Source: Terriglobia bacterium (GTDB lineage: Bacteria > Acidobacteriota > Terriglobia > Terriglobales > Acidobacteriaceae). From it: 64,000 bases of DNA. The translations under genes were made by a program, and so were the position numbers. How positions within the stretch are numbered: position 1 is the stretch's first letter; every line of letters begins with the position of its first letter. Below, in pieces: positions 1-64,000 of this stretch. The stretch is from assembly GCA_020073185.1 (NCBI GenBank), contig JAIQFT010000011.1, forward strand, positions 75,765 to 139,764. Reading direction: 5' to 3'. The notes beneath the pieces are model-generated. The model worked only from the letters and a program-made list of their open reading frames with translations, did no database searches and was not told where the DNA came from.

Positions 1-882
1 GAAGCTCAGGTTGCCGCCCATTTCTTCCGTGTGCCGCCCGCCCATGATCGAGTTTCTGAACTCCCACGGTGCGAACACGATGGTTCCGTCGGCCAACTCG
101 AGTTCCTGCAGCCGGTGCAGCCGCAGCTTGCGCCGCAACTCCGACGGCTTGCCCGAACGCCCTTCGGCCGCCGACGGCGCCGCCACTTGCACTTCCGCCG
201 CGCGCGCTGCCGCCTCGCGCTCGCGTTCGCGGTATGCCTTGTACTTGCCGGCGTCCGCGATCAGAAAATCGAACATCGCCACCACGCCGATGGTGAACAG
301 CAACCGCCCCGCGTACACCGCCAGCGGAGCGCCGCCCCACAGTCCGAGCGCGACCAGAACGAATCCCGGCGGCAGCGTCCACTGGCACAGCATCAGGCTG
401 GCCTTCGGCCCCGCCGCCGACACCGCCAGGTTTTGCGTTTTCACGGCGGGATGAAAGCTCCCCGCCTCCTTGTGCACGCCTTTAAACTTCCCGTATGGGA
501 TCTTGGCGAACATCTCCAGGTACCACATCCAGCGCCCCAGCCCGCCCTGCTCCAGCTTCTCCTGCGCCGGTCCAGCCAGCTCGGGCCGCAGGTTGTTGGT
601 CCGCACCGCCGCCAGGTAATGCCCGATCTCGTGGATGGCAATGTTGGTATGCCACGCCGCGTACCAAATCGCGGCCGAGATCAGCACCTCCGCGCTCAGG
701 AACATCTGCCGCACCACGTCAAAGCGCGAGGCCACGCTGGTCGAAATGCTCAGCAGCGAGGTCAGGAATGCGGCGTGAAACGAAACCAGTTTGTGGTTGG
801 CGATGATCCAGCCGCGGTCCAGACGGGGCGTCTCCGTATCTCGCGGCTGAAATTTGAGGAGTAGGTCCTTTAGGAAGGCCAT
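1..882 (-). CDS. membrane protein with HEIGH metalloprotease motif (M50-like), 3' end outside window
   Basis: 294 codons run open to the left edge, so the C-terminus is missing. Hydrophobic segments surround an HExxH-type zinc motif (HEIGH, residues 84-88), as in M50/site-2-protease-like membrane peptidases. A later membrane segment carries an Asp-rich stretch (FDFLIAD, about 204-210) that could correspond to the M50 third ligand, but the exact LDG motif is not seen. A charged Ala/Arg-rich stretch follows. Start chosen at the first ATG; the ribosome site is weak. A TATAAT-like -10 lies at 992-997, about 100 bases upstream. The substrate is unknown. The family call rests on the motif and the membrane topology. 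Confidence 0.6.
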   Translation of the reverse strand, partial: MAFLKDLLLKFQPRDTETPRLDRGWIIANHKLVSFHAAFLTSLLSISTSVASRFDVVRQMFLSAEVLISAAIWYAAWHTNIAIHEIGHYLAAVRTNNLRPELAGPAQEKLEQGGLGRWMWYLEMFAKIPYGKFKGVHKEAGSFHPAVKTQNLAVSAAGPKASLMLCQWTLPPGFVLVALGLWGGAPLAVYAGRLLFTIGVVAMFDFLIADAGKYKAYREREREAAARAAEVQVAAPSAAEGRSGKPSELRRKLRLHRLQELELADGTIVFAPWEFRNSIMGGRHTEEMGGNLSF

Positions 883-1055
883 GAACTTTTTCTCGCAAGC
901 GAAGGAAGATGATTTCAGGGACTTACAGTTCGGAAACGGGCAAACCCCGTTTGCCGAAAACCACTGCTGATGTCCGCTGAAAGAGGAGCCGATTATATAC
1001 CCGTTCCGCCTGCCCAACGCCGCCATTTTCGCGGCTTCAGTATTTCCAGTACCCC

Positions 1056-1481
1056 CTAATCCCCGCTGTCAATGAACCTGTTTCGATATCTCGCATCGGG
1101 CAGCGGGCAAGCATCGTACCTCCCAAAAATCCGGTAGCGCCGTCGCGCGATCGCCTCGTACACCGAGTCTCGCACCCTCGCGGGCACTACGCGCGCCGCA
1201 CCGGTGAGCCCCCATACTCCGCCGAGCCGCGAAAATATGTACAGCGCGGCGCTGGATTTCGCTAACACGTGTTCCGTGGGCAGTGCGAAGTCGGCGACGA
1301 CATAAACCGTGGCCATTGGTACGGTTCTGATCCCGTGTCGATCAAGCAAGTCCCTCGCCCTCGGGCTTTGCAGTGACGCAAACCGGAACACGCCACAACG
1401 GTCATGCTGCAGCACGAAGCTCACCAACCGGTTGCACAGCCCGCAGACGCCGTCATACAGAATCACGGCTGTCGTCCTCAT
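1056..1481 (-). CDS. DCC-family thiol-disulfide oxidoreductase (DUF393)
   Basis: 141 aa. The N-terminus has the DxxCxxC motif (Asp10, Cys13, Cys16) that defines the DCC/YuxK family, followed by the usual FRFASLQS segment. These small thioredoxin-like proteins are predicted oxidoreductases; the substrate is unknown. The ATG overlaps the stop of the upstream YndJ-like gene by four bases (ATGA), so the two are translationally coupled. It is the last gene of a four-gene operon headed by the GbsR/MarR regulator, so it is probably co-regulated with it. Confidence 0.82.
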   Translation of the reverse strand: MRTTAVILYDGVCGLCNRLVSFVLQHDRCGVFRFASLQSPRARDLLDRHGIRTVPMATVYVVADFALPTEHVLAKSSAALYIFSRLGGVWGLTGAARVVPARVRDSVYEAIARRRYRIFGRYDACPLPDARYRNRFIDSGD

Positions 1482-2506
1482 GACGACAGCCTCCTCACCG
1501 CCGAAATCCGAACCGACTTACGATCAATTTCGTGCACCAACTCCTGGAAGCGTTGCGCCCGGTACGCCTTCTCGGCAACCCACCCAACCAGGCTGAGCAG
1601 CACGAACCCTGGTCCATTGAGCGGCCCGTGGATGCGCGCCATGAATGGAATGATCAGCCAGTATTTTTGTGTGTAGTCACCGATGGCGTACACGACCGCC
1701 AGCAGCATGCCGGCGACCAGCAGGCCGGACGCGGTCCTCAGTAGGGCTCGCGCGACCCCGTTTCTGAAATTCGCGGCGGCGGAAATCTGCAGCGCCGCGA
1801 ACCCCAGCAGCGTCGCCGCCAAAATCGAGGCGCATGTCAGCTTCAACAGTGGCGAAAACACGAATCCGGCCGCCAGCAAGTAAGGCATGAACACAATCAG
1901 CGCTACCATCCACCGCACCATCCCGTACCTTGTTCCTTTCCGCTCTCCCCAATGGTGCAGCGTAACGCCTGCGATCAACGCCGTCGCGAATCCGGAATAA
2001 TGAAAGTGCATACCGGTCAGCAGAACGATCGGTTCCTGGAATCCCATCGGTGTCAATCCCATGCGCGACGCGAGGAACCAGCCGGCGGCAAGCGCCAGGT
2101 CGAATCGTGCCATCACGAACACCACACGTTCGAGCGACCGCCATCCACCATTGGCGAGGTCAACCAGCGCCATCAAGGCCGCAACTGCCCCCACCCACAG
2201 CCACCCCGAGCCGAGCGCGCCCGCCAACCGTCCGGCAGGGAACCAAAACGAGGCGGCAGCCATCAGCGCCGCCACCGGCTGCATCACACGAAGCGCGCGG
2301 CCCAGCGGCGGTCGCATTCCCCGCGCATCGCCGTCCAGCAGCTCGAAGCCAAGCGGGACCACCACCAGCGGCGCCAGCAGGAACCACAACTCGATCGGAC
2401 CGAACGGCGCGTACCCCGCGAAGTAAAGAACTGCCTGTAGCAGCCAGCAGAGCGCGCCCAGCTTCACCCACATCAAGGTCCAGCGGGAATCCAGACTCCT
2501 GTCCAT
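1478..2506 (-). CDS. YndJ-like multi-pass membrane protein
   Basis: 342 aa from the chosen ATG, with about ten hydrophobic helices. A His-rich segment (MHFHYSGF), followed by LHHW in the next helix, resembles the YndJ family; I recognise this only by pattern. A GTG at 2521 would add five residues, but the perfect Shine-Dalgarno AAGGAGG (2512-2518) sits five bases before the ATG at 2506, so that start is preferred. The ribosome site overlaps the end of the upstream gene and the stop overlaps the DCC gene, giving a compact operon. Biochemical function unknown. Confidence 0.6.
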   Translation of the reverse strand: MDRSLDSRWTLMWVKLGALCWLLQAVLYFAGYAPFGPIELWFLLAPLVVVPLGFELLDGDARGMRPPLGRALRVMQPVAALMAAASFWFPAGRLAGALGSGWLWVGAVAALMALVDLANGGWRSLERVVFVMARFDLALAAGWFLASRMGLTPMGFQEPIVLLTGMHFHYSGFATALIAGVTLHHWGERKGTRYGMVRWMVALIVFMPYLLAAGFVFSPLLKLTCASILAATLLGFAALQISAAANFRNGVARALLRTASGLLVAGMLLAVVYAIGDYTQKYWLIIPFMARIHGPLNGPGFVLLSLVGWVAEKAYRAQRFQELVHEIDRKSVRISAVRRLSS

Positions 2507-2517
2507 CGCACCCTCCT

Positions 2518-2925
2518 TCACGCCAAATGCCCGGTCGCGCCCACGCCAAAAATCCCGATCAGCACGACCAATCCGGCCAGATAAGCCAGGTCTAAGCCGC
2601 GGTTCTCACGCCGCGTCTGCCGGTCGTAATAGAACAGTTGCAGCAACAGGCGCGCCAACCAGAACAGCGCCATGGCGCCGGACAAGAACCGCCCCAGCGC
2701 GCTGCCGCCCGCCAGTTCGGCAGGGAAGAGAAAGCACAGCAGGCTGAACAGGAAAACCACAAAGATGATGTAGGCCCAATGGACGATGAATACCTGCCGC
2801 AGGAAGCGCGGCACGCTCGCCATCCCCGACCGTACCCGCAGCCTCGCGGGCAATACAACGTTGGCCAGGATGATCGCCATCTGTACTGCCCCTGCAACCC
2901 ACAGCGAAACCACATGAGGGTTCAT
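2518..2925 (-). CDS. four-helix membrane protein of unknown function
   Basis: 135 aa with about four hydrophobic segments and an Arg-rich loop between helices three and four. A longer reading frame runs upstream, but an AAGGAG ribosome site lies just before the ATG at 2925, so the shorter form is chosen. It sits between the GbsR/MarR regulator and the YndJ-like gene. A palindrome matching the one at the regulator promoter lies 44 bases upstream of its start. No family recognised; a partner of the YndJ-like protein is a guess from context. Confidence 0.7.
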   Translation of the reverse strand: MNPHVVSLWVAGAVQMAIILANVVLPARLRVRSGMASVPRFLRQVFIVHWAYIIFVVFLFSLLCFLFPAELAGGSALGRFLSGAMALFWLARLLLQLFYYDRQTRRENRGLDLAYLAGLVVLIGIFGVGATGHLA

Positions 2926-2968
2926 CGTTCGCTCCTTGCTGCTCACTCCTGCCCGTTGTGTCAGATAG

Positions 2969-2984
2969 TTCTGACAAACCAGAA
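2969..2984. promoter_or_regulatory. candidate GbsR/MarR operator 2 (TTCTG-N6-CAGAA)
   Basis: Perfect 5-bp inverted repeat TTCTG / CAGAA separated by six bases, between the regulator stop and the next gene. It has the same half-sites and spacing as the palindrome over the regulator promoter. A binding role is inferred. Confidence 0.5.
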
Positions 2985-3002
2985 TTAAACGCCCAAAAAA
3001 AT

Positions 3003-3542
3003 TTACTTCGACGGCTTCAGGCGCAGCAGTTTCCGGATCTTCCCGCGCGTTTTCAGCATCCCGCGCAGCGCGCCAGCCGGAATCTGCCTTACCTCGTCGT
3101 AGGCTCCCGTCATCCCCTCGAAGAACTCGTACATCTCCTGCAGCCGCGCCCGCGTGTAGGCGTCCCCTTCGTTGTTCCGGTCCAATTCGCCGATGCATTG
3201 CCGGAGCACGTCAATCGTCGGATCGATCTCCTTCTTTTTCCGTTGCTCGGTAATGATCCGGAACATTTCCCATACGTCTTTCATGGATTCGTAGTGCTCG
3301 CGCCGGTCGCCCAGCACGTGCACCGGGCGCACCAGTCCCCAGGCTTCCAGTTCGCGCACGCTGGTGCTGACATTGGAGCGCGCCACGCTCAGGGTCTCGG
3401 CGATTTCCTCGGCAGTCAGCGGAGCCGGCGACAGGTAGAGCAGGGCGTGAATCTGCGCCACCGTGCGGTTGATTCCCCAGCGCGTGCCCATTTCACCCCA
3501 ATGGAGAATGTACTGCTTCATGACTTTGGTGAGCGTTGGCAT
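3003..3542 (-). CDS. GbsR/MarR-family transcriptional regulator
   Basis: 179 aa. The winged helix-turn-helix (about residues 20-95) contains TAEEIAETLSVARSNVSTSV, the recognition region of GbsR-type MarR relatives. The C-terminal half is helical and charged, as in the family dimerisation/effector region. It is the first gene of the operon with the membrane protein, YndJ-like and DCC genes. A TTGACA promoter and a perfect 18-bp palindrome over its -10 region suggest autorepression. The inducer is unknown; characterised GbsR responds to choline or osmolytes, which need not apply here. Confidence 0.85.
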   Translation of the reverse strand: MPTLTKVMKQYILHWGEMGTRWGINRTVAQIHALLYLSPAPLTAEEIAETLSVARSNVSTSVRELEAWGLVRPVHVLGDRREHYESMKDVWEMFRIITEQRKKKEIDPTIDVLRQCIGELDRNNEGDAYTRARLQEMYEFFEGMTGAYDEVRQIPAGALRGMLKTRGKIRKLLRLKPSK

Positions 3543-3552
3543 CGTTCTCTAG

Positions 3553-3570
3553 TTTCTGTCGATACAGAAA
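3553..3570. promoter_or_regulatory. candidate GbsR/MarR operator 1
   Basis: Perfect inverted repeat TTTCTGT-CGAT-ACAGAAA, 11 bases upstream of the regulator start and overlapping its predicted -10. Its inner core TTCTG-N6-CAGAA recurs at 2969-2984. Confidence 0.6.
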
Positions 3571-3597
3571 TTACTGTAAATGGAATGCGGTTGTCAA
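3568..3597 (-). promoter_or_regulatory. sigma-70 promoter of the GbsR operon
   Basis: On the minus strand, TTGACA (3592-3597) is followed after 18 bases by TAATTT (3568-3573). The -10 overlaps the palindrome at 3553-3570, a layout typical of autorepression. Confidence 0.55.
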
Positions 3598-3762
3598 GAT
3601 TTCTTTTTGTCCTTTTCCCGGGATGTCAGGCAGGGTGCGGGACGCGCCGCCAAGCCGCTGCGGACTTTCTACAAACTCGCGCAACTTACCGGCATCTAAA
3701 CTGTTAGTTCTTTTAGGATCTTTTTTCGCCCGGCGCTGCCTCTCGGCCGGGCGGGAGGCATT

Positions 3763-5223
3763 GTGAGACATTTGTCCCCGTTTTCGCGCCCCCTCGCTGT
3801 CCTGCTGGTTTTCGTGCTGGCATGTCCAGCATGGATGTTGGCGGGGGTGAGCGCCGAGCCCAGTCTGCCCGACCCCGGCCTGGCTGCGCCTCGGGATCAG
3901 CAGATCCAACTCGGCCAGAAAGCGGTCGCCGAGGTCTACAAGCAAATGCCCATCCTGCCCGACTCCAGCCCGGTCACGCTCTACGTGCGGTCGCTCGGTC
4001 ACAAGCTCCAGCGTGTCATTCCCGAGGAATATAACTGGCCCTATCAGTTCCACGTCGTACAGCAAAGCGATATCAACGCCTTTGCCTTGCCCGGCGGGCC
4101 CGTTTTCGTCAACCTCGGCACCGTCCTCGCCGCCGACAATGAGGCCGAACTCGCCGGCGTTCTCGCCCACGAGATGTCGCACGTCTACATGCAGCACTCC
4201 ATCAAGGGCATGCGGAAGCAGGGAACGACGCAGGCTGCCGGACAGATTCTCGGCGGCCTTCTCGGCGCCGTTCTGGGCGGCGCCGCGGGAGCGCTTGCCA
4301 ACCTCGGTGCCCAACTCGGCGCCGGCGTCATCAGCATGAAGTACTCGCGTGCTGACGAAGCCCAGGCTGACGCTGTCGGCGCCATCATCATGTGGAAGGC
4401 CGGGTACAACCCGCTCCGGCTGGCGCAGTTCTTCCAGAAGCTGGAACAGCGGAGTGGCGGTGCTGGCAGCGGGCCGCAGTTTTTGAGCGACCACCCCGAT
4501 CCCGGCAACCGCGTGCAGGCGGTGCAGAGCGAAATCAGGAGTTGGCCGTCGCGCCAGTATCACGACGACACTCCGCAGTTCGTTCAAGCCCGCCAGGAAG
4601 CGCGCAGCATCCGCGCTTACAGCGCGCAGCAGATCCAGCAGATGGCGCAGAGCGGCCAGACCCACAACGTCAGCGATCCCGACGGCGTTCCGACCGGACC
4701 GTCCGGCGCCAGCGAATCCGCCAACTCATCGGATGTCATGCCCAGCTCCAGCTTCCAGCAATTCCAGGGTGCATTCTCGATCGAGCATCCCAGCAATTGG
4801 CAGGTCATGCAGGACCAGCAGTCCGGCGGGGTCACTATCGCGCCCCAGGCTGGCGTCTCGCAAAACGGAATTGCCTACGGCGCGGTCGTCGGGCCGTTCC
4901 AGCCGCAGAACGCCAACGACCTGAATGATGCCACCCTGCGGTTGATCGCCACCCTGCAGCAGCAGAATCCCGGCCTGCGCCAGGCGGGGAAACTGCAGAA
5001 CATCCGCGTCAACGGCGTCGCCGGAAAATCGGTTGACCTGCTCGGGCAATCGCCTCTTCCCGGCCCTGATGGCCAGCCACTGCCGGAGCACGACTGGCTG
5101 GTGACCCTGCCCTACGGCAACGGCGCTGCCATCTCGCTGGTGTTTGTTGCCCCGGAAAAGGACTTCCCCCGCCTGCGCCCCACCTACGAGCACATGCTGA
5201 AGACATTTCATCTCAACCAATAG
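3763..5223 (+). CDS. secreted M48-family zinc metallopeptidase
   Basis: 486 aa with an N-terminal signal sequence (hydrophobic core about residues 10-30). The M48 motif HEMSH lies at 136-140 and the third zinc ligand is Glu199 in SRADEAQAD. A Gly/Ala-rich insert lies between them (about 160-190). Family members such as BepA act in periplasmic quality control. The C-terminal 150 residues look like a separate domain of unknown role. GTG start chosen for the GGGAGG five bases upstream. It is divergent from the GbsR operon. The stop codon TAG is the first triplet of a GTAGTCG-type repeat array. Confidence 0.85.
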   Translation: MRHLSPFSRPLAVLLVFVLACPAWMLAGVSAEPSLPDPGLAAPRDQQIQLGQKAVAEVYKQMPILPDSSPVTLYVRSLGHKLQRVIPEEYNWPYQFHVVQQSDINAFALPGGPVFVNLGTVLAADNEAELAGVLAHEMSHVYMQHSIKGMRKQGTTQAAGQILGGLLGAVLGGAAGALANLGAQLGAGVISMKYSRADEAQADAVGAIIMWKAGYNPLRLAQFFQKLEQRSGGAGSGPQFLSDHPDPGNRVQAVQSEIRSWPSRQYHDDTPQFVQARQEARSIRAYSAQQIQQMAQSGQTHNVSDPDGVPTGPSGASESANSSDVMPSSSFQQFQGAFSIEHPSNWQVMQDQQSGGVTIAPQAGVSQNGIAYGAVVGPFQPQNANDLNDATLRLIATLQQQNPGLRQAGKLQNIRVNGVAGKSVDLLGQSPLPGPDGQPLPEHDWLVTLPYGNGAAISLVFVAPEKDFPRLRPTYEHMLKTFHLNQ

Positions 5224-5250
5224 TCGGTAGGTCGTAGTTTGTAGCTGGGG
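5221..5250 (+). repeat. GTAGTCG-type 7-bp degenerate array
   Basis: About four degenerate copies of TAGTCGG/TAGGTCG/TAGTTTG, starting at the stop codon of the M48 gene. A second short array of GAAACTG units lies at 5318-5337. Confidence 0.6.
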
Positions 5251-5338
5251 GTTCGACACATCCTTGCAGGTAAGACGAAAAATAGAGAAAAAATTTAGAT
5301 AAAACGAAAGCCTTTTCTGAAACTGAAACTGAAACCCT

Positions 5339-5923
5339 CTACCCCTTCTTCAGCTCGATCAGCACTTGCTTCGCCACTTCCTTCAGGGTGTCGAACACGC
5401 CCACGCCCTGGAACGCGATCGCCTCAAACACCGGCTCGGATCGCTTCGCCAACTGTTTTCTAAGCTGGTCCACGGGTAGCGCGTTGGGCAGATCGCGCTT
5501 GTTCAACTGCAGAACGTACGGGATTTTCGTGAAGTCGTACCCGTGCTCTTGCATGTTTTCCTGGAGGTTTTCCAGCGCCTCGACGTTGGCGTCCAAGCGC
5601 TCTTCCTGCGAATCGGCCACGAATACCACTCCGTCCACGCCCCGCAGGATCAATTTGCGGCTGGCGTCGTAGAACACCTGTCCCGGCACAGTGTAGAGGT
5701 GGAAGCGCGTCTTGAACCCGCGCACTGTGCCCAGGTCCAGCGGCAGGAAGTCGAAGAACAGGGTGCGGTCGGATTCCGTTGCCAGTGAAATCATCTTCCC
5801 CTTTTGTTTTTCGCTGGTCTTGTCGAAGATGTATTGCAGGTTGGTGGTCTTGCCGCCCAAACCGGCGCCGTAATAGACGATCTTGCAGTTGATCTCGCGC
5901 GCTGCAAAATTGATGAAACTCAA
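5339..5923 (-). CDS. mglA: MglA-like Ras-family small GTPase
   Basis: 194 aa. With the TTG start (GAGGG five bases upstream) the protein aligns position for position with Myxococcus MglA: P-loop GAGLGGKTT at 19-27, D52/T54, catalytic-type Gln82 in TVPGQ, and NKRD at 141-144. MglA sets the leading cell pole for motility and polar protein localisation, cycling on GTP under the GAP MglB. A longer reading frame to 5989 exists but adds 22 residues foreign to the family. No mglB or roadblock gene is visible in this window. Flanked by the M48 and VWA genes, in no obvious operon. Confidence 0.88.
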
Positions 5924-6035
5924 GACGGCCCTCGCATCGAACGCATCGCGGCCCTGACGCTTTGCGACGCGCCGAAGTTCCCTGTCCACAGCGGAAGAGC
6001 ACTGTTTATATCACAGCAGTAGCGTGGTGCAACGC

Positions 6036-7286
6036 TCAAGGCGTCGCCCGCGGCGGTGGCAGCGGATAATATCCCTGCTTCGCCGTTACCTTCAACCCCG
6101 GACGAAGAACCCTGACCTCGATGTCGCGGTACTGACTTGAGGGCGTAGCCCGTGTCGTGTAGCCGATGGTGTATTGGTTGCGGGCTTCTTCCGTCAACCG
6201 GCTGTAGGCCTGCTCGATCGCCGACGAACTGAACTGGTTGAACACCTCGCCCCCGGTCGCCACCGCGTATCTCGGCAGGATATCTCCGTACCCCGTCTTG
6301 GGGAGATGGATCTTCTGCGCCTGTCCGTAACCCGGGATCGCGGCTCCGCCCACGCCCACCGCGTACACCGAGATCTGGTTGGTCAGCAGTACCTTCAACA
6401 CCGCGCCGTAGCTCGCCGAGGAGCGGTACTCCGTTCCGTCGCTGACTACGAAAATCACTTTGCGGCGTGTCGGGTTGCCGCGCGACAAGTCCAGCGCCGC
6501 TTGGAGCACGGCGTCGTTCAGCACCTTGGCTTCCCGTTCCCCCGTATAGCTGGGAGTCGGGTTGACTCCGGGATCGATGTTCCGGCCGTTGACCGTCCCC
6601 GCCGGAGAGCCGAACGGCCCCCCCACCACCGGCGCTCCCCCGCTGCGGGCCGTGGACTTCTTGCGAATCCGGTCCATCGCCTGGCTCAGCTTGTTGTTGG
6701 TGGCGGTGAACTCCTGCACCTTCTGCACCGTGGTCCCGAAGGTGTACAGCCCCACCTCGTCGAACTGCCCGAACGCTCCCACCAGCGCCGGCAGCGTGTC
6801 GCGCACCTTGCGGAAATCGACCTCGGGTATGCCCAGATCGATCACCACCGCCGCCGTCAGCGGAAACGGATCGCTGGTGAAGAAGGTCATTTTCTGCTCT
6901 TGCCCATCCTCCAGTACCCGGAAATCCTGCTGTGACAGGCCCTCCACCAGGTGGCCGCTGCCGTCCTTCACAGTCACCGGCACGACCACGAAATTCACAT
7001 TCGTGACCAGCTTGAACAACTCGTCGCGCCCGCCGCCCGCGGGTGGCACGCTTCCCGGCGGCGCGGTCGTGATCTCCGCCGGAGGCGGCGCCGTGATGGT
7101 CTCGTTGGCAGTGGGGAATTTCTCCGCCGGACGGCTTGCCGAGGGCGCGTCCGGAATGCTCGGCTGCCCCGCCGGCGGGTTGCTGGGCTGTTGCTGCGCC
7201 ATGACCAGGCTCGCCGCCAGTGCCAAACTCAGCGCCAGTGTCAGCCGTCCCGGAGTTTTATTGCGACCTTTACCGTCTGTGATCAT
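6036..7286 (-). CDS. secreted VWA-domain protein (acidobacterial TIGR03436 type), degenerate MIDAS
   Basis: 416 aa. Start chosen at the ATG preceding a clear signal sequence; an in-frame extension to 7424 exists. A Pro-rich linker (about 36-85) is followed by the VNFVVVPVTVKDGSGHLV strand and the VWA fold. The metal-site motif, normally DxSxS, reads DLGIP, so metal-dependent binding may be lost. It ends with the ARNQYTIGY...KAKQGYYP pattern shared by the other two VWA proteins here. Acidobacteria carry many paralogs; function unknown. Divergent from the next gene. Confidence 0.82.
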   Translation of the reverse strand: MITDGKGRNKTPGRLTLALSLALAASLVMAQQQPSNPPAGQPSIPDAPSASRPAEKFPTANETITAPPPAEITTAPPGSVPPAGGGRDELFKLVTNVNFVVVPVTVKDGSGHLVEGLSQQDFRVLEDGQEQKMTFFTSDPFPLTAAVVIDLGIPEVDFRKVRDTLPALVGAFGQFDEVGLYTFGTTVQKVQEFTATNNKLSQAMDRIRKKSTARSGGAPVVGGPFGSPAGTVNGRNIDPGVNPTPSYTGEREAKVLNDAVLQAALDLSRGNPTRRKVIFVVSDGTEYRSSASYGAVLKVLLTNQISVYAVGVGGAAIPGYGQAQKIHLPKTGYGDILPRYAVATGGEVFNQFSSSAIEQAYSRLTEEARNQYTIGYTTRATPSSQYRDIEVRVLRPGLKVTAKQGYYPLPPPRATP

Positions 7287-7399
7287 CTCTTTTTTCCAGT
7301 AGCGCACAGCAACCTTCTCCCCCGCCGCCGCTCTAAACATTATAGGGAGCTCTGATTTAGAATAACTCCAAGCGGGCTCAATCGGCTCGGAAGAAGTAT

Positions 7400-8431
7400 A
7401 TGTCCCATCTGTTCCCGAAAACATTCACAGCCGCTCTGCTCGTCCTGCTGCTCGGCGTCTCGGTTGCCGCGCGGGCCCAGCAAGCTCCTCCCCGCCAAGG
7501 CGACGCCGACGACATCCAGACATTTAAAGTTGATGTCAACGTCGTCAACGTCTACTTCAACGTCAAGGACAAGCATGGCCTGCTCGTCCCCAACCTCCTC
7601 AAAGACTCTTTTCAGATCTTCGAAGACGGCAAGCCGCAGACCATCAAGTATTTCTCTGCCGAATCCAACCAGCCCCTCACCCTGGGCATTCTGATTGACA
7701 GCAGCGTCAGCCAGGAGCGCGTGCTGCCCATGGAGAAGGAAGTCGGCGCCGCCTTCTTGCGCGAGGTCTTGCGCGACAAGGACTTGGCCTTCGTCATCGG
7801 CTTCGACGTCACCGTGGACTTGCTCCAGGATTTCACCAACGATGCCCATTATCTCCGCGCCGGCATGAATCGTGCCCGCATCAACGGCGGCAGTGGTTGC
7901 GGTGGAGTTCCCGGCCTGGGCGGTGGCCCGATCCCCTGCAGCAATCCCAAAGGCACCCTGCTGTACGACGCCATCTATCTTGCTTCCAACGAAAAGCTGG
8001 CGCATGAGGTTGGCCGCAAGGCCATGATCATTCTCACCGACGGCGAAGACCAGGGCAGCCAGATGAGAATCCGCGACGCCATCGAGGCGGCGCAGAAGTC
8101 CGACTCCATGGTGTACGTGCTGCTCATTGCCGACCGCGGCTTCTACGGCGGCTGGGGCTACTCCGGTGATCGCGAGATGAAGAAACTTTGCCAGGATACC
8201 GGCGGCCGCATGATCGAGGTCGGCAACAAGCGGGACAAGCTGAAGCAGGCCTTCGACGAGGTCGCCAACGAGCTCCGCAGCCAGTACAGCATCGGTTACA
8301 CGCCCATCAACAACAAGCGCGACGGCTCTTATCGCAAGGTGGAAGTGAAGGCCAAGGGCGAATACAAAATCCAGGCCCGCGCCGGCTATTATGCCCCTTC
8401 CTCCCGCGACCGCTCCGGCGGCCAACCCTAG
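7400..8431 (+). CDS. secreted VWA-domain protein (acidobacterial TIGR03436 type)
   Basis: 343 aa with a signal sequence ending about residue 26 (ARA-QQ). The conserved lead-in VNVVNVYFNVKDKHG is followed by the VWA domain, with an intact DxSxS metal site (IDSSVSQE). A Gly/Cys-rich insert (SGCGGVPGLGGGPIPC) interrupts the middle of the domain. The C-terminus has the family ending ELRSQYSIGYTP...QARAGYYAP. The ATG lies 113 bases from the divergent paralog, so the two may share a regulatory region. Binding partner unknown. Confidence 0.85.
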   Translation: MSHLFPKTFTAALLVLLLGVSVAARAQQAPPRQGDADDIQTFKVDVNVVNVYFNVKDKHGLLVPNLLKDSFQIFEDGKPQTIKYFSAESNQPLTLGILIDSSVSQERVLPMEKEVGAAFLREVLRDKDLAFVIGFDVTVDLLQDFTNDAHYLRAGMNRARINGGSGCGGVPGLGGGPIPCSNPKGTLLYDAIYLASNEKLAHEVGRKAMIILTDGEDQGSQMRIRDAIEAAQKSDSMVYVLLIADRGFYGGWGYSGDREMKKLCQDTGGRMIEVGNKRDKLKQAFDEVANELRSQYSIGYTPINNKRDGSYRKVEVKAKGEYKIQARAGYYAPSSRDRSGGQP

Positions 8432-8922
8432 GTCAGATATCGTCGGTAAGTGAGACAGCACTCTGCGCGTCCGCATGGGGATTTGGGCGTTTTCGTGGGA
8501 ATGTGCATGTCCGAAAGGTGAAATGGATTTCCACTTATCGGATGGCGGAAGCTCCGTCCCGGGTGAGATCGAACATGCTTCCGCCGAATTCTCCTCAAGT
8601 GTCGCGCGCAGATCTCCCTCCATGCCATAAGGGACGGCAACAAGTGCTAAGTGTCGCTTCGACACCGCCTTGGAGCTGCAGAGAGGTCCTCCGAACGAAA
8701 TCGGATCATCCCATCGATTCTTGCCGATCAGGAATGTAGCGGTTCAAATCGGGAGCGCTTCCCGGTTTGGCAGGTGTCCTGCATTAACTTGGTTCTGGTG
8801 GGACTCTCATCAGCGAAATAGCGCTGATACTAGCAGTGTTTCGATCGTGAGGAACTCACGCGCGTAAAGGGTGCGGCGGTACGGGAATATTCATCTGAGT
8901 AAGTCAACAACCGGCGGGGAGG
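8432..8922. other. intergenic region without supported genes
   Basis: No reading frame here looks real. A short perfect hairpin CGTGAG-GAA-CTCACG lies near 8848-8862. I see no tRNA, riboswitch or clear promoter. Confidence 0.5.
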
Positions 8923-9333
8923 GTGAAATTGGGCCATTGCAAGGCACCTGCTAGGGACCTAGTCGCGATAGCCATGATCCTCGTGCTTGGTTGTTGTGCA
9001 GCCTGGGCTGCCGGGCAGCGCCGCGCACAGTTGCAGGTCACCTGCGTCGTCTTGCCACATATATCGCTCCAACTGAACGGCCAAAAGCCCGTGTACGACA
9101 GCATGGCTGCGACGGTGGTAACTGAGCCGGGGCAAATCCAATTGATGGGCAATACCAACGATCCGAATTCGTCGGAATTTGTTTTGACGGTAAGCGCGAG
9201 CTCGCTGGCCGTGGTAAATGGTCTTGAAGTCGCGCCGGGTCACTCCGTTGAAGTAGGACGCTGCCGCTACGGTGCTCCTGTAATGCTGACTGTAACCGGA
9301 ATCGCGCCCATCCACCTGACGGCTTCGCGCTGA
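8923..9333 (+). CDS. small secreted protein of unknown function
   Basis: 136 aa with an N-terminal signal sequence (hydrophobic core VAIAMILVLGCCAAWAA). The mature part is beta-rich with two Cys. The GTG at 8923 directly abuts the GGGGAGG ribosome site, so a TTG at 8929 (two codons later) has better spacing and may be the true start. It is convergent with the pilus operon and ends 8 bases from the tip-pilin stop. Its size and beta-rich, Cys-containing character would suit a pilus accessory protein, but there is no family match I can name. Confidence 0.6.
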   Translation: MKLGHCKAPARDLVAIAMILVLGCCAAWAAGQRRAQLQVTCVVLPHISLQLNGQKPVYDSMAATVVTEPGQIQLMGNTNDPNSSEFVLTVSASSLAVVNGLEVAPGHSVEVGRCRYGAPVMLTVTGIAPIHLTASR

Positions 9334-9341
9334 GTTCGGCT

Positions 9342-10241
9342 TTAGAAGGTGATCGTCACTACGACAATATCGCTGTAGTTGCCGGCCGGGACCGTCGCGT
9401 GGAGCGCTGTGCCGTACACGAGGGCCGTTTGCCCTGATCCGGTGCCCGTGGTCTGTACACCGGTTGCCGCCGTGTTGCCCCAAACGGTGCTGTAGGTATT
9501 GTCCGTATACAGGTTGTACTTAATGTAATTCGAGGTCGCACCCAGGCTCATTTGACGCAGAGGCGCCGCGTCCGACGATCCGGCCGCCGGATTCGACCCC
9601 TGGCCGAGCGTGAGAATGACGCCCATCCCGGCGCTGCACGTGTAATCAATATTGGCGCTGACCCCAGTCTTATCGGTAGTCATGAACGACAGGCCCAAGC
9701 TGCCGAAGTTCATGGTTGAGACAGCCGAAATGGTGCAACTCCCGGTCACCGTCGCACTCGCAGAGAAGGTGGTTAAGGCTTGGCGGTTTCCTTGGTAGGA
9801 AACCGTTGCCGTGAGCGGAGTCCCTGAATAGCTGCCCGTTGGCACTACCTGCCCAGCTGGAATTAGACCGTAAACGGTCAGCGTCGCGCAATAATCTGGC
9901 CCGCAAGCTGTGGTGACATCAACGGTCGGAGTGACGGTACCGTTAGAACCGTCGCCCCAGACTATGGTGTGGCTGGCATTCGTGTAGACGTTATACGCCA
10001 GGGTGTTCCCGCTCGAGCTCATATTGCGCCCGGTATCCGGAGTGATCGTCACGGGTAGACCAGTATAGGGGCGATTGCACGTAATGTTAATCGTTCCTAT
10101 CTGAGCGGTGGACGAACTGGTGTTGTAGCTGTCAAATGCGATGTCAGTCGCCGCAATCGTGCAATTTGGAGGAGCTGCATACGCCGCTCCGCTCAGCAGC
10201 AAGCACACCAGCAGCACGAAAAGTTTGACAGCCTTGCTCAT
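9342..10241 (-). CDS. two-domain spore-coat-U pilin (likely tip adhesin)
   Basis: 299 aa with a signal sequence (cleavage after AAYA). Two spore coat U (SCPU) domains in tandem, about residues 25-155 and 160-299, each with the Cys pair and a YxxYT repeat region (NVYTNASHT; NLYTDNTYS). In Csu-type chaperone-usher pili the two-domain SCPU protein encoded after the usher is the tip subunit. The ATG overlaps the usher stop by four bases (ATGA). It is the last gene of the pilus operon. Confidence 0.85.
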   Translation of the reverse strand: MSKAVKLFVLLVCLLLSGAAYAAPPNCTIAATDIAFDSYNTSSSTAQIGTINITCNRPYTGLPVTITPDTGRNMSSSGNTLAYNVYTNASHTIVWGDGSNGTVTPTVDVTTACGPDYCATLTVYGLIPAGQVVPTGSYSGTPLTATVSYQGNRQALTTFSASATVTGSCTISAVSTMNFGSLGLSFMTTDKTGVSANIDYTCSAGMGVILTLGQGSNPAAGSSDAAPLRQMSLGATSNYIKYNLYTDNTYSTVWGNTAATGVQTTGTGSGQTALVYGTALHATVPAGNYSDIVVVTITF

Positions 10242-12838
10242 CGCAGCTTTCGACAGGTAATCGGCCCGATCCGCGGCAATAATTCACCCGCGTTTTCTGG
10301 CGCCGGCACCGTCGCCTGGCAGGTCGTGTCGTCCCAATGCACACGAACCCTGGCCGGAAACGAAATCTCTGGGACAAACAGATCACCCCGTAAAACCACC
10401 TCGTAAGCCGTCTGTCCACCGTTGATGGTCGCCACCGCTCCAACCGGCGGGTAGGAGCCGTCTTCCGTCACCAGCTTCAGCACCGCTCCCCGGTTCGGCT
10501 TGGCCTCGAAGTTAATGAACAGGCCGCTGCGCGGCATGGGAACAACCGTTTTCTGGGATAAATCGACGTCAAGGTCCAGCGACAAGTCCTTGTCGTCCAG
10601 GGCAATCACGTTGTTGTTGTACGCGGGCAAGTTGGGCACGATGGCCAGTCCGTGGCGGTCGGTTGTCCCGATGTATTGGTTGTTCACCAGCACTCTTATT
10701 CCCGGCGTGCCGGAGGCATCTACCACGGCGAAACCGTCCGTGAGTGATCGCGTCAGCTCCAGTCGCCGGTGTAGCAGCACGGTGCCGCCGGAGTAGCCAA
10801 GGCGCCAGCTTGTCCCCGTTCCCTTCTGCTGGCCAGCCTCAAACAGGTACGTCCCGATCCTGCTCTGGTAAGTAGCGCCAGCGTCCACCTCTGGCGCCTG
10901 CAGATCATTACTGCTGCTGGCGCGGACGCGATGGCCCCATCCTGTGGCCATCGGCGCCTGCTCCGTGTACTCGACCGATGGACTGGTCTTTCCTTCCTGA
11001 TAACCGGTCGAGGCCACGACTGTGCGGCGGCCTCCCAGGGGGATCATTAGCGACATGCTCGCCGAAGCACGTTGTTTCAGTTCCGGCGCGTAGTATCCGG
11101 ACAAAACAAAATAGGTTCCGCGCGGTAAGCCGATCGTGAGGCCCGGACTGACGCTGTTGAAGTGCGAGAGACTTTTCCCATCGCGATCATAAACCGCCAA
11201 ACCGGGCTTCTCCTGCCGCAAATAGGCCACTGCTACGGTCGCGCGCCGGCTAATGGCACGGCTGACCTGTGCCTGGCCAACAAACCTGGTCGCGTGCTCA
11301 CCAACGGCTAAGCCTAGCTGTTGAAAGTTCTTGGTGGTTGCCTGTGCACTGGCAGAGAAACTGAACGCGCGCGTAGCGTGCTGCAGGTGCGCATAGACGA
11401 GTCCGCCGCCGCCGTTGTCGCTCCGGCTGACAGCGGCTCCGACACCGAACAACCCGATCGGTAGTAACCCTTTTTCGAAGCCTGCGCCAAACGTTTGCCC
11501 GTGGGCTTGCACCTCGCCGCGCAGGTTCACAGTCAATGAATCCGTCAAGCCTCGAGCATGAGTGCCTTCCACGAACCAGGACTGATACCCGAAACTCTTC
11601 AAGCCAAAACCGGTGCGCAGCGTCCCCGCCTCGTAACTGTAGTCGCTGACACCTTTTTTCAGCAGTTGCGGCGTGCTGATAAACGCCATGGAAACCACTT
11701 GCTGGCGCCCCGTCAGATCCGTTATCACCATGCGCACATCGCCTTGTGGCGTAATGGTGGGAATATCATGGATCGCAAACGGTCCGGCATCCACGTTCTG
11801 ATGGCTGGTGCGGACATTATTCACATACAGATCCACGGTCGATGGCTGTGCCGCCTGACCGGCTATCGTGGGCAACGCAAAAGGAATGAATGACGGCTGG
11901 GTCGCGAACTTGCTGCCCCAACGCACTCCGGCGTAGTTGACGACCCGTCCCCACGGAGACGATGCACTGAAACCATCTCCGATCGTCAGCGTTGCCATTC
12001 GCTCCGGAAAGTCACGAACAAACTGCGAATCCAACCTGGTTGCCGTCGGCGAGTGGGTGAGGTCTTGTCCGACAAACTTGGTGGTAAGCACACCGAGTTT
12101 GCTGAAAAATCCGAGTTCTTCAAAGCCGGAAACGTTGTACTGGGCATTCGATCCAGACACCTGGAAATCGTGATTCAGGAAAAATCCAGGCTCCGGGTTC
12201 ATGGCCTTCTCGCGCGTACCGCTAGCCAAGCCGACAAGCGTGGCCGTAAGATTCGAGGGCGGCACCAGAATCGCGAGTTTCTGCTGTGCTGTGTCGAATT
12301 GGTAAGTGAGCCCGGGGATTGCCGACAAAGGGTAATACAGAATTTCCTGCACCTGGGTTGGCGTAACCTTCGGCACCGGCAGCCGAGACGCTGAAAACAA
12401 CTCCGCAGTGGCGAAGTACTGTCCCTTTCCGTCGCGAAATACTTGGGCAAAATCGTCTACAGGATTACCGTTCAACTCAACCGCCACTACCACTTCACCC
12501 GGAGCAAGCGGTTGCTTTCGAGCTTCGGGTTTCTTGCGTTGTCCCACATGTGCTGATTGCGGGCCTTCTTCGGTTTCCAGATCTGCGGCAGCGTCCGACG
12601 CGCTATCTTCAGCCCCTACCTTAGCTGCCATCTTGGGTACAGGCCCAGATGCAGGCAATGGCCCGGGTCCCGGCACGGCGCCAGATTCCAGCGTGGCGTG
12701 GGGTGCAGCACTCGCTGCAGTTTCCGGCGCAGTGCCAGCCGATGCCGGTTGACAAGTTGTCGCAAAAAACGCCAGGGAGACGCACAACCTCAACGCCAGA
12801 CCGGATTTTCTAATTGGGCTTGGGAGTGAGTTCTTCAT
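10238..12838 (-). CDS. outer-membrane usher of a Csu-type chaperone-usher pilus
   Basis: 866 aa from the chosen ATG, with a signal sequence ending near ASAG and an Ala/Pro-rich spacer of about 80 residues. The usher N-domain (VVVAVELNGNPVDDF), beta-barrel and plug follow. The C-terminal domain contains the Cys pair (TTCQ, ITCR). Ushers form the outer-membrane pore through which chaperone-bound pilins are polymerised. The start at 12838 overlaps the chaperone end by 29 bases; a longer in-frame ATG at 12904 would lack a signal peptide and overlap further. Confidence 0.9.
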   Translation of the reverse strand: MKNSLPSPIRKSGLALRLCVSLAFFATTCQPASAGTAPETAASAAPHATLESGAVPGPGPLPASGPVPKMAAKVGAEDSASDAAADLETEEGPQSAHVGQRKKPEARKQPLAPGEVVVAVELNGNPVDDFAQVFRDGKGQYFATAELFSASRLPVPKVTPTQVQEILYYPLSAIPGLTYQFDTAQQKLAILVPPSNLTATLVGLASGTREKAMNPEPGFFLNHDFQVSGSNAQYNVSGFEELGFFSKLGVLTTKFVGQDLTHSPTATRLDSQFVRDFPERMATLTIGDGFSASSPWGRVVNYAGVRWGSKFATQPSFIPFALPTIAGQAAQPSTVDLYVNNVRTSHQNVDAGPFAIHDIPTITPQGDVRMVITDLTGRQQVVSMAFISTPQLLKKGVSDYSYEAGTLRTGFGLKSFGYQSWFVEGTHARGLTDSLTVNLRGEVQAHGQTFGAGFEKGLLPIGLFGVGAAVSRSDNGGGGLVYAHLQHATRAFSFSASAQATTKNFQQLGLAVGEHATRFVGQAQVSRAISRRATVAVAYLRQEKPGLAVYDRDGKSLSHFNSVSPGLTIGLPRGTYFVLSGYYAPELKQRASASMSLMIPLGGRRTVVASTGYQEGKTSPSVEYTEQAPMATGWGHRVRASSSNDLQAPEVDAGATYQSRIGTYLFEAGQQKGTGTSWRLGYSGGTVLLHRRLELTRSLTDGFAVVDASGTPGIRVLVNNQYIGTTDRHGLAIVPNLPAYNNNVIALDDKDLSLDLDVDLSQKTVVPMPRSGLFINFEAKPNRGAVLKLVTEDGSYPPVGAVATINGGQTAYEVVLRGDLFVPEISFPARVRVHWDDTTCQATVPAPENAGELLPRIGPITCRKLR

Positions 12839-13514
12839 GCCCCTTACCCGCGTCAGTGACGGTCTCAAGGCCAATGTGTGCGGCGCCGCGCAGCCGTTCG
12901 TCACGAATCACAAATTCGCGCCGCCCGCCAGGAAGAACATAGGCAGAGAGCGACGATGGAATACGCTCAGTTCCCACTTCAATCACCAGTTCCTTGATCC
13001 GATCGTGCGCGCTGCCGTCATTTTGTACGCTGAGCTTCAACGCCCCGTCATCGGTGAAACCCGCCTGCCAAATGAGAATCGGCGCGATCGGCCGGCGCGG
13101 AACCTGGAATATCGGCAGTGAGATTCGAAGAACCGTTCCAATGGTCCCCGGTTTTGGCGGTTTCGGCACTTCCTCCAGAATCAAGCGATAGCTGCGTTCA
13201 ATCTCGATTCGTTCACGGCTGCGTAACCCGAGGCGGATGATCTGCTTTTGTCCTGCGGCGAGAGTAAACACGGGAGGGTTGGCAACCACATCATTGGTGT
13301 CGAGGTACGAGTCCTCGGCGCCTTCCGTCTTCCAGCTTGCCGCGTGTACCTGCACTGTGATCGGATCGTCCCCCGCGTTGGTGACTTGCACGATCGAATT
13401 TGGCTTCGTCTCACTCAAATCGACTCGCACAGGAGAAATCGCCAGCGAACCAGCCTGCACAAACACGGCAGCGCCGAATAAGAAAAGCGCAAATGCACCG
13501 CTACGAGTTGCCAC
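12810..13514 (-). CDS. periplasmic pilus chaperone (PapD/CsuC-like)
   Basis: 234 aa, GTG start, signal sequence ending about residue 22. Two immunoglobulin-like domains: the first has the donor-strand region (LSETKPNSIVQVTNAGDDPITVQV) and the RSYRLILEE strand typical of the family; the second follows IFQVP. It would hold SCPU pilins folded in the periplasm and deliver them to the usher encoded next. It overlaps the usher gene by 29 bases and lies 70 bases after the major pilin gene. Confidence 0.88.
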   Translation of the reverse strand: MATRSGAFALFLFGAAVFVQAGSLAISPVRVDLSETKPNSIVQVTNAGDDPITVQVHAASWKTEGAEDSYLDTNDVVANPPVFTLAAGQKQIIRLGLRSRERIEIERSYRLILEEVPKPPKPGTIGTVLRISLPIFQVPRRPIAPILIWQAGFTDDGALKLSVQNDGSAHDRIKELVIEVGTERIPSSLSAYVLPGGRREFVIRDERLRGAAHIGLETVTDAGKGHEELTPKPN

Positions 13515-13584
13515 GGGAATACCCTTCGTTTGTTGAAAAATCGCGAGCGGCTCTTGCGAGTCGCCCGCGCACCATTGTCAACGA

Positions 13585-14088
13585 CTAGAAGTCGACTGAC
13601 ACCACTACTTGATCGGAGTAGGCACCTGCTGGCACGTTTGCGGCTGTGGCTACGCCATAGGCCGTCACAGTATGCGCAGCGCCATCTGCCGTCCCCGCGA
13701 CGCCCCCCCCTGCGGAGTTGATCCAAGGCGTGGAATGCGCTGCGTCCGTAAAGAGCGCGTAGCTGATGTAATTCCCGCCCGATATCATGCGCCTAACAGG
13801 AGCTGCGTCTGTCGAACCCACGCCGGGATTCAATCCCTGGTCGAGGCGGATTTTCGGCGCCACTCCGCTGTTAGTGCACGTGTAATTGATGGCGGCGCTC
13901 GTTGTTGCATCTACGCTGTTGATGGTAAACGGGATGCCCAGGTTACCGAAGGCCATGTCAGCCGCCGAGTTGACGACGCAATCTGCAGTAACCGTCGCAG
14001 TCACATTCATGTTGCCCGTCGCGGTGCCCGCGAATGCAGCGCTTGCTGTGAACAGCAACAAAATAGCTAGCCCAAATGTCTTCTTCAT
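13585..14088 (-). CDS. spore-coat-U domain pilin (likely major subunit)
   Basis: 167 aa with a signal sequence ending AAFA-GTATG. One SCPU domain with Cys pairing (ADCVV...YTC) and the SYALFTDAAHSTPW segment shared with the tip protein. It is the first gene of the four-gene pilus operon, with the strong ribosome site AGGAGAG before the ATG. A sigma-54-like box lies 134 bases upstream. First position and single domain suggest the main shaft subunit, as CsuA/B in Acinetobacter. Confidence 0.85.
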   Translation of the reverse strand: MKKTFGLAILLLFTASAAFAGTATGNMNVTATVTADCVVNSAADMAFGNLGIPFTINSVDATTSAAINYTCTNSGVAPKIRLDQGLNPGVGSTDAAPVRRMISGGNYISYALFTDAAHSTPWINSAGGGVAGTADGAAHTVTAYGVATAANVPAGAYSDQVVVSVDF

Positions 14089-14221
14089 GCTGTCTCTCCT
14101 ATCTAGTTGTTAGTCCTAAAGTTCTGGTTTTCGTGCTCCGCGACAGCGCTGTACCGGCGGCGCAGAAGCGAGGCGATCCAACCACTCCTAACCAATATTT
14201 CGGAGTTGCGACATTGCCGAA

Positions 14222-14236
14222 GCAATCGCGGTTCCA
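14222..14236 (-). promoter_or_regulatory. candidate sigma-54 promoter of the pilus operon
   Basis: Minus strand reads TGGAACC-GCGA-TTGC. Against TGGCACG-N4-TTGC it keeps the invariant GG and GC at correct spacing, with two mismatches. The transcript would have a leader of about 120 bases. Confidence 0.35.
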
Positions 14237-14630
14237 ATTTCGGGATTTTTGTCTTAAATCGGGAAGTGCTTTCGCCTGGTTTGTTTACATCAACTTATCT
14301 TTTTTTGTGGGGTTCGCGGGTGGGGGGCGCGGCTGGGAAAGGAGGCGCGGGATCAGAATTTGAGACGCTCCGACGCCTCGCCGGTCTCAACTCGGGAAAA
14401 GTCCCTTTTTGAGACAAAGCAAAACTCGGAAGTTACCCTTCGCAGTCCGGCCCCGGAGGGGGCTGGCCCACCCTTTCCTGCGTAACCACTCTTGAGGTTG
14501 CCCCATCCTTGTCTCGCCCGATGGGGAGTCTGCACCCGAAACGGAGCGAAGGGGCGATGACAGGGTGGGGATTTCTGTTCGTACTTCCCAGATTCCGCCC
14601 CCGGAATAGCTGATTTCAGGAGAAACAGAT
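14237..14630. repeat. intergenic REP-like element zone
   Basis: No gene seen. Contains CCGGCCCCGGAGGGGGCTGG (about 14449-14468) followed by CCCACCCTTTCCTGCG and, about 90 bases on, CAGGGTGGGG. These are fragments of the GGTGGCCCACC...GGGTGGG palindromic family also found at 14867-14904 and inside kdsA. Confidence 0.45.
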
Positions 14631-14633
14631 TTG

Positions 14634-14858
14634 CATCCGCTATACGATGCTGCCGGAAACATGACCAACGACACGTTCCACACCTACACCTACGACGCGG
14701 AGAACCGGGTCATTTCGGTGGACAATGGCGCGACCGCAGCCTCTGTCTACGATGCCTATGGCCGGCGCGTGCACGAAACCACCTCGGCGGGAAGCGTCCA
14801 GACCGACGATGTCTTTGACCTCCAGGGCGGGTGGCGCACGCACCCCTTCAAGCAGTGA
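14634..14858 (+). pseudogene. RHS/YD-repeat protein remnant
   Basis: About 60 codons read YDAAGNMTND...YTYDAENRVISVDNG...YDAYGRRVHETTS...VFDLQG, a clear piece of an RHS (YD-repeat) protein core that would normally be over 1000 residues. There is no start with a ribosome site, no N-terminal part and no toxin tip. The frame runs into a GGTGGC-rich repeat (GWRTHPFKQ) and stops. Full RHS proteins are large secreted toxins or adhesins; this is a decayed fragment between repeats. Confidence 0.65.
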
Positions 14859-14866
14859 GCAAGATG

Positions 14867-14904
14867 TGGGGTGGCCCACCTTTCGCGGTTTTTCGAAAGG
14901 TGGG
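14867..14904. repeat. GGTGGCCCACC palindromic element
   Basis: GGTGGCCCACC (14870-14880) is followed by an inverted arm in which CCCACCTTTCG pairs with CGAAAGGTGGG. The same 11-bp core lies inside the kdsA coding region at 30975-30985. Confidence 0.55.
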
Positions 14905-15104
14905 AATTGCGGATTTCAAGCTAAACAGATTTCCATCGGCCCGTGAAAGGGATGCATCCAGAGGCGAGATTTCCCACTCTCCGCAGGGCTCCACCCCACA
15001 GTCCGGCACGCCACGGTTACCGTGCCGGTTCCACGGTATACCGTACGTATGTTGTTGATTCCACATAGCTGGTGGAGAGGGGGGTACTCGATTGACAAAA
15101 TTTG

Positions 15105-16319
15105 TCACTGGGTTGGAGCGAAGTAGCCTTTACGCGCCCTGACCCTCAGGCTCTTGTGGTTTTCTGCCATGATATCAATCGAGCGATAGCGCCCATCAGG
15201 CTTCAAATCCGCAGGTTTATACGCCAGCAGATACTGGCTGCGCAGCTCGTCCTGGATTTCCGCGAACGCATTGGCCACATCCTGGATCTTGAACGGGAAG
15301 AAGGCTCTTCCGCCGGTCGCGTCCGCCAGCCGCTCCAACACTTTGTCGCCGCGCAGTTTGGTGCCGCTGATGTTGGTGCTGATGGTGTAAATGATAACCT
15401 CCGCGCGCTGCGCCATCTCGATGGCTTCCTCGCGCGTGACCCGGCTCTGGTTGTCGTCGCCGTCGCTGAGCAGGATGATCGCCCGGCGCGCCGGACCGGT
15501 CGTTGGCGCCTTCATCAGTTTGTCGCGGCTGGCGTAATAAACCGCGTCGTACATCGCCGTTCCGCCGCCCGGACGCAGCATGCGCACGCCGCGCGACAGC
15601 ATTTCGGGGCTGTCGGTGAAGTCCTGCGTGACTTCCGGTGTGGTGTCGAAGCCAATGACGAAGGCGCGATCCGACTTCGGACGAACGATGGAATTCAGGA
15701 ACTCGATCGCCGATTCCTGCTCGAAGCGGAAGCGGTCGCGTACCGAGTTGCTGGCGTCAACCAGCAGCCCGACGCGCAATGGCAGGTTGGTCTGGCTACT
15801 GAAGCTGACGATGGACGCTGCCGGCTTGTTGTCATCCAGCACCCGGAAATCGCTCTTGCTCAGGTTCTTGACGAAGTGTCCGTGCTTGTCGGTGACGGTG
15901 AAGACGACGTTGACCTCGTCCACGCGCTTGCGGATGGTCTCCAGCGGAACGCCGCGATCATCCAGTGTCAGGTCCTCTTTGTTTGGCTTGGTTTCCTTCG
16001 CCTGCTGCGTCGTGGGCTGCGATGCGCCGGTCTTGGCGGATTCCTCTACTGGCGGCGCAGCCACCGCCGGCGGCGGTGAAGGTTTCTTGCTGCCCGGCAA
16101 ATCTTCCAAAACAGGCGCACTCTTCGCAACTGGCTCCGCGGCTTTCGGAACTTCCGCCTTGGGTTGCGGCGCAGGCGGCGCGGGCGCGATGCTGGCCGAC
16201 GGCGCCGAGGGTAAATCCTGATCCGACGCAGGCGGATTCTGCTGCTGTGCGACCGCGCCTGCTGTCAGCAGCAGGACTAAAATGCCGGTCAGGAAGGCGC
16301 ATTTCATGAGAAATTTCAT
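15105..16319 (-). CDS. secreted VWA-domain protein (acidobacterial TIGR03436 type)
   Basis: 404 aa with a signal sequence (ends AVA-QQQ) and a long Pro/Ala/Lys-rich linker (about 27-120). The lead-in strand VNVVFTVTDKHGHFVKNL is followed by a VWA domain with an intact DxSxS site (VDASNSVRD). It ends ELRSQYLLAYKP...RARKGYFAP, as in the other two VWA proteins in this window. Secreted or surface protein of unknown partner. A second in-frame ATG four codons on is an alternative start. Confidence 0.83.
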   Translation of the reverse strand: MKFLMKCAFLTGILVLLLTAGAVAQQQNPPASDQDLPSAPSASIAPAPPAPQPKAEVPKAAEPVAKSAPVLEDLPGSKKPSPPPAVAAPPVEESAKTGASQPTTQQAKETKPNKEDLTLDDRGVPLETIRKRVDEVNVVFTVTDKHGHFVKNLSKSDFRVLDDNKPAASIVSFSSQTNLPLRVGLLVDASNSVRDRFRFEQESAIEFLNSIVRPKSDRAFVIGFDTTPEVTQDFTDSPEMLSRGVRMLRPGGGTAMYDAVYYASRDKLMKAPTTGPARRAIILLSDGDDNQSRVTREEAIEMAQRAEVIIYTISTNISGTKLRGDKVLERLADATGGRAFFPFKIQDVANAFAEIQDELRSQYLLAYKPADLKPDGRYRSIDIMAENHKSLRVRARKGYFAPTQ

Positions 16320-16351
16320 TATAGCTGGAACTCGCTCCCCCTGGCGCGCGG

Positions 16352-17326
16352 CTAACGCCTTAGTACACGCAGGAAATCCTCCAGTTCGGGCGGCAACGGC
16401 CGCTCCAGGACGAGTCGCTTACCGGTGAGAGGCTGCTTGAATTCGATGGCCGCAGCATGCAAAAAGTTTCTTGGGAGAGCGAGCGCAGGGAAGACCTGTT
16501 TGGTTTTGGCTCGCGGCTGGATTTCGCGGGGCGCGCCGTACAGCGTGTCGCCGACCACAGGATGTCCGAGCGATGACAGGTGCACGCGAATCTGGTGTGT
16601 GCGGCCGGTTTCGATCTTCACTTCTAACAAGGCGAACTTGCCGTAGGGCGAGTCGATTCGCTGCCGGACTCTGTAGTGCGACATCGCTTCGCGCCCGCCG
16701 GCTCGGCGCGTGGTCATACGCGTGCGGCGCAGGCGGTCGCGGCTGATCGCGGATTGAATGGTCCCTTGGTCTTGCTGCAGCCAGCCGTGCACCAGCGCGA
16801 TGTAGCTCTTGTGGACTTCGCGGCGCGCAAACTGCTCGCCGAGCTTGCGATGCGCTCGGTCGTGCTTGGCGATGACGATCAGGCCGCTGGTATTGCGGTC
16901 GAGGCGATGCACAATTCCAGGGCGAAGCTCGCCGCCAACACCCGACAGCGCGCCGAAGCGGTGCAGCAGGGCGTTGACCAGGGTGCCGCGATTGCGCGCA
17001 TCCTCGGTCGAGCCGGCCCCCGCATGGACCATCATGCCCGCAGGTTTGTTCACCACCGCCAAGTCGTCGTCTTCGTAAACGATGTCCAGCGGAATCTCTT
17101 CCGCCGTCGCACGCAATGGAGGACGCTTGGCTGCCGCAAGGACTTCGATCGCTTCCGCTCCGCGGAGGCGAAGAGAGGGCTTCGCGGCCTTGCCGTCCAC
17201 CAGCACTTTTTCCTGCGCGATCAGTTCCTGGACGCGGGCGCGACTGAGATCAGGGAGGCACGAGACGAGGAATTGGTCGAGACGCTTGCCTAAATGCTCG
17301 GCCGCGACTTGGAATTGCTGAGTCAT
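16352..17326 (-). CDS. rluD: 23S rRNA pseudouridine synthase, RluD family
   Basis: 324 aa from the ATG at 17326. An N-terminal S4 RNA-binding domain (about 10-70) precedes the RluA/RluD catalytic domain with the active-site motif HRLDRNTSG. It isomerises specific uridines of 23S rRNA to pseudouridine (RluD: helix 69). The family includes RluA/RluC relatives, so the exact target is uncertain; the S4 domain favours RluC/RluD. In-frame codons upstream to 17377 overlap an inverted repeat and are not family-like. Follows lgt on the same strand. Confidence 0.87.
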   Translation of the reverse strand: MTQQFQVAAEHLGKRLDQFLVSCLPDLSRARVQELIAQEKVLVDGKAAKPSLRLRGAEAIEVLAAAKRPPLRATAEEIPLDIVYEDDDLAVVNKPAGMMVHAGAGSTEDARNRGTLVNALLHRFGALSGVGGELRPGIVHRLDRNTSGLIVIAKHDRAHRKLGEQFARREVHKSYIALVHGWLQQDQGTIQSAISRDRLRRTRMTTRRAGGREAMSHYRVRQRIDSPYGKFALLEVKIETGRTHQIRVHLSSLGHPVVGDTLYGAPREIQPRAKTKQVFPALALPRNFLHAAAIEFKQPLTGKRLVLERPLPPELEDFLRVLRR

Positions 17327-17337
17327 CGACAAAGATA

Positions 17338-17403
17338 AACCACGGATTAACACGGATGGACGCAGATCGGCAATCAACTCATCTGATCCGTGTGACTCCG
17401 CGA
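17338..17403. repeat. inverted CACGGAT-type repeat pair
   Basis: Left arm CACGGATTAACACGGATGGA plus CGCAGATCGG (17341-17370) faces right arm CTGATCCGTGTG (about 17383-17394) in inverted orientation between lgt and rluD. Confidence 0.6.
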
Positions 17404-17421
17404 TAATCCTTGGCGGTGGCC

Positions 17422-18231
17422 TTACCTGGCAGCGCGGGCAACGCTGGCGGTCCGCTGCAGCCGCACGCGGCGAAACCAGAGGATGCCGCCGGCGATGACC
17501 AGGAAGATGGAGATTAGCTGCGTGCCGGTCATGGCGCCGCCGAAGACGGAACCGCGATCAGGATCGTCGCGGATGAATTCCAGAAAGTAGCGCGCCACGC
17601 CGTAGAGGAACAGGTAGGACCCGATTACCTGGCCTTCGAATTTCTTACGCTGGATGAGCCAGTAGAGGATGAAGAAGTTGATCAACTCCACGGCGGATTC
17701 GAAGAGTTGAGTGGGCTGGAGCGGCACGTTGAGCGGCGTTCCCACCCAGGCCTGGGCCAGCGGGTTCTTGAAGGTCACGCCCCACCAGTGTTCGGTGGGC
17801 TTGCCGTAGCAGCAGCCGGCGGCGAAGCATCCCAGGCGTCCGATCGCGTGTCCTAGGGCGAGGCCGGGCGCAAAGGCGTCGGCGGTGCGCAACCAGGGCA
17901 TGTGGTTCTTGCGCATGTACCAGACTGACAGTGCCAGTGCGGTCAGCACGCCGCCGTAAAAGACTCCACCCGCCTGCAACAGGGTCAGGCTGAAGATTTC
18001 TCCGGGGTGCTCGGCGTAGTACGGGAAGTCATTGATGATCAGCAGCACCTTGGCGCCGACAATGGCGCCCAGCACCACCATGATACCGAGGTTCCAAGCC
18101 TTCTCGGGATCAAGGCCCTGGCGCTCGGAGAGGCGCGCGGCGATGTAGAGGCCGACGATCACCCCGGTAGCCACGAGGACGCCGTAGGTAGGAAGGTTGA
18201 AACTGCCGAGATGAAACAGTCGGGGAAACAC
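17422..18231 (-). CDS. lgt: prolipoprotein diacylglyceryl transferase
   Basis: 269 aa, seven hydrophobic helices, with the Lgt signature HAIGRLGCFAAGCCYGKP. It transfers diacylglycerol from phosphatidylglycerol to the lipobox cysteine of prolipoproteins in the inner membrane, the first step of lipoprotein maturation. GTG start; no strong ribosome site is visible, but no in-frame alternative gives the family N-terminus (FHLGSFNLPTYG). A lipoprotein substrate candidate in this window is the adaptor at 56758-57648. Confidence 0.95.
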   Translation of the reverse strand: MFPRLFHLGSFNLPTYGVLVATGVIVGLYIAARLSERQGLDPEKAWNLGIMVVLGAIVGAKVLLIINDFPYYAEHPGEIFSLTLLQAGGVFYGGVLTALALSVWYMRKNHMPWLRTADAFAPGLALGHAIGRLGCFAAGCCYGKPTEHWWGVTFKNPLAQAWVGTPLNVPLQPTQLFESAVELINFFILYWLIQRKKFEGQVIGSYLFLYGVARYFLEFIRDDPDRGSVFGGAMTGTQLISIFLVIAGGILWFRRVRLQRTASVARAAR

Positions 18232-18344
18232 TGATGATTGGATGTTCCGGGCCGCGTGCCGGAATCAACAATCAGTTTATCAGGGACACGGGATGGGAAG
18301 GGAAAAGCAGTGGGCGAAGCCGGACTGGATTAAGGCGAAAGAGA

Positions 18345-18520
18345 AGCCGACCCGCGGGGCCGTGTGGTGGGCCGTCAATGAACCTTGCTCAGCAAGGTGG
18401 GAACCCGCCGCAATCCTTTAGGCATTTCCGCATGGCGGAACGTTGCACACCGGATCAGAAGCCGAGTCGGGCTCCCGTTCATTGAGGTGTTGGTTCAAAA
18501 TCCGGTTACCACCAGCACCA
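18345..18520 (-). ncRNA. ssrS: probable 6S RNA
   Basis: Minus-strand sequence downstream of zapA, the classic position of ssrS. A long stem pairs CAATGAAC (complement of 18476-18483) with GTTCATTG (complement of 18376-18383). The 3' arm contains CCTAAAGGATTGCGGCGGG then CCACCTTGCTGAGCAAGGTTCA, similar to CCTTAAAACTGCGACGAC then TTCACCTTGAACCAAGGGTTCA of E. coli 6S. 6S RNA mimics an open promoter and sequesters sigma-70 RNA polymerase. Ends are approximate. The rest of 18232-18799 shows no supported gene. Confidence 0.6.
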
Positions 18521-18799
18521 ACTTTGCAGGCCGGCTTACAGAACTTGATGCTAGGGGAAAGACCGCAGAAATGGCAAGTAGCTGGACGCAAATAGTTGGC
18601 ATACGGCTTGCAGTGAATCAGCCACAGAGTGCACAGAGGAGGCCAAAACAGGCATTTTGTCGATTGCCGATTTCGGCCGTTAGCCGTTGGCCTTTGGAGA
18701 CGCCGATCTGGAAAGGCTAAGGGCCAATGGCTCTGAAAATCACCAACGGACTATCGAAGATCGGATACGGTTCTCTCTCTTTGTCCTCTGTGGCTAATG

Positions 18800-19093
18800 T
18801 TACCCGGCGCGGCGGGTGTCCTGCAGGACCTCGTCCAGGGCGCTTGCCAGGGAACTGGTGCGTTGGTTCATTTCCTTGGCGATGGTGTCGTACTTGCGCT
18901 TGAGGACGTGGAACTCGTCGGCGATGTTGAGGGCAGCGAGGACGGCCAACCGCTGCGACTCCACGGTGGAGGTTTGCTCGGCGACGGCGCGCATCTTGCC
19001 GTCCACGTACTCGGCGAGCTTGAAAATGTAGTCAGGATCAGTGCCGCGCAGGTTGTAAGCCTGATCGTAGATCTCCACGCGGACGCTGTTCAC
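18800..19093 (-). CDS. zapA: cell division protein ZapA
   Basis: 97 aa from the GTG at 19093. The start VRVEIYDQAYNLRGTDPDYIFKLAEYVDGKM is the ZapA globular domain, followed by a helical region for tetramer formation. ZapA bundles FtsZ filaments at the division ring. An in-frame extension to 19189 is rich in Arg/Leu and not family-like. It follows a coiled-coil gene on the same strand and precedes the probable 6S RNA, the order seen in many bacteria. Confidence 0.88.
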   Translation of the reverse strand: MNSVRVEIYDQAYNLRGTDPDYIFKLAEYVDGKMRAVAEQTSTVESQRLAVLAALNIADEFHVLKRKYDTIAKEMNQRTSSLASALDEVLQDTRRAG

Positions 19094-19213
19094 AGTACCG
19101 TTAGGGGGATTCAACCTGTTCCTCCGCAGAGTTGCGAGTTGTAAGCTGCGAGGGAAAGACAGGATCCCGCAACGCACGAAACTCGACACTGAGAACTGGG
19201 AACTCGAAAACCA

Positions 19214-19510
19214 TTATGCCCCGGATTCCTCGGCCGTCAATTCATCAATTTGGTGCAGCATCTTCTCGACGCGGGCGCGGACCTCTTCGCGCTCTTTGCG
19301 CAGGCTGATCATGTCGCGGCGCAAGGACTCCATTTCCTCCTCGCGCAGTTCGAGTTGCTCGCGCAAGCGCACGGCATCGCGCTCGGCGGCGGCCTTGGCC
19401 TCGCGCGCCGCCTTCAACAGTTCGATGGTGCGGTAAACCTTCTCTTCCAGCGAATGGAAATCGTCCGAAGAAACTTCGGGGGGGAACTCGCGCACAGCTT
19501 TGACCGACAT
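19214..19510 (-). CDS. coiled-coil protein, ZapB-like
   Basis: 98 aa. Residues about 18-92 form an almost continuous charged coiled coil (EEKVYRTIELLKAAREAKAAAERD... to VEKMLHQIDELTAEE). Size, composition and position directly upstream of zapA suggest a ZapB-type division protein, but coiled coils are poor family markers. ATG start; 120 bases separate it from zapA. Confidence 0.7.
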   Translation of the reverse strand: MSVKAVREFPPEVSSDDFHSLEEKVYRTIELLKAAREAKAAAERDAVRLREQLELREEEMESLRRDMISLRKEREEVRARVEKMLHQIDELTAEESGA

Positions 19511-19603
19511 TCGTCCGCTCGCCTCGGGGGTGAAATTTTGCTTAACTCGTGCGCAGTATATAGCGAAGAGAAGAGGTTTGAGGCTGTGAATATCTTGGCG
19601 GTA

Positions 19604-19663
19604 CAGGAGTCAGTCGTCAGGAGTCAGGAGTCAGCAATTTGCCGCCGCTGACTCCCGACTACT
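19604..19663. repeat. inverted GAGTCAG-type 7-bp arrays
   Basis: Left arm holds degenerate GTCAGGA units; right arm holds CTGACTCCCGACTAC. GGAGTCAG and CTGACTCC pair perfectly across a 13-base loop. The right arm contains the TAG stop of the aminotransferase gene. Confidence 0.65.
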
Positions 19664-20789
19664 GTTTTGACAACGCCGGCAATTTGTCCCAGCACTGCCA
19701 GAAGGCGGTCATGTCATCGGGCGTGCTGAAGGAGACGCGAAGGAAGTTTTCCATGCGGGGGAAGGGACGTCCGACGGCGATGTTGTCTTCACGGAAGTGC
19801 TTGATAACATCGCGCACGGGCCGGCCGGTCTCGATCATGGCGAAATTGGCGTAGGAGGGTATGACGCGCAGCTTGCGCACGGCGGCCTGGCGCGTGAATT
19901 CCGTGCGGTCGGCGGCGTTGCGGGCGACAGCGGCGCGCATGGCCGCGTCATCGTCGAGCGCGGCCAGGGCGGCGTGCAGGGCGATCATGTTGCCGTTGTC
20001 CTCAAGCTGCCACGGTCGCAGCAGCTTGGTGGTTGCCGGAATTGCCACGGAGTAGCCCAGACGCAGGCCGGCCATGCCGTAAACCTTGGAAAACGTGCGC
20101 GCGACGATAAGGCGTGGATCATCCACCGGCCTTTCAATGAAGGAGACATAGTCGGGCGAGTCGGTGGCGAAGTGGTGGTAGGCCTCGTCAATCAGAACGT
20201 AGGTATTGGATGGCAGCTTGCGCACAAAGGCCTCGATATCGAGGCGCGGAGTGAGCGAGGCGGTGGGATTGTTGGGATTGCAGATGTACACCAGGCCGGT
20301 ATCGCTGCTGGTGCGGGCCAGCATGGCGTCGAGATCGTGAGCGTAGTTCGAGGTCAGCGGCACCTCGACGACCTGTGCACCTCGATCGCGCGAGTATTCG
20401 AGAGAGGATTCGAAGGTCGGGACAGCGGCAATAAGCTTGCGTCCCGGGCCGGTGAAGGCGCGCGACGCCATGGCTAGCACTTCGGTGGAACCGTTGCCGA
20501 GCAGCACTTGCTTGGGCGAGACCTTGTTGCAGGCGGCGATGCGCTCAACCACGTCGCGGTAAATCTTGAAGGGATAACGGTGGGCGACGCGCAGACCTTC
20601 CAGGGCGGCCTTCTCGACGGATGGAAACACGCCGTAGGCGTTCTCGTTGCTGTTGAGCAGGATGGGAGCGCCGGGCGAAGAGGTGCGTGGGGGCTCGGCG
20701 AAGGCAATGCGTTCAAGTCCACCGAAGCCGACGGCGGCGGTGGCGCCGAGGCCAAGCGAGCCAAGGAATGATCTGCGCGAGAAAGACAT
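19659..20789 (-). CDS. Tat-exported class I/II aminotransferase (HisC-like)
   Basis: 376 aa. It begins with a twin-arginine signal (SFSRRSFLG followed by an Ala/Gly-rich helix), so it is probably exported folded with its PLP cofactor. The fold-type I aminotransferase shows LGNGSTE, NPNNPT, DEAY and the Schiff-base lysine Lys235 in TFSKVYGMAGLRLGY. Closest pattern is histidinol-phosphate aminotransferase, but periplasmic location argues against histidine synthesis; the substrate is unknown. Not in a his operon. The stop codon lies inside a repeat array. Confidence 0.82.
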   Translation of the reverse strand: MSFSRRSFLGSLGLGATAAVGFGGLERIAFAEPPRTSSPGAPILLNSNENAYGVFPSVEKAALEGLRVAHRYPFKIYRDVVERIAACNKVSPKQVLLGNGSTEVLAMASRAFTGPGRKLIAAVPTFESSLEYSRDRGAQVVEVPLTSNYAHDLDAMLARTSSDTGLVYICNPNNPTASLTPRLDIEAFVRKLPSNTYVLIDEAYHHFATDSPDYVSFIERPVDDPRLIVARTFSKVYGMAGLRLGYSVAIPATTKLLRPWQLEDNGNMIALHAALAALDDDAAMRAAVARNAADRTEFTRQAAVRKLRVIPSYANFAMIETGRPVRDVIKHFREDNIAVGRPFPRMENFLRVSFSTPDDMTAFWQCWDKLPALSKQ

Positions 20790-20800
20790 TTGCTCACCCC

Positions 20801-20935
20801 GTAGTCCGTAGTCGGTAGGCCGTAGTCCGCGGCTTCGTGCACCGCGAATGCTCAGGAACTTTAGCAGGTCGGGCGCACAACAGGAATGGCTGCAGCAGAG
20901 ACGCCGGACGACCGGCTACGGACTACCGGCTACGA
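20801..20935. repeat. inverted GTAGTCC-type 7-bp arrays
   Basis: Left arm 20801-20830 (GTAGTCC, GTAGTCG, GTAGGCC, GTAGTCC) and inverted right arm 20911-20935 (CCGGCTA, CGGACTA, CCGGCTA). The right arm includes the TAG stop of pheT (20930-20932). Confidence 0.7.
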
Positions 20936-23059
20936 TGTGCGCAGCGTACCGCCGAGGGATTCGAGACCCTTCATGATCTGCTGCGACCAGAGTGCGACCT
21001 CGTCGTCGCGTAGCGTGCGTTCGGCGGACTGGAAAGTCGCGCGCAACAGCATCGAGTACCTTCCGACCGGGATGGCGCCGCCGCGGAAAATCTCGACCGG
21101 AACGAGCGCGGCCAGCTCGGAGATGCGGAGCGCGGCGATGACGTTCCGGATGCTCTCGAAGGTGACCGTCTCGTCAAAGATGAAGGAGAAGTCGCGGTCT
21201 ACGGCAGGGAAGCGCGGGATGGCCTGATAGCGAATCTGGCGCGGATCGTGGCGGTAGAGGCGCTCGCAATCGAGTTCCGCGAGGTAGACCTCGGGAATAT
21301 ACTGCGCGCTCAGGCGCAGCTTGCGCTCGGCGGCGACTTGCGGATGAAGCTGGCCGAAACGCGCCACGGTGGCGCCGTCCATCACGGCGCGGGCGGAGCG
21401 GCCGGGATGGTAGTAGTCGGGCGTGTTGGCGTCGTAGTAGAGCGAGTTGTACTGGAATGCGCCGAGCAGTGTTTCAATGTTGCCCTTGAGATCGAAGAAC
21501 GAACCCTGCCGGCCGGGCGCATGGATGCTGGGCGGAATGGCTGCGCCGGTCGCGCCCATGCAGAGGCGGCGCTGCTCGTCGGTGCGCGCGCCCATAGTCT
21601 CGTAAATTTTGCCGGACTCGAACAAGCGGACGTCGGCATGGCCGCGATTCAGGTTGTAACCGAGCATGTTCAACATGCTGGGAACCATGGAGGTACGCAT
21701 CACGGATGCCTCTTCGCTAATCGGGTTGGCAACCTCGACCGGCGTGGCGCTGGAGAAGCGCTGCGCGTCGGCGTGCGAGATGAAGGTCAGCGAGACGGCT
21801 TCGTGGTAGCCGAGTCCGAGCAGCGAGGCGCGGAGCTTTGCTTCCTTCCTCGCCTCAGGCAGTTCGATGACGCCGCCGACGAAGGTGGGCAGCGTGTTGG
21901 GGAAGCGATCATAGCCGTAAATGCGCGCGATTTCCTCGATGAGGTCGATTTCGCGCTCCACGTCGAGGCGCCAGGTGGGGACTTGAACCGCGAAGTCGGC
22001 CATTTCCTCTGCGACCGCGGCGTGCGCACCTGTGCTTGCGGGAGCGGCGGCGGTGATGCTGCCGACGGTGACGCCGAAGCCGAGACGCCGCAGAATGCGA
22101 GCGATCTCGGTGTCGGGAATGTCCTGGCCGAGATGGCGACGCACGGCTCGGCGGCGCAGAGTGAGCGTGGGGCGCTCGATTCTGCGCGCGTAGGCGTCGG
22201 TCTCGGAGGGATCGAGTTGTCCAACGGCGGTTTCAAGGATGAGTTCGGCAACGCGGGCGCAGGCGGCGGGCGTGATGCCGAGATCGGCGCCGCGCTCGAA
22301 GCGATGCGAGGCGTCGGTGTGCATCGAGTGGCGGCGCGCGGTGCGGCGGATGGAGGCCGGGTCGAACCAGGCGGACTCGATGAGCACGTGGCGCGTTCTT
22401 TCCGTGATCATGGAATCGAAGCCGCCCATGACGCCGGCGAGCGCGACGGGCTTGACGGCGTCGGCGATCACCAGATCGTCGGGATGGAGAATGCGATTCA
22501 CGCCGTCGAGGGTCTTCAGCTTTTCGCCGGGACGCGCGCGGCGGACGATGATCTTGCCACCTTCGAGCACGTCGAGATCAAAGCAGTGCGTGGGATGGCC
22601 GATTTCCTGGAGGGTGTAGTTGCTGGCGTCGGCGATGTTATTGATAGCGCGCGAGCCGAGCAACTCCAGACGCTGCGCGATTTTCTCCGGCGAGGGCGCG
22701 ATTCTTACGTTGCGAATGACGCGCGCGGTGTAACGGGCGCAGCCGAGGGGGTCTTGGATTTCGATGGGGAACGCGTGGCTCGGGTCTTTGACCAGGGTAC
22801 CCGGGTCGGAGACCCGGGCCACAAGAGCAGTGATGGGCATCAGGTCGCGGTCGTAGATGGCAGCGCAGTCGCGGGCGACGCCGTAGTGGTTCATGGCGTC
22901 GACGCGGTTGGGGGTGAAGTCCACGTCGTAAACGGTGCGCGCGCCTTCACTCTCGATCGATTCAACGGAGATGCCGGCGAGCGTCAGATCGTCGGCGAGC
23001 TTGCGGTCGTCCGCCGGGATGTCAACGAACTCGCGCAGCCATGCGGGCGAGATCTTCAT
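20930..23059 (-). CDS. pheT: phenylalanyl-tRNA synthetase beta subunit (short form)
   Basis: 709 aa from the ATG at 23059, which overlaps the upstream gene by four bases (ATGA). Contains the B1 start (MKISPAWLREFVDIP), the B3/B4 region (GSRAINNIADASNY, GHPTHCFDLDVL), the B5 domain, the synthetase-like core (GYNLNRG) and the C-terminal anticodon-binding domain (RFPAVDRDFSFIF). The tRNA-binding OB domain normally inserted about residues 40-150 in the E. coli protein is absent, so it is shorter than the E. coli form. A perfect 8-bp palindrome is built into the coding region at 22800-22818. Confidence 0.93.
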   Translation of the reverse strand: MKISPAWLREFVDIPADDRKLADDLTLAGISVESIESEGARTVYDVDFTPNRVDAMNHYGVARDCAAIYDRDLMPITALVARVSDPGTLVKDPSHAFPIEIQDPLGCARYTARVIRNVRIAPSPEKIAQRLELLGSRAINNIADASNYTLQEIGHPTHCFDLDVLEGGKIIVRRARPGEKLKTLDGVNRILHPDDLVIADAVKPVALAGVMGGFDSMITERTRHVLIESAWFDPASIRRTARRHSMHTDASHRFERGADLGITPAACARVAELILETAVGQLDPSETDAYARRIERPTLTLRRRAVRRHLGQDIPDTEIARILRRLGFGVTVGSITAAAPASTGAHAAVAEEMADFAVQVPTWRLDVEREIDLIEEIARIYGYDRFPNTLPTFVGGVIELPEARKEAKLRASLLGLGYHEAVSLTFISHADAQRFSSATPVEVANPISEEASVMRTSMVPSMLNMLGYNLNRGHADVRLFESGKIYETMGARTDEQRRLCMGATGAAIPPSIHAPGRQGSFFDLKGNIETLLGAFQYNSLYYDANTPDYYHPGRSARAVMDGATVARFGQLHPQVAAERKLRLSAQYIPEVYLAELDCERLYRHDPRQIRYQAIPRFPAVDRDFSFIFDETVTFESIRNVIAALRISELAALVPVEIFRGGAIPVGRYSMLLRATFQSAERTLRDDEVALWSQQIMKGLESLGGTLRTS
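22800..22818. repeat. palindrome inside pheT
   Basis: CCCGGGTC-GGA-GACCCGGG, encoding part of RVSDPGT in a segment (ALVARVSDPGTLVKD) that looks longer than in PheT relatives known to me. Candidate in-frame insertion of a palindromic element. Confidence 0.45.
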
Positions 23060-23415
23060 TTCCGCGCTTCCAGCTTTTCGATCAGTTTGGGTAGGACCTT
23101 GCGCATGCTGTCCAGATGAAAGCGGAGCTCGATGTCCACATCGCAGTAAAAGAGGTCGTTGAGCAGATCGGCGAGGGCCTGGCGATGTTCGCTTCCGGTC
23201 ATCTGCAAGATCGCGTCCACGCGTTGCTGATGCTTGACGGAGAGCTCCCACAGGTCGGCCAGATCGTGCGCCGCGTCTCCTACCTCGTCGTCGCTCGCGT
23301 CGGGCATCACCTTGCGCAGTGTTTCAAAGAGCGCGCGCTCCGTCTCCACGCTGCGGCGGATGCGGTCGCGCTCCTCAGCGCGAAGGGGGAAGGCGTCTTG
23401 ATCTGCGGAACTCAC
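23056..23415 (-). CDS. unknown helical protein encoded between pheS and pheT
   Basis: 119 aa, mostly charged helices, no signal or membrane segment. GTG start overlaps the pheS stop by four bases (GTGA), and its stop overlaps the pheT ATG, so all three genes are translationally coupled. No family recognised. The position suggests co-expression with PheRS, or simply an operon passenger. Confidence 0.75.
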   Translation of the reverse strand: MSSADQDAFPLRAEERDRIRRSVETERALFETLRKVMPDASDDEVGDAAHDLADLWELSVKHQQRVDAILQMTGSEHRQALADLLNDLFYCDVDIELRFHLDSMRKVLPKLIEKLEARK

Positions 23416-24515
23416 GAGAATTGCTCCAGGAACCTGACGTCGCCGTTAAAGAACAACTGCAGGTCGGTTACGCCATACAGCATGGCGGCGATGCGGTCCA
23501 CGCCCATTCCGAAGGCGAAGCCGCTGACTTTTTCCGGGTCGTAACCGACGAATCCGTAGAGCGCCGGGTCCACCATGCCTGAGCCCAGCAACTCAATCCA
23601 GCCGCTGGTCTTGCAGTTGGGACAGCGCGCCGAGCCCTGATAGCCCCCACCGCCGCAGAAGATGCACGAGATCAGCACTTCCGCGCTCGGTTCGGTGAAG
23701 GGAAAGAACGACGGCCTGAAGCGCGTCTTCACCGAGGAGCCGAACAGCGACTTCATGGCGTGGTCGAGCGATCCCTTGAGGTCGCAAAAAGTCATGTTGG
23801 TGTCCACCGCGAGGCCTTCGACCTGGTGGAACATGGGCGAGTGGGTGGCGTCGGGCGCGTCGTTGCGATAGACGCGGCCGGGAATCACGACGCGCACCGG
23901 TGGCTTCTGCTTCTCCATGGTGCGAATCTGCACCGGGGAGGTGTGCGTGCGCAGCAGGAGGCGGTCCCGCGCGGGCTTCTGCGCCTGGCCGGCGAGGAAG
24001 ATGGTGTCCTGCATGTCGCGCGCCGGATGGTCGGGCGGGAAGTTCAGCGACTCGAAATTGTAGTAGTCGGTCTCGATCTCCGGACCCTCGGCGACGGAAT
24101 ACCCCATCGCTTTGAACACGCCGACGATGTCGTTCATGGTGCGGACGATGGGATGTTCGGCGCCGAGAGGACGACGGATGCCGGGGAGGGTGACGTCGAG
24201 GCGCTCCGATTCAACCGACTTCCGGTCAGCTATATCGAGCTCAGTGCCCTTAATGAGGACTTCGACACGCAAGCGGAGCTCGTTCACGTGTGCGCCAACA
24301 TCTCGCTTCGATTCCTTCGCAGCGCTTCGTAGCCAGAGCTCGTTAATCTGAGTGAGAATCCCGTTTTTTCGGCCGAGCCAACGGTCACGGAAGGCCTTGT
24401 ACTCAGGCTCGTTAGATACGGCTTGGGCTTCACGGTGACACGTGTCAAAACATTCGTTGACCGCGCTTACTAGCGTGGCATCCGTGAAATCCTCGAGTTT
24501 TGGAACGGTATACAT
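23412..24515 (-). CDS. pheS: phenylalanyl-tRNA synthetase alpha subunit
   Basis: 367 aa. The N-terminal helical domain is followed by the class II catalytic core: motif 2 region (RVVIPGRVYRNDAPDATHSPMFHQVEG) and motif 3 (GFAFGMGVDRIAAMLYG). A Cys cluster (CIFC...CPNC) precedes the GWIELLGSGMVDP segment, a zinc-knuckle-like insert seen in several phyla. ATG at 24515 chosen because family similarity begins there (the frame remains open to 24749). A REP-like element lies 11 bases upstream, with no clear ribosome site. Confidence 0.93.
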   Translation of the reverse strand: MYTVPKLEDFTDATLVSAVNECFDTCHREAQAVSNEPEYKAFRDRWLGRKNGILTQINELWLRSAAKESKRDVGAHVNELRLRVEVLIKGTELDIADRKSVESERLDVTLPGIRRPLGAEHPIVRTMNDIVGVFKAMGYSVAEGPEIETDYYNFESLNFPPDHPARDMQDTIFLAGQAQKPARDRLLLRTHTSPVQIRTMEKQKPPVRVVIPGRVYRNDAPDATHSPMFHQVEGLAVDTNMTFCDLKGSLDHAMKSLFGSSVKTRFRPSFFPFTEPSAEVLISCIFCGGGGYQGSARCPNCKTSGWIELLGSGMVDPALYGFVGYDPEKVSGFAFGMGVDRIAAMLYGVTDLQLFFNGDVRFLEQFS

Positions 24516-24525
24516 GGCCGGTGCC

Positions 24526-24611
24526 GTCCCTACGGGACTCGGAAAATCAAAATGGCCGAGTACCCGGCACTCACGTGCCGGGCTATTATCTGCCGCCCCT
24601 ACGGGGCTTGT
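24526..24611. repeat. REP-like element, copy 1
   Basis: Three small palindromes in series: GTCCC-TAC-GGGAC, then CCCGGCAC-TCAC-GTGCCGGG, then GCCCC-TAC-GGGGC. Same order as the element at 25275-25381. Confidence 0.65.
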
Positions 24612-24693
24612 GCTTGGACGGCGCCCACAGTGCGGAGTCATCAAACGTGGGCCTTCGCGAGTGAGCGCCGCATAAAACCTTTGCCCACGGGTC

Positions 24694-24797
24694 CACACAG
24701 ACGAACACGGATGAAACTGTTCAGGAAATTCCGTGAATATCAGTGTCAATCCGTGGCCCCGTTTTGCTGAGGGCTGATAGCTGACGGCTGACAGCTA
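24694..24797. repeat. inverted ACACGGATGA arrays plus CTGATAG 7-bp array
   Basis: CACAGACGAACACGGATGAA (24696-24715) faces TTCCGTGAATATCAGTGTCA plus ATCCGTGG (24729-24756) in inverted orientation. A degenerate array of CTGAGGG/CTGATAG/CTGACGG/CTGACAG follows at 24768-24795, reaching the rplT stop codon. Confidence 0.6.
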
Positions 24798-25154
24798 CGC
24801 TACGTGCGCGCTCTTGGCCTGTTCCGCCAGCTTGGCAAAGCCCGCGGGATCGTTGACCGCGAGGTCAGCCAGTATCTTGCGGTCCAACTCCACGCCCGCC
24901 TTCTTCAGGCCGTTGATAAATCGGCTGTAGCTGAGGCCGTTGAGCTTGGCGGCGGCGCCGATGCGCACAATCCACAGCGAGCGGTACTGGCGCTTTTTCT
25001 GGCGCCGCCCGGCATAGGCGAACTTCAGAGCGCGCTCCACAGACTCTTTCGCCGAGCGGTAGAGCTTGGATTTTGTCAGGTAATAACCGCTGGCGCGTTC
25101 CAGAATCTTCTTGCGCTTGGCACGACGCTTGGTGCCGCGTTTTACGCGAGGCAT
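24795..25154 (-). CDS. rplT: 50S ribosomal protein L20
   Basis: 119 aa, the standard length. Starts [21 protein letters not shown] with the conserved [26 protein letters not shown] segment. Binds 23S rRNA and initiates 50S assembly; in many bacteria it also represses its own operon. Third gene of the infC-rpmI-rplT cluster. Unusually long gaps filled with repeats separate it from rpmI (316 bases) and from pheS. Confidence 0.98.
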
Positions 25155-25167
25155 GGGAGGCTCCTTT

Positions 25168-25212
25168 TTATTTCAATTTCAGTTTCGGTTTCAGTTGGTG
25201 TGCCAGCTGAAA
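25168..25212. repeat. TTTCAGT-type array with inverted arm
   Basis: TTTCAATTTCAGTTTCGG then TTTCAGTTGG, facing CCAGCTGAAA across four bases. It lies directly upstream of rplT. Confidence 0.5.
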
Positions 25213-25274
25213 TCGAGCCGATGTCGGCGGCTGGAGGCAAGGAGTAAATCCGGGCCTCTTCACACACCGGTTTC

Positions 25275-25381
25275 GTCCCCACGGGACTCGGATCAAATTT
25301 CGATCCGCTTCCCGGCACTTACCCTTCGGCTGCGCTCAGGGCAGGCTGTGCCGGGCTGGTTCTACGGCCCCTGCGGGGCTT
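25275..25381. repeat. REP-like element, copy 2, with nested 24-bp repeat
   Basis: Same layout as copy 1: GTCCC-CAC-GGGAC, CCCGGCAC / GTGCCGGG, GGCCCC-TGC-GGGGCT. Here the middle hairpin loop is expanded by a 24-base unit at 25322-25345 (CCCTTCGGCTGCGCTCAGGG plus CAGG). That unit recurs in inverse orientation, two mismatches, inside the aminotransferase gene at 61718-61741. The 316-base gap between rplT and rpmI holds only this and neighbouring arrays. Confidence 0.65.
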
Positions 25382-25440
25382 CAAGCCATTGTTCCGCCCA
25401 AAATCTGCCGTTTGGCGATACAGCTTGCACAACTCAGATC

Positions 25441-25470
25441 CAGCTAAAAGCTGATTGCTAATAGCTGACT
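25441..25470. repeat. AGCTGAT-type array next to rpmI
   Basis: AGCTAAA-AGCTGATTGCTAAT-AGCTGAC, period about 7, ending at the rpmI stop. Confidence 0.5.
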
Positions 25471-25665
25471 TCAGTACGGAATCATGCGCTTCACCTTTTT
25501 CGTGTCCGCCTTGTCCATGATGACGTCGCGATCGAGGTGGCGCTTCTTCTTGGTGGTCTTGGTCGTCAATATGTGGCGCGCCTTGGCATGACCGCGCTTG
25601 ACCTTACCGGTGGCGGTCTTCTTAAAGCGCTTGGCGGCGCCGCTATGGGTTTTCAGTTTCGGCAT
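25471..25665 (-). CDS. rpmI: 50S ribosomal protein L35
   Basis: 64 aa. Starts [27 protein letters not shown] and ends KVKRMIPY, the full L35 pattern. Second gene of the IF3 operon, with a 197-base repeat-filled gap after infC. Confidence 0.98.
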
Positions 25666-25678
25666 AACTCCCCTTGCA

Positions 25679-25861
25679 ATCGGGTAATTGCGTAATCGGG
25701 TAATTGGGTAATTGAAAACGGCCGCGCGGAGAGGCGGCGAGCCGGAAGTAACCCTTACCGAGCGTACGCGAATTGTCTATTGTAACAAACCGGGTACAGC
25801 AAACGCTGCCACACGCCTGCGACGATTCCGCAGGTACCCGATTCCGCAGTTCCGCAATTGT
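25679..25861. repeat. inverted GGTAATTG arrays between infC and rpmI
   Basis: Left arm 25679-25714 has four units of the CGGGTAATTG/CGTAATCGG kind. Right arm 25836-25861 (ACCCGATTCCGCAGTTCCGC then AATTG) is inverted to it, about 120 bases away. Confidence 0.65.
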
Positions 25862-25862
25862 G

Positions 25863-26447
25863 TTACGCGCCGGGCGCCGGCTGCGGCGGCGGCGACTGCG
25901 GCTTGGGCGGCGGCGCGGGCTTGTGCTCGGGAGCTTTCTTGCTCGGCGCCAGGATGGCGTGCAGCGTGTTGCCTTCCTGCCGCGGACGGAACTCCACGAT
26001 CGCCTTGTCCCCCAGGTCCTTGATCAAGCGCTCCAGGATTTCGCGTCCCAGGTTCTGGCGCGTCATCTCGCGGCCGCGGAAAAAGATCGTCGCCTTGACC
26101 TTGTCACCGTCTTCCAGGAAGCGCAGCGCGTGGTTTTTCTTGGTCTGGTAGTCGTGCTCGTCCACGTTGATGCGGAACTTAACCTCTTTGACGGTGATGA
26201 CCTTCTGATGCTTCTTGGCCTCGCGTTCCTGCTTTTCTTTCTGGTAGAGGAACTTGCCGAAGTCCATGATGCGGACCACAGGCGGCTGGGCGGTGGGCGA
26301 GATTTCCACCAGGTCGAGGCTCTTTTCCCGGGCCATTTTGAGCGCTTCGTACGGGGGCATGACGCCGACCTGCTTGCCTTCGTCGTCAATCACGCGCACT
26401 TCGCGCGCCCGGATGCGGTCGTTGGTGCGAATGTACCTCTTGTCGAT
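25863..26447 (-). CDS. infC: translation initiation factor IF-3, probable ATC start
   Basis: 194 aa from the ATC at 26447. Similarity begins at IDKRYIRTNDRIRAREVRVID, and a strong GGGAGG (26453-26458) stands exactly five bases before this ATC. AUU/AUC/AUA starts are known for infC and let IF3 repress its own translation. An ATG at 26510 would add 21 residues foreign to the family and leave this ribosome site inside the gene. N-domain about 1-75, C-domain about 80-170, then a Pro/Lys-rich tail (about 172-194) longer than usual. Heads the operon infC-rpmI-rplT-pheS-orf-pheT. Confidence 0.92.
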   Translation of the reverse strand: MDKRYIRTNDRIRAREVRVIDDEGKQVGVMPPYEALKMAREKSLDLVEISPTAQPPVVRIMDFGKFLYQKEKQEREAKKHQKVITVKEVKFRINVDEHDYQTKKNHALRFLEDGDKVKATIFFRGREMTRQNLGREILERLIKDLGDKAIVEFRPRQEGNTLHAILAPSKKAPEHKPAPPPKPQSPPPQPAPGA

Positions 26448-26527
26448 GCAGGCCTCCCAAGCGGCAAAAGTGTCCAGATTATAGCATGTGGCAACGGATG
26501 AATTCGCCACAGATGAACGCAGATCAT

Positions 26528-26611
26528 CGTAGTCGGTAGTCCGTAGTCGGTAGCCCGGAAAAGCATGGAAGGCCGTCCGACCGGACTACGAACTACGGAC
26601 TACTGACTACG
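26528..26611. repeat. inverted GTAGTCG 7-bp arrays
   Basis: Left arm 26528-26558 (GTAGTCG, GTAGTCC, GTAGTCG, GTAGCCC) and right arm 26579-26611 (CGGACTA, CGAACTA, CGGACTA, CTGACTA) are inverted with a 20-base spacer, between the divergent infC and CYTH genes. Confidence 0.75.
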
Positions 26612-26635
26612 CCATTGCGATATTCTCAGACGCTT

Positions 26636-27163
26636 ATGCGAGTGATTAACGTCGAAATCAAGGCTCGATGCCTGGACCCAGGGCGGGTGCGCGCCGTGCT
26701 CGGCGAACGGAATGCGAGATTTGCCGGAGTCGATCAGCAGGTGGACACCTACTTCCGCGTGCCGCAGGGACGGCTGAAGCTGCGGGAAGGGAAGATCGAA
26801 AACGCGCTCATTTATTACCAGCGTCCGAATGAAGCCGGGCCGAAGACAAGCAATGTATTGTTGTACCCGGCATCGCCGGGCTTGAAAGAGATTCTCGTTA
26901 CCGCGCTTGGCGTGCTGGTCGCGGTGGAGAAGCGGCGCGAGATCTCTTACCTGGACAACGTCAAGATTCATCTCGATCGGGTGCAGAAGGCGGGGAATTT
27001 CGTCGAGATCGAAGCGGCTGGGGATGAGCAGGCGGATCGCGGCGCGTTGCTGGCGCAGTGCCGGGAATTGATGGAGGCGTTTGGGATTCGCGAGCAGGAT
27101 TTAATCGCGGAATCGTATAGCGATCTACTGTTGCAGTCATTCACCACGGATTTACACGGATGA
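26636..27163 (+). CDS. CYTH-domain protein (class IV adenylate cyclase-like)
   Basis: 175 aa. Opens MRVINVEIKARC, the ExK motif of the CYTH/triphosphate-tunnel fold, with later REGKIE, IYYQRPN, KRREIS, IHLDRV and FVEIEA strands that line the tunnel. CYTH enzymes act on triphosphates: class IV adenylate cyclase, thiamine-triphosphatase or inorganic triphosphatase; the exact reaction is undetermined. ATG at 26636 fits the family start. The last eight codons (FTTDLHG and the stop) are encoded by a CACGGAT repeat array. Confidence 0.8.
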   Translation: MRVINVEIKARCLDPGRVRAVLGERNARFAGVDQQVDTYFRVPQGRLKLREGKIENALIYYQRPNEAGPKTSNVLLYPASPGLKEILVTALGVLVAVEKRREISYLDNVKIHLDRVQKAGNFVEIEAAGDEQADRGALLAQCRELMEAFGIREQDLIAESYSDLLLQSFTTDLHG

Positions 27164-27221
27164 ACACGTATCGGAATAGATCAGAGAGCGATCCATGCAA
27201 ATCCGTGGCGATCCGCGGTTA
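27143..27221. repeat. inverted CACGGAT-type arrays joining two convergent genes
   Basis: Left arm CACGGATTTACACGGATGAA plus CACG (27145-27168) and inverted right arm AAATCCGTGGCGATCCGCGG (27199-27218). The left arm carries the stop of the CYTH gene; the right arm abuts the stop of the convergent gene (27219-27221). Confidence 0.7.
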
Positions 27222-28283
27222 GTCTTGCGGCGGGCGCTTGTTGAGGTTGGGGCTTTCACGCGTGGTGGGCTCGGTGTCGGCGACGGGTGCAGGCTTCCAG
27301 GCGCTGGCATTTTCCGGCGCGGTGGGACTGACGCCGAAGTCCCAGACGTACATGTTGACGTCCTTGCCCAGCATTTCCACGAGCGCGTACTCGCCGGGGT
27401 CTAGCGGCTCTGCCGGCGCCACCTCGATCCACTGGCTGTTGAGCGGCGTGGAGCGCGTCGGAATGTAATTCTGTTTTTGGCTCACCTTGCCATACACCGC
27501 GATCTCGATGACGCCCACCACGCGCGAATCTTTCTTGGGAGTTGCGCGCACGATGCGAAAGTGATCGGAGATGTCGCGAGCGCCGGGGCTGGTGCGCGGA
27601 TCCCCGTCCATGTCGATGTTGACGTAGATGACGGGCTGCGGAAGGTGCGACTGCACCGCCGCGTGCAGACCCTTGATTTCGATGGTCTGCTTAGCCTTGG
27701 CGAGCGGGTTAATGGCGGCGCGCAGAACGTTGCGCGCACGGTTCTGGTTGATCTGACCACCGTTCTGCACCAATTCCACTAATTCGGCCTTGTTGCGATA
27801 GACGTCGAACAGGAAGATGCCGCCTTGTGGGGGGAGGCGCAGACCGGGCTTGACCTCAGGCGACCTCTCGTCTCGTTGTCTCCGCTCGGCTGCTTCTTCG
27901 GCATCCACGGCGGCAGCTTCCGCCATGTTCTTCGGCGAAGCTTGCCACAATTCGTAGTTCTTGGTGGCGTCCCAATCCACCAGCGTCATGGGAAGGTCTT
28001 CCCACTCGTAGCGTTCGGCGCTCAGGTAGTGCACGCGATCGCCAAGGATTTCGCACTTGCCGGCCACTTGGTAGTTGCCGTCGCGCAGGATGATGCGGTG
28101 CGAAGGATCGTCGGGCCGGGCGAAGGGACAGGGTGTCGTGGCCGGCTCAGTGGCGGCGGGTTTGGCCGGCGGTTTGGCGGGCGTTCTTGGCTTTTGCGCG
28201 CTGCGCTGGGCGGATGAGGACAGGGAAAACACAACCGCGAAGATAAGCAGGACCACCCGCGACATTGCCCCCAACCACATCAT
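27219..28283 (-). CDS. secreted protein of unknown function
   Basis: 354 aa from the ATG at 28283, with a signal sequence (SRVVLLIFAVVFSLSSSAQ) and a Pro/Lys/Ala-rich stretch (about 30-55). A possible small domain around RIILRDGNYQVAGKCEILGDRVHY is followed by an acidic helical region and a beta-rich C-terminal half ending in a Pro-rich tail. The extra 57 in-frame codons upstream lack a signal and are not preferred. I recognise no family. Convergent with the CYTH gene, with only a repeat between. Confidence 0.75.
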   Translation of the reverse strand: MMWLGAMSRVVLLIFAVVFSLSSSAQRSAQKPRTPAKPPAKPAATEPATTPCPFARPDDPSHRIILRDGNYQVAGKCEILGDRVHYLSAERYEWEDLPMTLVDWDATKNYELWQASPKNMAEAAAVDAEEAAERRQRDERSPEVKPGLRLPPQGGIFLFDVYRNKAELVELVQNGGQINQNRARNVLRAAINPLAKAKQTIEIKGLHAAVQSHLPQPVIYVNIDMDGDPRTSPGARDISDHFRIVRATPKKDSRVVGVIEIAVYGKVSQKQNYIPTRSTPLNSQWIEVAPAEPLDPGEYALVEMLGKDVNMYVWDFGVSPTAPENASAWKPAPVADTEPTTRESPNLNKRPPQD

Positions 28284-28478
28284 CAAATTATCCGCTCTCG
28301 TCGGATTCTCTGCACAGTTAGACTGCGGAAGGAGGCCGAAAGTCGCGGCTCGATGCACCTGTGTTGGTGCAAATCGAGGCGTTTCTTTCAGCATCTTTTT
28401 CTGGCATAATTGGTCGTGCACCCCTCCAATGGTTCCCAGGCAACGTTCAGCCACTGCCTGGGCGAAGTATCCTCGAAA

Positions 28479-28573
28479 AATTGCGGAATTGTGGAACTGC
28501 AGAATTGCGGAATCGAAGCAGGCATTGCTCTCTTCAATTCCGCAATTCTGCAGTTACCCAACTCCGCAATTCT
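28479..28573. repeat. large inverted array (GGAATTGC type) upstream of pyrG
   Basis: Arms 28495-28518 and 28532-28555 are 24 bases each and complementary at 23 of 24 positions, loop 13 bases. Each arm is built of degenerate 7-8-bp units such as GAATTGCG. It lies 35-130 bases before the pyrG start, so it would be in the leader if transcription starts upstream. The rest of 28284-28478 shows nothing else. Confidence 0.75.
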
Positions 28574-28593
28574 CGATGGCAACGCTCTCGTGA

Positions 28594-30288
<1,695 letters not shown>

Positions 30289-30291
30289 ATC

Positions 30292-30357
30292 GTTTCAGGT
30301 TTCACGTTTCAAAAGCACCCCGAAACGTGAAACGTGCAACTTGAAACTTGAAACGAA
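30292..30357. repeat. inverted GAAACGT 7-bp arrays between pyrG and kdsA
   Basis: GTTTCACGTTTC (30299-30310) and GAAACGTGAAAC (30322-30333) form a perfect 12-bp stem with an 11-base loop; further GAAACTT units follow to 30357. Confidence 0.75.
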
Positions 30358-30362
30358 GAACT

Positions 30363-31232
30363 TTGGCACGTTCCTTCAAAGTCGGCGATGTCACGATTGG
30401 CGCCGGCGGGCTGTTCCTTGTCGCCGGGCCGTGCGTCGTTGAGTCGGAAGAGCACGCCATCAAGATGGCCGAGTGCGTTGCCGGTGTGGCGCGCGCGCTC
30501 AAGATTCCGTACATCTTCAAGGCCAGCTACGACAAGGCAAATCGCACCTCGCTGAAGAGCTATCGTGGGCCAGGGATGAAGGAAGGCTTGACGATTCTGC
30601 GCAAAGTCGCTGAAACCGTTCGCGTTCCGGTGCTCACCGACGTGCATGACGCGCACGACGTCGCCATGGTCGCCGAATACGTGGACGTAGTACAGATCCC
30701 GGCGTTTCTCTGCCGCCAGACCGACCTGCTGGTGGCGGCGGCGAAATCCGGGCGCGCGGTGAACATCAAGAAGGGGCAATTCGTCTCACCGTGGGACATG
30801 CGCCACGCAGTCGAGAAAGTGCGCGAGTCGGGCAATGAGCGCGTGCTGCTGACCGAGCGCGGCTCCTCGTTCGGCTACAACAACCTGGTGGTGGACATGC
30901 GCTCTCTGCCCATCATGCGCAAGTTCGCGCCCGTGGTATTCGACGCGACACATTCGGTGCAACTGCCTTCCTCGGGTGGCCCACCCTTGCGCGACGCGCA
31001 GGGTGGGGATGATGTGGTTCAATCCGGCGGGCAGCCCGAGTTCATTCCCATCCTGGCGCGCGCCGCGGTGGCTGCCGGCGTGGATGGAATCTTCGTCGAA
31101 GTGCACGACAACCCCGCTGCCGCACTTTCCGACGGCGCCAACGCGCTTGACCTGAAATGGCTGCGCCCGGTGCTGGACGAGTTGCTCGCAGTGCACGCGG
31201 CGGTTGCGGCGGCCCGCGGCAATGCGATATAG
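30363..31232 (+). CDS. kdsA: 2-dehydro-3-deoxyphosphooctonate aldolase (Kdo-8-phosphate synthase)
   Basis: 289 aa from the TTG at 30363 (another in-frame TTG is at 30348; neither has a strong ribosome site). Condenses PEP with arabinose 5-phosphate for LPS Kdo synthesis. Visible motifs: LVAGPCVVES (the Cys marks the metal-dependent class), FKASYDKANR, TDVHDA, KKGQF, TERGSSFGYNNLVVDMR, FDATHSVQ and SGGQ. Between HSVQLP and SGGQ an extra 13 or so residues (SSGGPPLRDAQGGDDVVQ) are encoded by a palindromic repeat at 30974-31008, near the active-site lid loop. Same strand as kdsD. Confidence 0.92.
   Translation: MARSFKVGDVTIGAGGLFLVAGPCVVESEEHAIKMAECVAGVARALKIPYIFKASYDKANRTSLKSYRGPGMKEGLTILRKVAETVRVPVLTDVHDAHDVAMVAEYVDVVQIPAFLCRQTDLLVAAAKSGRAVNIKKGQFVSPWDMRHAVEKVRESGNERVLLTERGSSFGYNNLVVDMRSLPIMRKFAPVVFDATHSVQLPSSGGPPLRDAQGGDDVVQSGGQPEFIPILARAAVAAGVDGIFVEVHDNPAAALSDGANALDLKWLRPVLDELLAVHAAVAAARGNAI
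30974..31008. repeat. GGTGGCCCACC palindromic element inside kdsA
   Basis: CCCACCCTTGCG pairs with CGCAGGGTGGGG across a short CGACG loop, preceded by GGGTGG. It shares the 11-bp core GGTGGCCCACC with the intergenic copy at 14870-14880 and reads through in frame as GGPPLRDAQGG. Confidence 0.65.
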
Positions 31233-31254
31233 GCAGAGATTTCGGAGAGATCTA

Positions 31255-32124
31255 TTGATCCGAGCCGGTGTCCGCGCGTTCGCATGCGGCTGTGTCCTCG
31301 CACTGGCATGCGCGGCGCAAGCTGTGCCGGCCGGGCTTGGCGCGGCTCTGGAGCAATGGAAGACGGCCGTCAGCGCAGGTGACAAGTCCGCGTTGCAGGC
31401 GCTCTATTCCACCAATCCTCCCGGTTATGTGGTTTCATCCGATGGCAAGCAACAGCTCCCAGTCAGCGCCGAGAGTGACTTCTGGGAACATGCGCGCGCC
31501 GCAGGCTTGGACCAGCTAGCAGTGAGCGTCGTCAAAACAGAGGACAGAAATGGGCTGAGCGTGGTGACGCTGGAACTCTCGTTTCGCAGCAAGACTCCGG
31601 CCGGAATGCGCCAGGGTTATGTACTCGAACAGCAGGGGTGGCAGCAGCAGTCGCAGGGCTGGCGCATTGTCGCCAGCACTCACACCCCGGTGCTGAAGAT
31701 GCGGCCGGTGGGAAAGCTGAACCCGCATCTGTACGAGAAGGATGCCGACGCCAAGGCGGAGATCCGCGAAGCCCTCGCGAAGGCTGCGCGCACGCATAAA
31801 CGCGTGCTTCTCGTTTTCGGCGGCAACTGGTGTTACGACTGCCATGTGCTGGAGGCAGCGTTTCACCAGGTCGACGTCTCGCCACTGCTAAACCGCAATT
31901 TCATGGTGGTGCATGTGGACATCGGCCAGATGGACAAGAACCTGGATCTGGCGCAAAAGTATCGTGTACCGATCAAAAAGGGCGTTCCCGCGCTCGCCGT
32001 GCTGGCGCCCGACGGTACCCTGCTGTACAGCCAGCAGCACGGAGAATTCGAGTCGGCGCGCAACATGGATCCCGACGACCTGATCGCGTTCCTCAATAAA
32101 TGGAAGCCGGCCGCCGCGCGATGA
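31255..32124 (+). CDS. secreted thioredoxin-fold protein
   Basis: 289 aa from the TTG at 31255, chosen because GGAGAG stands five bases upstream and the result is a clean signal sequence (MIRAGVRAFACGCVLALACAAQA). Residues about 28-150 resemble an NTF2/SnoaL-like fold (ALEQWKTAVSAGDKSALQALYS). The C-terminal half is a thioredoxin fold with the CxxC in GGNWCYDCHVLE and the cis-Pro loop KGVPALAV. Likely a periplasmic thiol reductase or chaperone-like protein; partner unknown. It lies between kdsA and kdsD. Confidence 0.78.
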   Translation: MIRAGVRAFACGCVLALACAAQAVPAGLGAALEQWKTAVSAGDKSALQALYSTNPPGYVVSSDGKQQLPVSAESDFWEHARAAGLDQLAVSVVKTEDRNGLSVVTLELSFRSKTPAGMRQGYVLEQQGWQQQSQGWRIVASTHTPVLKMRPVGKLNPHLYEKDADAKAEIREALAKAARTHKRVLLVFGGNWCYDCHVLEAAFHQVDVSPLLNRNFMVVHVDIGQMDKNLDLAQKYRVPIKKGVPALAVLAPDGTLLYSQQHGEFESARNMDPDDLIAFLNKWKPAAAR

Positions 32125-32148
32125 TCTGCTAACATCTCGTCTCTCGTC

Positions 32149-33114
32149 ATGCACAAAATTGGCGAAAACGTGGTCCGCATTGAGGCTGACGCGTTGCGGG
32201 CGCTCGCCGACCGCCTCGCTGGGCCGATGGCGGAGGCGTTCACGCGTGCGGTCGAGTGCCTGTACTCCTGCGGCGGGCGCGTGGTCGTCACCGGCATGGG
32301 AAAAAGCGGGCTGGTGGCGCGCAAGATTGCCGCCACTCTGTCGTCCACGGGCACGCCGTCGCTGTACATGCACCCGGTCGATGCGGTGCACGGCGACCTG
32401 GGCATGATTGTGCGCGGCGATGTCGTGCTGGCGTTGTCGCAAAGCGGCGGCACCGAGGAGATTCTGAACCTGCTGAGTAACATCAAGCGGCTGGACGTAA
32501 AACTGGTGGCCATGACCGGGAAAATGCGCTCGACGCTGGCACTAGCGGCCGATATCGCGCTGGACTGCTCGGTGGAGCAGGAGGCGTGCAGCTTGGGCCT
32601 GGCGCCAACGGCTTCGACCACGACGATGGTCGCGCTGGGCGATGCGCTGGCGGTTGCGCTGGCGGAGAAGCGTGGGTTCAAGGAAGAGGACTTCGCCGAT
32701 CTTCATCCCGGCGGCAAGCTAGGCAAAAAGCTGGCGCGGGTTTCGCGTCTGATGCACACCGGCGACGCCATTCCGCGGGTCACGTTGCAGACGCCCATGT
32801 CGGAAGTGATCTACGAGATGTCGCGCAAGAAGCTGGGCGTTACCACGGTTACCGAGGGTGACAAGCTGGTGGGGATCATCAGCGATGGCGACCTGCGGCG
32901 GCTGCTGGAGCGCCGCGGCAAGGACGTGCTCGATCTCACCGCTGGCGACTGCATGACGCGCGACCCGAAGACCATCCATGCCGGCGAGTTCGCCGCCGCC
33001 GCGCTCAACGTCATGGAGCAGAAGAAAATCACCTCGCTGGCGGTGGTGGGCGATGGCGGACGGCTGGAAGGCATTATCCACCTGCATGATTTGTGGGGAA
33101 CGGAGATGGTGTAA
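32149..33114 (+). CDS. kdsD: arabinose-5-phosphate isomerase (SIS + two CBS domains)
   Basis: 321 aa. SIS domain about 30-185 (VVVTGMGKSGLVARKIAATLSSTGTPS, HGDLGMI, LSQSGGTEEIL) and two CBS modules about 205-321, as in KdsD/KpsF/GutQ. Converts ribulose 5-phosphate to arabinose 5-phosphate, the substrate of the nearby KdsA. The linker FADLHPGGKLGKKL is characteristic. The stop TAA (33112-33114) is the first triplet of a GGTAATT array. Confidence 0.93.
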   Translation: MHKIGENVVRIEADALRALADRLAGPMAEAFTRAVECLYSCGGRVVVTGMGKSGLVARKIAATLSSTGTPSLYMHPVDAVHGDLGMIVRGDVVLALSQSGGTEEILNLLSNIKRLDVKLVAMTGKMRSTLALAADIALDCSVEQEACSLGLAPTASTTTMVALGDALAVALAEKRGFKEEDFADLHPGGKLGKKLARVSRLMHTGDAIPRVTLQTPMSEVIYEMSRKKLGVTTVTEGDKLVGIISDGDLRRLLERRGKDVLDLTAGDCMTRDPKTIHAGEFAAAALNVMEQKKITSLAVVGDGGRLEGIIHLHDLWGTEMV

Positions 33115-33239
33115 TTTGGTAATTGCGGAATCGGGGAATCGGGTCGTTGATCCAGCGACTTGGTTGCGGGCGAATCCTCTGAATGTGTTGCGGCCTTGAG
33201 CAATTCCGCAATTACCCGATTCTGCAATTACTCAATTCC
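33112..33239. repeat. inverted GGTAATT/GGAATCG arrays
   Basis: Left arm 33112-33144 (TAATTTGGTAATTGCGGAAT plus CGGGGAATCGGG) and inverted right arm 33201-33239 (CAATTCCGCAATTACCCGAT then TCTGCAATTACTCAATTCC). It spans the gap between kdsD and the 70-aa gene; the left arm supplies the kdsD stop. Confidence 0.72.
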
Positions 33240-33240
33240 C

Positions 33241-33453
33241 ATGTATCACTACGATGCCAATATCGCCCTCGAGGAACTCAAGGAAGACGCGGTACTGCCC
33301 AACCCCGTGCACGTGCGCGACATGATGTTGCGCGCGAAGCTGTCGCCGGACCGATCGCTGGAACTGAATCGGTTGTTCGCGGAATATCAGCGGCAGTTCG
33401 GAGAACTGCAGAAACTGGGGAAGGAACTGCTGTCGCATCTGATCAGCGAGTGA
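33241..33453 (+). CDS. small helical protein of unknown function
   Basis: 70 aa: MYHYDANIALEELKEDAVLPNPVHVRDMMLRAKLSPDRSLE followed by an amphipathic helix. Starts one base after a repeat arm, with no obvious ribosome site. Codon use matches its neighbours and the sequence is not low-complexity, so I take it as real. No family recognised. Its end overlaps the convergent gene by 11 bases. Confidence 0.55.
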   Translation: MYHYDANIALEELKEDAVLPNPVHVRDMMLRAKLSPDRSLELNRLFAEYQRQFGELQKLGKELLSHLISE

Positions 33454-34117
33454 ACGCGCCCGCGGCCGGCGTAGCAGCGCTCAGCCTGGCGGCCACCATC
33501 GCGGCCTCCTCGATGTATGCGCGCAGTTGCTCGGGCTTCGCCAGGTATCCGGCGCGGCAGATCAGCAGCCAGGCGCCGCTGCTCTCCACCGCCCAGCGCC
33601 GCGCCTTGTCCAGCGACTGGAAATAGTCCAGCAGCGGGGGCTGGAAGAATTTCCGCAGGGCCTCCTCGTCCGGTCCGATCAGCAGGTGATTGCGGCAGAA
33701 TTCGGGATGCGAATCGAAGCGCATCACGGTCATCCCCAGCCGGGCAAACACCGGCGCCATGACGTTGGGATTTACGCCGTGAATCGCGGTGAGCAAGTCG
33801 AACACCGGCAGCGCGGCGCGGAACGCTACCACCGTCTCGCGCGCGCCTTCGGGCGAGCGGTAGTCGAAGGCCACAAGTTGCTTGTCGCCATCGGCGCCGC
33901 GCATGACGTTACGGGCGACGCCGCGGCGCTGCGTGAAACGGAGCACGGAAAGCATTTCGTCGTCAGTGAAGGGAACGGCTACTTCGTCGAAGGAAAATCC
34001 GCGTTCGGCAGCGACTCGCGCCAGCGCCCGCGTGCGCCGTATCTGCGTGGTGCGCACCACCACCGCGGCTATCACCAGCGTCGCTGCCACCGCCGCGATA
34101 AAAATCGCAAGCTCCAC
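33443..34117 (-). CDS. membrane-anchored protein, paralog A
   Basis: 224 aa, GTG start, one N-terminal membrane helix (IFIAAVAATLVIAAVVV) followed by a soluble domain. The C-terminal part (HLLIGPDEEALRKFFQP...WLLICRAGYLAKPEQLRAYIEEA) matches paralog B at 34609-35340 ([17 protein letters not shown]...[23 protein letters not shown]). The two therefore arose by duplication and now flank the alkyltransferase-like gene. Function unknown. Confidence 0.72.
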   Translation of the reverse strand: MELAIFIAAVAATLVIAAVVVRTTQIRRTRALARVAAERGFSFDEVAVPFTDDEMLSVLRFTQRRGVARNVMRGADGDKQLVAFDYRSPEGARETVVAFRAALPVFDLLTAIHGVNPNVMAPVFARLGMTVMRFDSHPEFCRNHLLIGPDEEALRKFFQPPLLDYFQSLDKARRWAVESSGAWLLICRAGYLAKPEQLRAYIEEAAMVAARLSAATPAAGAFTR

Positions 34118-34231
34118 GTTGCCCTCGGCCTGACTTTTGGCGGTGGAGTGTACACCGGATCGGCGCGCGTGACGCCACTTTTCGCAGCCGGTGGAACACG
34201 AGAGGGCAACGCGCCGGTGTTGTGTCGGGAC

Positions 34232-34591
34232 TTAGCCGCCCCGGGCGCGCTTAGGTGCTTTCCGGGCGAAGAAGTTGAAGCGGTGCGCCTTCATGTCCAC
34301 GCGCAATCCGGCGAACCGCACGCCCTCGTTCTCTAAGCGGAAGCGCTGTTCCATGCCAGCCTCTCCGCCGAGCAGGATTTTGCCACTGGCGCCGACCACG
34401 CGTTGCCACGGCAGCCCGCTGGATCCGTGCAGCGCCCACGCCACCTGCCGCGCCGCCCCGGGGAAACCCGCGGCATACGCCACGTCGCCGTAGGTGGCGA
34501 CTTTGCCGCGAGGAATGCGCCGCACCTGGCGCAGCATCCTTTGAAACATTCCGCCGTGGTTCGATATCTCCAAGGCTGCCAACTCAGACAA
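34232..34591 (-). CDS. alkyltransferase-like (ATL) DNA-damage recognition protein
   Basis: 119 aa of the MGMT DNA-binding/active-site domain: RQVRRIPRGKVATYGDVA, then the catalytic motif position reads LPWQRVV instead of PCHRVV. Tryptophan in place of the acceptor cysteine defines ATL proteins, which bind O6-alkylguanine without repairing it and recruit nucleotide-excision repair. No N-terminal MGMT domain, consistent with ATL. It lies between two paralogous membrane-anchored genes on the same strand. Confidence 0.85.
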   Translation of the reverse strand: MSELAALEISNHGGMFQRMLRQVRRIPRGKVATYGDVAYAAGFPGAARQVAWALHGSSGLPWQRVVGASGKILLGGEAGMEQRFRLENEGVRFAGLRVDMKAHRFNFFARKAPKRARGG

Positions 34592-34608
34592 TGCCTAAGA
34601 AAGCGCGT

Positions 34609-35340
34609 TCACCGGAACACTCCGCTCGACTGCGTCCGCCGGAAGGCGTTGGCCACCGACTCCGCCTGCTGCAGAAAATCGCGAAGCTCCTGCGCGGGTA
34701 TCAATCGGCCGGAACGATACACCACCAGCCACGGTCCCGACCCGCTCACGTACAGATTGCCTTTCGGGTCCAATTGCTCAAACGCCTGCCTCACCTCCGG
34801 CTTGAACAGCGCGCGCACGGCCGCCGGGTCCTGACCGTGCAGAAAAAAACGGCGCGAAAAATCCGGCGCGTCTTCGAAGTCAATATCCGAGTAACCGACT
34901 TTGTCCGCCAGCCGCAAGAGCGCGTTTTCCGGGCACAGCATGAATGACGGAAACGGCGTGGCCAACTGGAATGCAACCACGGTGGAGGTGGACTGGCTCT
35001 TGCCCGAGCCCACCGTGCGGTCCGCGACGATAGCCTCGCCGCCGCCAGCGCTGCCCTGAAGAATGTTGCGGTAGCGTGGCCGGGATTCCATCCTTGCCAT
35101 CCGGATCAGAGCCAGTTTCTCGGCGAGAGCGTCGTCGGGCTTCTCCGAGAAGAGGAGCCCTCGCTCCATCCCAAACTGCTCGAGTTCTTCGCGGCGTTTC
35201 CTTACCTCGCGAGCCTTGACGCACAGCATCAGAGCGATAAGCCCCAGAAACCCAAGCCAAATCGCCCAGAACCACGACGGTGGAATGGTGGAGCGTAGTT
35301 TCTGCGGCGCCAGGACCAAGAGCAGCAACATCTTCCTCAT
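34609..35340 (-). CDS. membrane-anchored protein, paralog B
   Basis: 243 aa. One membrane helix ([19 protein letters not shown], about 23-41), an Arg/Glu-rich juxtamembrane segment, then a soluble domain related to paralog A at 33443-34117. The first in-frame ATG is used; an alternative lies four codons on. Divergent from proS: only 70 bases separate the two starts, so promoters overlap. Function unknown. Confidence 0.72.
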
Positions 35341-35410
35341 GGCGCGAAATCATACCGTCTGCCCGGCGGTCATTTACAATGAAAAACTCTGTACGAAGGA
35401 CAGTTCTGGC

Positions 35411-37183
35411 ATGTATCGCTGGTCGCAATTATTCATTCCCACGCTGCGCGAAGCCCCGGCCGAGGCCGAGGTCGCCAGCCACAAGTACCTGCTGCGCTCG
35501 GGCTACGTCCGCCAGCTCGCCGCCGGAATCTACTCATATCTGTTTCTCGGTCAGCGTGCCATGCTCAAGATCACGCAGATCGTGCGCGAGGAAATGGACA
35601 AGATCGGCCAGGAGTTCTACCTGCCCGCGCTGCACCCGGCGGATATCTGGCAGGAGAGCGGGCGCTGGCAGGTGATGGGCGACAACATGTTTCGCCTGAA
35701 AGACCGCAAGGGCGCCGACCTCTGCTTGGGCATGACGGAAGAAGAGGTCATGACCTCGATCGCGCGCCGCGAACTGCGCAGCTACAAGCAGCTTCCGCAG
35801 ATTTGGTATCAGATCCAGTCCAAGTTCCGCGACGAGCCCCGCCCCAAGTCCGGCCTGTTGCGCGTGCGGCAGTTCACCATGAAGGACTCGTACTCCTTCG
35901 ATCTCGATCCCGCCGGGCTCGACCTCTCCTACCAGAAGCACTACGATGCCTACTGCCGCATCTTTGATCGCTGTGGATTGCAGTACGTGGTGGTGGAAGC
36001 GCACTCAGGCGCCATGGGCGGCTCGCAGTCGCACGAATTCATGGTGTACACCGACGCGGGCGAGGACTTCGTCGTGAGTTGTCCGAACTGCCGGTACGCG
36101 GCCAACCTGGAGAAGGCGACCTCGCGGCTCGATGTGGTGGAAGACTATCCCGACGTCGGCGATGGCAAGCCTGCCCCGGTGCACACGCCGGGGATGAAGA
36201 CGATTGAAGACGTCGCCAAGTTTCTCGGCGTCTCGCCTAAGAACAAGATGAAGACGCTGGCGCTGATGGCCACCGACGCCGGCGCCGAAGCGGGCAAGCC
36301 ACGCGAAATCCCCGTCGTCGCATTTCTGCGCGGCGATCACTCGCTCAACGAGGCGAAACTGTCGGCCGCGATCGGCACTGCCGACTTCCGCCCCATGCAT
36401 CCGGAGGAGATCCAGGAAGTGTTCGGCTCGCCTGCCGGGTTCCTCGGGCCGATCGGCTCGGAGAACCTGCATTACAGGGAAGTCAGGGCAAAGGTGCTAG
36501 TGGAGCGCGCGCTGCTGGGGCGCAAGAACTTGATCGCCGGTGCCAATCAGCAGGACTACCACCTGCGCAACGTCACGCCGCAGCGCGATTTTCCGGTCGC
36601 TGACCATCAGTGGGCCGACCTGCGCGCGGTGGAAGCGGGCGAGGGCTGCCCGAACTGTGGAACGCCGCTCAAGGTCGCCAAGGCGGTGGAGATCGGGCAC
36701 ATCTTCAAGCTCGGCTACAAGTACTCGGAGTCGATGGGCGCGCGCGTACTCGACAACGACGGGAAAGAGGTCACGCCCATCATGGGCAGCTACGGCATCG
36801 GCATTGAGCGCATCCTGACTGCCGCCATCGAGGAAAACCACGACAATGACGGCTTCTTCCTGCCGCCGCAGATCGCGCCGTTCGAGGTCGTTGTCACGCC
36901 CATCAACGTGGCCGACGAAAAGCTGCGCTCCGTGGCCCACGAGATCGCTGCCAAACTCGAGCAGGCCGGCCATGACGTGCTGCTCGACGACCGCGACGAG
37001 CGCCCGGGCGTGAAGTTCAAGGATGCCGATCTGGTCGGAATTCCGTTCCGGGTCAACGTCGGCAGCAAGAAGGTCGCGGAGGGAAAAGTCGAGGTGTTCC
37101 ACCGCTCGACACGTAAGTCTGAGGATGCTAGTATCCCGGAAATAATCGACATCATGGAGAATTTGCTCCGGAATGGACAGTGA
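35411..37183 (+). CDS. proS: prolyl-tRNA synthetase, bacterial type with editing domain
   Basis: 590 aa from the ATG at 35411 ([44 protein letters not shown] is split over the usual start). Class II core with motif 2 ([21 protein letters not shown]) and motif 3 ([14 protein letters not shown]). The YbaK-type insertion that hydrolyses mischarged Ala-tRNA(Pro) spans about 230-400. The C-terminal anticodon-binding domain ends the protein. In-frame codons upstream to 35216 overlap the divergent gene and are not family-like. Confidence 0.95.
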
Positions 37184-37215
37184 AGTCCACCCCTGAGCGG
37201 TAGGGGGACGCAAGG

Positions 37216-37557
37216 ATGAAAGCGCTTCGGGCGATACTCGGCGTTGCCTTCATCGTGGCCGTGGTCTACGGCACGTGGATCATGGTTCCGCCCTACTACT
37301 CCAACTACCAACTGCAGGACACGATCGCCGAAGAAGCGCGCATGAACACTTACACACAAAAATCCGAGGAAGACATGCGCGAAACCATCTGGCGCAAGGC
37401 GAAAGACCTGGAGATTCCCATCCAGCGCGAGCAGATTAACGTGCAGCGCGCTGGCGGTGGCGTCGCCATCTGGGTTGACTACACCGTGCATGTGGACATT
37501 CCTGGGTACCCCCTCGACCTGCAATTCCACCCCTCTTCGAAAAACAAGAGCTATTGA
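37216..37557 (+). CDS. small membrane-anchored protein of unknown function
   Basis: 113 aa. One N-terminal membrane helix (AILGVAFIVAVVYGTWIMV) and a soluble part (DTIAEEARMNTYTQKSEEDMRETIWRKAKDLEIPI, then beta strands). It resembles the DUF4845 type of small anchored proteins by pattern only. ATG with GGGGGACGCAAGG upstream. It lies 32 bases after proS on the same strand and before the PBP gene. Confidence 0.72.
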   Translation: MKALRAILGVAFIVAVVYGTWIMVPPYYSNYQLQDTIAEEARMNTYTQKSEEDMRETIWRKAKDLEIPIQREQINVQRAGGGVAIWVDYTVHVDIPGYPLDLQFHPSSKNKSY

Positions 37558-37789
37558 GCGGTTACGACGGACTACCGACTGTCGGCTACCTTCGGCGGGT
37601 CAGCGGGCGCCGCTGATGATTTACAATGTCCCTAGCTTCCGACTAAACAACAATTTTGCTTGCCCTTCGTCCGATCCGGCACGTCGCTGGCTAACGTTTG
37701 CGGGCTCGCTGCCGTCTGAGTAATGAAGAGAAGCGGCAGCCTGTATCATGGAAGGGGGCGCGCCCTAGCCGCGCGCACAACGACTCAAA

Positions 37790-40432
37790 GTGGCAATTAA
37801 GGTAAAACTCCCTCGGGCTCGGCCCTCGGCTAAGGCCGACCGCGCGCCGTCGCGCGCCGCAGTTAGCCATTTCAGCTTTTCCGACCCGATGGTCAAGGTC
37901 GCCGCCACCTTTTTCCTGGTCGTGACGCTGATCGTGCTGGGCGTTTTCGTTGGCTACTACGTTAAGTACGAGAGGATTATCGATCGCCGGCTGCACGGGC
38001 AGATATTCACTAACGCCACCAGAATCTACGCTCGTCCCGCCAGCATTTGGACGGGAGAGAGCATCTCTGCGCACGACATCGCCGCCCAGTTGCGCCGCGC
38101 CGGGTATGTCGAAGACCAGAACTCCAGCGGCGTCGGCAGCTATCGACTGATGTCGCACGGCATCGAGATCCATCCCGGCCCCGAGTCCTACCACAACCAG
38201 GACGGCGCCCTGGTGCGCGAGTCCGGCGGCAAGATTGAGCGCATTGTCGGCACCGGCGACTCGGATGGCCGCGAGCTCTCCGCCTACGAGTTGGAGCCAA
38301 CGCTGATCACCGCCGTGGACAACGAGCAGCGCACCAAGCGCCAGCTCGTGGAATACAGGGACATTCCCAAGGTCATGGTTGACGCGGTCACCGCGATCGA
38401 AGACCGGCGCTTCTTCCAGCACGCCGGCGTCAATTACTGGCGCTTCATGCAGGCGGCGTGGATTGACTTGCGCCAGGGCGGCGTGCGCAGGCAGGGCGGC
38501 TCCACCATCACCATGCAGGTGGCGCGCGCGTTCTTCCTCAGCCCCGAGAAGACGATTAAGCGCAAGCTGATCGAAATGCTGATAGCCATTGAGCTGGAGC
38601 AGAAGCTTTCCAAGGAGCAGATCTTCTCGCTTTATGCCAACCAGGTGGATCTGGGGCAACGCGGTTCGTATACGATCACCGGATTCGCGGAAGCGGCGCG
38701 CTCCTACTTCAATAAGGATCTGCAGAACATCAGCCTGCCGGAAGCCGCGCTGCTGGCCGGCATCATCCAGCGTCCCAGCTATCTTTCGCCCTACCGCCAT
38801 CCCGAGCGCGCCCTTGAGCGCCGCAACCTGGTGCTGGAGGCCATGGTCGAGACTGGTGCCATCACCCGGGAACAGTGCGACAAAGCCAAGGCCGCCCCGC
38901 TCAAGCTTGCTCCCCCCAACGTCGAGGCCAGCGACGCGCCCTATTTCGTGGATCTCGTCAAAGACAGCCTGCTCAGCCGCTTTAGCGATCACGATCCGAG
39001 CGAAAACGCCTACCGCGTGTATACGACGCTGGATCCCGACCTGCAGAAGGCCGCCGCCGAGGCCGTGCAGGAGGGCATCAAGAATGTGGATGCACAGGTG
39101 GAAAAACTGCGCACCCGGCGCGTGAAGGTCGGTGCCGGAAAGAATGCCAAGGTTGAAGTGAAGGTCGTGCCCGGGCCGATGCCGCAGGTCGCACTGGTGG
39201 CTCTCGATCCGCACACCGGCGAAGTCCTGGCGCTGGTGGGCGGGCGCAATTACGGCTTCAGCCAGTTGAACCACGCGGTGGCGCGCCGGCCCACGGGATC
39301 GGTCTTCAAACCCTTTGTGTACGCCGCCGCGGTCAACACCGCTCTTGCTGGCGACGGCAGCAATGCGATCACACCCGCGTCCCTGATTGACGATGCGCCC
39401 GGCACCTACACTTACGGCGACCAGATCTATGAGCCGCGCAACTATAAGGACGAGTACCACGGCGTGGTCTCGGCGCGCTTTGCGTTGGCGCAGTCACTGA
39501 ACAATGCGACGGTGAAGCTGGCCGAGCAGGTGGGCTACGACAAAGTCGCCGCTCTTGCCCGCGCCGCCGGGATCAAGTCCGTGCAGCCGACGCCCGCCAT
39601 GGCATTGGGCGCGTACGACGCCACGCCCCTGGACGTGGCGGCCGCCTATACCGTCTTCGCCAACAGCGGCGTCCGCGTTTCGGCAATGCTGGCTACCTCG
39701 GTGCGCGATGCCCACGGCAACTTGGTGGAGAACTTCAAGGCGGAACGCACCCTGGTGCTCGATCCCCGCGTCGCCTACGTCATGACCACCATGATGGAGG
39801 GGGTGATCAACAACGGCACCGCCGCGGTTGTGCGCGGCATGGGATTCTCCGCGCCCGCCGCCGGCAAGACCGGAACTTCGCATGACGGCTGGTTCGCCGG
39901 CTACACCAGCAATCTGCTGTGCATCGTGTGGGTGGGCTACGACGATTACAGCGACCTGCGCCTCAGCGGGTCGAGCACCGCGGCGCCCATCTGGGCCGAG
40001 TTCATGAAACGCGCTATCAAGCTGCCGGCTTATCACGACGAGGAGCCGTTCCAGCAGCCCGCCGGGGTGGTGAATGTCCAACTCGACAAAGCGACCAACC
40101 GCCTGGCCACTGCGGCCTGCCCGGAAACCTACACCGTGGCGTTTATCGCCGGCACGGAACCGAAAGACTCTTGCGATCAGCCGGTCGGCGAGCATCGCGG
40201 CATCCTGACGCGTATTTTTGGCAGCCCTGCGCCACCTCCGCCTCCAGTGATTGGCGCCACCAGCAGCACGGTTCGTCCCGCGCCGCCGGCGCCGGTCGCG
40301 AGTTCCAACCCGGGTAAGGCGGATCCGCCGGAGAAAAAGAAGGGAATTTTCGGCAAAATAGTAGGTATCTTCAAGGGAGACAAGCCGTCCTCGGCGCCAC
40401 CGCCGAAGGACGGCGGCACCAATCCGCACTGA
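37790..40432 (+). CDS. class A penicillin-binding protein (PBP1b type)
   Basis: 880 aa, GTG start. Membrane anchor about 38-62 (FFLVVTLIVLGVFVGYYV), UB2H-like domain about 70-150 (IYARPASIWTGESIS), GT51 transglycosylase with catalytic Glu204 in EDRRFFQHAG and the QGGSTITMQ motif, then the transpeptidase with Ser504 in GSVFK, SLN, and KTG in AGKTGTSHDGWF. The C-terminus is a long Pro/Lys-rich tail (about 800-880). It polymerises and cross-links peptidoglycan. No partner lipoprotein (LpoB) gene is seen. Confidence 0.92.
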   Translation: MAIKVKLPRARPSAKADRAPSRAAVSHFSFSDPMVKVAATFFLVVTLIVLGVFVGYYVKYERIIDRRLHGQIFTNATRIYARPASIWTGESISAHDIAAQLRRAGYVEDQNSSGVGSYRLMSHGIEIHPGPESYHNQDGALVRESGGKIERIVGTGDSDGRELSAYELEPTLITAVDNEQRTKRQLVEYRDIPKVMVDAVTAIEDRRFFQHAGVNYWRFMQAAWIDLRQGGVRRQGGSTITMQVARAFFLSPEKTIKRKLIEMLIAIELEQKLSKEQIFSLYANQVDLGQRGSYTITGFAEAARSYFNKDLQNISLPEAALLAGIIQRPSYLSPYRHPERALERRNLVLEAMVETGAITREQCDKAKAAPLKLAPPNVEASDAPYFVDLVKDSLLSRFSDHDPSENAYRVYTTLDPDLQKAAAEAVQEGIKNVDAQVEKLRTRRVKVGAGKNAKVEVKVVPGPMPQVALVALDPHTGEVLALVGGRNYGFSQLNHAVARRPTGSVFKPFVYAAAVNTALAGDGSNAITPASLIDDAPGTYTYGDQIYEPRNYKDEYHGVVSARFALAQSLNNATVKLAEQVGYDKVAALARAAGIKSVQPTPAMALGAYDATPLDVAAAYTVFANSGVRVSAMLATSVRDAHGNLVENFKAERTLVLDPRVAYVMTTMMEGVINNGTAAVVRGMGFSAPAAGKTGTSHDGWFAGYTSNLLCIVWVGYDDYSDLRLSGSSTAAPIWAEFMKRAIKLPAYHDEEPFQQPAGVVNVQLDKATNRLATAACPETYTVAFIAGTEPKDSCDQPVGEHRGILTRIFGSPAPPPPPVIGATSSTVRPAPPAPVASSNPGKADPPEKKKGIFGKIVGIFKGDKPSSAPPPKDGGTNPH

Positions 40433-40478
40433 TCCGTGGGGCACGGCTGAACCGCGTAGGGTGCACGGAGGTCTCGCC

Positions 40479-41345
40479 ATGAACCGTCGTCTGCTGCTGC
40501 TTACGTGCGCGCTCGTCGCCGTTTTGCTCGCTGGATCGTACGCTCAGGAATCCAAGGAGCCCGCCACAGCGGATCGTCCCGCGGCGCCGGCGCGCGTCGG
40601 CCCGCCGCCGAAGGATGCTGCACCGGCGGCCCTGGAAGAGCAGGGCGACAAGCTCCGCGCTGATAAGTCCTTCGCCGACGCTCTCGACTACTACCGCGCT
40701 GCCCTGAAGAAAGCCCCCAGCGCCACTTTGTGGAACAAGATTGGCATCACCGAGCTGCAGCTTAGCCGCTTCAAACCCGCCGCCAAGAGCTTCGATCACG
40801 CCATCAAGCTGAATTCGAAGTTTCCTGAGGCTTACAACAATCGCGGTGCGGTGTATTACATCGTCGGCGCGTCACAGCAGGCGTTGGCACAACGTGCCGG
40901 CAGGTCGATTCCCGGAAGCGCGCGCAAGAATTATCAGAAAGCGATCAAGGAGTATCTGAAAGCGCTGGCGCTGCAGGACAGCAGCGCCTCGTATCACAGC
41001 AACCTTGGCACCGCCTACTTTGCGATGAAGGAGTATCCTGCCGCCATGAATGAGTACGCTATCGCCTTGCAACTCGATCCCGACGTGTTCGAACACCGCT
41101 CGCAATCCGGGATTGCCGCGCAAATGTCGTCGCCCCAGGACCGTGCGTACTACTCCTTTCTACTGGCGCGGATGTACGCCAAGTCGGGCAATTCGGATCG
41201 CGCACTGGAGTACCTGCGCAAGGCGATGGAAGACGGCTACAAGGACATCGACGCCGTCTACAAAGACCAGGAATTCGCGGCCCTCAGGAAAGACCCGCGG
41301 TTTGGCGAACTGATGGCCAACAAGCCGCAGGCAATCCCGCAATGA
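40479..41345 (+). CDS. secreted TPR protein
   Basis: 288 aa from the ATG at 40479 (GGAGGT ribosome site). Signal sequence ends about AGSYA, followed by a Pro-rich linker and at least four tetratricopeptide repeats (ALEEQGDKLRADKSFADALDYYRAALKK is split over repeat one; SRFKPAAKSFDHAIKLN; ASYHSNLGTAYFAMKEYPAAMNEYAIAL; AKSGNSDRALEYLRKAM). Typical of periplasmic scaffold proteins. A strong terminator follows 100 bases downstream. It may form an operon with the PBP gene, 46 bases upstream. Confidence 0.82.
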   Translation: MNRRLLLLTCALVAVLLAGSYAQESKEPATADRPAAPARVGPPPKDAAPAALEEQGDKLRADKSFADALDYYRAALKKAPSATLWNKIGITELQLSRFKPAAKSFDHAIKLNSKFPEAYNNRGAVYYIVGASQQALAQRAGRSIPGSARKNYQKAIKEYLKALALQDSSASYHSNLGTAYFAMKEYPAAMNEYAIALQLDPDVFEHRSQSGIAAQMSSPQDRAYYSFLLARMYAKSGNSDRALEYLRKAMEDGYKDIDAVYKDQEFAALRKDPRFGELMANKPQAIPQ

Positions 41346-41445
41346 GCCGAAGACAGGTCTTTACATTTTCATGCGCAACTTTTTTCGCCCGTTGGTGTCT
41401 ATGCGAACTGCCTCCTGAAAGCAGAGGTGAGTAAGGGGAAACGGT

Positions 41446-41500
41446 GGCCCGCCGAACGCTGAATCAGCACGCCCCAAGCAAGCGTTCGGTGGGCCTTTTT
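41446..41500 (+). terminator. rho-independent terminator after the TPR gene
   Basis: GGCCCGCCGAACGCT (41446-41460) and AGCGTTCGGTGGGCC (41481-41495) form a 15-bp stem with one G-U pair, followed by five T. The 20-base loop is long for a terminator. A second hairpin CTGTTC...GAACAG lies at 41517-41548. Confidence 0.65.
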
Positions 41501-41613
41501 CTCGCCTGCCGTCGCTGTTCACTCCTTGCGTGCTTTCGAGGAACAGCTCTGAGTGCTTACCCCGGAAGGGCACGGCTTTACGGGCTGCGGAAACCTGACG
41601 GAAGAAATGAAAT

Positions 41614-42231
41614 TCAGTTATCCTTTTTTCTGACCTGCAAGTACGCGTCAATCACTTCCTGCAACTTGCCCTGTGCTTGGAGAATGAATTCCACGGCATC
41701 GCGCACGGCGCCGTGTCCGCCCGCGTGCTCGGTAACGTAATGCGCTATCGCGAGCACCTCCCGGCGCGAGTTCGGCACCGCGATCGCCAGCCCGCAGCGC
41801 TGCATCACCGGCAAGTCGATGATGTCGTCTCCCAGGTACGCCGCCTGCTCGGCGGAGAGTTTCTCCTGGCGCAGGATTTCCTGAAAGACAGTGAGCTTGT
41901 CGGCGATGCCCTGGTAGACATGGTCGAGGCGCAGATCGCGCGCTCGCAGCGCCACCGTATCGGAAATGCGCTTGGTGATCAGGCCGGTCTTGATCCCGCC
42001 CAGTCGCGCCAGCGAGATGGCGGTGCCATCATGCGCGTTGAAGCCCTTGGCTTCCACCATGTTCGCGCTGGCAATCGCGTAGCCACCCTTGCCGGAAAAT
42101 TTGCCTGCCTGCTTGCGTGTTTCCTGGTGCGCTCCGGCGGGAGCGGGAAAGAACCAGAGGGAGCCGTCGGTCATGACGCCGTCTACGTCCAGCAGCAGCA
42201 ACTTGATCTTGCGCGCGCGTTCTTCGGACAT
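41614..42231 (-). CDS. kdsC: Kdo-8-phosphate phosphatase (HAD family)
   Basis: 205 aa. HAD motif I DVDGVMTDG (nucleophile Asp15, Asp17), motif II region GLITKR and motif IV YLGDDIIDLPVM are KdsC-like, with the QGIADKL segment. Removes phosphate from Kdo-8-P, the step after KdsA. A segment of about 25-30 residues (APAGAHQETRKQAGKFSGKG, then GYAIASANMVEAKG) lies between motif I and the NAHDG segment, where short KdsC proteins have a tight turn. Convergent with the TPR gene. Confidence 0.88.
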   Translation of the reverse strand: MSEERARKIKLLLLDVDGVMTDGSLWFFPAPAGAHQETRKQAGKFSGKGGYAIASANMVEAKGFNAHDGTAISLARLGGIKTGLITKRISDTVALRARDLRLDHVYQGIADKLTVFQEILRQEKLSAEQAAYLGDDIIDLPVMQRCGLAIAVPNSRREVLAIAHYVTEHAGGHGAVRDAVEFILQAQGKLQEVIDAYLQVRKKDN

Positions 42232-42316
42232 GGTCGGATTGTAAACGGTCAGAAGGTAGCCGGTAGCCGGCAGGCGTCGTCTGGGACCTCAACGCCCCGA
42301 CCCCCGACTGCGGCCG

Positions 42317-42649
42317 TCAGAAGCTGCCCGCCACAAACTCCTCCATCACCATCTTCGAAATTGCTCCGCATTTGCCGCAGAACAGCAACGTCAGGTTGTC
42401 CTCCGACTTCAACACCGCGACGCGCAGGCTCTCGCACGACGCACAACAGGTGGTCGGCTCGCCCGATTGCGGCTCTTCCACTGTGGTGGTTGCAGCGGTC
42501 ATCGTCTGGCCGGTTTTGACGGTGTTGATCTCGAACGTGCTGCGGCAATCGGCGCACACGTGGTTGAAGCAGCACTTGGGCTCGCAGGAGTAAACGATCT
42601 CGGCGCCGCCGCACTTGGGGCAGCGAATGATGTCCTTGAGCGAGTTCAC
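42317..42649 (-). CDS. zinc-ribbon protein of unknown function
   Basis: 110 aa with four CxxC-type pairs: CPKC, CCFNHVC/CADC, CCASC and CGKC, arranged as two ribbon-like knuckles around a Thr-rich linker. Likely binds two zinc ions. No catalytic motif. ATG start 86 bases upstream of kdsC on the same strand, so the two may be co-transcribed. Confidence 0.7.
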   Translation of the reverse strand: MNSLKDIIRCPKCGGAEIVYSCEPKCCFNHVCADCRSTFEINTVKTGQTMTAATTTVEEPQSGEPTTCCASCESLRVAVLKSEDNLTLLFCGKCGAISKMVMEEFVAGSF

Positions 42650-42789
42650 GTTCCTATTCTACCCAGCGTGCGCCCAGAGCCCCGCGTCCCCAGTCCCGAG
42701 CATGGGGGTTCGCGTCTCACGACGCGGACACCCACGAGTTTATCAGGCGAACAATTGGCGAACCTCAACTTTTCACTTACAATAGAAAA

Positions 42790-47409
<4,620 letters not shown>

Positions 47410-48050
47410 GCCGGGGTGGTTGCGATGTCAAACACGACTTCCACCCCATCCTTCACTTGCACAGTCCCGCCCGCAACGGTCACCGGCTTGATGCCGAACT
47501 CGCTCTGCTTCACCGTCGCCGATCCAGTGTAGCGACTGCCGCGCTGCTCGACACGCACTACCATCGGCCGCGTAACGCCGTGCAGGGTCAACTCGCCGCT
47601 GACGCGATACCGGTTTTCACCGGTCGGCTCGATGGTGCGGGAAACGAAGTGAATCTGCGGAAAGCGCTCGCTATCCAACACCGCGGCGCTGAGCATCGTT
47701 CTCTGCACTTCGGCACGCTTGTCGGCGCCCAGGTCGGGGTCGAGCACCTGCATCCCGCGAGCATCGACCATCAGTTCCACCGAGGGTGCGCCCGCGGTGG
47801 TGATGCTGCCGGAGATGATCGGCGCGCGGATTTCGTGGTTGTGCCCGAAGGCCGAGAACAGGCCTGACTTGAAGACCTTCACCGTCAGCGTGGAGTGTTG
47901 AGGGTCAATCCGCGCCGCTGCGTTCTTGGGCTCGAGCTGCGCCAATCCCAAAGCGGTCAGCAACAACACTGGTAGGAACCACAATTTTCGTCCCGCCACG
48001 AAACCCTGCTCCTGACATATGAGAGTAGACGAATCGGCGACAAGTTACGC

Positions 48051-48602
48051 ATGGTGCTCCCGTATAATTCGCGCGTGCGATCCCGATATTTGCGTGCGAC
48101 CGTGGCGTTCGTTGTCGCCATCCTCAGCGCAGCGATCGTTGTGGCGAAATTCCATGCGCAACCCTTGCCTCAAGACGCTCGGGCTGATCGTGTTTTGGTC
48201 CTAAAATCGGAACGCACCCTGACTCTCTACGATGGAAACACGCCTCTCAAAACCTATTTGGTTGCTCTCGGTCGCAATCCTGTGGGGAAGAAAGCGCAGC
48301 AAGGCGACCATAAGACTCCTGAAGGCAATTACATCCTCGATCGTCACAATCCGCAAAGCCGCTTCTATCGATCAATTGACGTGTCCTATCCGACTCCGGA
48401 TCAGATCGCAGACGCCCGGCAGCATGGTGCCTCACCGGGAGGCGACATCTTCATTCATGGCCTTCCAAACGGCCTCGGCTGGCTGGGGCGCCCGCACCGC
48501 CGCATCGACTGGACAGACGGTTGTATCGCCGTGACCGATCGGGAAATGGATGAAATATGGCGCGCCGTTCCTGACGGCACGCCGATTGAGATACGTCCAT
48601 AG
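48051..48602 (+). CDS. L,D-transpeptidase (YkuD family), exported
   Basis: 183 aa as drawn. An N-terminal hydrophobic anchor or signal (YLRATVAFVVAILSAAIVVA) precedes the YkuD domain VLVLKSERTLTLYDGNTPLKTYLV (split over two strands). Catalytic motifs are IHGLPNG and DWTDGCIAV (Cys nucleophile). These enzymes make 3-3 cross-links or attach proteins to peptidoglycan. TATAAT at 48063-48068 lies inside the first codons, so the real start may be the GTG at 48075, giving a nearly leaderless message. Confidence 0.83.
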   Translation: MVLPYNSRVRSRYLRATVAFVVAILSAAIVVAKFHAQPLPQDARADRVLVLKSERTLTLYDGNTPLKTYLVALGRNPVGKKAQQGDHKTPEGNYILDRHNPQSRFYRSIDVSYPTPDQIADARQHGASPGGDIFIHGLPNGLGWLGRPHRRIDWTDGCIAVTDREMDEIWRAVPDGTPIEIRP

Positions 48603-48650
48603 CCGCCAGTTCGAACGTCCGTTCAATCCCAGCCGCCACGCCGCTCTTTG

Positions 48651-48681
48651 CCAGCCACTGGCCACTGACGACTGACCACTG
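48651..48681. repeat. CCACTGG/CGACTGA 7-bp array
   Basis: Degenerate units CCAGCCACTGG-CCACTGA-CGACTGA-CCACTG, period 7, upstream of the acyl-CoA dehydrogenase gene. No inverted arm seen. Confidence 0.5.
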
Positions 48682-48734
48682 CTGTATTAGAATCGTCTGT
48701 TCATTCACCGCCATTTTCCCTACGAGGAACTGTC

Positions 48735-49916
48735 ATGCCTGAACTCGCTGCACAACGCATTGAAGCTCCCGCTCCTCTGACCGCCCTCACCGAAGACGAG
48801 CAGCTCTTTCGCGACAACATCCGCCAGTTCGCCGAGGACAAAGTTGCGCCGCTCTCCCACGAGATGGACGAGAAAGGCGTTTTCGACCACTCGCTCATCG
48901 ACCAGTTCTTCCAGCTCGGCCTTATGAGCATTGAGATACCGGAGCAGTTTGGCGGCGGCGCGGGCACCTTCTTCGAGGCCATCCTCGCGGTCGAAGAGCT
49001 CTCGCGCGTGGACGCCTCCGCCGGCGTCGTCGTGGACGTGCAGAACACGCTGGTCAACAACGCCTTGCTGCGTTGGGGCAGTGACGAGCAGAAGAAACGC
49101 TACCTGCCGAAAATGGCTGCCGAGACGGTGGGCGCGTACGCGCTGAGCGAAGCCGGCAGCGGCTCCGACGCTTTCGCGCTGACCACCAAGGCCGAACTCA
49201 GGGGCGGCGATTACGTCCTCAACGGCCGCAAGCTGTGGATTACCAATGCCAAGGAAGCAGGCGTTTTCATCCTCTTCGCCAGCGTGGACCTCTCCGCCGG
49301 ATATAAGGGCATCACCGCCTTCATCGTCGAAAAAGATGTCCCCGGCTTTACCGTCGGCAAGAAGGAAGACAAGCTCGGCATCCGCGCCTCCTCCACCTGT
49401 GAGCTGATCCTGGAAGACTGCCGCGTGCCCAAGTCGAACGTGCTGGGCGAGGTTGGCAAGGGATACAAGATCGCCATCGAGACGCTGAACGAAGGCCGCA
49501 TCGGCATCGGGGCGCAGATGGAGGGCGTGGCGCGCGGCGCCTGGGAGCACGCGCTCAAGTACGCGCAAGAGCGCAAACAGTTCGGCAAGCCGATCGCCGA
49601 TTTCCAGGGAATCCAGTTCCAACTGGCGCAGATGGGCACCGAGATCGAGGCGGCGCGCCTCATGGTCTACAACGCCGCCCGCCTGAAGGACGCCGGCATG
49701 AACTTCGTCAAGGAAGCCGCGATGACCAAACTGTTCGCTTCCCAGGTCGCCGAGCGCGTCTGCTCGCTGGCGGTCGAAATCTACGGCGGATACGGCTTCA
49801 CCAAGGACTACCCCGTCGAGAAGTTTTTCCGCGACTGTAAGATCGGCAAGATCTATGAGGGCACGTCGAACATGCAGTTGGCGACGATTGCGAAACTCGT
49901 GCTCGGCGGAAAGTAG
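48735..49916 (+). CDS. acyl-CoA dehydrogenase
   Basis: 393 aa, full length for the short/branched-chain FAD acyl-CoA dehydrogenases. The N-terminal helical domain, the middle beta domain (AYALSEAGSGSDAFALTTKAEL is split over its start) and the C-terminal helical domain with IYEGTSNMQL, which carries the catalytic Glu. RKQFGKPIADFQGIQF is the FAD/interface segment. It oxidises acyl-CoA to enoyl-CoA and passes electrons to ETF. Chain-length preference cannot be read from the sequence. ATG preceded by GAGGAA. Confidence 0.93.
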   Translation: MPELAAQRIEAPAPLTALTEDEQLFRDNIRQFAEDKVAPLSHEMDEKGVFDHSLIDQFFQLGLMSIEIPEQFGGGAGTFFEAILAVEELSRVDASAGVVVDVQNTLVNNALLRWGSDEQKKRYLPKMAAETVGAYALSEAGSGSDAFALTTKAELRGGDYVLNGRKLWITNAKEAGVFILFASVDLSAGYKGITAFIVEKDVPGFTVGKKEDKLGIRASSTCELILEDCRVPKSNVLGEVGKGYKIAIETLNEGRIGIGAQMEGVARGAWEHALKYAQERKQFGKPIADFQGIQFQLAQMGTEIEAARLMVYNAARLKDAGMNFVKEAAMTKLFASQVAERVCSLAVEIYGGYGFTKDYPVEKFFRDCKIGKIYEGTSNMQLATIAKLVLGGK

Positions 49917-50106
49917 TCCGTCAGTAGGTTCGCGATAGGTTCTCAGTTCGAAAGCGGAGCCCCGCCAGCCGCCGGGGATCTTTCTTCACATCAAGAATCG
50001 CCAATCACAAACTGCGAATTGGACACGGATCCCTTGCCGCCGCCCTCCGTCTGAAATAAACTCTCGCTTTCCCCCAATCAGCAATTCCCGTTGACGGGAG
50101 TTCTCG

Positions 50107-51552
50107 GTGGAACCTACTCAGGCGGAGCAGTTGCTCGACATGGCGGCGGTACACGCCTTCTACGTCGAACTGCTGGAAACCGTGCTCGGTCATCCCTTGC
50201 CCGTGCCGCATGAAGTCTCGATCGGCGCCGCCGGCGGTGCGGTAGAGCAATCCATCACCGGACTGGGGCGCTGGCTGAACTTACTCGACCTGGCGATCAC
50301 GCCGCCCATGATGCGCGACGCGCTCAAGGAATCCACCACGGAGGAAACGGCCGAGGCCTTGCTCCGCCACTTCGTGCGCAAGGGGTCGCACTCCGACGCC
50401 GATCGTGACAAGGGTGACTTCATTGTCACCTTCCTCTATCGTTCGCTGGTCCCCGCAGGCAAGCAGATCCCCGCGGAAATGATCGTGGACGAGCCGTCGG
50501 AATTTGAGCAGGGGCTCTACACCATCATCGGCTCGGAGGAATCCGCCGTTCTCCCGGAAGAGCATCGCCAGCTCGTGCGCGAGTTCCCCTTCGTTCGCCA
50601 GGAAGTGGATGACTACCGCCACTTCGACCAGCTCATGGATTCCGGCATCATCCAGCGCGTGCGCGACATCAAACAGCGCCTCGGCGAATCGTTTTATCAT
50701 CCCCGCGTGCTGGCTACCATCGCCGCCTACAACGTCTATTTCGGAAGCCGCTTCGACGAGCTGTTCAAGCAAACCACGCAGCAGATCAAGAAATTCGCCA
50801 GCAACGTGCAGCAACAGGGCGGCAGCATCATGAGCCGCGTGGATGGCGACGTTACCGTCCAGCACCTCACCGAGGTCGAACAGCAGGAAACCGAGCTTCT
50901 GCAGACGGAGTACGGCCGCGCCCAGGAGCATTTCCGCAAGATCTCGAAATTGAAGAAGGCGGTGGACTCGCGCACCGGCGCGCGTCCTCATGTCGCAGGT
51001 GTTGCCGCCCACGCACCCGCTGCGCAACCACGCACCGGGAATGTGGCGGGCGCCGGCGAGGCGGCGCTCTCCGGCATCAACTTCCCCATCGCACAAGGCA
51101 AGCTGCGCGCCATGGAAGATTCCATCCGCAACTTCGTCCTCGCCGCCGACCCAAAGTCGGCCAACGTGATTCCGCTGCGCAACGGCAATATGGTGCTCAG
51201 CAGCGTCGAAGTAGACGCTTTCCGCAGCGATTACAGCGCCGAAAAGAGCTTCCGCGCCGACTACGCCAGGGCTCTGCGCCAAACCGTTTCCATCCAGGCA
51301 TGTCTCCAGTTGGAGTTGCAGGAATACAGCTCGAAACAGAGCTCGGCGTATCTATGGAAGCCGCACGCCGACGCGCTAGCCTTCCTCATTAGTACCGCAC
51401 AAAGACTTCAGGCGCAGTGCGGCGCCATTCTGGCGACTGCGGAACAGCGTGGTCTGGCCGACAAGGTCACTGCCATGAATGGCTCGCTGCAGAAGACGCG
51501 TCAGGAAGTGCAGCTCGCCGTCAATGCGTTGCAGGAGAATGGAAACTCATAG
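50107..51552 (+). CDS. 481-aa helical protein of unknown function
   Basis: GTG start with a GGGAG ribosome site. Mostly alpha-helical and soluble, with no signal or membrane segment. Middle part (about 190-300) is Gln/Glu-rich and coiled-coil prone (QTTQQIKKFASNVQQQGG; HLTEVEQQETELLQTEY). A short Ala/Pro-rich linker (about 303-320) separates it from a second helical domain. No catalytic motif recognised. Neighbours, an acyl-CoA dehydrogenase and a PilZ protein, give no functional clue. Confidence 0.75.
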   Translation: MEPTQAEQLLDMAAVHAFYVELLETVLGHPLPVPHEVSIGAAGGAVEQSITGLGRWLNLLDLAITPPMMRDALKESTTEETAEALLRHFVRKGSHSDADRDKGDFIVTFLYRSLVPAGKQIPAEMIVDEPSEFEQGLYTIIGSEESAVLPEEHRQLVREFPFVRQEVDDYRHFDQLMDSGIIQRVRDIKQRLGESFYHPRVLATIAAYNVYFGSRFDELFKQTTQQIKKFASNVQQQGGSIMSRVDGDVTVQHLTEVEQQETELLQTEYGRAQEHFRKISKLKKAVDSRTGARPHVAGVAAHAPAAQPRTGNVAGAGEAALSGINFPIAQGKLRAMEDSIRNFVLAADPKSANVIPLRNGNMVLSSVEVDAFRSDYSAEKSFRADYARALRQTVSIQACLQLELQEYSSKQSSAYLWKPHADALAFLISTAQRLQAQCGAILATAEQRGLADKVTAMNGSLQKTRQEVQLAVNALQENGNS

Positions 51553-51636
51553 TCCGTGACCGGAAGAGAATTGTTCCATGATCGAATGGAAGGGTCACGC
51601 CAAGGTAGCGCTATCGCCGATTTCTAGCTACCGCCT

Positions 51637-52380
51637 TCACGCCTCCAGTGCACCGCTCCTCACCAATTCATCGACCAGCGATTCCAGGCGTTGCCGGTTC
51701 AGCGGCGTCATGTCGCTGAACCTTACTCCCATGCCGACCTGCCGGTGTGCCACCGTGACCTCGCCCTTGGCGGTGATTTGCGTTTCCCCCACGTGCACCG
51801 CCACATCCACGTGCGCTCCCGGACGCAGGGGCGTCGTCGTTTCCACGTAGCAACCACCGCTGCTGATGTCGTGCAGCATGGTCCACTGTCCTGCCGGAGC
51901 GCCCGGTTCCTGAATCTTGGCGCCGCCCGAGACCCGGTAACGCGCATCTCTGCGCCGGTTGCGGCTCCCGGACAGCGGCGACAGGCCGATGGGTGGCGTA
52001 TGCGCCGAAGGGTGCACACCCTGCGACAAGACTACCGCGGCCACCGTCTTTGGCTCGGCAACGGGCGGGGCGCTCCCCCAGATATATTTTCCTGTCTCCA
52101 GGCACAGCAAGCCGAGGTGGCCTTCCGTCGGCGTGCCCTGCTGGCCGTTCCACACCACCTTGTAACGAGCCTTTTCCGTGCCGCAACGTACACCGATGGT
52201 CTCGCCCGGTCCGATCCAGCAGTGAAGGCCCCGCAGGCGCGCCCCGCGCCGGCTGATGTCCAACGTCCAAGCTGTCTGGTTGATCGGTTTGCCCGCGCTG
52301 TCCATGCCGAACACGCGCACCGCTGCCTCATACGAGGTTCTGGACTCACTTCGCGTCTGTAACATTGGGCGAGTCGCCAC
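51637..52380 (-). CDS. tandem PilZ-domain protein
   Basis: 247 aa from the GTG at 52380, chosen for AAGGAGG six bases upstream. Two PilZ-like domains: the N-terminal one (about 10-100, WTLDISRRGARLRG) and a C-terminal one (about 145-247) that opens RNRRRDARYRV and has DISSGGCYVET, the canonical RxxxR and D/NxSxxG c-di-GMP-binding motifs. The N-terminal domain keeps DxSxxG but its Arg motif is unclear, so it may not bind. Probably a c-di-GMP effector of surface behaviour. Confidence 0.83.
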   Translation of the reverse strand: MATRPMLQTRSESRTSYEAAVRVFGMDSAGKPINQTAWTLDISRRGARLRGLHCWIGPGETIGVRCGTEKARYKVVWNGQQGTPTEGHLGLLCLETGKYIWGSAPPVAEPKTVAAVVLSQGVHPSAHTPPIGLSPLSGSRNRRRDARYRVSGGAKIQEPGAPAGQWTMLHDISSGGCYVETTTPLRPGAHVDVAVHVGETQITAKGEVTVAHRQVGMGVRFSDMTPLNRQRLESLVDELVRSGALEA

Positions 52381-52610
52381 GAGCGGCCTCCTTCGCGGCC
52401 GCAATTCGGGGAGGTTGTTGCGTTCAAGTGTGGAGCACCCTAAGCCGCCTGTCAACTACTTCATGGTCCGGGGCGCCGAAAACGCGACCTGGGAAATGTC
52501 CGAAAGCGCGCTAAATCCACGATCCTGCGACAACCTTCGAAGTGCGGATGAAGTTTTGTCCCTTCGGGGTAAAAATTTGACATAATCAGCCAGCCTGGGG
52601 GGAAACGGCC

Positions 52611-54017
52611 ATGAGCCTTCGCGCCGCCGCTGCCGTACACGCGCCCGAACCGCGCCGCATTGCCTTTATCACCACCGACAGCGCTACTCTCCCCGACATC
52701 CAGCTGTTTCTCGAGCCCGCATTTGATGTTCGCCTGCTCGATTCCTGGTCGCGACTGGCGCCGCTGCTCAGCGAAACCACCCTCGACGCCGTGCTGCTCG
52801 ACCTCGACACCCTGGGCCTCACGCCTGCCGAGGCCATTGATCTGCTGGCCAAGCTCCGCGGCATCAACCAAGACCTCATCCTGGTCGCACTCACGCGCAG
52901 CCACGATCACTCCTTGCGGCTCAAGGCCGCGAAAGTTCCGGTGGATGAATTTTTCGCTGCTCCCGTGGACTTTCACGAGCTGCAAATCGTGCTCGACCGC
53001 GCTCTGGAAAAACGGGCCATGGAGACCGAGAACCGCCGCGTCGCCGAGCAAATTTCCGGCCGCTATTCCTTCTGCGAGCTGATCGGCGGCAGTGAAGCTA
53101 TGCGCCGCGTCTACGACGCCATCCTGCGCGTCGCCCACAGCGATGTCACGGTTCTCATTCGGGGCGAAAGCGGCACCGGCAAGGAACTGGTCGCCCGTTC
53201 CATCGTGGCCTCCGGACCGCGCCGCGAGAAGCCCTTTATCAGCCTCAACTGTGCAGCCCTTCCGGAAGCGCTGATCGAATCGGAACTCTTCGGCCACGAA
53301 AAAGGCGCGTTCACCGGCGCCCACACCAGCCGTCCCGGCCAGATCGAACTAGCCCATACTGGCACCCTCTTTCTCGACGAGATCGCCACCCTTAGCCCGG
53401 GGCTGCAAACCAAGCTGCTGCGGGTACTGGAATCGCGCACTGTCCAGCGGCTCGGCGGCCGCACCAACAAGCTCGTGGACTTCCGCTTGCTCACCGCCAC
53501 CAATGAGAATCTCGAAGAGATGGTGCATGCCGGAGGTTTCCGCGAGGACCTTTATTACCGCATCCACGTAGTGCCCATTTTTCTTCCGCCGTTGCGCGAA
53601 CGTCGCGGCGACATCCCCCTGCTCGCCGACCATTTCCTACGCATCTACTGTGCTAGTAACCGTGTTCCGCTGAAGCGGCTCGACCACGAAGTAATCGAGA
53701 TCCTCGAGGAATATTCCTGGAACGGCAACGTGCGCGAGCTGGAGAACTTGATCCAGCGCCTGGTCCTCATGGTCCAGGGCCAGGCCATCCTTCCCAAGGA
53801 CCTTCCCCAGCAACTGCTCTATGCCAGCACCGCCAATCAGGAATCGCTCTTGATCCCAGAAGGCGGTATTGATTTCGACGAGGAAATTGCCCGCATCGAG
53901 GTCGCCTATCTGCAGGCGGCGCTGCGCCGAGCCGGCGGCACGAAGGTCGCCGCCGCCGCCCTCCTCCATGTCGATCCGCAGAAGATGAAATATTTATGCC
54001 GCAAGTACAAAATTTGA
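52611..54017 (+). CDS. sigma-54-dependent activator (NtrC family) with degenerate receiver
   Basis: 468 aa. Receiver-like domain about 15-135 keeps a phospho-acceptor candidate (LLDLD, Asp64/66) but lacks the second N-terminal acidic residue and has Ala117 where the invariant Lys stands (FFAAP), so classical phosphorylation is doubtful. AAA+ domain about 150-385 has Walker A GESGTGKE (185-192) and GAFTGA (232-237), the sigma-54 contact loop. A Fis-type HTH closes the protein. Directly upstream of a consensus sigma-54 promoter and the repeat-protein gene, its likely target. Confidence 0.92.
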   Translation: MSLRAAAAVHAPEPRRIAFITTDSATLPDIQLFLEPAFDVRLLDSWSRLAPLLSETTLDAVLLDLDTLGLTPAEAIDLLAKLRGINQDLILVALTRSHDHSLRLKAAKVPVDEFFAAPVDFHELQIVLDRALEKRAMETENRRVAEQISGRYSFCELIGGSEAMRRVYDAILRVAHSDVTVLIRGESGTGKELVARSIVASGPRREKPFISLNCAALPEALIESELFGHEKGAFTGAHTSRPGQIELAHTGTLFLDEIATLSPGLQTKLLRVLESRTVQRLGGRTNKLVDFRLLTATNENLEEMVHAGGFREDLYYRIHVVPIFLPPLRERRGDIPLLADHFLRIYCASNRVPLKRLDHEVIEILEEYSWNGNVRELENLIQRLVLMVQGQAILPKDLPQQLLYASTANQESLLIPEGGIDFDEEIARIEVAYLQAALRRAGGTKVAAAALLHVDPQKMKYLCRKYKI

Positions 54018-54026
54018 CGTTCTTGT

Positions 54027-54064
54027 GGGTTAAAAATTAAACGCTAGGCGAAAAATTTTAACCC
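54027..54064. promoter_or_regulatory. candidate upstream activator site for the sigma-54 regulator
   Basis: Inverted repeat GGGTTAAAAATT (54027-54038) and AAATTTTAACCC (54053-54064), complementary except for one position shift, about 105-140 bases before the -24 box. That is the usual distance of enhancer sites. No U-tract follows, which argues against a terminator. A third related AT-rich motif (TTTTTTAAC) lies near 54077-54085. Confidence 0.45.
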
Positions 54065-54167
54065 CAGTCGGGTGGATTTTTTAACTATTGCACAGGACGC
54101 ACAAGGACGGTACCCGCATAGTCTTGATTTTGCGTGGATACTGGGAGATTCCTGCCACTTTCCGAGT

Positions 54168-54183
54168 TGGCACGGCGGTTGCA
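54168..54183 (+). promoter_or_regulatory. sigma-54 promoter (-24/-12)
   Basis: TGGCACG-GCGG-TTGCA, an exact match to TGGCACG-N4-TTGC, with the initiation site expected about 54195 and the gene start 43 bases later. Confidence 0.88.
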
Positions 54184-54237
54184 ACTATTCCCGACTGAAA
54201 CGGGGTTCAAGAATTCAAATTCACGAGGGGGATGGAT

Positions 54238-54516
54238 ATGCAAAAGAAATCTCTAATCAAGAGCCGGGCGGCTGCCAAGAAGGCGTTGCTGGCTTCCAAG
54301 AAAACCGGCCGCCTCACGGGTACAACCAAGGGCGAGTCGCTGACCGCAAGCCGGCTTGCCCAGAGCAGGCTGGCCGAGAGCAAGCTGGCGGAGAGCAAAA
54401 TGGCCCAGAGCAGGCTGGCCGAGAGCAAGCTGGCCGAGAGCCGGCTGGCGGAGAGCAAGCTGGCCGAGAGCAAGTTCGCGGAGAGCAAGTTCGCCGAGAG
54501 CAAGCTGGCCGAATAA
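54238..54516 (+). CDS. pentapeptide-repeat small protein under sigma-54 control
   Basis: 92 aa from the second ATG; GAGGGGG stands six bases before it, while the ATG at 54232 abuts it. The N-terminus is strongly basic (KKSLIKSRAAAKKALLASKK). The rest is eleven exact-length pentapeptides S-(K/R)-(L/M/F)-A-(E/Q). L/F exchange at the central position and a small residue two before it fit the pentapeptide-repeat beta-helix pattern, though K/R replaces the usual D/N. No signal peptide, no Cys. Could be a structural or DNA-mimic protein, or a substrate of the adjacent M50/HlyD operon. Function unknown. Confidence 0.8.
   Translation: MQKKSLIKSRAAAKKALLASKKTGRLTGTTKGESLTASRLAQSRLAESKLAESKMAQSRLAESKLAESRLAESKLAESKFAESKFAESKLAE
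54349..54513 (+). repeat. eleven tandem 15-bp coding repeats
   Basis: Units of the form AGC-(AAG/AGG/CGG)-(CTG/TTC/ATG)-GC(C/G)-GAG, 165 bases, no spacers. Silent third-position differences between units suggest the array is maintained at the protein level. Confidence 0.85.
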
Positions 54517-54610
54517 GCGATTCGCACACCGGAAGGTACACCGAGACGGGCTGCATGCCATGTGCAGCCCGTATTTTCTGGCGAGCACGGCAGCAGCTGC
54601 CCGGCGCAAC

Positions 54611-56761
54611 TTACCACAAGCGCCGCGCCACCGCTGTCACTGCGGGATCTAGCAGGATGCCGAGCATGCTGCGCCGCCGCCCGTGAATTTTGGCTGTTCC
54701 CGTCATGCCGTCGCGGAATTCGCCCAACGGATTGGCGATCGCCACCGTGACCACGAAAAACTCCGGCAAGCGAATCCCCTTATAGTCGGGAGCCTCCATC
54801 AGCCCCGCCGCCGGTGGCTGCGAGGCCGGCGAGATGGAAAGCACCGTCCCGCTCACACTTCGCCATTGGCTATCCAGGCGCAGCGCGACATCGTGGATCG
54901 CCTGCAGCTTCTTGACCTCGGGCTCCGGCACGAAGATGCGCGCGTGCACGGTGGACGTGTCCGCCAGTTCGGCGATTTCTGTGCCCTCAGTTACGTAGGA
55001 GCCGAGCAGGTCGCGTACGCGCGGCGTTACCACCACCCCGGCAATCGGGCTATTGATCGTCAACTCCCGCTCCTTGTCGCGGGCAGCGCGATACGCGGTT
55101 TGCGCCCCACGCAACTTCTGTTCGGCGCTGCCGAAGTCGGCGTAGCGCAACTGCGCGTCAAAAGCGCGCGCCTCGGCCACATGATACTCCGCCGCCGCCC
55201 GCGCCGTCTCCGACTGCGCGCTCAGGTCGCGCAACTTGGCCAGCATCGCTCCGGCCGGCACGCGCTGCCCTTCGTCGGCGCCGATCTCGACCACCCGCCC
55301 CGGCACTTGGGCGCGCAGCACCGCCCGCTGCACCGGTTCCAGCACGAAGCGCTCTTGCGTGGTTTCCCGCCGCAGCGGCAGCCAGCCGAGTACCAGCAGC
55401 ACCGCCAACCCACCGGCGATCGGCTTCCAGTGCGCTCGCAGAAGATCTTTCTTGTCGAGATATAGCTCTTTCATAAACTTTGCCAGCTTCTTGAAGCGTC
55501 CTTTGAAAATCAGCAATGCCAGCGCGGTGGCGGGAACGAACGCCCACTGCGGCACATAGTAGGAAACAATCGTGTACAGCACCCTGACGAAGAACAGCAG
55601 CAGGGTATAGCTGTAGGCCCCGGCCAGCACGGCGTACACCGCGTAGCACACGCTCCGCAGGGGCGTCAGCGTTTCCACCGATGCCGGCAGGTGAAAGACG
55701 TTCTTCCGGATCCACGCGATCAGCCATGCCGTCGAAGCCACCTTGACGTCGTGGATGCGGAAGTACTCTGTCATCAGCATGTACCCGTCCATCTTGGCCA
55801 GCGGATTCCAGTTCAGTAGGACGCAGAAAATGCCGCCCGCCAGGATCGTCAGGTAGGCCCACTGGTGAAAAAACGTTCCCGGCGGCGTCGCCCACCAGAT
55901 GACGCTGGCGTAGGTGCAGATCACGATTTCCGACCACACGCCGAAAAATACGGTGCACATCCGCTCCAGCCGCTTCCCATATACCCATACCTGCGACACA
56001 TCGCAGTAGACACACGGCGCCAGGTAGATGGTCAGCACACCCATGCGGTGGACTTCGCCCCCGAAATGCTTGCAGGTCAGGCCGTGCGCCGATTCGTGCA
56101 CAAACCCGAGCACGAAGAACGCGCCCAGAAACGCCAGGAAGTGGCTGAAGCCGCGGCCGCTCAGCCGGTAGAACTCCGCGCTGTCCGCCCATACCTGGTT
56201 CCAGTGCGAGCCCAGGATCAGCAACGAAACCAGCAGCATGAAGATCGACCAGTAGGTGAACCAGCGCGAGTAAATCCAGCTGAAGTGTTTGTCTACCCAG
56301 TTCAGGAAATTGTCCGGATCCCAACTGGCGATCACAATGGTGGACAAGTCGCCGTAGTCCTTACCCTTCTTGCTCCGTCGCCGCCGCTGGTCCACCATTT
56401 CCTGCCACAGCGCCACGCTCTCTTCCTGCGGCGTGTGGTACCAGAAATCGTCCCGCTCCAGGATGTCCACGAAGTTGCGCACGTCTTCCACCGAGAGGTG
56501 GATGCCGATCTCCCGTGCCGCCACCTCCGACACCTTTTCGGGGGTGCGCTCCCCGTCAAAAAGCTGGCACACCCGCCACTGTACTTCGTTTAAGCGGAAA
56601 AAGTGTGGCGGACGCCCTCCCGGGATCACGGCCAGGTAGATCTTGCTGTCCCGCTCCTCGTGCTCGCGCACCACCAAATTTGGGTGCAAGCGCGGCGGGG
56701 CCTTATGCTGGATCGGCGGCAGCTCTGCCGTCGAAGTTTCCAGGATGCGCGCCAGGTTCAT
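54611..56761 (-). CDS. PqqD-like / M50 peptidase / HlyD-barrel fusion membrane protein
   Basis: 716 aa. Residues about 50-108 form a PqqD-like winged helix (FFRLNEVQWRVCQLFDGERTPEKV is split over its start). Membrane helices from about 170 on carry HESAHG (zinc ligands His222, His226; catalytic Glu223) and NPLAKMDG (Asp325), the M50 pair. After a last helix near 455-475, a biotinyl-lipoyl/HlyD barrel with helical hairpin spans about 480-690. PqqD domains bind ribosomal peptide precursors, and YydH-type M50 proteins process exported peptides. ATG overlaps the adaptor stop (ATGA). Substrate proposed: the nearby repeat protein. Confidence 0.85.
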   Translation of the reverse strand: MNLARILETSTAELPPIQHKAPPRLHPNLVVREHEERDSKIYLAVIPGGRPPHFFRLNEVQWRVCQLFDGERTPEKVSEVAAREIGIHLSVEDVRNFVDILERDDFWYHTPQEESVALWQEMVDQRRRRSKKGKDYGDLSTIVIASWDPDNFLNWVDKHFSWIYSRWFTYWSIFMLLVSLLILGSHWNQVWADSAEFYRLSGRGFSHFLAFLGAFFVLGFVHESAHGLTCKHFGGEVHRMGVLTIYLAPCVYCDVSQVWVYGKRLERMCTVFFGVWSEIVICTYASVIWWATPPGTFFHQWAYLTILAGGIFCVLLNWNPLAKMDGYMLMTEYFRIHDVKVASTAWLIAWIRKNVFHLPASVETLTPLRSVCYAVYAVLAGAYSYTLLLFFVRVLYTIVSYYVPQWAFVPATALALLIFKGRFKKLAKFMKELYLDKKDLLRAHWKPIAGGLAVLLVLGWLPLRRETTQERFVLEPVQRAVLRAQVPGRVVEIGADEGQRVPAGAMLAKLRDLSAQSETARAAAEYHVAEARAFDAQLRYADFGSAEQKLRGAQTAYRAARDKERELTINSPIAGVVVTPRVRDLLGSYVTEGTEIAELADTSTVHARIFVPEPEVKKLQAIHDVALRLDSQWRSVSGTVLSISPASQPPAAGLMEAPDYKGIRLPEFFVVTVAIANPLGEFRDGMTGTAKIHGRRRSMLGILLDPAVTAVARRLW

Positions 56762-57648
56762 GGTTTCACGTTGATGTTCACCGTCATGCCGGGGCGTAAC
56801 TGGCCCGGCGCTCCCACCACCTGCGCCTGCAATTCAATGGTGCCACTGGCCGGGTCCACCACCGGGCTAACCAGCGTGACTTTGGCCGGGTGCGTCTCGC
56901 GGCCCCCAAAGGGCGCCGCCACCTCGACCTTGTCCCCCACCTTGATCTTGCCCAGCAATTCCTGCGGGAGCGTGAACTTCACGTTCAACGGGGCCGTAGC
57001 GGTCACCCAGAACAGCCGGTCATTGGCCGCCACCTTCTGTCCTTCCCGCACATAGCGCCGCGCCACCACCCCGTCAAAGGGCGCGACGATGCGCGTCTTA
57101 TCCAGCTCCAGCTGCGCCGATCTCTCCGCCGCCTCGGTGTTTTTCAGATCTTCCTCCTGGCGCTGGAGGAAGTATTTGGTGCCCTGCACCGAGTAACGAT
57201 CGTGCTCGAGCTGCTGCTGCGTGATCAACTGCGCTTTCCACATCTGCTCCGAGCGCCACAGGTCGGCTTCGCGCATTTTCAGCTCGGCCTCCCAATGCTT
57301 CAGATCGGCGCGCATGCCATCCGCCTTCGCTTTCGCGGCTTCATGATCCGCCGTTAGCTGCCGGTCATCCAGTTGCGCCAGCCGTTGTCCCTTGCGTACC
57401 CGCGTGCCCACGTCCACCAGGATCCTGGCCACCACGCCTTCGCGCTGCGCCGCCACGTCCACCTGGTTCTCGACCACCAGCGGTCCCGACGCCAGGTACA
57501 CGTCGCTGCGCTCCGGTGGGGCCGCGGGCTGCGCCGTCGCGGCAGGAGCGGCTGCGGCTGCGCTGACCGTAGCCGGCCGATCGCTGCTGCACGCCGTCAT
57601 CAACATCAGCCCGGTTCCAATTCCAAGCAAGCCCACCCAACGTTTCAC
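56758..57648 (-). CDS. RND/HlyD-type periplasmic adaptor lipoprotein
   Basis: 296 aa from the GTG at 57648 (GGAGGGG upstream). Lipoprotein signal with lipobox LMTAC, modified Cys20. Adaptor architecture: lipoyl half-motif (QREGVVARILVDVGTRVRKGQRLAQLD is split by the hairpin), alpha-hairpin about 100-170, second lipoyl half (IVAPFDGVVARRYVREGQKV), beta-barrel and membrane-proximal part (LRPGMTVNINVKP). Middle gene of the operon. No RND pump, ABC transporter or TolC gene is seen nearby, which is unusual for an adaptor. Confidence 0.85.
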   Translation of the reverse strand: MKRWVGLLGIGTGLMLMTACSSDRPATVSAAAAAPAATAQPAAPPERSDVYLASGPLVVENQVDVAAQREGVVARILVDVGTRVRKGQRLAQLDDRQLTADHEAAKAKADGMRADLKHWEAELKMREADLWRSEQMWKAQLITQQQLEHDRYSVQGTKYFLQRQEEDLKNTEAAERSAQLELDKTRIVAPFDGVVARRYVREGQKVAANDRLFWVTATAPLNVKFTLPQELLGKIKVGDKVEVAAPFGGRETHPAKVTLVSPVVDPASGTIELQAQVVGAPGQLRPGMTVNINVKP

Positions 57649-57683
57649 GTGCCCCTCCGCGATCACCCGTTCACCCGCTCCCC

Positions 57684-60068
57684 TCACCATCCAAACCAGC
57701 TCCACAGCTTCGTCCACAGCCACATGCCGAAGCCGCGGAAGATCACGTATCCCGCCGGTTTCCAGCCCGCGCTCAACTTCGACATCCCCGACATGCCCGG
57801 CCGGATAATTCCTTCGGGATTCGGAATGTCTACGCGCGCGAAGTACACGCGCTTGTCCTCATGCGCCTGGCTCGCCGGGCTGACGATGTCTACACGCCCC
57901 ACAAAGCGCCGTAGCGGGAAGCTGTCCAGCTTCACCACCGCTTTCTCGCCCGCCTCCAACAACGGCACGTCGCTTTGGTCCACGGCGACGTCCACCGTGG
58001 CATGCGAGGTATTGATTACCTTCGCGAAGCTGTCGCCGGCGTCCAGCTTGGTGCCGGCCAGCGTTTCGACGTGCGCCGTTGCCACAACCCCGTCAATCGG
58101 CGAACGGAGCTTGGTGCGCTCCAGGCGTTCGCGCGCGCGGTTGGTTTCCGCCGTCCAGTACTCCGCCTGCACCCGCTGGATGCCCGCCTCGCCGCCGTCA
58201 TTGGCCGCCAGGGCGCGGTTCATCGCTGCCACGGAGGTTTCGCGCCGCGCCAGCGCCGCCGCCAGCGCCGCCCGGTAATCCCAGTCGTCCAGGTCGGCCA
58301 GGATCGTCCCCTTGGCGACGCGATCCCCCTCGTGTACGTACACCTTGTGGACGACTCCTTCCGCCTCCGCCTGGATTTCGGCGCTGCTCTGCGACGCCAC
58401 CGTCGCGTCGCCGGCGACGCGCATCGGCAGCGGCACGAATATCAGAAAAAGGATGGTGGCGGCTGCCAGCGCTACATAGGCTCCGCGCCGCTTTTTCTCC
58501 ATCGCCATGAACTGCTTTTTCTTCTGAATGATCGGTTCCAGCACGCCGATCAACGGCACCTCTTCGTACAGCGACGCGTTGCGCAGGGCCACGGTCGCCT
58601 GCGATGCCACCACGTTGATGAACTCGAAATGCGCCTCGTTCAGGAAGTCGGGGTTCGTGCTCTCAAACGACAGCACTCCCAGCTTGCCCTGGTCATCGGC
58701 CAACGACACCGAGTACCACCCGCGCGCGCCGGATTCCTTGAAGTACGCGAAGAACTTCTGGCGCGTTTCCTCGCGGTCCGCTTCCACCGTGCCCTCGTGC
58801 GCCACCACGTGCAGCGGCTTGTCGTACTGGGCGGAGAATTCCAGCACCGCGCGCAGTTGGCGCATTGCCGGATCGCTCTGCACCACCTCCGCCACCCCCG
58901 AGACCGCCTTCAACTGCAGCTTCCCCTTGTTCTCCAGTGCGACCGCGGCGCGGTCGTAGCTCATGATTCGCTGCGGGGCGTTCACCACCACCTGCAGCAC
59001 GCGCTCCAGGTTCAGCGTCGAGGTGATCTCGTTGCTCACCGCGACCAGCGTCTCCAGGATCTCGATCTTTTTCTCCGCCTCCATCAGGCTGGCGTTGTGC
59101 AACGCTCCGGAGGCGGTCTGTGCCATCATCGTGAGGAAGAAAAGGTCGTCTTCATCGAACGCCGTGCCGTCATCCTTGTTGACGCATTCCAGCACCCCCA
59201 CCAGCGCCTCTTGGTGCACGATCGGCGCCGCCATGAGCCCAACGATCTTTCCTTCTTCCACGTCTCCGTTGCGTTTTGCCAGCCGCGGATCATCGGCGTC
59301 GGCGATGACAATCGCCTCGCCCGTGTCGCCCATTTCCTTCACGATGGCTTCGGTGCCGCTCTCCAGCGCCAACGTCTCGTCGACACCGTCGCGCGCCATC
59401 AGCAGCAGGTCCTCGTCTCCGACCATATAAAGATTGACCGCCTGCGTGTTCAGCAGTTCGCGGACCTTGGCACAGATGATCGGCATCAGTTCGCTCATTT
59501 GCAGCGTGGAATTGAATACTTTTTCCACGTCGTAGAGCTGCGTCAGCCGCGTGATCGAATCCAGGTTGCTGTTGCGCTCGTTCTCGTACGCTAGGCCGGT
59601 GGCCAGCGCCAGTGCCGACAGTTCCGTCAACCCGTTCAGCGTCTCGATATCGTTGTCGTCCAGCTCCCGCTCGAAACTGACAGCCTCGATCGCGCCCACC
59701 AGCACTTCGTCCAGCAGGATGGGAACGTAGGCCAGCGAGGCAATCGTCCGCCGCACGTCCAGGTGCGCGTAGTGTTCCCGCACCACAGACGTCCCGGAGT
59801 ACAGCAGCGGCTCGCGTTTCTCCGCCACCTTGGCCAGCGTCGCCGCCTCCTTCGTCGACTCCACCGCTGCTTCGCCCACCCGGCCCTTCACCACCCAGGC
59901 CGGGCTTTCGTCCTCGTTGTACAGGTAGACATTAATGGCGCAGCCTTCAAGCAGGGCGGCGGCTTCGCTGGCGATAACTTGCGCGCGCGGCGTGACCTCG
60001 CGCTCCGCCAGCAGTTGGCCGGCGAAATCGCCTTGGGGCGTCGAAAGAGCGGGCCTTTGCGTCGCCAT
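57684..60068 (-). CDS. triple-GAF / membrane helix / HlyD fusion protein
   Basis: 794 aa from the ATG at 60068 (GAGGAG seven bases before). Three GAF-like sensor domains in the cytoplasm (about 25-170, 185-340, 350-500), one membrane helix (about 527-547, YVALAAATILFLIFVPLPM), then a HlyD-type lipoyl/hairpin/barrel region on the outer side (about 560-770). Joining cytoplasmic sensors to a periplasmic adaptor in one chain suggests ligand-gated control of export. First gene of the three-gene operon, with a sigma-70 promoter upstream. Confidence 0.85.
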   Translation of the reverse strand: MATQRPALSTPQGDFAGQLLAEREVTPRAQVIASEAAALLEGCAINVYLYNEDESPAWVVKGRVGEAAVESTKEAATLAKVAEKREPLLYSGTSVVREHYAHLDVRRTIASLAYVPILLDEVLVGAIEAVSFERELDDNDIETLNGLTELSALALATGLAYENERNSNLDSITRLTQLYDVEKVFNSTLQMSELMPIICAKVRELLNTQAVNLYMVGDEDLLLMARDGVDETLALESGTEAIVKEMGDTGEAIVIADADDPRLAKRNGDVEEGKIVGLMAAPIVHQEALVGVLECVNKDDGTAFDEDDLFFLTMMAQTASGALHNASLMEAEKKIEILETLVAVSNEITSTLNLERVLQVVVNAPQRIMSYDRAAVALENKGKLQLKAVSGVAEVVQSDPAMRQLRAVLEFSAQYDKPLHVVAHEGTVEADREETRQKFFAYFKESGARGWYSVSLADDQGKLGVLSFESTNPDFLNEAHFEFINVVASQATVALRNASLYEEVPLIGVLEPIIQKKKQFMAMEKKRRGAYVALAAATILFLIFVPLPMRVAGDATVASQSSAEIQAEAEGVVHKVYVHEGDRVAKGTILADLDDWDYRAALAAALARRETSVAAMNRALAANDGGEAGIQRVQAEYWTAETNRARERLERTKLRSPIDGVVATAHVETLAGTKLDAGDSFAKVINTSHATVDVAVDQSDVPLLEAGEKAVVKLDSFPLRRFVGRVDIVSPASQAHEDKRVYFARVDIPNPEGIIRPGMSGMSKLSAGWKPAGYVIFRGFGMWLWTKLWSWFGW

Positions 60069-60171
60069 GCAGCGACTCCTCGAACATTTTGGCGCGGCTG
60101 AACCCTGCTCCACTGGGGATGTGGAGGCAACAGGCTTGCAAATCAGCACAAACTACCGTAACTTGCAGCGG

Positions 60172-60200
60172 ACTGTAACAAAGGCGATACCGGGTGTCAA
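60172..60200 (-). promoter_or_regulatory. sigma-70 promoter of the GAF/HlyD operon
   Basis: Minus strand TTGACA (60195-60200), 17-base spacer, TACAGT (60172-60177). It lies about 100 bases upstream of the operon start, in the gap shared with the divergent STAS gene. Confidence 0.65.
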
Positions 60201-60272
60201 CGAATGCCGCCGTCCGCGCCCGCTTCGCAAAAATGTTGGTCGACTTGCCATTTTGGGACCCGGAGGGTTTTC

Positions 60273-60635
60273 GTGGATATCGATGTTCGCAAGTTCGGCA
60301 AGGTGCACGTAATCAGGTTAAGAGGACATTTGAAGCTCGGCGAAGCCGTGGACGAACTCCGCTCTACCCTTGACGGCATCATCGCCGAATCCAGCTTCTC
60401 TGCCGTGCTGAACATGACCGAAGTTCCCATGGCCGATTCCAGCGGCGTCGGCGTCCTCGTCCGCTACCAGTCCATGCTCAAGCAGAAGGGCGGCGCCCTC
60501 AAGCTGGTCAACCCATCGAAACTGGTTTCGCAGACGCTGAAAATTCTCGGGCTGCTCAGTGTTTTCGAGGTCTTCCAGGACGATACCGCCGCCGTCCAAT
60601 CCTTCAGCCCGGAAACCGCCGCCACCGCCGGGTGA
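60273..60635 (+). CDS. STAS-domain protein (anti-sigma-factor antagonist type)
   Basis: 120 aa from the GTG at 60273 (GGAGGG five bases upstream). Single STAS domain: VHVIRLRGHLKLGEAVDEL, VLNMTEVPMADSSGVGVLVRY (Ser of the SpoIIAA phosphorylation motif DSSG), LKLVNPSKLVSQTLKILGL. Such proteins bind anti-sigma kinases or act as scaffold switches. Divergent from the GAF/HlyD operon, so regulation may be shared. No RsbW-type kinase gene is in the window. Confidence 0.87.
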   Translation: MDIDVRKFGKVHVIRLRGHLKLGEAVDELRSTLDGIIAESSFSAVLNMTEVPMADSSGVGVLVRYQSMLKQKGGALKLVNPSKLVSQTLKILGLLSVFEVFQDDTAAVQSFSPETAATAG

Positions 60636-60696
60636 CCGACACTGAAAACCGCCGGCACAATTACGCGGTGTTTCGTCGCAGGAGAGCGCATCGCGC

Positions 60697-60834
60697 CTAA
60701 CGCGGTATCGTCGCGCGCCTAACGATTTCCTTGAATGCGGGGTCGGAGCGATAGGGGTCAAACGGTTGATCAAGGGTGACCCACTGAATCTTCTGATCGA
60801 AGTTCCGCTCCGCAGCATCAAGCGCGGCCAGCAT
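60697..60834 (-). pseudogene. C-terminal remnant of a TPR/regulatory protein
   Basis: 45 codons: AALDAAERNFDQKIQWVTLDQPFDPYRSDPAFKEIVRR. The pattern matches the C-terminal end of TPR-bearing kinase or winged-helix regulators (...WLxVDPRFDPLRSDPRFxxLLRR). The frame is stopped upstream and there is no ribosome site. The remainder of 60636-61000 contains nothing else I can support. Confidence 0.4.
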
Positions 60835-60999
60835 ACTGGATCGGTTACCGAGCGCCGCACCGTTAGTTGCGGACGGATCAGAATTAGTCTAGCCGGATAC
60901 GCGCTCATCATCCTTAGCACAATGGTTTACAATACAATCGTTTGCCCGTCATAGCAAAAGGCGTACTTGAGGCCTCTACGCCCTGCCGTTGTTTTTTCA

Positions 61000-61032
61000 A
61001 ATTACAAATTACCAATTACCAATTACAAATTG
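61000..61032. repeat. ATTACCA/ATTACAA 7-bp array
   Basis: AATTACAAATTACCAATTAC then CAATTACAAATTG, period 7, ending just before the aminotransferase start; the ribosome site GAGGA follows it directly. Confidence 0.65.
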
Positions 61033-61036
61033 AGGA

Positions 61037-62278
61037 GTGTTCGCCCGCCGCACCAACTGGCCGCTCGCGCCCAACCGCTTCAGCATGGCGCTGCAAAAGC
61101 ACTGGGCAGCGGGCACGGAAGTGCTCGACCTTACCGTCTCCAATCCCACGACTGTTGGCTTGCGCTATGACGCGGGCACAATTTTGTCCTCGCTATCGAA
61201 TCCCGAGGCGCTCGCGTATCGCCCGGACGCCAAGGGACTGCGCGTCGCCCGTGACGCCGTAGCTGCGTACTACCGCGAGCGCGGCGCCAGCGTTGATCCC
61301 GAGCGCCTGGTCCTTACCACCAGCACCAGTGAGGCGTACTCATTTGTCTTCCGCCTGCTCTGCGATCCGGGTGACGAAGTGCTGGTGCCGGCGCCCAGTT
61401 ATCCGCTCTTCGAATTCCTCGCCGATATCCAGGACGTCCGCCTCCGTTCTTATCCATTGTTCTACGACCACGGCTGGCACATGGACCTGCACGCGTTGCG
61501 CACTGCCGTCGGGCAGCAGACGCGCGCGGTGATCGTGGTCCACCCGAACAATCCGACTGGTTCTTACGTCAAGCCGGGCGAAGTGGAGCAATTGGATGTC
61601 CTCTGCGCCGACCGCGCCATGGCATTGGTCGCCGACGAGGTCTTCCTCGATTTTGCGCACGACGGACACGCGCGCCCCAGCTTTGCTACGCTTGCCCCGC
61701 GCTTGGTCCCGGGGCAACCTGCCCTGAGCGTAGTCGAAGGGGAGCGACCGGGTGGGGAATTTCCCAATACCACACCTGCCCTAACCTTCACTCTTAGCGG
61801 TCTCTCCAAGATCGCCGGACTGCCGCAGATGAAGTTTGCCTGGATCGCGGTCGGCGGCCCCGACGAACAGGTGCGCGAGGCCCTGGCGCGCCTGGAGGTG
61901 ATTGCTGACACGTATCTTTCCATGAACGCCCCCATCCAGCTTGCCGCGCCCGCGCTGTTTGCGCAGCGATACGAATTTCAGAGGCAATTGGTGGAGAGGA
62001 TTCGTGCCAACCTCGCAGAATTGGACCGCCAGTTCGCGGTGCAAACACTTTGCCAACGTTTGGAGATTGAGGGCGGCTGGTACGCCGTGCTACGCCTTCC
62101 GGTTACCCGCTCCGACGAGGAACTCGCCATCGAGTTGCTGGAGAAGAAATCAGTCCTGGTTCATCCCGGACATTTTTACGACCTTCCGGCCGACGGTTAC
62201 CTGGTGGTGAGCTTGATCGCGCCTGAGGAGGGGTTCGGAGAAGGACTGCGCCGCCTGCTCGAATTTGCAAATTGGTAA
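61037..62278 (+). CDS. class I/II aminotransferase
   Basis: 413 aa, GTG start; the opening FARRTNWPLAPNRFSMAL is family-like, so this start is kept although GAGGA lies directly before the GTG. PLP fold-type I motifs: SNPT, TTSTSEAY, HPNNPTGSYV, DEVFLDF and the Schiff-base Lys in TLSGLSKIAGLPQMK. Substrate not predictable. Codons 228-235 (PALSVVEG) are an in-frame 24-bp repeat also found nested in the element at 25322-25345. The last codons and stop (FANW-stop) are part of an AATTGGT array. Confidence 0.85.
   Translation: MFARRTNWPLAPNRFSMALQKHWAAGTEVLDLTVSNPTTVGLRYDAGTILSSLSNPEALAYRPDAKGLRVARDAVAAYYRERGASVDPERLVLTTSTSEAYSFVFRLLCDPGDEVLVPAPSYPLFEFLADIQDVRLRSYPLFYDHGWHMDLHALRTAVGQQTRAVIVVHPNNPTGSYVKPGEVEQLDVLCADRAMALVADEVFLDFAHDGHARPSFATLAPRLVPGQPALSVVEGERPGGEFPNTTPALTFTLSGLSKIAGLPQMKFAWIAVGGPDEQVREALARLEVIADTYLSMNAPIQLAAPALFAQRYEFQRQLVERIRANLAELDRQFAVQTLCQRLEIEGGWYAVLRLPVTRSDEELAIELLEKKSVLVHPGHFYDLPADGYLVVSLIAPEEGFGEGLRRLLEFANW
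61718..61741 (+). repeat. 24-bp repeat in frame inside the aminotransferase gene
   Basis: CCTGCCCTGAGCGTAGTCGA then AGGG. It begins exactly at a codon boundary and adds eight codons. The intergenic copy at 25322-25345 is inverted with two mismatches. Confidence 0.7.
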
Positions 62279-62377
62279 TTGGTAATTTGCAATTTCCAAA
62301 AACCGAAGAAATGTTTTCGCGCCCGTGTTGCTACACCTTTTCAAATTTACCAATTGCAAATTGCAAACTACAAATTC
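62262..62377. repeat. inverted AATTGGT/AATTTGC 7-bp arrays between convergent genes
   Basis: Left arm 62262-62297 and inverted right arm 62341-62377. The left arm encodes the aminotransferase C-terminus and TAA; the right arm encodes the last codons and TAG of the MBL hydrolase. Confidence 0.75.
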
Positions 62378-63000
62378 ACCAGGAACGGGTTCGTTTCCCG
62401 TTCCTCACCCACCGTCGTTTGCGGCCCATGTCCGGGAATGACGACGGTTTCATCCGGCAGCGCCAGCACACGCCCTCGCAGCGAGTCCATGATTTTCTCG
62501 AACGATCCGCCCGGCAGGTCCGTGCGCCCGATGCTGCCGGCAAACAGCGTGTCTCCGGCGATCAGCTTGCGCTCGGCAGGGAAGTAGAGGCAGATACTGC
62601 CTTCGGTGTGCCCTGGCGTGAGCATGACGGTCGCATCCAGGCTGCCAACGCGCAGCCGGTCGGCATCGCCCACGCTCTGATCAATCGCAATCTTGCCCGG
62701 CGGACGCATCCCCACCCATGCTGCTTGCAAATCCATCATCTTCAGCAGAGCGTGGTCGTTCTGGTTGAGCAGGATGGGCGCGCCGGTGCGCTGCTTGAGC
62801 TTCATCGCTCCGCCGACGTGGTCAATGTGCGCATGCGTGACGACGATCTGTTTCACCGTGAGCCCGTGCTGCTCGACGATTCGCATGATCGCCTCGATCT
62901 CGTCTCCGGGATCAATGACCATCGCTTCGCGCGTGCCCTCATCGCCAAGGACGGAGCAATTGCACTGCAGGGGGCCAACGGGAAGAATTTCTTGGATCAT
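62368..63000 (-). CDS. MBL-fold metallo-hydrolase (glyoxalase II-like)
   Basis: 210 aa. The zinc motif THAHIDHVGG, later His in TPGHTEGS, the bridging Asp in AGDTLFAGSIGRTD and the final His in IPGHGPQT give a complete dinuclear site. Members hydrolyse thioesters such as S-lactoylglutathione or persulfide-type substrates; the short length (no C-terminal substrate domain of GloB) leaves the substrate open. ATG start; convergent with the aminotransferase. Confidence 0.87.
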   Translation of the reverse strand: MIQEILPVGPLQCNCSVLGDEGTREAMVIDPGDEIEAIMRIVEQHGLTVKQIVVTHAHIDHVGGAMKLKQRTGAPILLNQNDHALLKMMDLQAAWVGMRPPGKIAIDQSVGDADRLRVGSLDATVMLTPGHTEGSICLYFPAERKLIAGDTLFAGSIGRTDLPGGSFEKIMDSLRGRVLALPDETVVIPGHGPQTTVGEERETNPFLVNL

Positions 63001-63115
63001 GACAAGCTCTTAGCCTGTATCTCTTAGCTGCTCCGGCCAGGAAGTGAAAAAGCTCACACCCCGCGGCAGAGCCTTCAATGTTAAACGAAACCAGCTAATA
63101 GCTAAAGGCTAACCG

Positions 63116-63436
63116 CTATTTTGGCGTCGGCGTGCTTGTAGGCGGCGTCTGCGGAGCGGACTTCGCCGGCTGCGTTTTCAGGTTTTGCAGTACCGAAGAA
63201 CTGGGCCGCTTCGACGCGAAGATCGACAGTGTGATCGAGGTGAGCATGAAGATCACCGCGGCTAAGGTGGTCGCCTTGCTCAGCACGGTGGCGGCGCCAC
63301 GCGGGCCGAAGGCGGTCTGGCTGCCCATGCCGCCGAACGCGGCCGCGATGTCGGCGCTCTTGCCGCTCTGCAGTAGCACCACGATGATCAGGAAGAGACA
63401 AACGATGACGTGAACGATAGTGATCGCAACAACCAT
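63116..63436 (-). CDS. secG: preprotein translocase subunit SecG
   Basis: 106 aa. Two membrane helices (about 5-22 and 53-73) separated by the conserved LLQSGKSADIAAAFGGMGSQTAFGPRGA loop (split here between helices), followed by a Pro/Thr-rich tail. SecG associates with SecYE and assists protein export. tRNA-Leu lies 84 bases upstream on the same strand, an adjacency also known elsewhere (in E. coli the tRNA follows secG). Confidence 0.93.
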   Translation of the reverse strand: MVVAITIVHVIVCLFLIIVVLLQSGKSADIAAAFGGMGSQTAFGPRGAATVLSKATTLAAVIFMLTSITLSIFASKRPSSSVLQNLKTQPAKSAPQTPPTSTPTPK

Positions 63437-63519
63437 GCTGTTCTGCGGCGCCGCCAGGCCGCTTCCCTTTCTTCGACCTCGTCTTGTGCAGTTTCTGGAG
63501 GCTTTTCCTGCGTCAGAGT

Positions 63520-63604
63520 TGGTGCGGAAGGGGGGATTTGAACCCCCACGCCTTTCGGCGCCACCCCCTCAAGATGGTGTGTCTGCCAGTTCCACCACTT
63601 CCGC
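63520..63604 (-). tRNA. tRNA-Leu (anticodon GAG)
   Basis: 85 bases including an encoded CCA. Acceptor GCGGAAG / CTTCCGC, D-arm TGGTGGAACTGGCAGAC, anticodon stem CCATC / GGTGG around loop TTGAGGG (anticodon GAG), long variable arm (CGCCGAAAGGCG) as in leucine tRNAs, and T-arm GGGGGTTCAAATCCCCC. Reads CUC/CUU codons. Confidence 0.95.
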
Positions 63605-63647
63605 ACTGTCCAATGCGGCCGATAAAACCTATCGTAACGGCGCGGTG

Positions 63648-63656
63648 ATTATAACA
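63648..63656 (-). promoter_or_regulatory. extended -10 promoter of the tRNA-Leu (and perhaps secG)
   Basis: Minus strand TG-T-TATAAT, 44 bases upstream of the mature tRNA 5' end. No good -35, as expected for an extended -10. The stretch 63657-63958 shows no supported gene. Confidence 0.5.
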
Positions 63657-63958
63657 GACGGGCTGCCGCTCGCGGGCGAAGGCAAATACACGGTGAAACG
63701 TCGAGTGCTATCAACAGTACGGCAATCTACCGGGCAGCGCGCTCCAAAGGCATTACTCCGACCACGATTGATACCGTGATCGCAGCCATTGCTTTGCATC
63801 GCAATGCTTAGCGTTTTCACCCTCGACCAGGATTTCTACAGAATCGCTCGCATCACGCGCCTGGCGCTTTACGGCTTCTGATACACCCTCGTTCTGTTTG
63901 CACCAGTCTGCAGGCAGCAAATACCTGCTGCGCAACCTACCCTTCTGGAATTCCCCCG

Positions 63959-64000
63959 CTACTCTACCCGGACGCCCGCCTTGCGCGCTTGCTCCTGGAG
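63959..64000 (-). CDS. C-terminal end of an upstream gene (partial)
   Basis: Thirteen codons, LQEQARKAGVRVE then TAG, run in from the right edge. The composition looks like a protein C-terminus, but 13 codons are too few to identify or to be sure. Confidence 0.25.
   Translation of the reverse strand, partial: LQEQARKAGVRVE

Follow-up and report, generated by a model that had tools for sequence, protein, structure and literature searches.

What is made from a small gene that encodes a basic N-terminal region followed by eleven near-identical pentapeptides, and which of its neighbours handle the product? The gene lies in what is here called the window, the whole stretch of 64,000 nucleotides analysed from contig JAIQFT010000011.1 of a Terriglobia bacterium. 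None of the libraries scanned, Pfam, NCBIfam and PHROGs among them, names the repeat family, and a search by title and start of abstract for literature on the locus, its parts and its analogues (openly accessible papers, preprints being outside the scope) gave no description of it. The answer towards which we lean is that the gene product is a leader-bearing, multi-copy peptide precursor, which would be read and processed or exported by a fusion protein with PqqD-like, M50 protease and HlyD parts (hereafter M50HlyD) that is encoded beside it.

A coding gene with a promoter-like site

The initial annotation had pointed to eleven near-identical pentapeptides in a 92-aa ORF, and this turned out to be correct: the array belongs to a real small protein, and the translation also bears out the strongly basic N-terminal part. 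Counted from the first ATG, the ORF (54232-54516, forward strand) is 94 aa long. That annotation had started from the ATG at 54238, the second one, which gives 92 aa, has GAGGGGG at the usual distance upstream and is the likelier start. Tandem Repeats Finder describes the DNA of the array as 10.6 copies of a 15-nt period with a score of 206, the top of the 30 rows obtained for the window. The leader is kept in homologues, a sigma-54-type site lies upstream and a terminator-like hairpin downstream (Table 1), which argues that the small ORF is a gene and not a chance frame. Matches of the 92-aa protein in PHROGs (best 2.4e-6, tail fiber) and in the PDB (best 0.0042) look compositional.

Table 1. 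Features of the repeat locus, numbered from the first nucleotide of the window
Feature	Position	Strand	Evidence and remarks
Sigma-54 activator, 468 aa	52611..54017	+	Weak receiver match, AAA+, Fis-type HTH
Sigma-54 (-24/-12) promoter-like site TGGCACggcggTTGC	54168..54182	+	10/10 core matches
Small repeat-protein gene, 92 aa	54238..54516	+	In-frame alternative ATG at 54232
Basic leader region, residues 1-37	54238..54348	+	Conserved; K3, K4, S5, L6, I7, K15, A16 and A19 invariant among 26 aligned leaders
Eleven tandem S[KR][LMF]A[EQ] units, residues 38-92	54349..54513	+	Tandem Repeats Finder, translation, pN/pS
Terminator-like hairpin between convergent genes	54546..54572	+	2 such sites in the region, against a mean of 1.0 in shuffles
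PqqD-like + M50 (HExxH, NPxxxxDG) + HlyD fusion, 716 aa	54611..56761	-	Domain searches, motifs, fold searches
HlyD/RND-type adaptor, ~292 aa	56758..57636	-	Longest ORF begins at 57723; lipobox-like start by eye
GAF + HlyD protein, 794 aa	57684..60068	-	Membrane helix between GAF and HlyD by eye
STAS-domain protein	60204..60635	+	Relative in 23/29 loci, place varies

The promoter-like site is not a peculiarity of the window. Among 74 members of the family, which are distinct proteins gathered with leader patterns chosen after inspection (66 KKS-type and 8 other), 66 have a -24/-12-type site with at least 8 of 10 core matches within 200 bp upstream, mostly at 60-95 bp, whereas such a score was reached by 150 of 3000 random 200-bp stretches of the same loci. 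Sites of this type were found upstream of the GAF-HlyD gene in 0/23 cases, of the activator in 1/29 and of M50HlyD in 1/24. Because the site is enriched at the small gene and rare upstream of its neighbours, the likely target of sigma-54 among the genes tested is the small one.

One leader, many repeats

The family has the leader consensus KKSLIxxRxxxKKAxxA (invariant residues in Table 1), behind which the tandem units vary greatly from one species to the next. The same N-terminus was met with different repeats in a search of 61 genomes and with a profile of the first residues run against 300 genomes of the same family. The units include SKLAE in the window, NSPLS, NLTRGSA, GPAGSV, DSASGTGL, QGGGGL, GNVAS and AADAGSM, the last being common to three genomes of one genus, and further LSGAKG, SKGGAL, LKPGA, APNKL, NQPLLK, KAPAKLAA and others. 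In the genus of the window, four species were found with four unrelated units, and the activator is 87-90% shared among the three of these species that have the whole neighbourhood. Tandem repeats with periods of 3-15 residues occur in 62 of the 74 members as against 0/74 shuffled sequences, and the remaining 12 are without a clear tandem repeat. The 3405 repeat residues contain no W or Y and 3 C, and by eye no residue pattern or cleavage motif is common to the listed units of different species. A conserved leader with a variable core, as asked of a RiPP precursor, is thus what was found. Four hits of the 61-genome search were set aside as chance repeat matches, three judged from their ORFs (G036:C63, G036:C77 and G056:C164) and G002:C8 from its row alone.

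These bodies bear on two proposals for what the protein does. The initial annotation had likened the array to a pentapeptide-repeat beta-helix with alternately basic and acidic faces, and there is a likeness to proteins of that kind (PF00805, PF13599) in the five-residue unit with its central L/M/F and in weak Pfam matches (PF13599 E 6.8e-6, PF00805 E 0.0011). However, the pentapeptide models stay below their gathering cut-offs on the 92-aa protein (26.5 vs 38 bits and 18.9 vs 20.2 bits), unit length in the present family ranges from 3 to 15 with period 5 in 12 of the 62 periodic members (74 examined), and many units are Gly- or Pro-rich. AlphaFold2 on the single sequence gave helices at 3-23 and 31-91 and no strand (mean pLDDT 88.7, pTM 0.47), which, being obtained without an alignment, is weak evidence. 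The beta-helix was thus not borne out, and we give it practically no credence. Since none of the other members read displayed the K/R-E pattern, alternating charged faces are also unlikely to be a function common to the family.

Basic nucleic-acid-binding proteins of the histone-H1/AlgP sort offer the second comparison, and a cytoplasmic protein of this kind would suit the basic leader and the roughly one K or R per unit in many arrays. However, the charge is neutral or acidic in several arrays (NSPLS, GPAGSV, AADAGSM, DSASGTGL) and the gene is linked to envelope genes, and we hold such a role to be very improbable.

The variety extends to the leaders and to the nature of the bodies. An SGAKGL array (L052:9554-10033) matches Pfam Collagen (PF01391, E 6.9e-23), so some bodies could form collagen-like chains. 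A second leader type (xxIxLTxEQxxxIRxATGxxIxxxKVE-like) was seen beside M50HlyD at L135:5739-6269, L136:8292-8729, L137:8264-8839, L133 and L138, followed in 3 of these 5 loci by RKAPL or RANPL repeats of 12-13 residues. A third, Lys-rich leader precedes LQRGT, LQRAS or LQRGAGV units (L148:8260-8559, L130:3208-3369, L129:6317-6499). Near distant M50HlyD relatives there are tiny ORFs with a LEERIAP/LEEKIAP motif, three in L188 (8032-8669) and one, with LEEKIAP, in L144 (~5482), one of these ORFs ending in GSANPE repeats; they may represent another class of leader served by the same machine.

Selection within the arrays

It had been suggested in the initial annotation, from silent codon variation between units, that selection acts on the protein, and this can now be put in numbers: in the window array pS is 0.44 and pN 0.126, a ratio of 0.29. 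Between the units of one array, pN/pS was below 1 in all 47 strong arrays (those of the 74 members with a repeat score of 20 or more), with a median of 0.15 and highest values of 0.58 and 0.64, and eight arrays had no amino-acid change at pS of 0.23-0.71. Since silent sites have drifted while residues were held, most units are not fresh copies. Selection against DNA repetition could add silent variety, but it cannot hold residues. A short tandem DNA repeat is present, as it would be if the array were a translated, functionless product of slippage; the ratios in all 47 arrays, among them the eight without any amino-acid change, contradict this, and promoter-like site, leader and locus are conserved, so that we find slippage scarcely credible.

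Genes that travel with the array

The genes stand in a fixed order of sigma-54 activator, repeat gene, convergent M50HlyD gene, HlyD-type adaptor and GAF-HlyD. In the loci read, the activator gene lies beside the small gene in 29/29 and in the same direction in 28/29, the activator being divergent in L063; in L058 the activator match is split. The convergent M50HlyD, adaptor and GAF-HlyD genes all fall within 24 of the 29 stretches. No modifying enzyme, radical SAM included, was recognised among 13 neighbouring proteins of the window, six of which were also compared with NCBIfam, and the same 13 proteins contained no ABC transporter that could serve with an HlyD adaptor as in type I secretion. 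Neither a receptor nor an immunity gene was recognised among the genes examined. One of the 13, encoded by a 481-aa ORF (50107-51552), has no Pfam or NCBIfam match and was found again in two loci of the same genus, L013 and L014. In another genome an ORF of 2356 aa, whose start looks signal-like by eye, adjoins the activator (L015:11648-18718, G021).

The presence of activator, GAF and STAS genes, and of a sigma-54-type site that among the genes tested is common only at the small gene, would agree with a small protein that is not secreted and acts as a regulatory ligand or decoy (pseudo-substrate) of the M50 protease in an envelope-sensing circuit with GAF-HlyD and STAS. Such a ligand would need neither hypervariability nor many unit copies, and the HlyD modules point to transport; we therefore judge this role improbable.

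A homolog search, which the initial annotation had proposed, finds the gene in 55 of 300 sampled genomes of the family, 29 by the leader profile and 26 beside an M50HlyD gene, when the two 300-genome samples behind these counts are taken as one set. M50HlyD itself is present in 59/300 family genomes, which include 28 of the 29 leader-positive ones; the exception (G315) has the small gene at a contig end. A diverged leader-repeat gene adjoins M50HlyD in 26 of the 31 other holders. The five holders in which the gene was not seen are four with contig ends (G137, G141, G296, G323) and G170, where the convergent interval is present and no leader-repeat gene was seen in it.

The association was also followed among named genomes, where an alignment scan with M50HlyD gave 79 loci among the best 80 of 480 matches, 74 of the 79 being titled Acidobacteriota or subgroups, Edaphobacter lichenicola and Granulicella strains included. 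Where the convergent interval was complete (57 named loci), a script located the small gene in 56, and inspection by eye added L120, whose protein the script had missed owing to a long open frame upstream; 50 of the 57 leaders are KKS-type and 7 other. Two genomes carry two M50HlyD copies (G118: L219 and L224; G095: L065 and L234), and each copy adjoins a leader-repeat gene with a different unit.

Further away the association thins out. Class-wide, the leader matched in 6/299 genomes, five of them in the family of the window, and a search for related loci based on the leader retained none. Of 12 stretches that surround more distant relatives of M50HlyD, one, L178, has a clear repeat ORF (SGKSL units, at a contig end), and L188 has short GSANPE repeats. 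No repeat ORF was seen in L139, L140 and L142-L147, nor in most of the more distant loci scanned. The distant L181 has the interval with only a 34-aa Lys-rich ORF without repeats.

The partner protein and its co-variation with the unit

PqqD-like domains bind precursor leaders in RiPP systems. The N-terminal domain of M50HlyD is predicted to be beta3-alpha3, an order of elements that fits a PqqD-like/RRE fold, and PqqD was its commonest Pfam match (6 of 19 members, best 2.7e-6). The window protein reaches E 0.0031, below cut-off, and a PDB profile search gave weak matches with PqqD as the first two (E 0.29 and 0.36), so for this protein the PqqD assignment is weak. In the protease motifs HExxH and NPxxxxDG, residues H222, E223, H226, N319, P320, D325 and G326 are invariant in 31/31 proteins, and Pfam M50 is found at E <=0.01 in 30/31, with 0.066 for the window protein itself. 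Fold searches with the whole 716-aa model have HlyD/MexA/MacA adaptor and biotinyl-domain folds among the matches listed; such a search barely probed the PqqD-like and M50 parts, and PqqD is not among the VIA matches listed. In NCBIfam, two models connected with the M50 proteases of epipeptide and daptide systems, NF041824 (E 4.4e-36, 124.8 vs 300) and NF058609 (E 1.4e-5, 24.9 vs 225), matched far below cut-off.

Co-variation of unit and partner was examined in the 44 of 58 loci that have a unit (946 pairs), with identities of activator, GAF-HlyD and HlyD domain as the only control for relatedness. Similarity of units tracked the PqqD-like (r 0.193) and M50 (r 0.197) domains, a level reached in 0 of 1000 permutations each, and did not correlate with the HlyD domain (235/1000 permutations, 99/500 in a separate run; 78/1000 with KKS-type loci only). 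The signal held at 1/1000 each when only the 914 pairs below an activator identity of 0.75 were taken, with activator and GAF-HlyD as controls. GAF-HlyD also tracks the unit weakly once the activator is accounted for (r 0.125, 6/500). With r of about 0.2, the unit co-varies weakly with the PqqD-M50 part. The leader was not supported as the part tracked by the PqqD-like domain (218/1000) or M50 (149/1000); it tracks the HlyD domain (8/1000) and above all GAF-HlyD (r 0.507, 0/1000), which is probably shared descent.

The M50HlyD tree conflicts with that of GAF-HlyD, as seen in quick trees, built without a mixture model, of 40 of the 44 loci (L129, L135, L137 and L148 dropped). By GAF-HlyD, L057 (NQPLLK) pairs with L080 (KPAI) as its sister (100). 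M50HlyD instead places L057 with L056 (NKLAP, 99) and L080 with L054 and L109 (PAVR, RPAARAAS; 99). Likewise, L086 and L090 are sisters by GAF-HlyD (100) and are joined by M50HlyD to L096 and L082 (100 each). In AU tests, for which the clades were picked after viewing the trees, M50HlyD rejected both GAF-type pairs (p 3e-80 and 7e-14), and GAF-HlyD rejected three of four M50HlyD-type pairs (L056+L057 0.00031, L082+L090 0.0138, L086+L096 0.0213) and did not reject L054+L080 (p 0.0565). The units of the partners are alike in some cases (KPAI, PAVR) and not obviously so in others (GTLRA, ARPAV). The window, L012 and L013 stay together in the M50HlyD tree (86), and thus fast divergence may explain the variety of that genus without exchange.

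Co-variation could also arise if the leader were removed in a single cut and the intact repeat domain served as a surface polymer, structural or adhesive, which the PqqD-M50 part would grip during export. The low-complexity bodies without W or Y in 3405 residues, the collagen-like body of L052 (E 6.9e-23) and the HlyD-type adaptors adjoining the gene are in its favour. The family, however, shares neither periodicity nor charge, some arrays are just ~16-30 residues long, and it is not obvious why a polymer should call for units with such similar sequences. We consider this explanation rather unlikely.

Discussion

The multi-copy precursor is the reading that we hold with somewhat more belief than doubt. 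In the mechanism proposed for it, the adjoining sigma-54 activator would switch on the small gene, and the conserved basic leader would mark the chain for the envelope machinery of the locus, with the tandem units as payload. The PqqD-like (RRE-like) domain and the M50 protease would read the repeat units, M50 would cut the chain at the leader and probably also within the units, and the fused HlyD part together with the adaptor and GAF-HlyD proteins would pass the product across the envelope. Units within one array would be kept alike because they must fit one partner, and unit and M50HlyD gene would change together between species. No cleavage motif is common to units from different species, so that a protease which cuts every unit would have to change its specificity along with the unit. 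The analysis shows the locus, the leader, the repeats, selection on the residues, the promoter-like site and the co-variation; that the activator switches the gene on, that the chain is recognised, cut and exported, and that it serves as a species-specific secreted peptide is what we infer.

The evolutionary signature of the repeat family is unusual, and the strong selection that keeps the units of one array the same, together with their wide turnover from species to species, is suggestive of a recognition code. What we see in soil Acidobacteria looks like an unrecognised bacterial way of making or exporting species-specific peptides. More tentatively, and with doubt prevailing, the sigma-54-controlled, leader-guided precursor may belong to a new bacterial peptide identity system, in which the unit and the RRE-M50-HlyD protease-exporter would be exchanged between lineages as one specificity cassette within a fixed frame, so that most species would have a short secreted peptide of their own. 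Should the units be released, they would form a large unexplored set of natural peptides of soil Acidobacteria with the processing machine encoded alongside. Some carriers are named strains (Edaphobacter lichenicola, Granulicella), and the system gives direct experimental access to the reading of a hypervariable substrate by a membrane protease.

Several known systems share parts of this arrangement. In staphylococcal agr, a hypervariable peptide precursor and a membrane protease change together in a conserved frame; in contrast, no co-varying receptor was found here, the units are in tandem and the protease is unrelated. The TigB-type RiPP precursor (NF047709) is bacterial and has short repeats, and the AADAGSM protein of L049 matches it weakly (E 2.8e-8), but the score of 33.6 bits against a cut-off of 70 is possibly compositional, and no radical SAM gene was recognised in the window locus.

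The epipeptide and daptide systems resemble the locus in having a small precursor beside a membrane M50 protease, and in the former the M50 protease EpeP probably both cuts the epipeptide and exports it, according to PMC10885120. They differ from it in that no radical SAM or other modifying enzyme was recognised in the window locus, in the fusion of M50 to PqqD-like and HlyD parts, and in the tandem-array payload.

The fungal Kex2-processed repeat proteins (KEPs), yeast alpha-factor included, carry repeated cores within the protein with great variety between species, according to PMC7329392. A Kex2-type precursor has a constant protease site between copies, which is not seen in the present units by eye, and the present family is bacterial, with M50HlyD in place of signal peptide and Kex2 and with sigma-54-type control. 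KEPs as described in PMC7329392 resemble the proposed precursor in that an export signal precedes many copies of one short core, that these cores are highly diverse, and that some kinds occur without the accompanying DUF3328 cyclisation genes.
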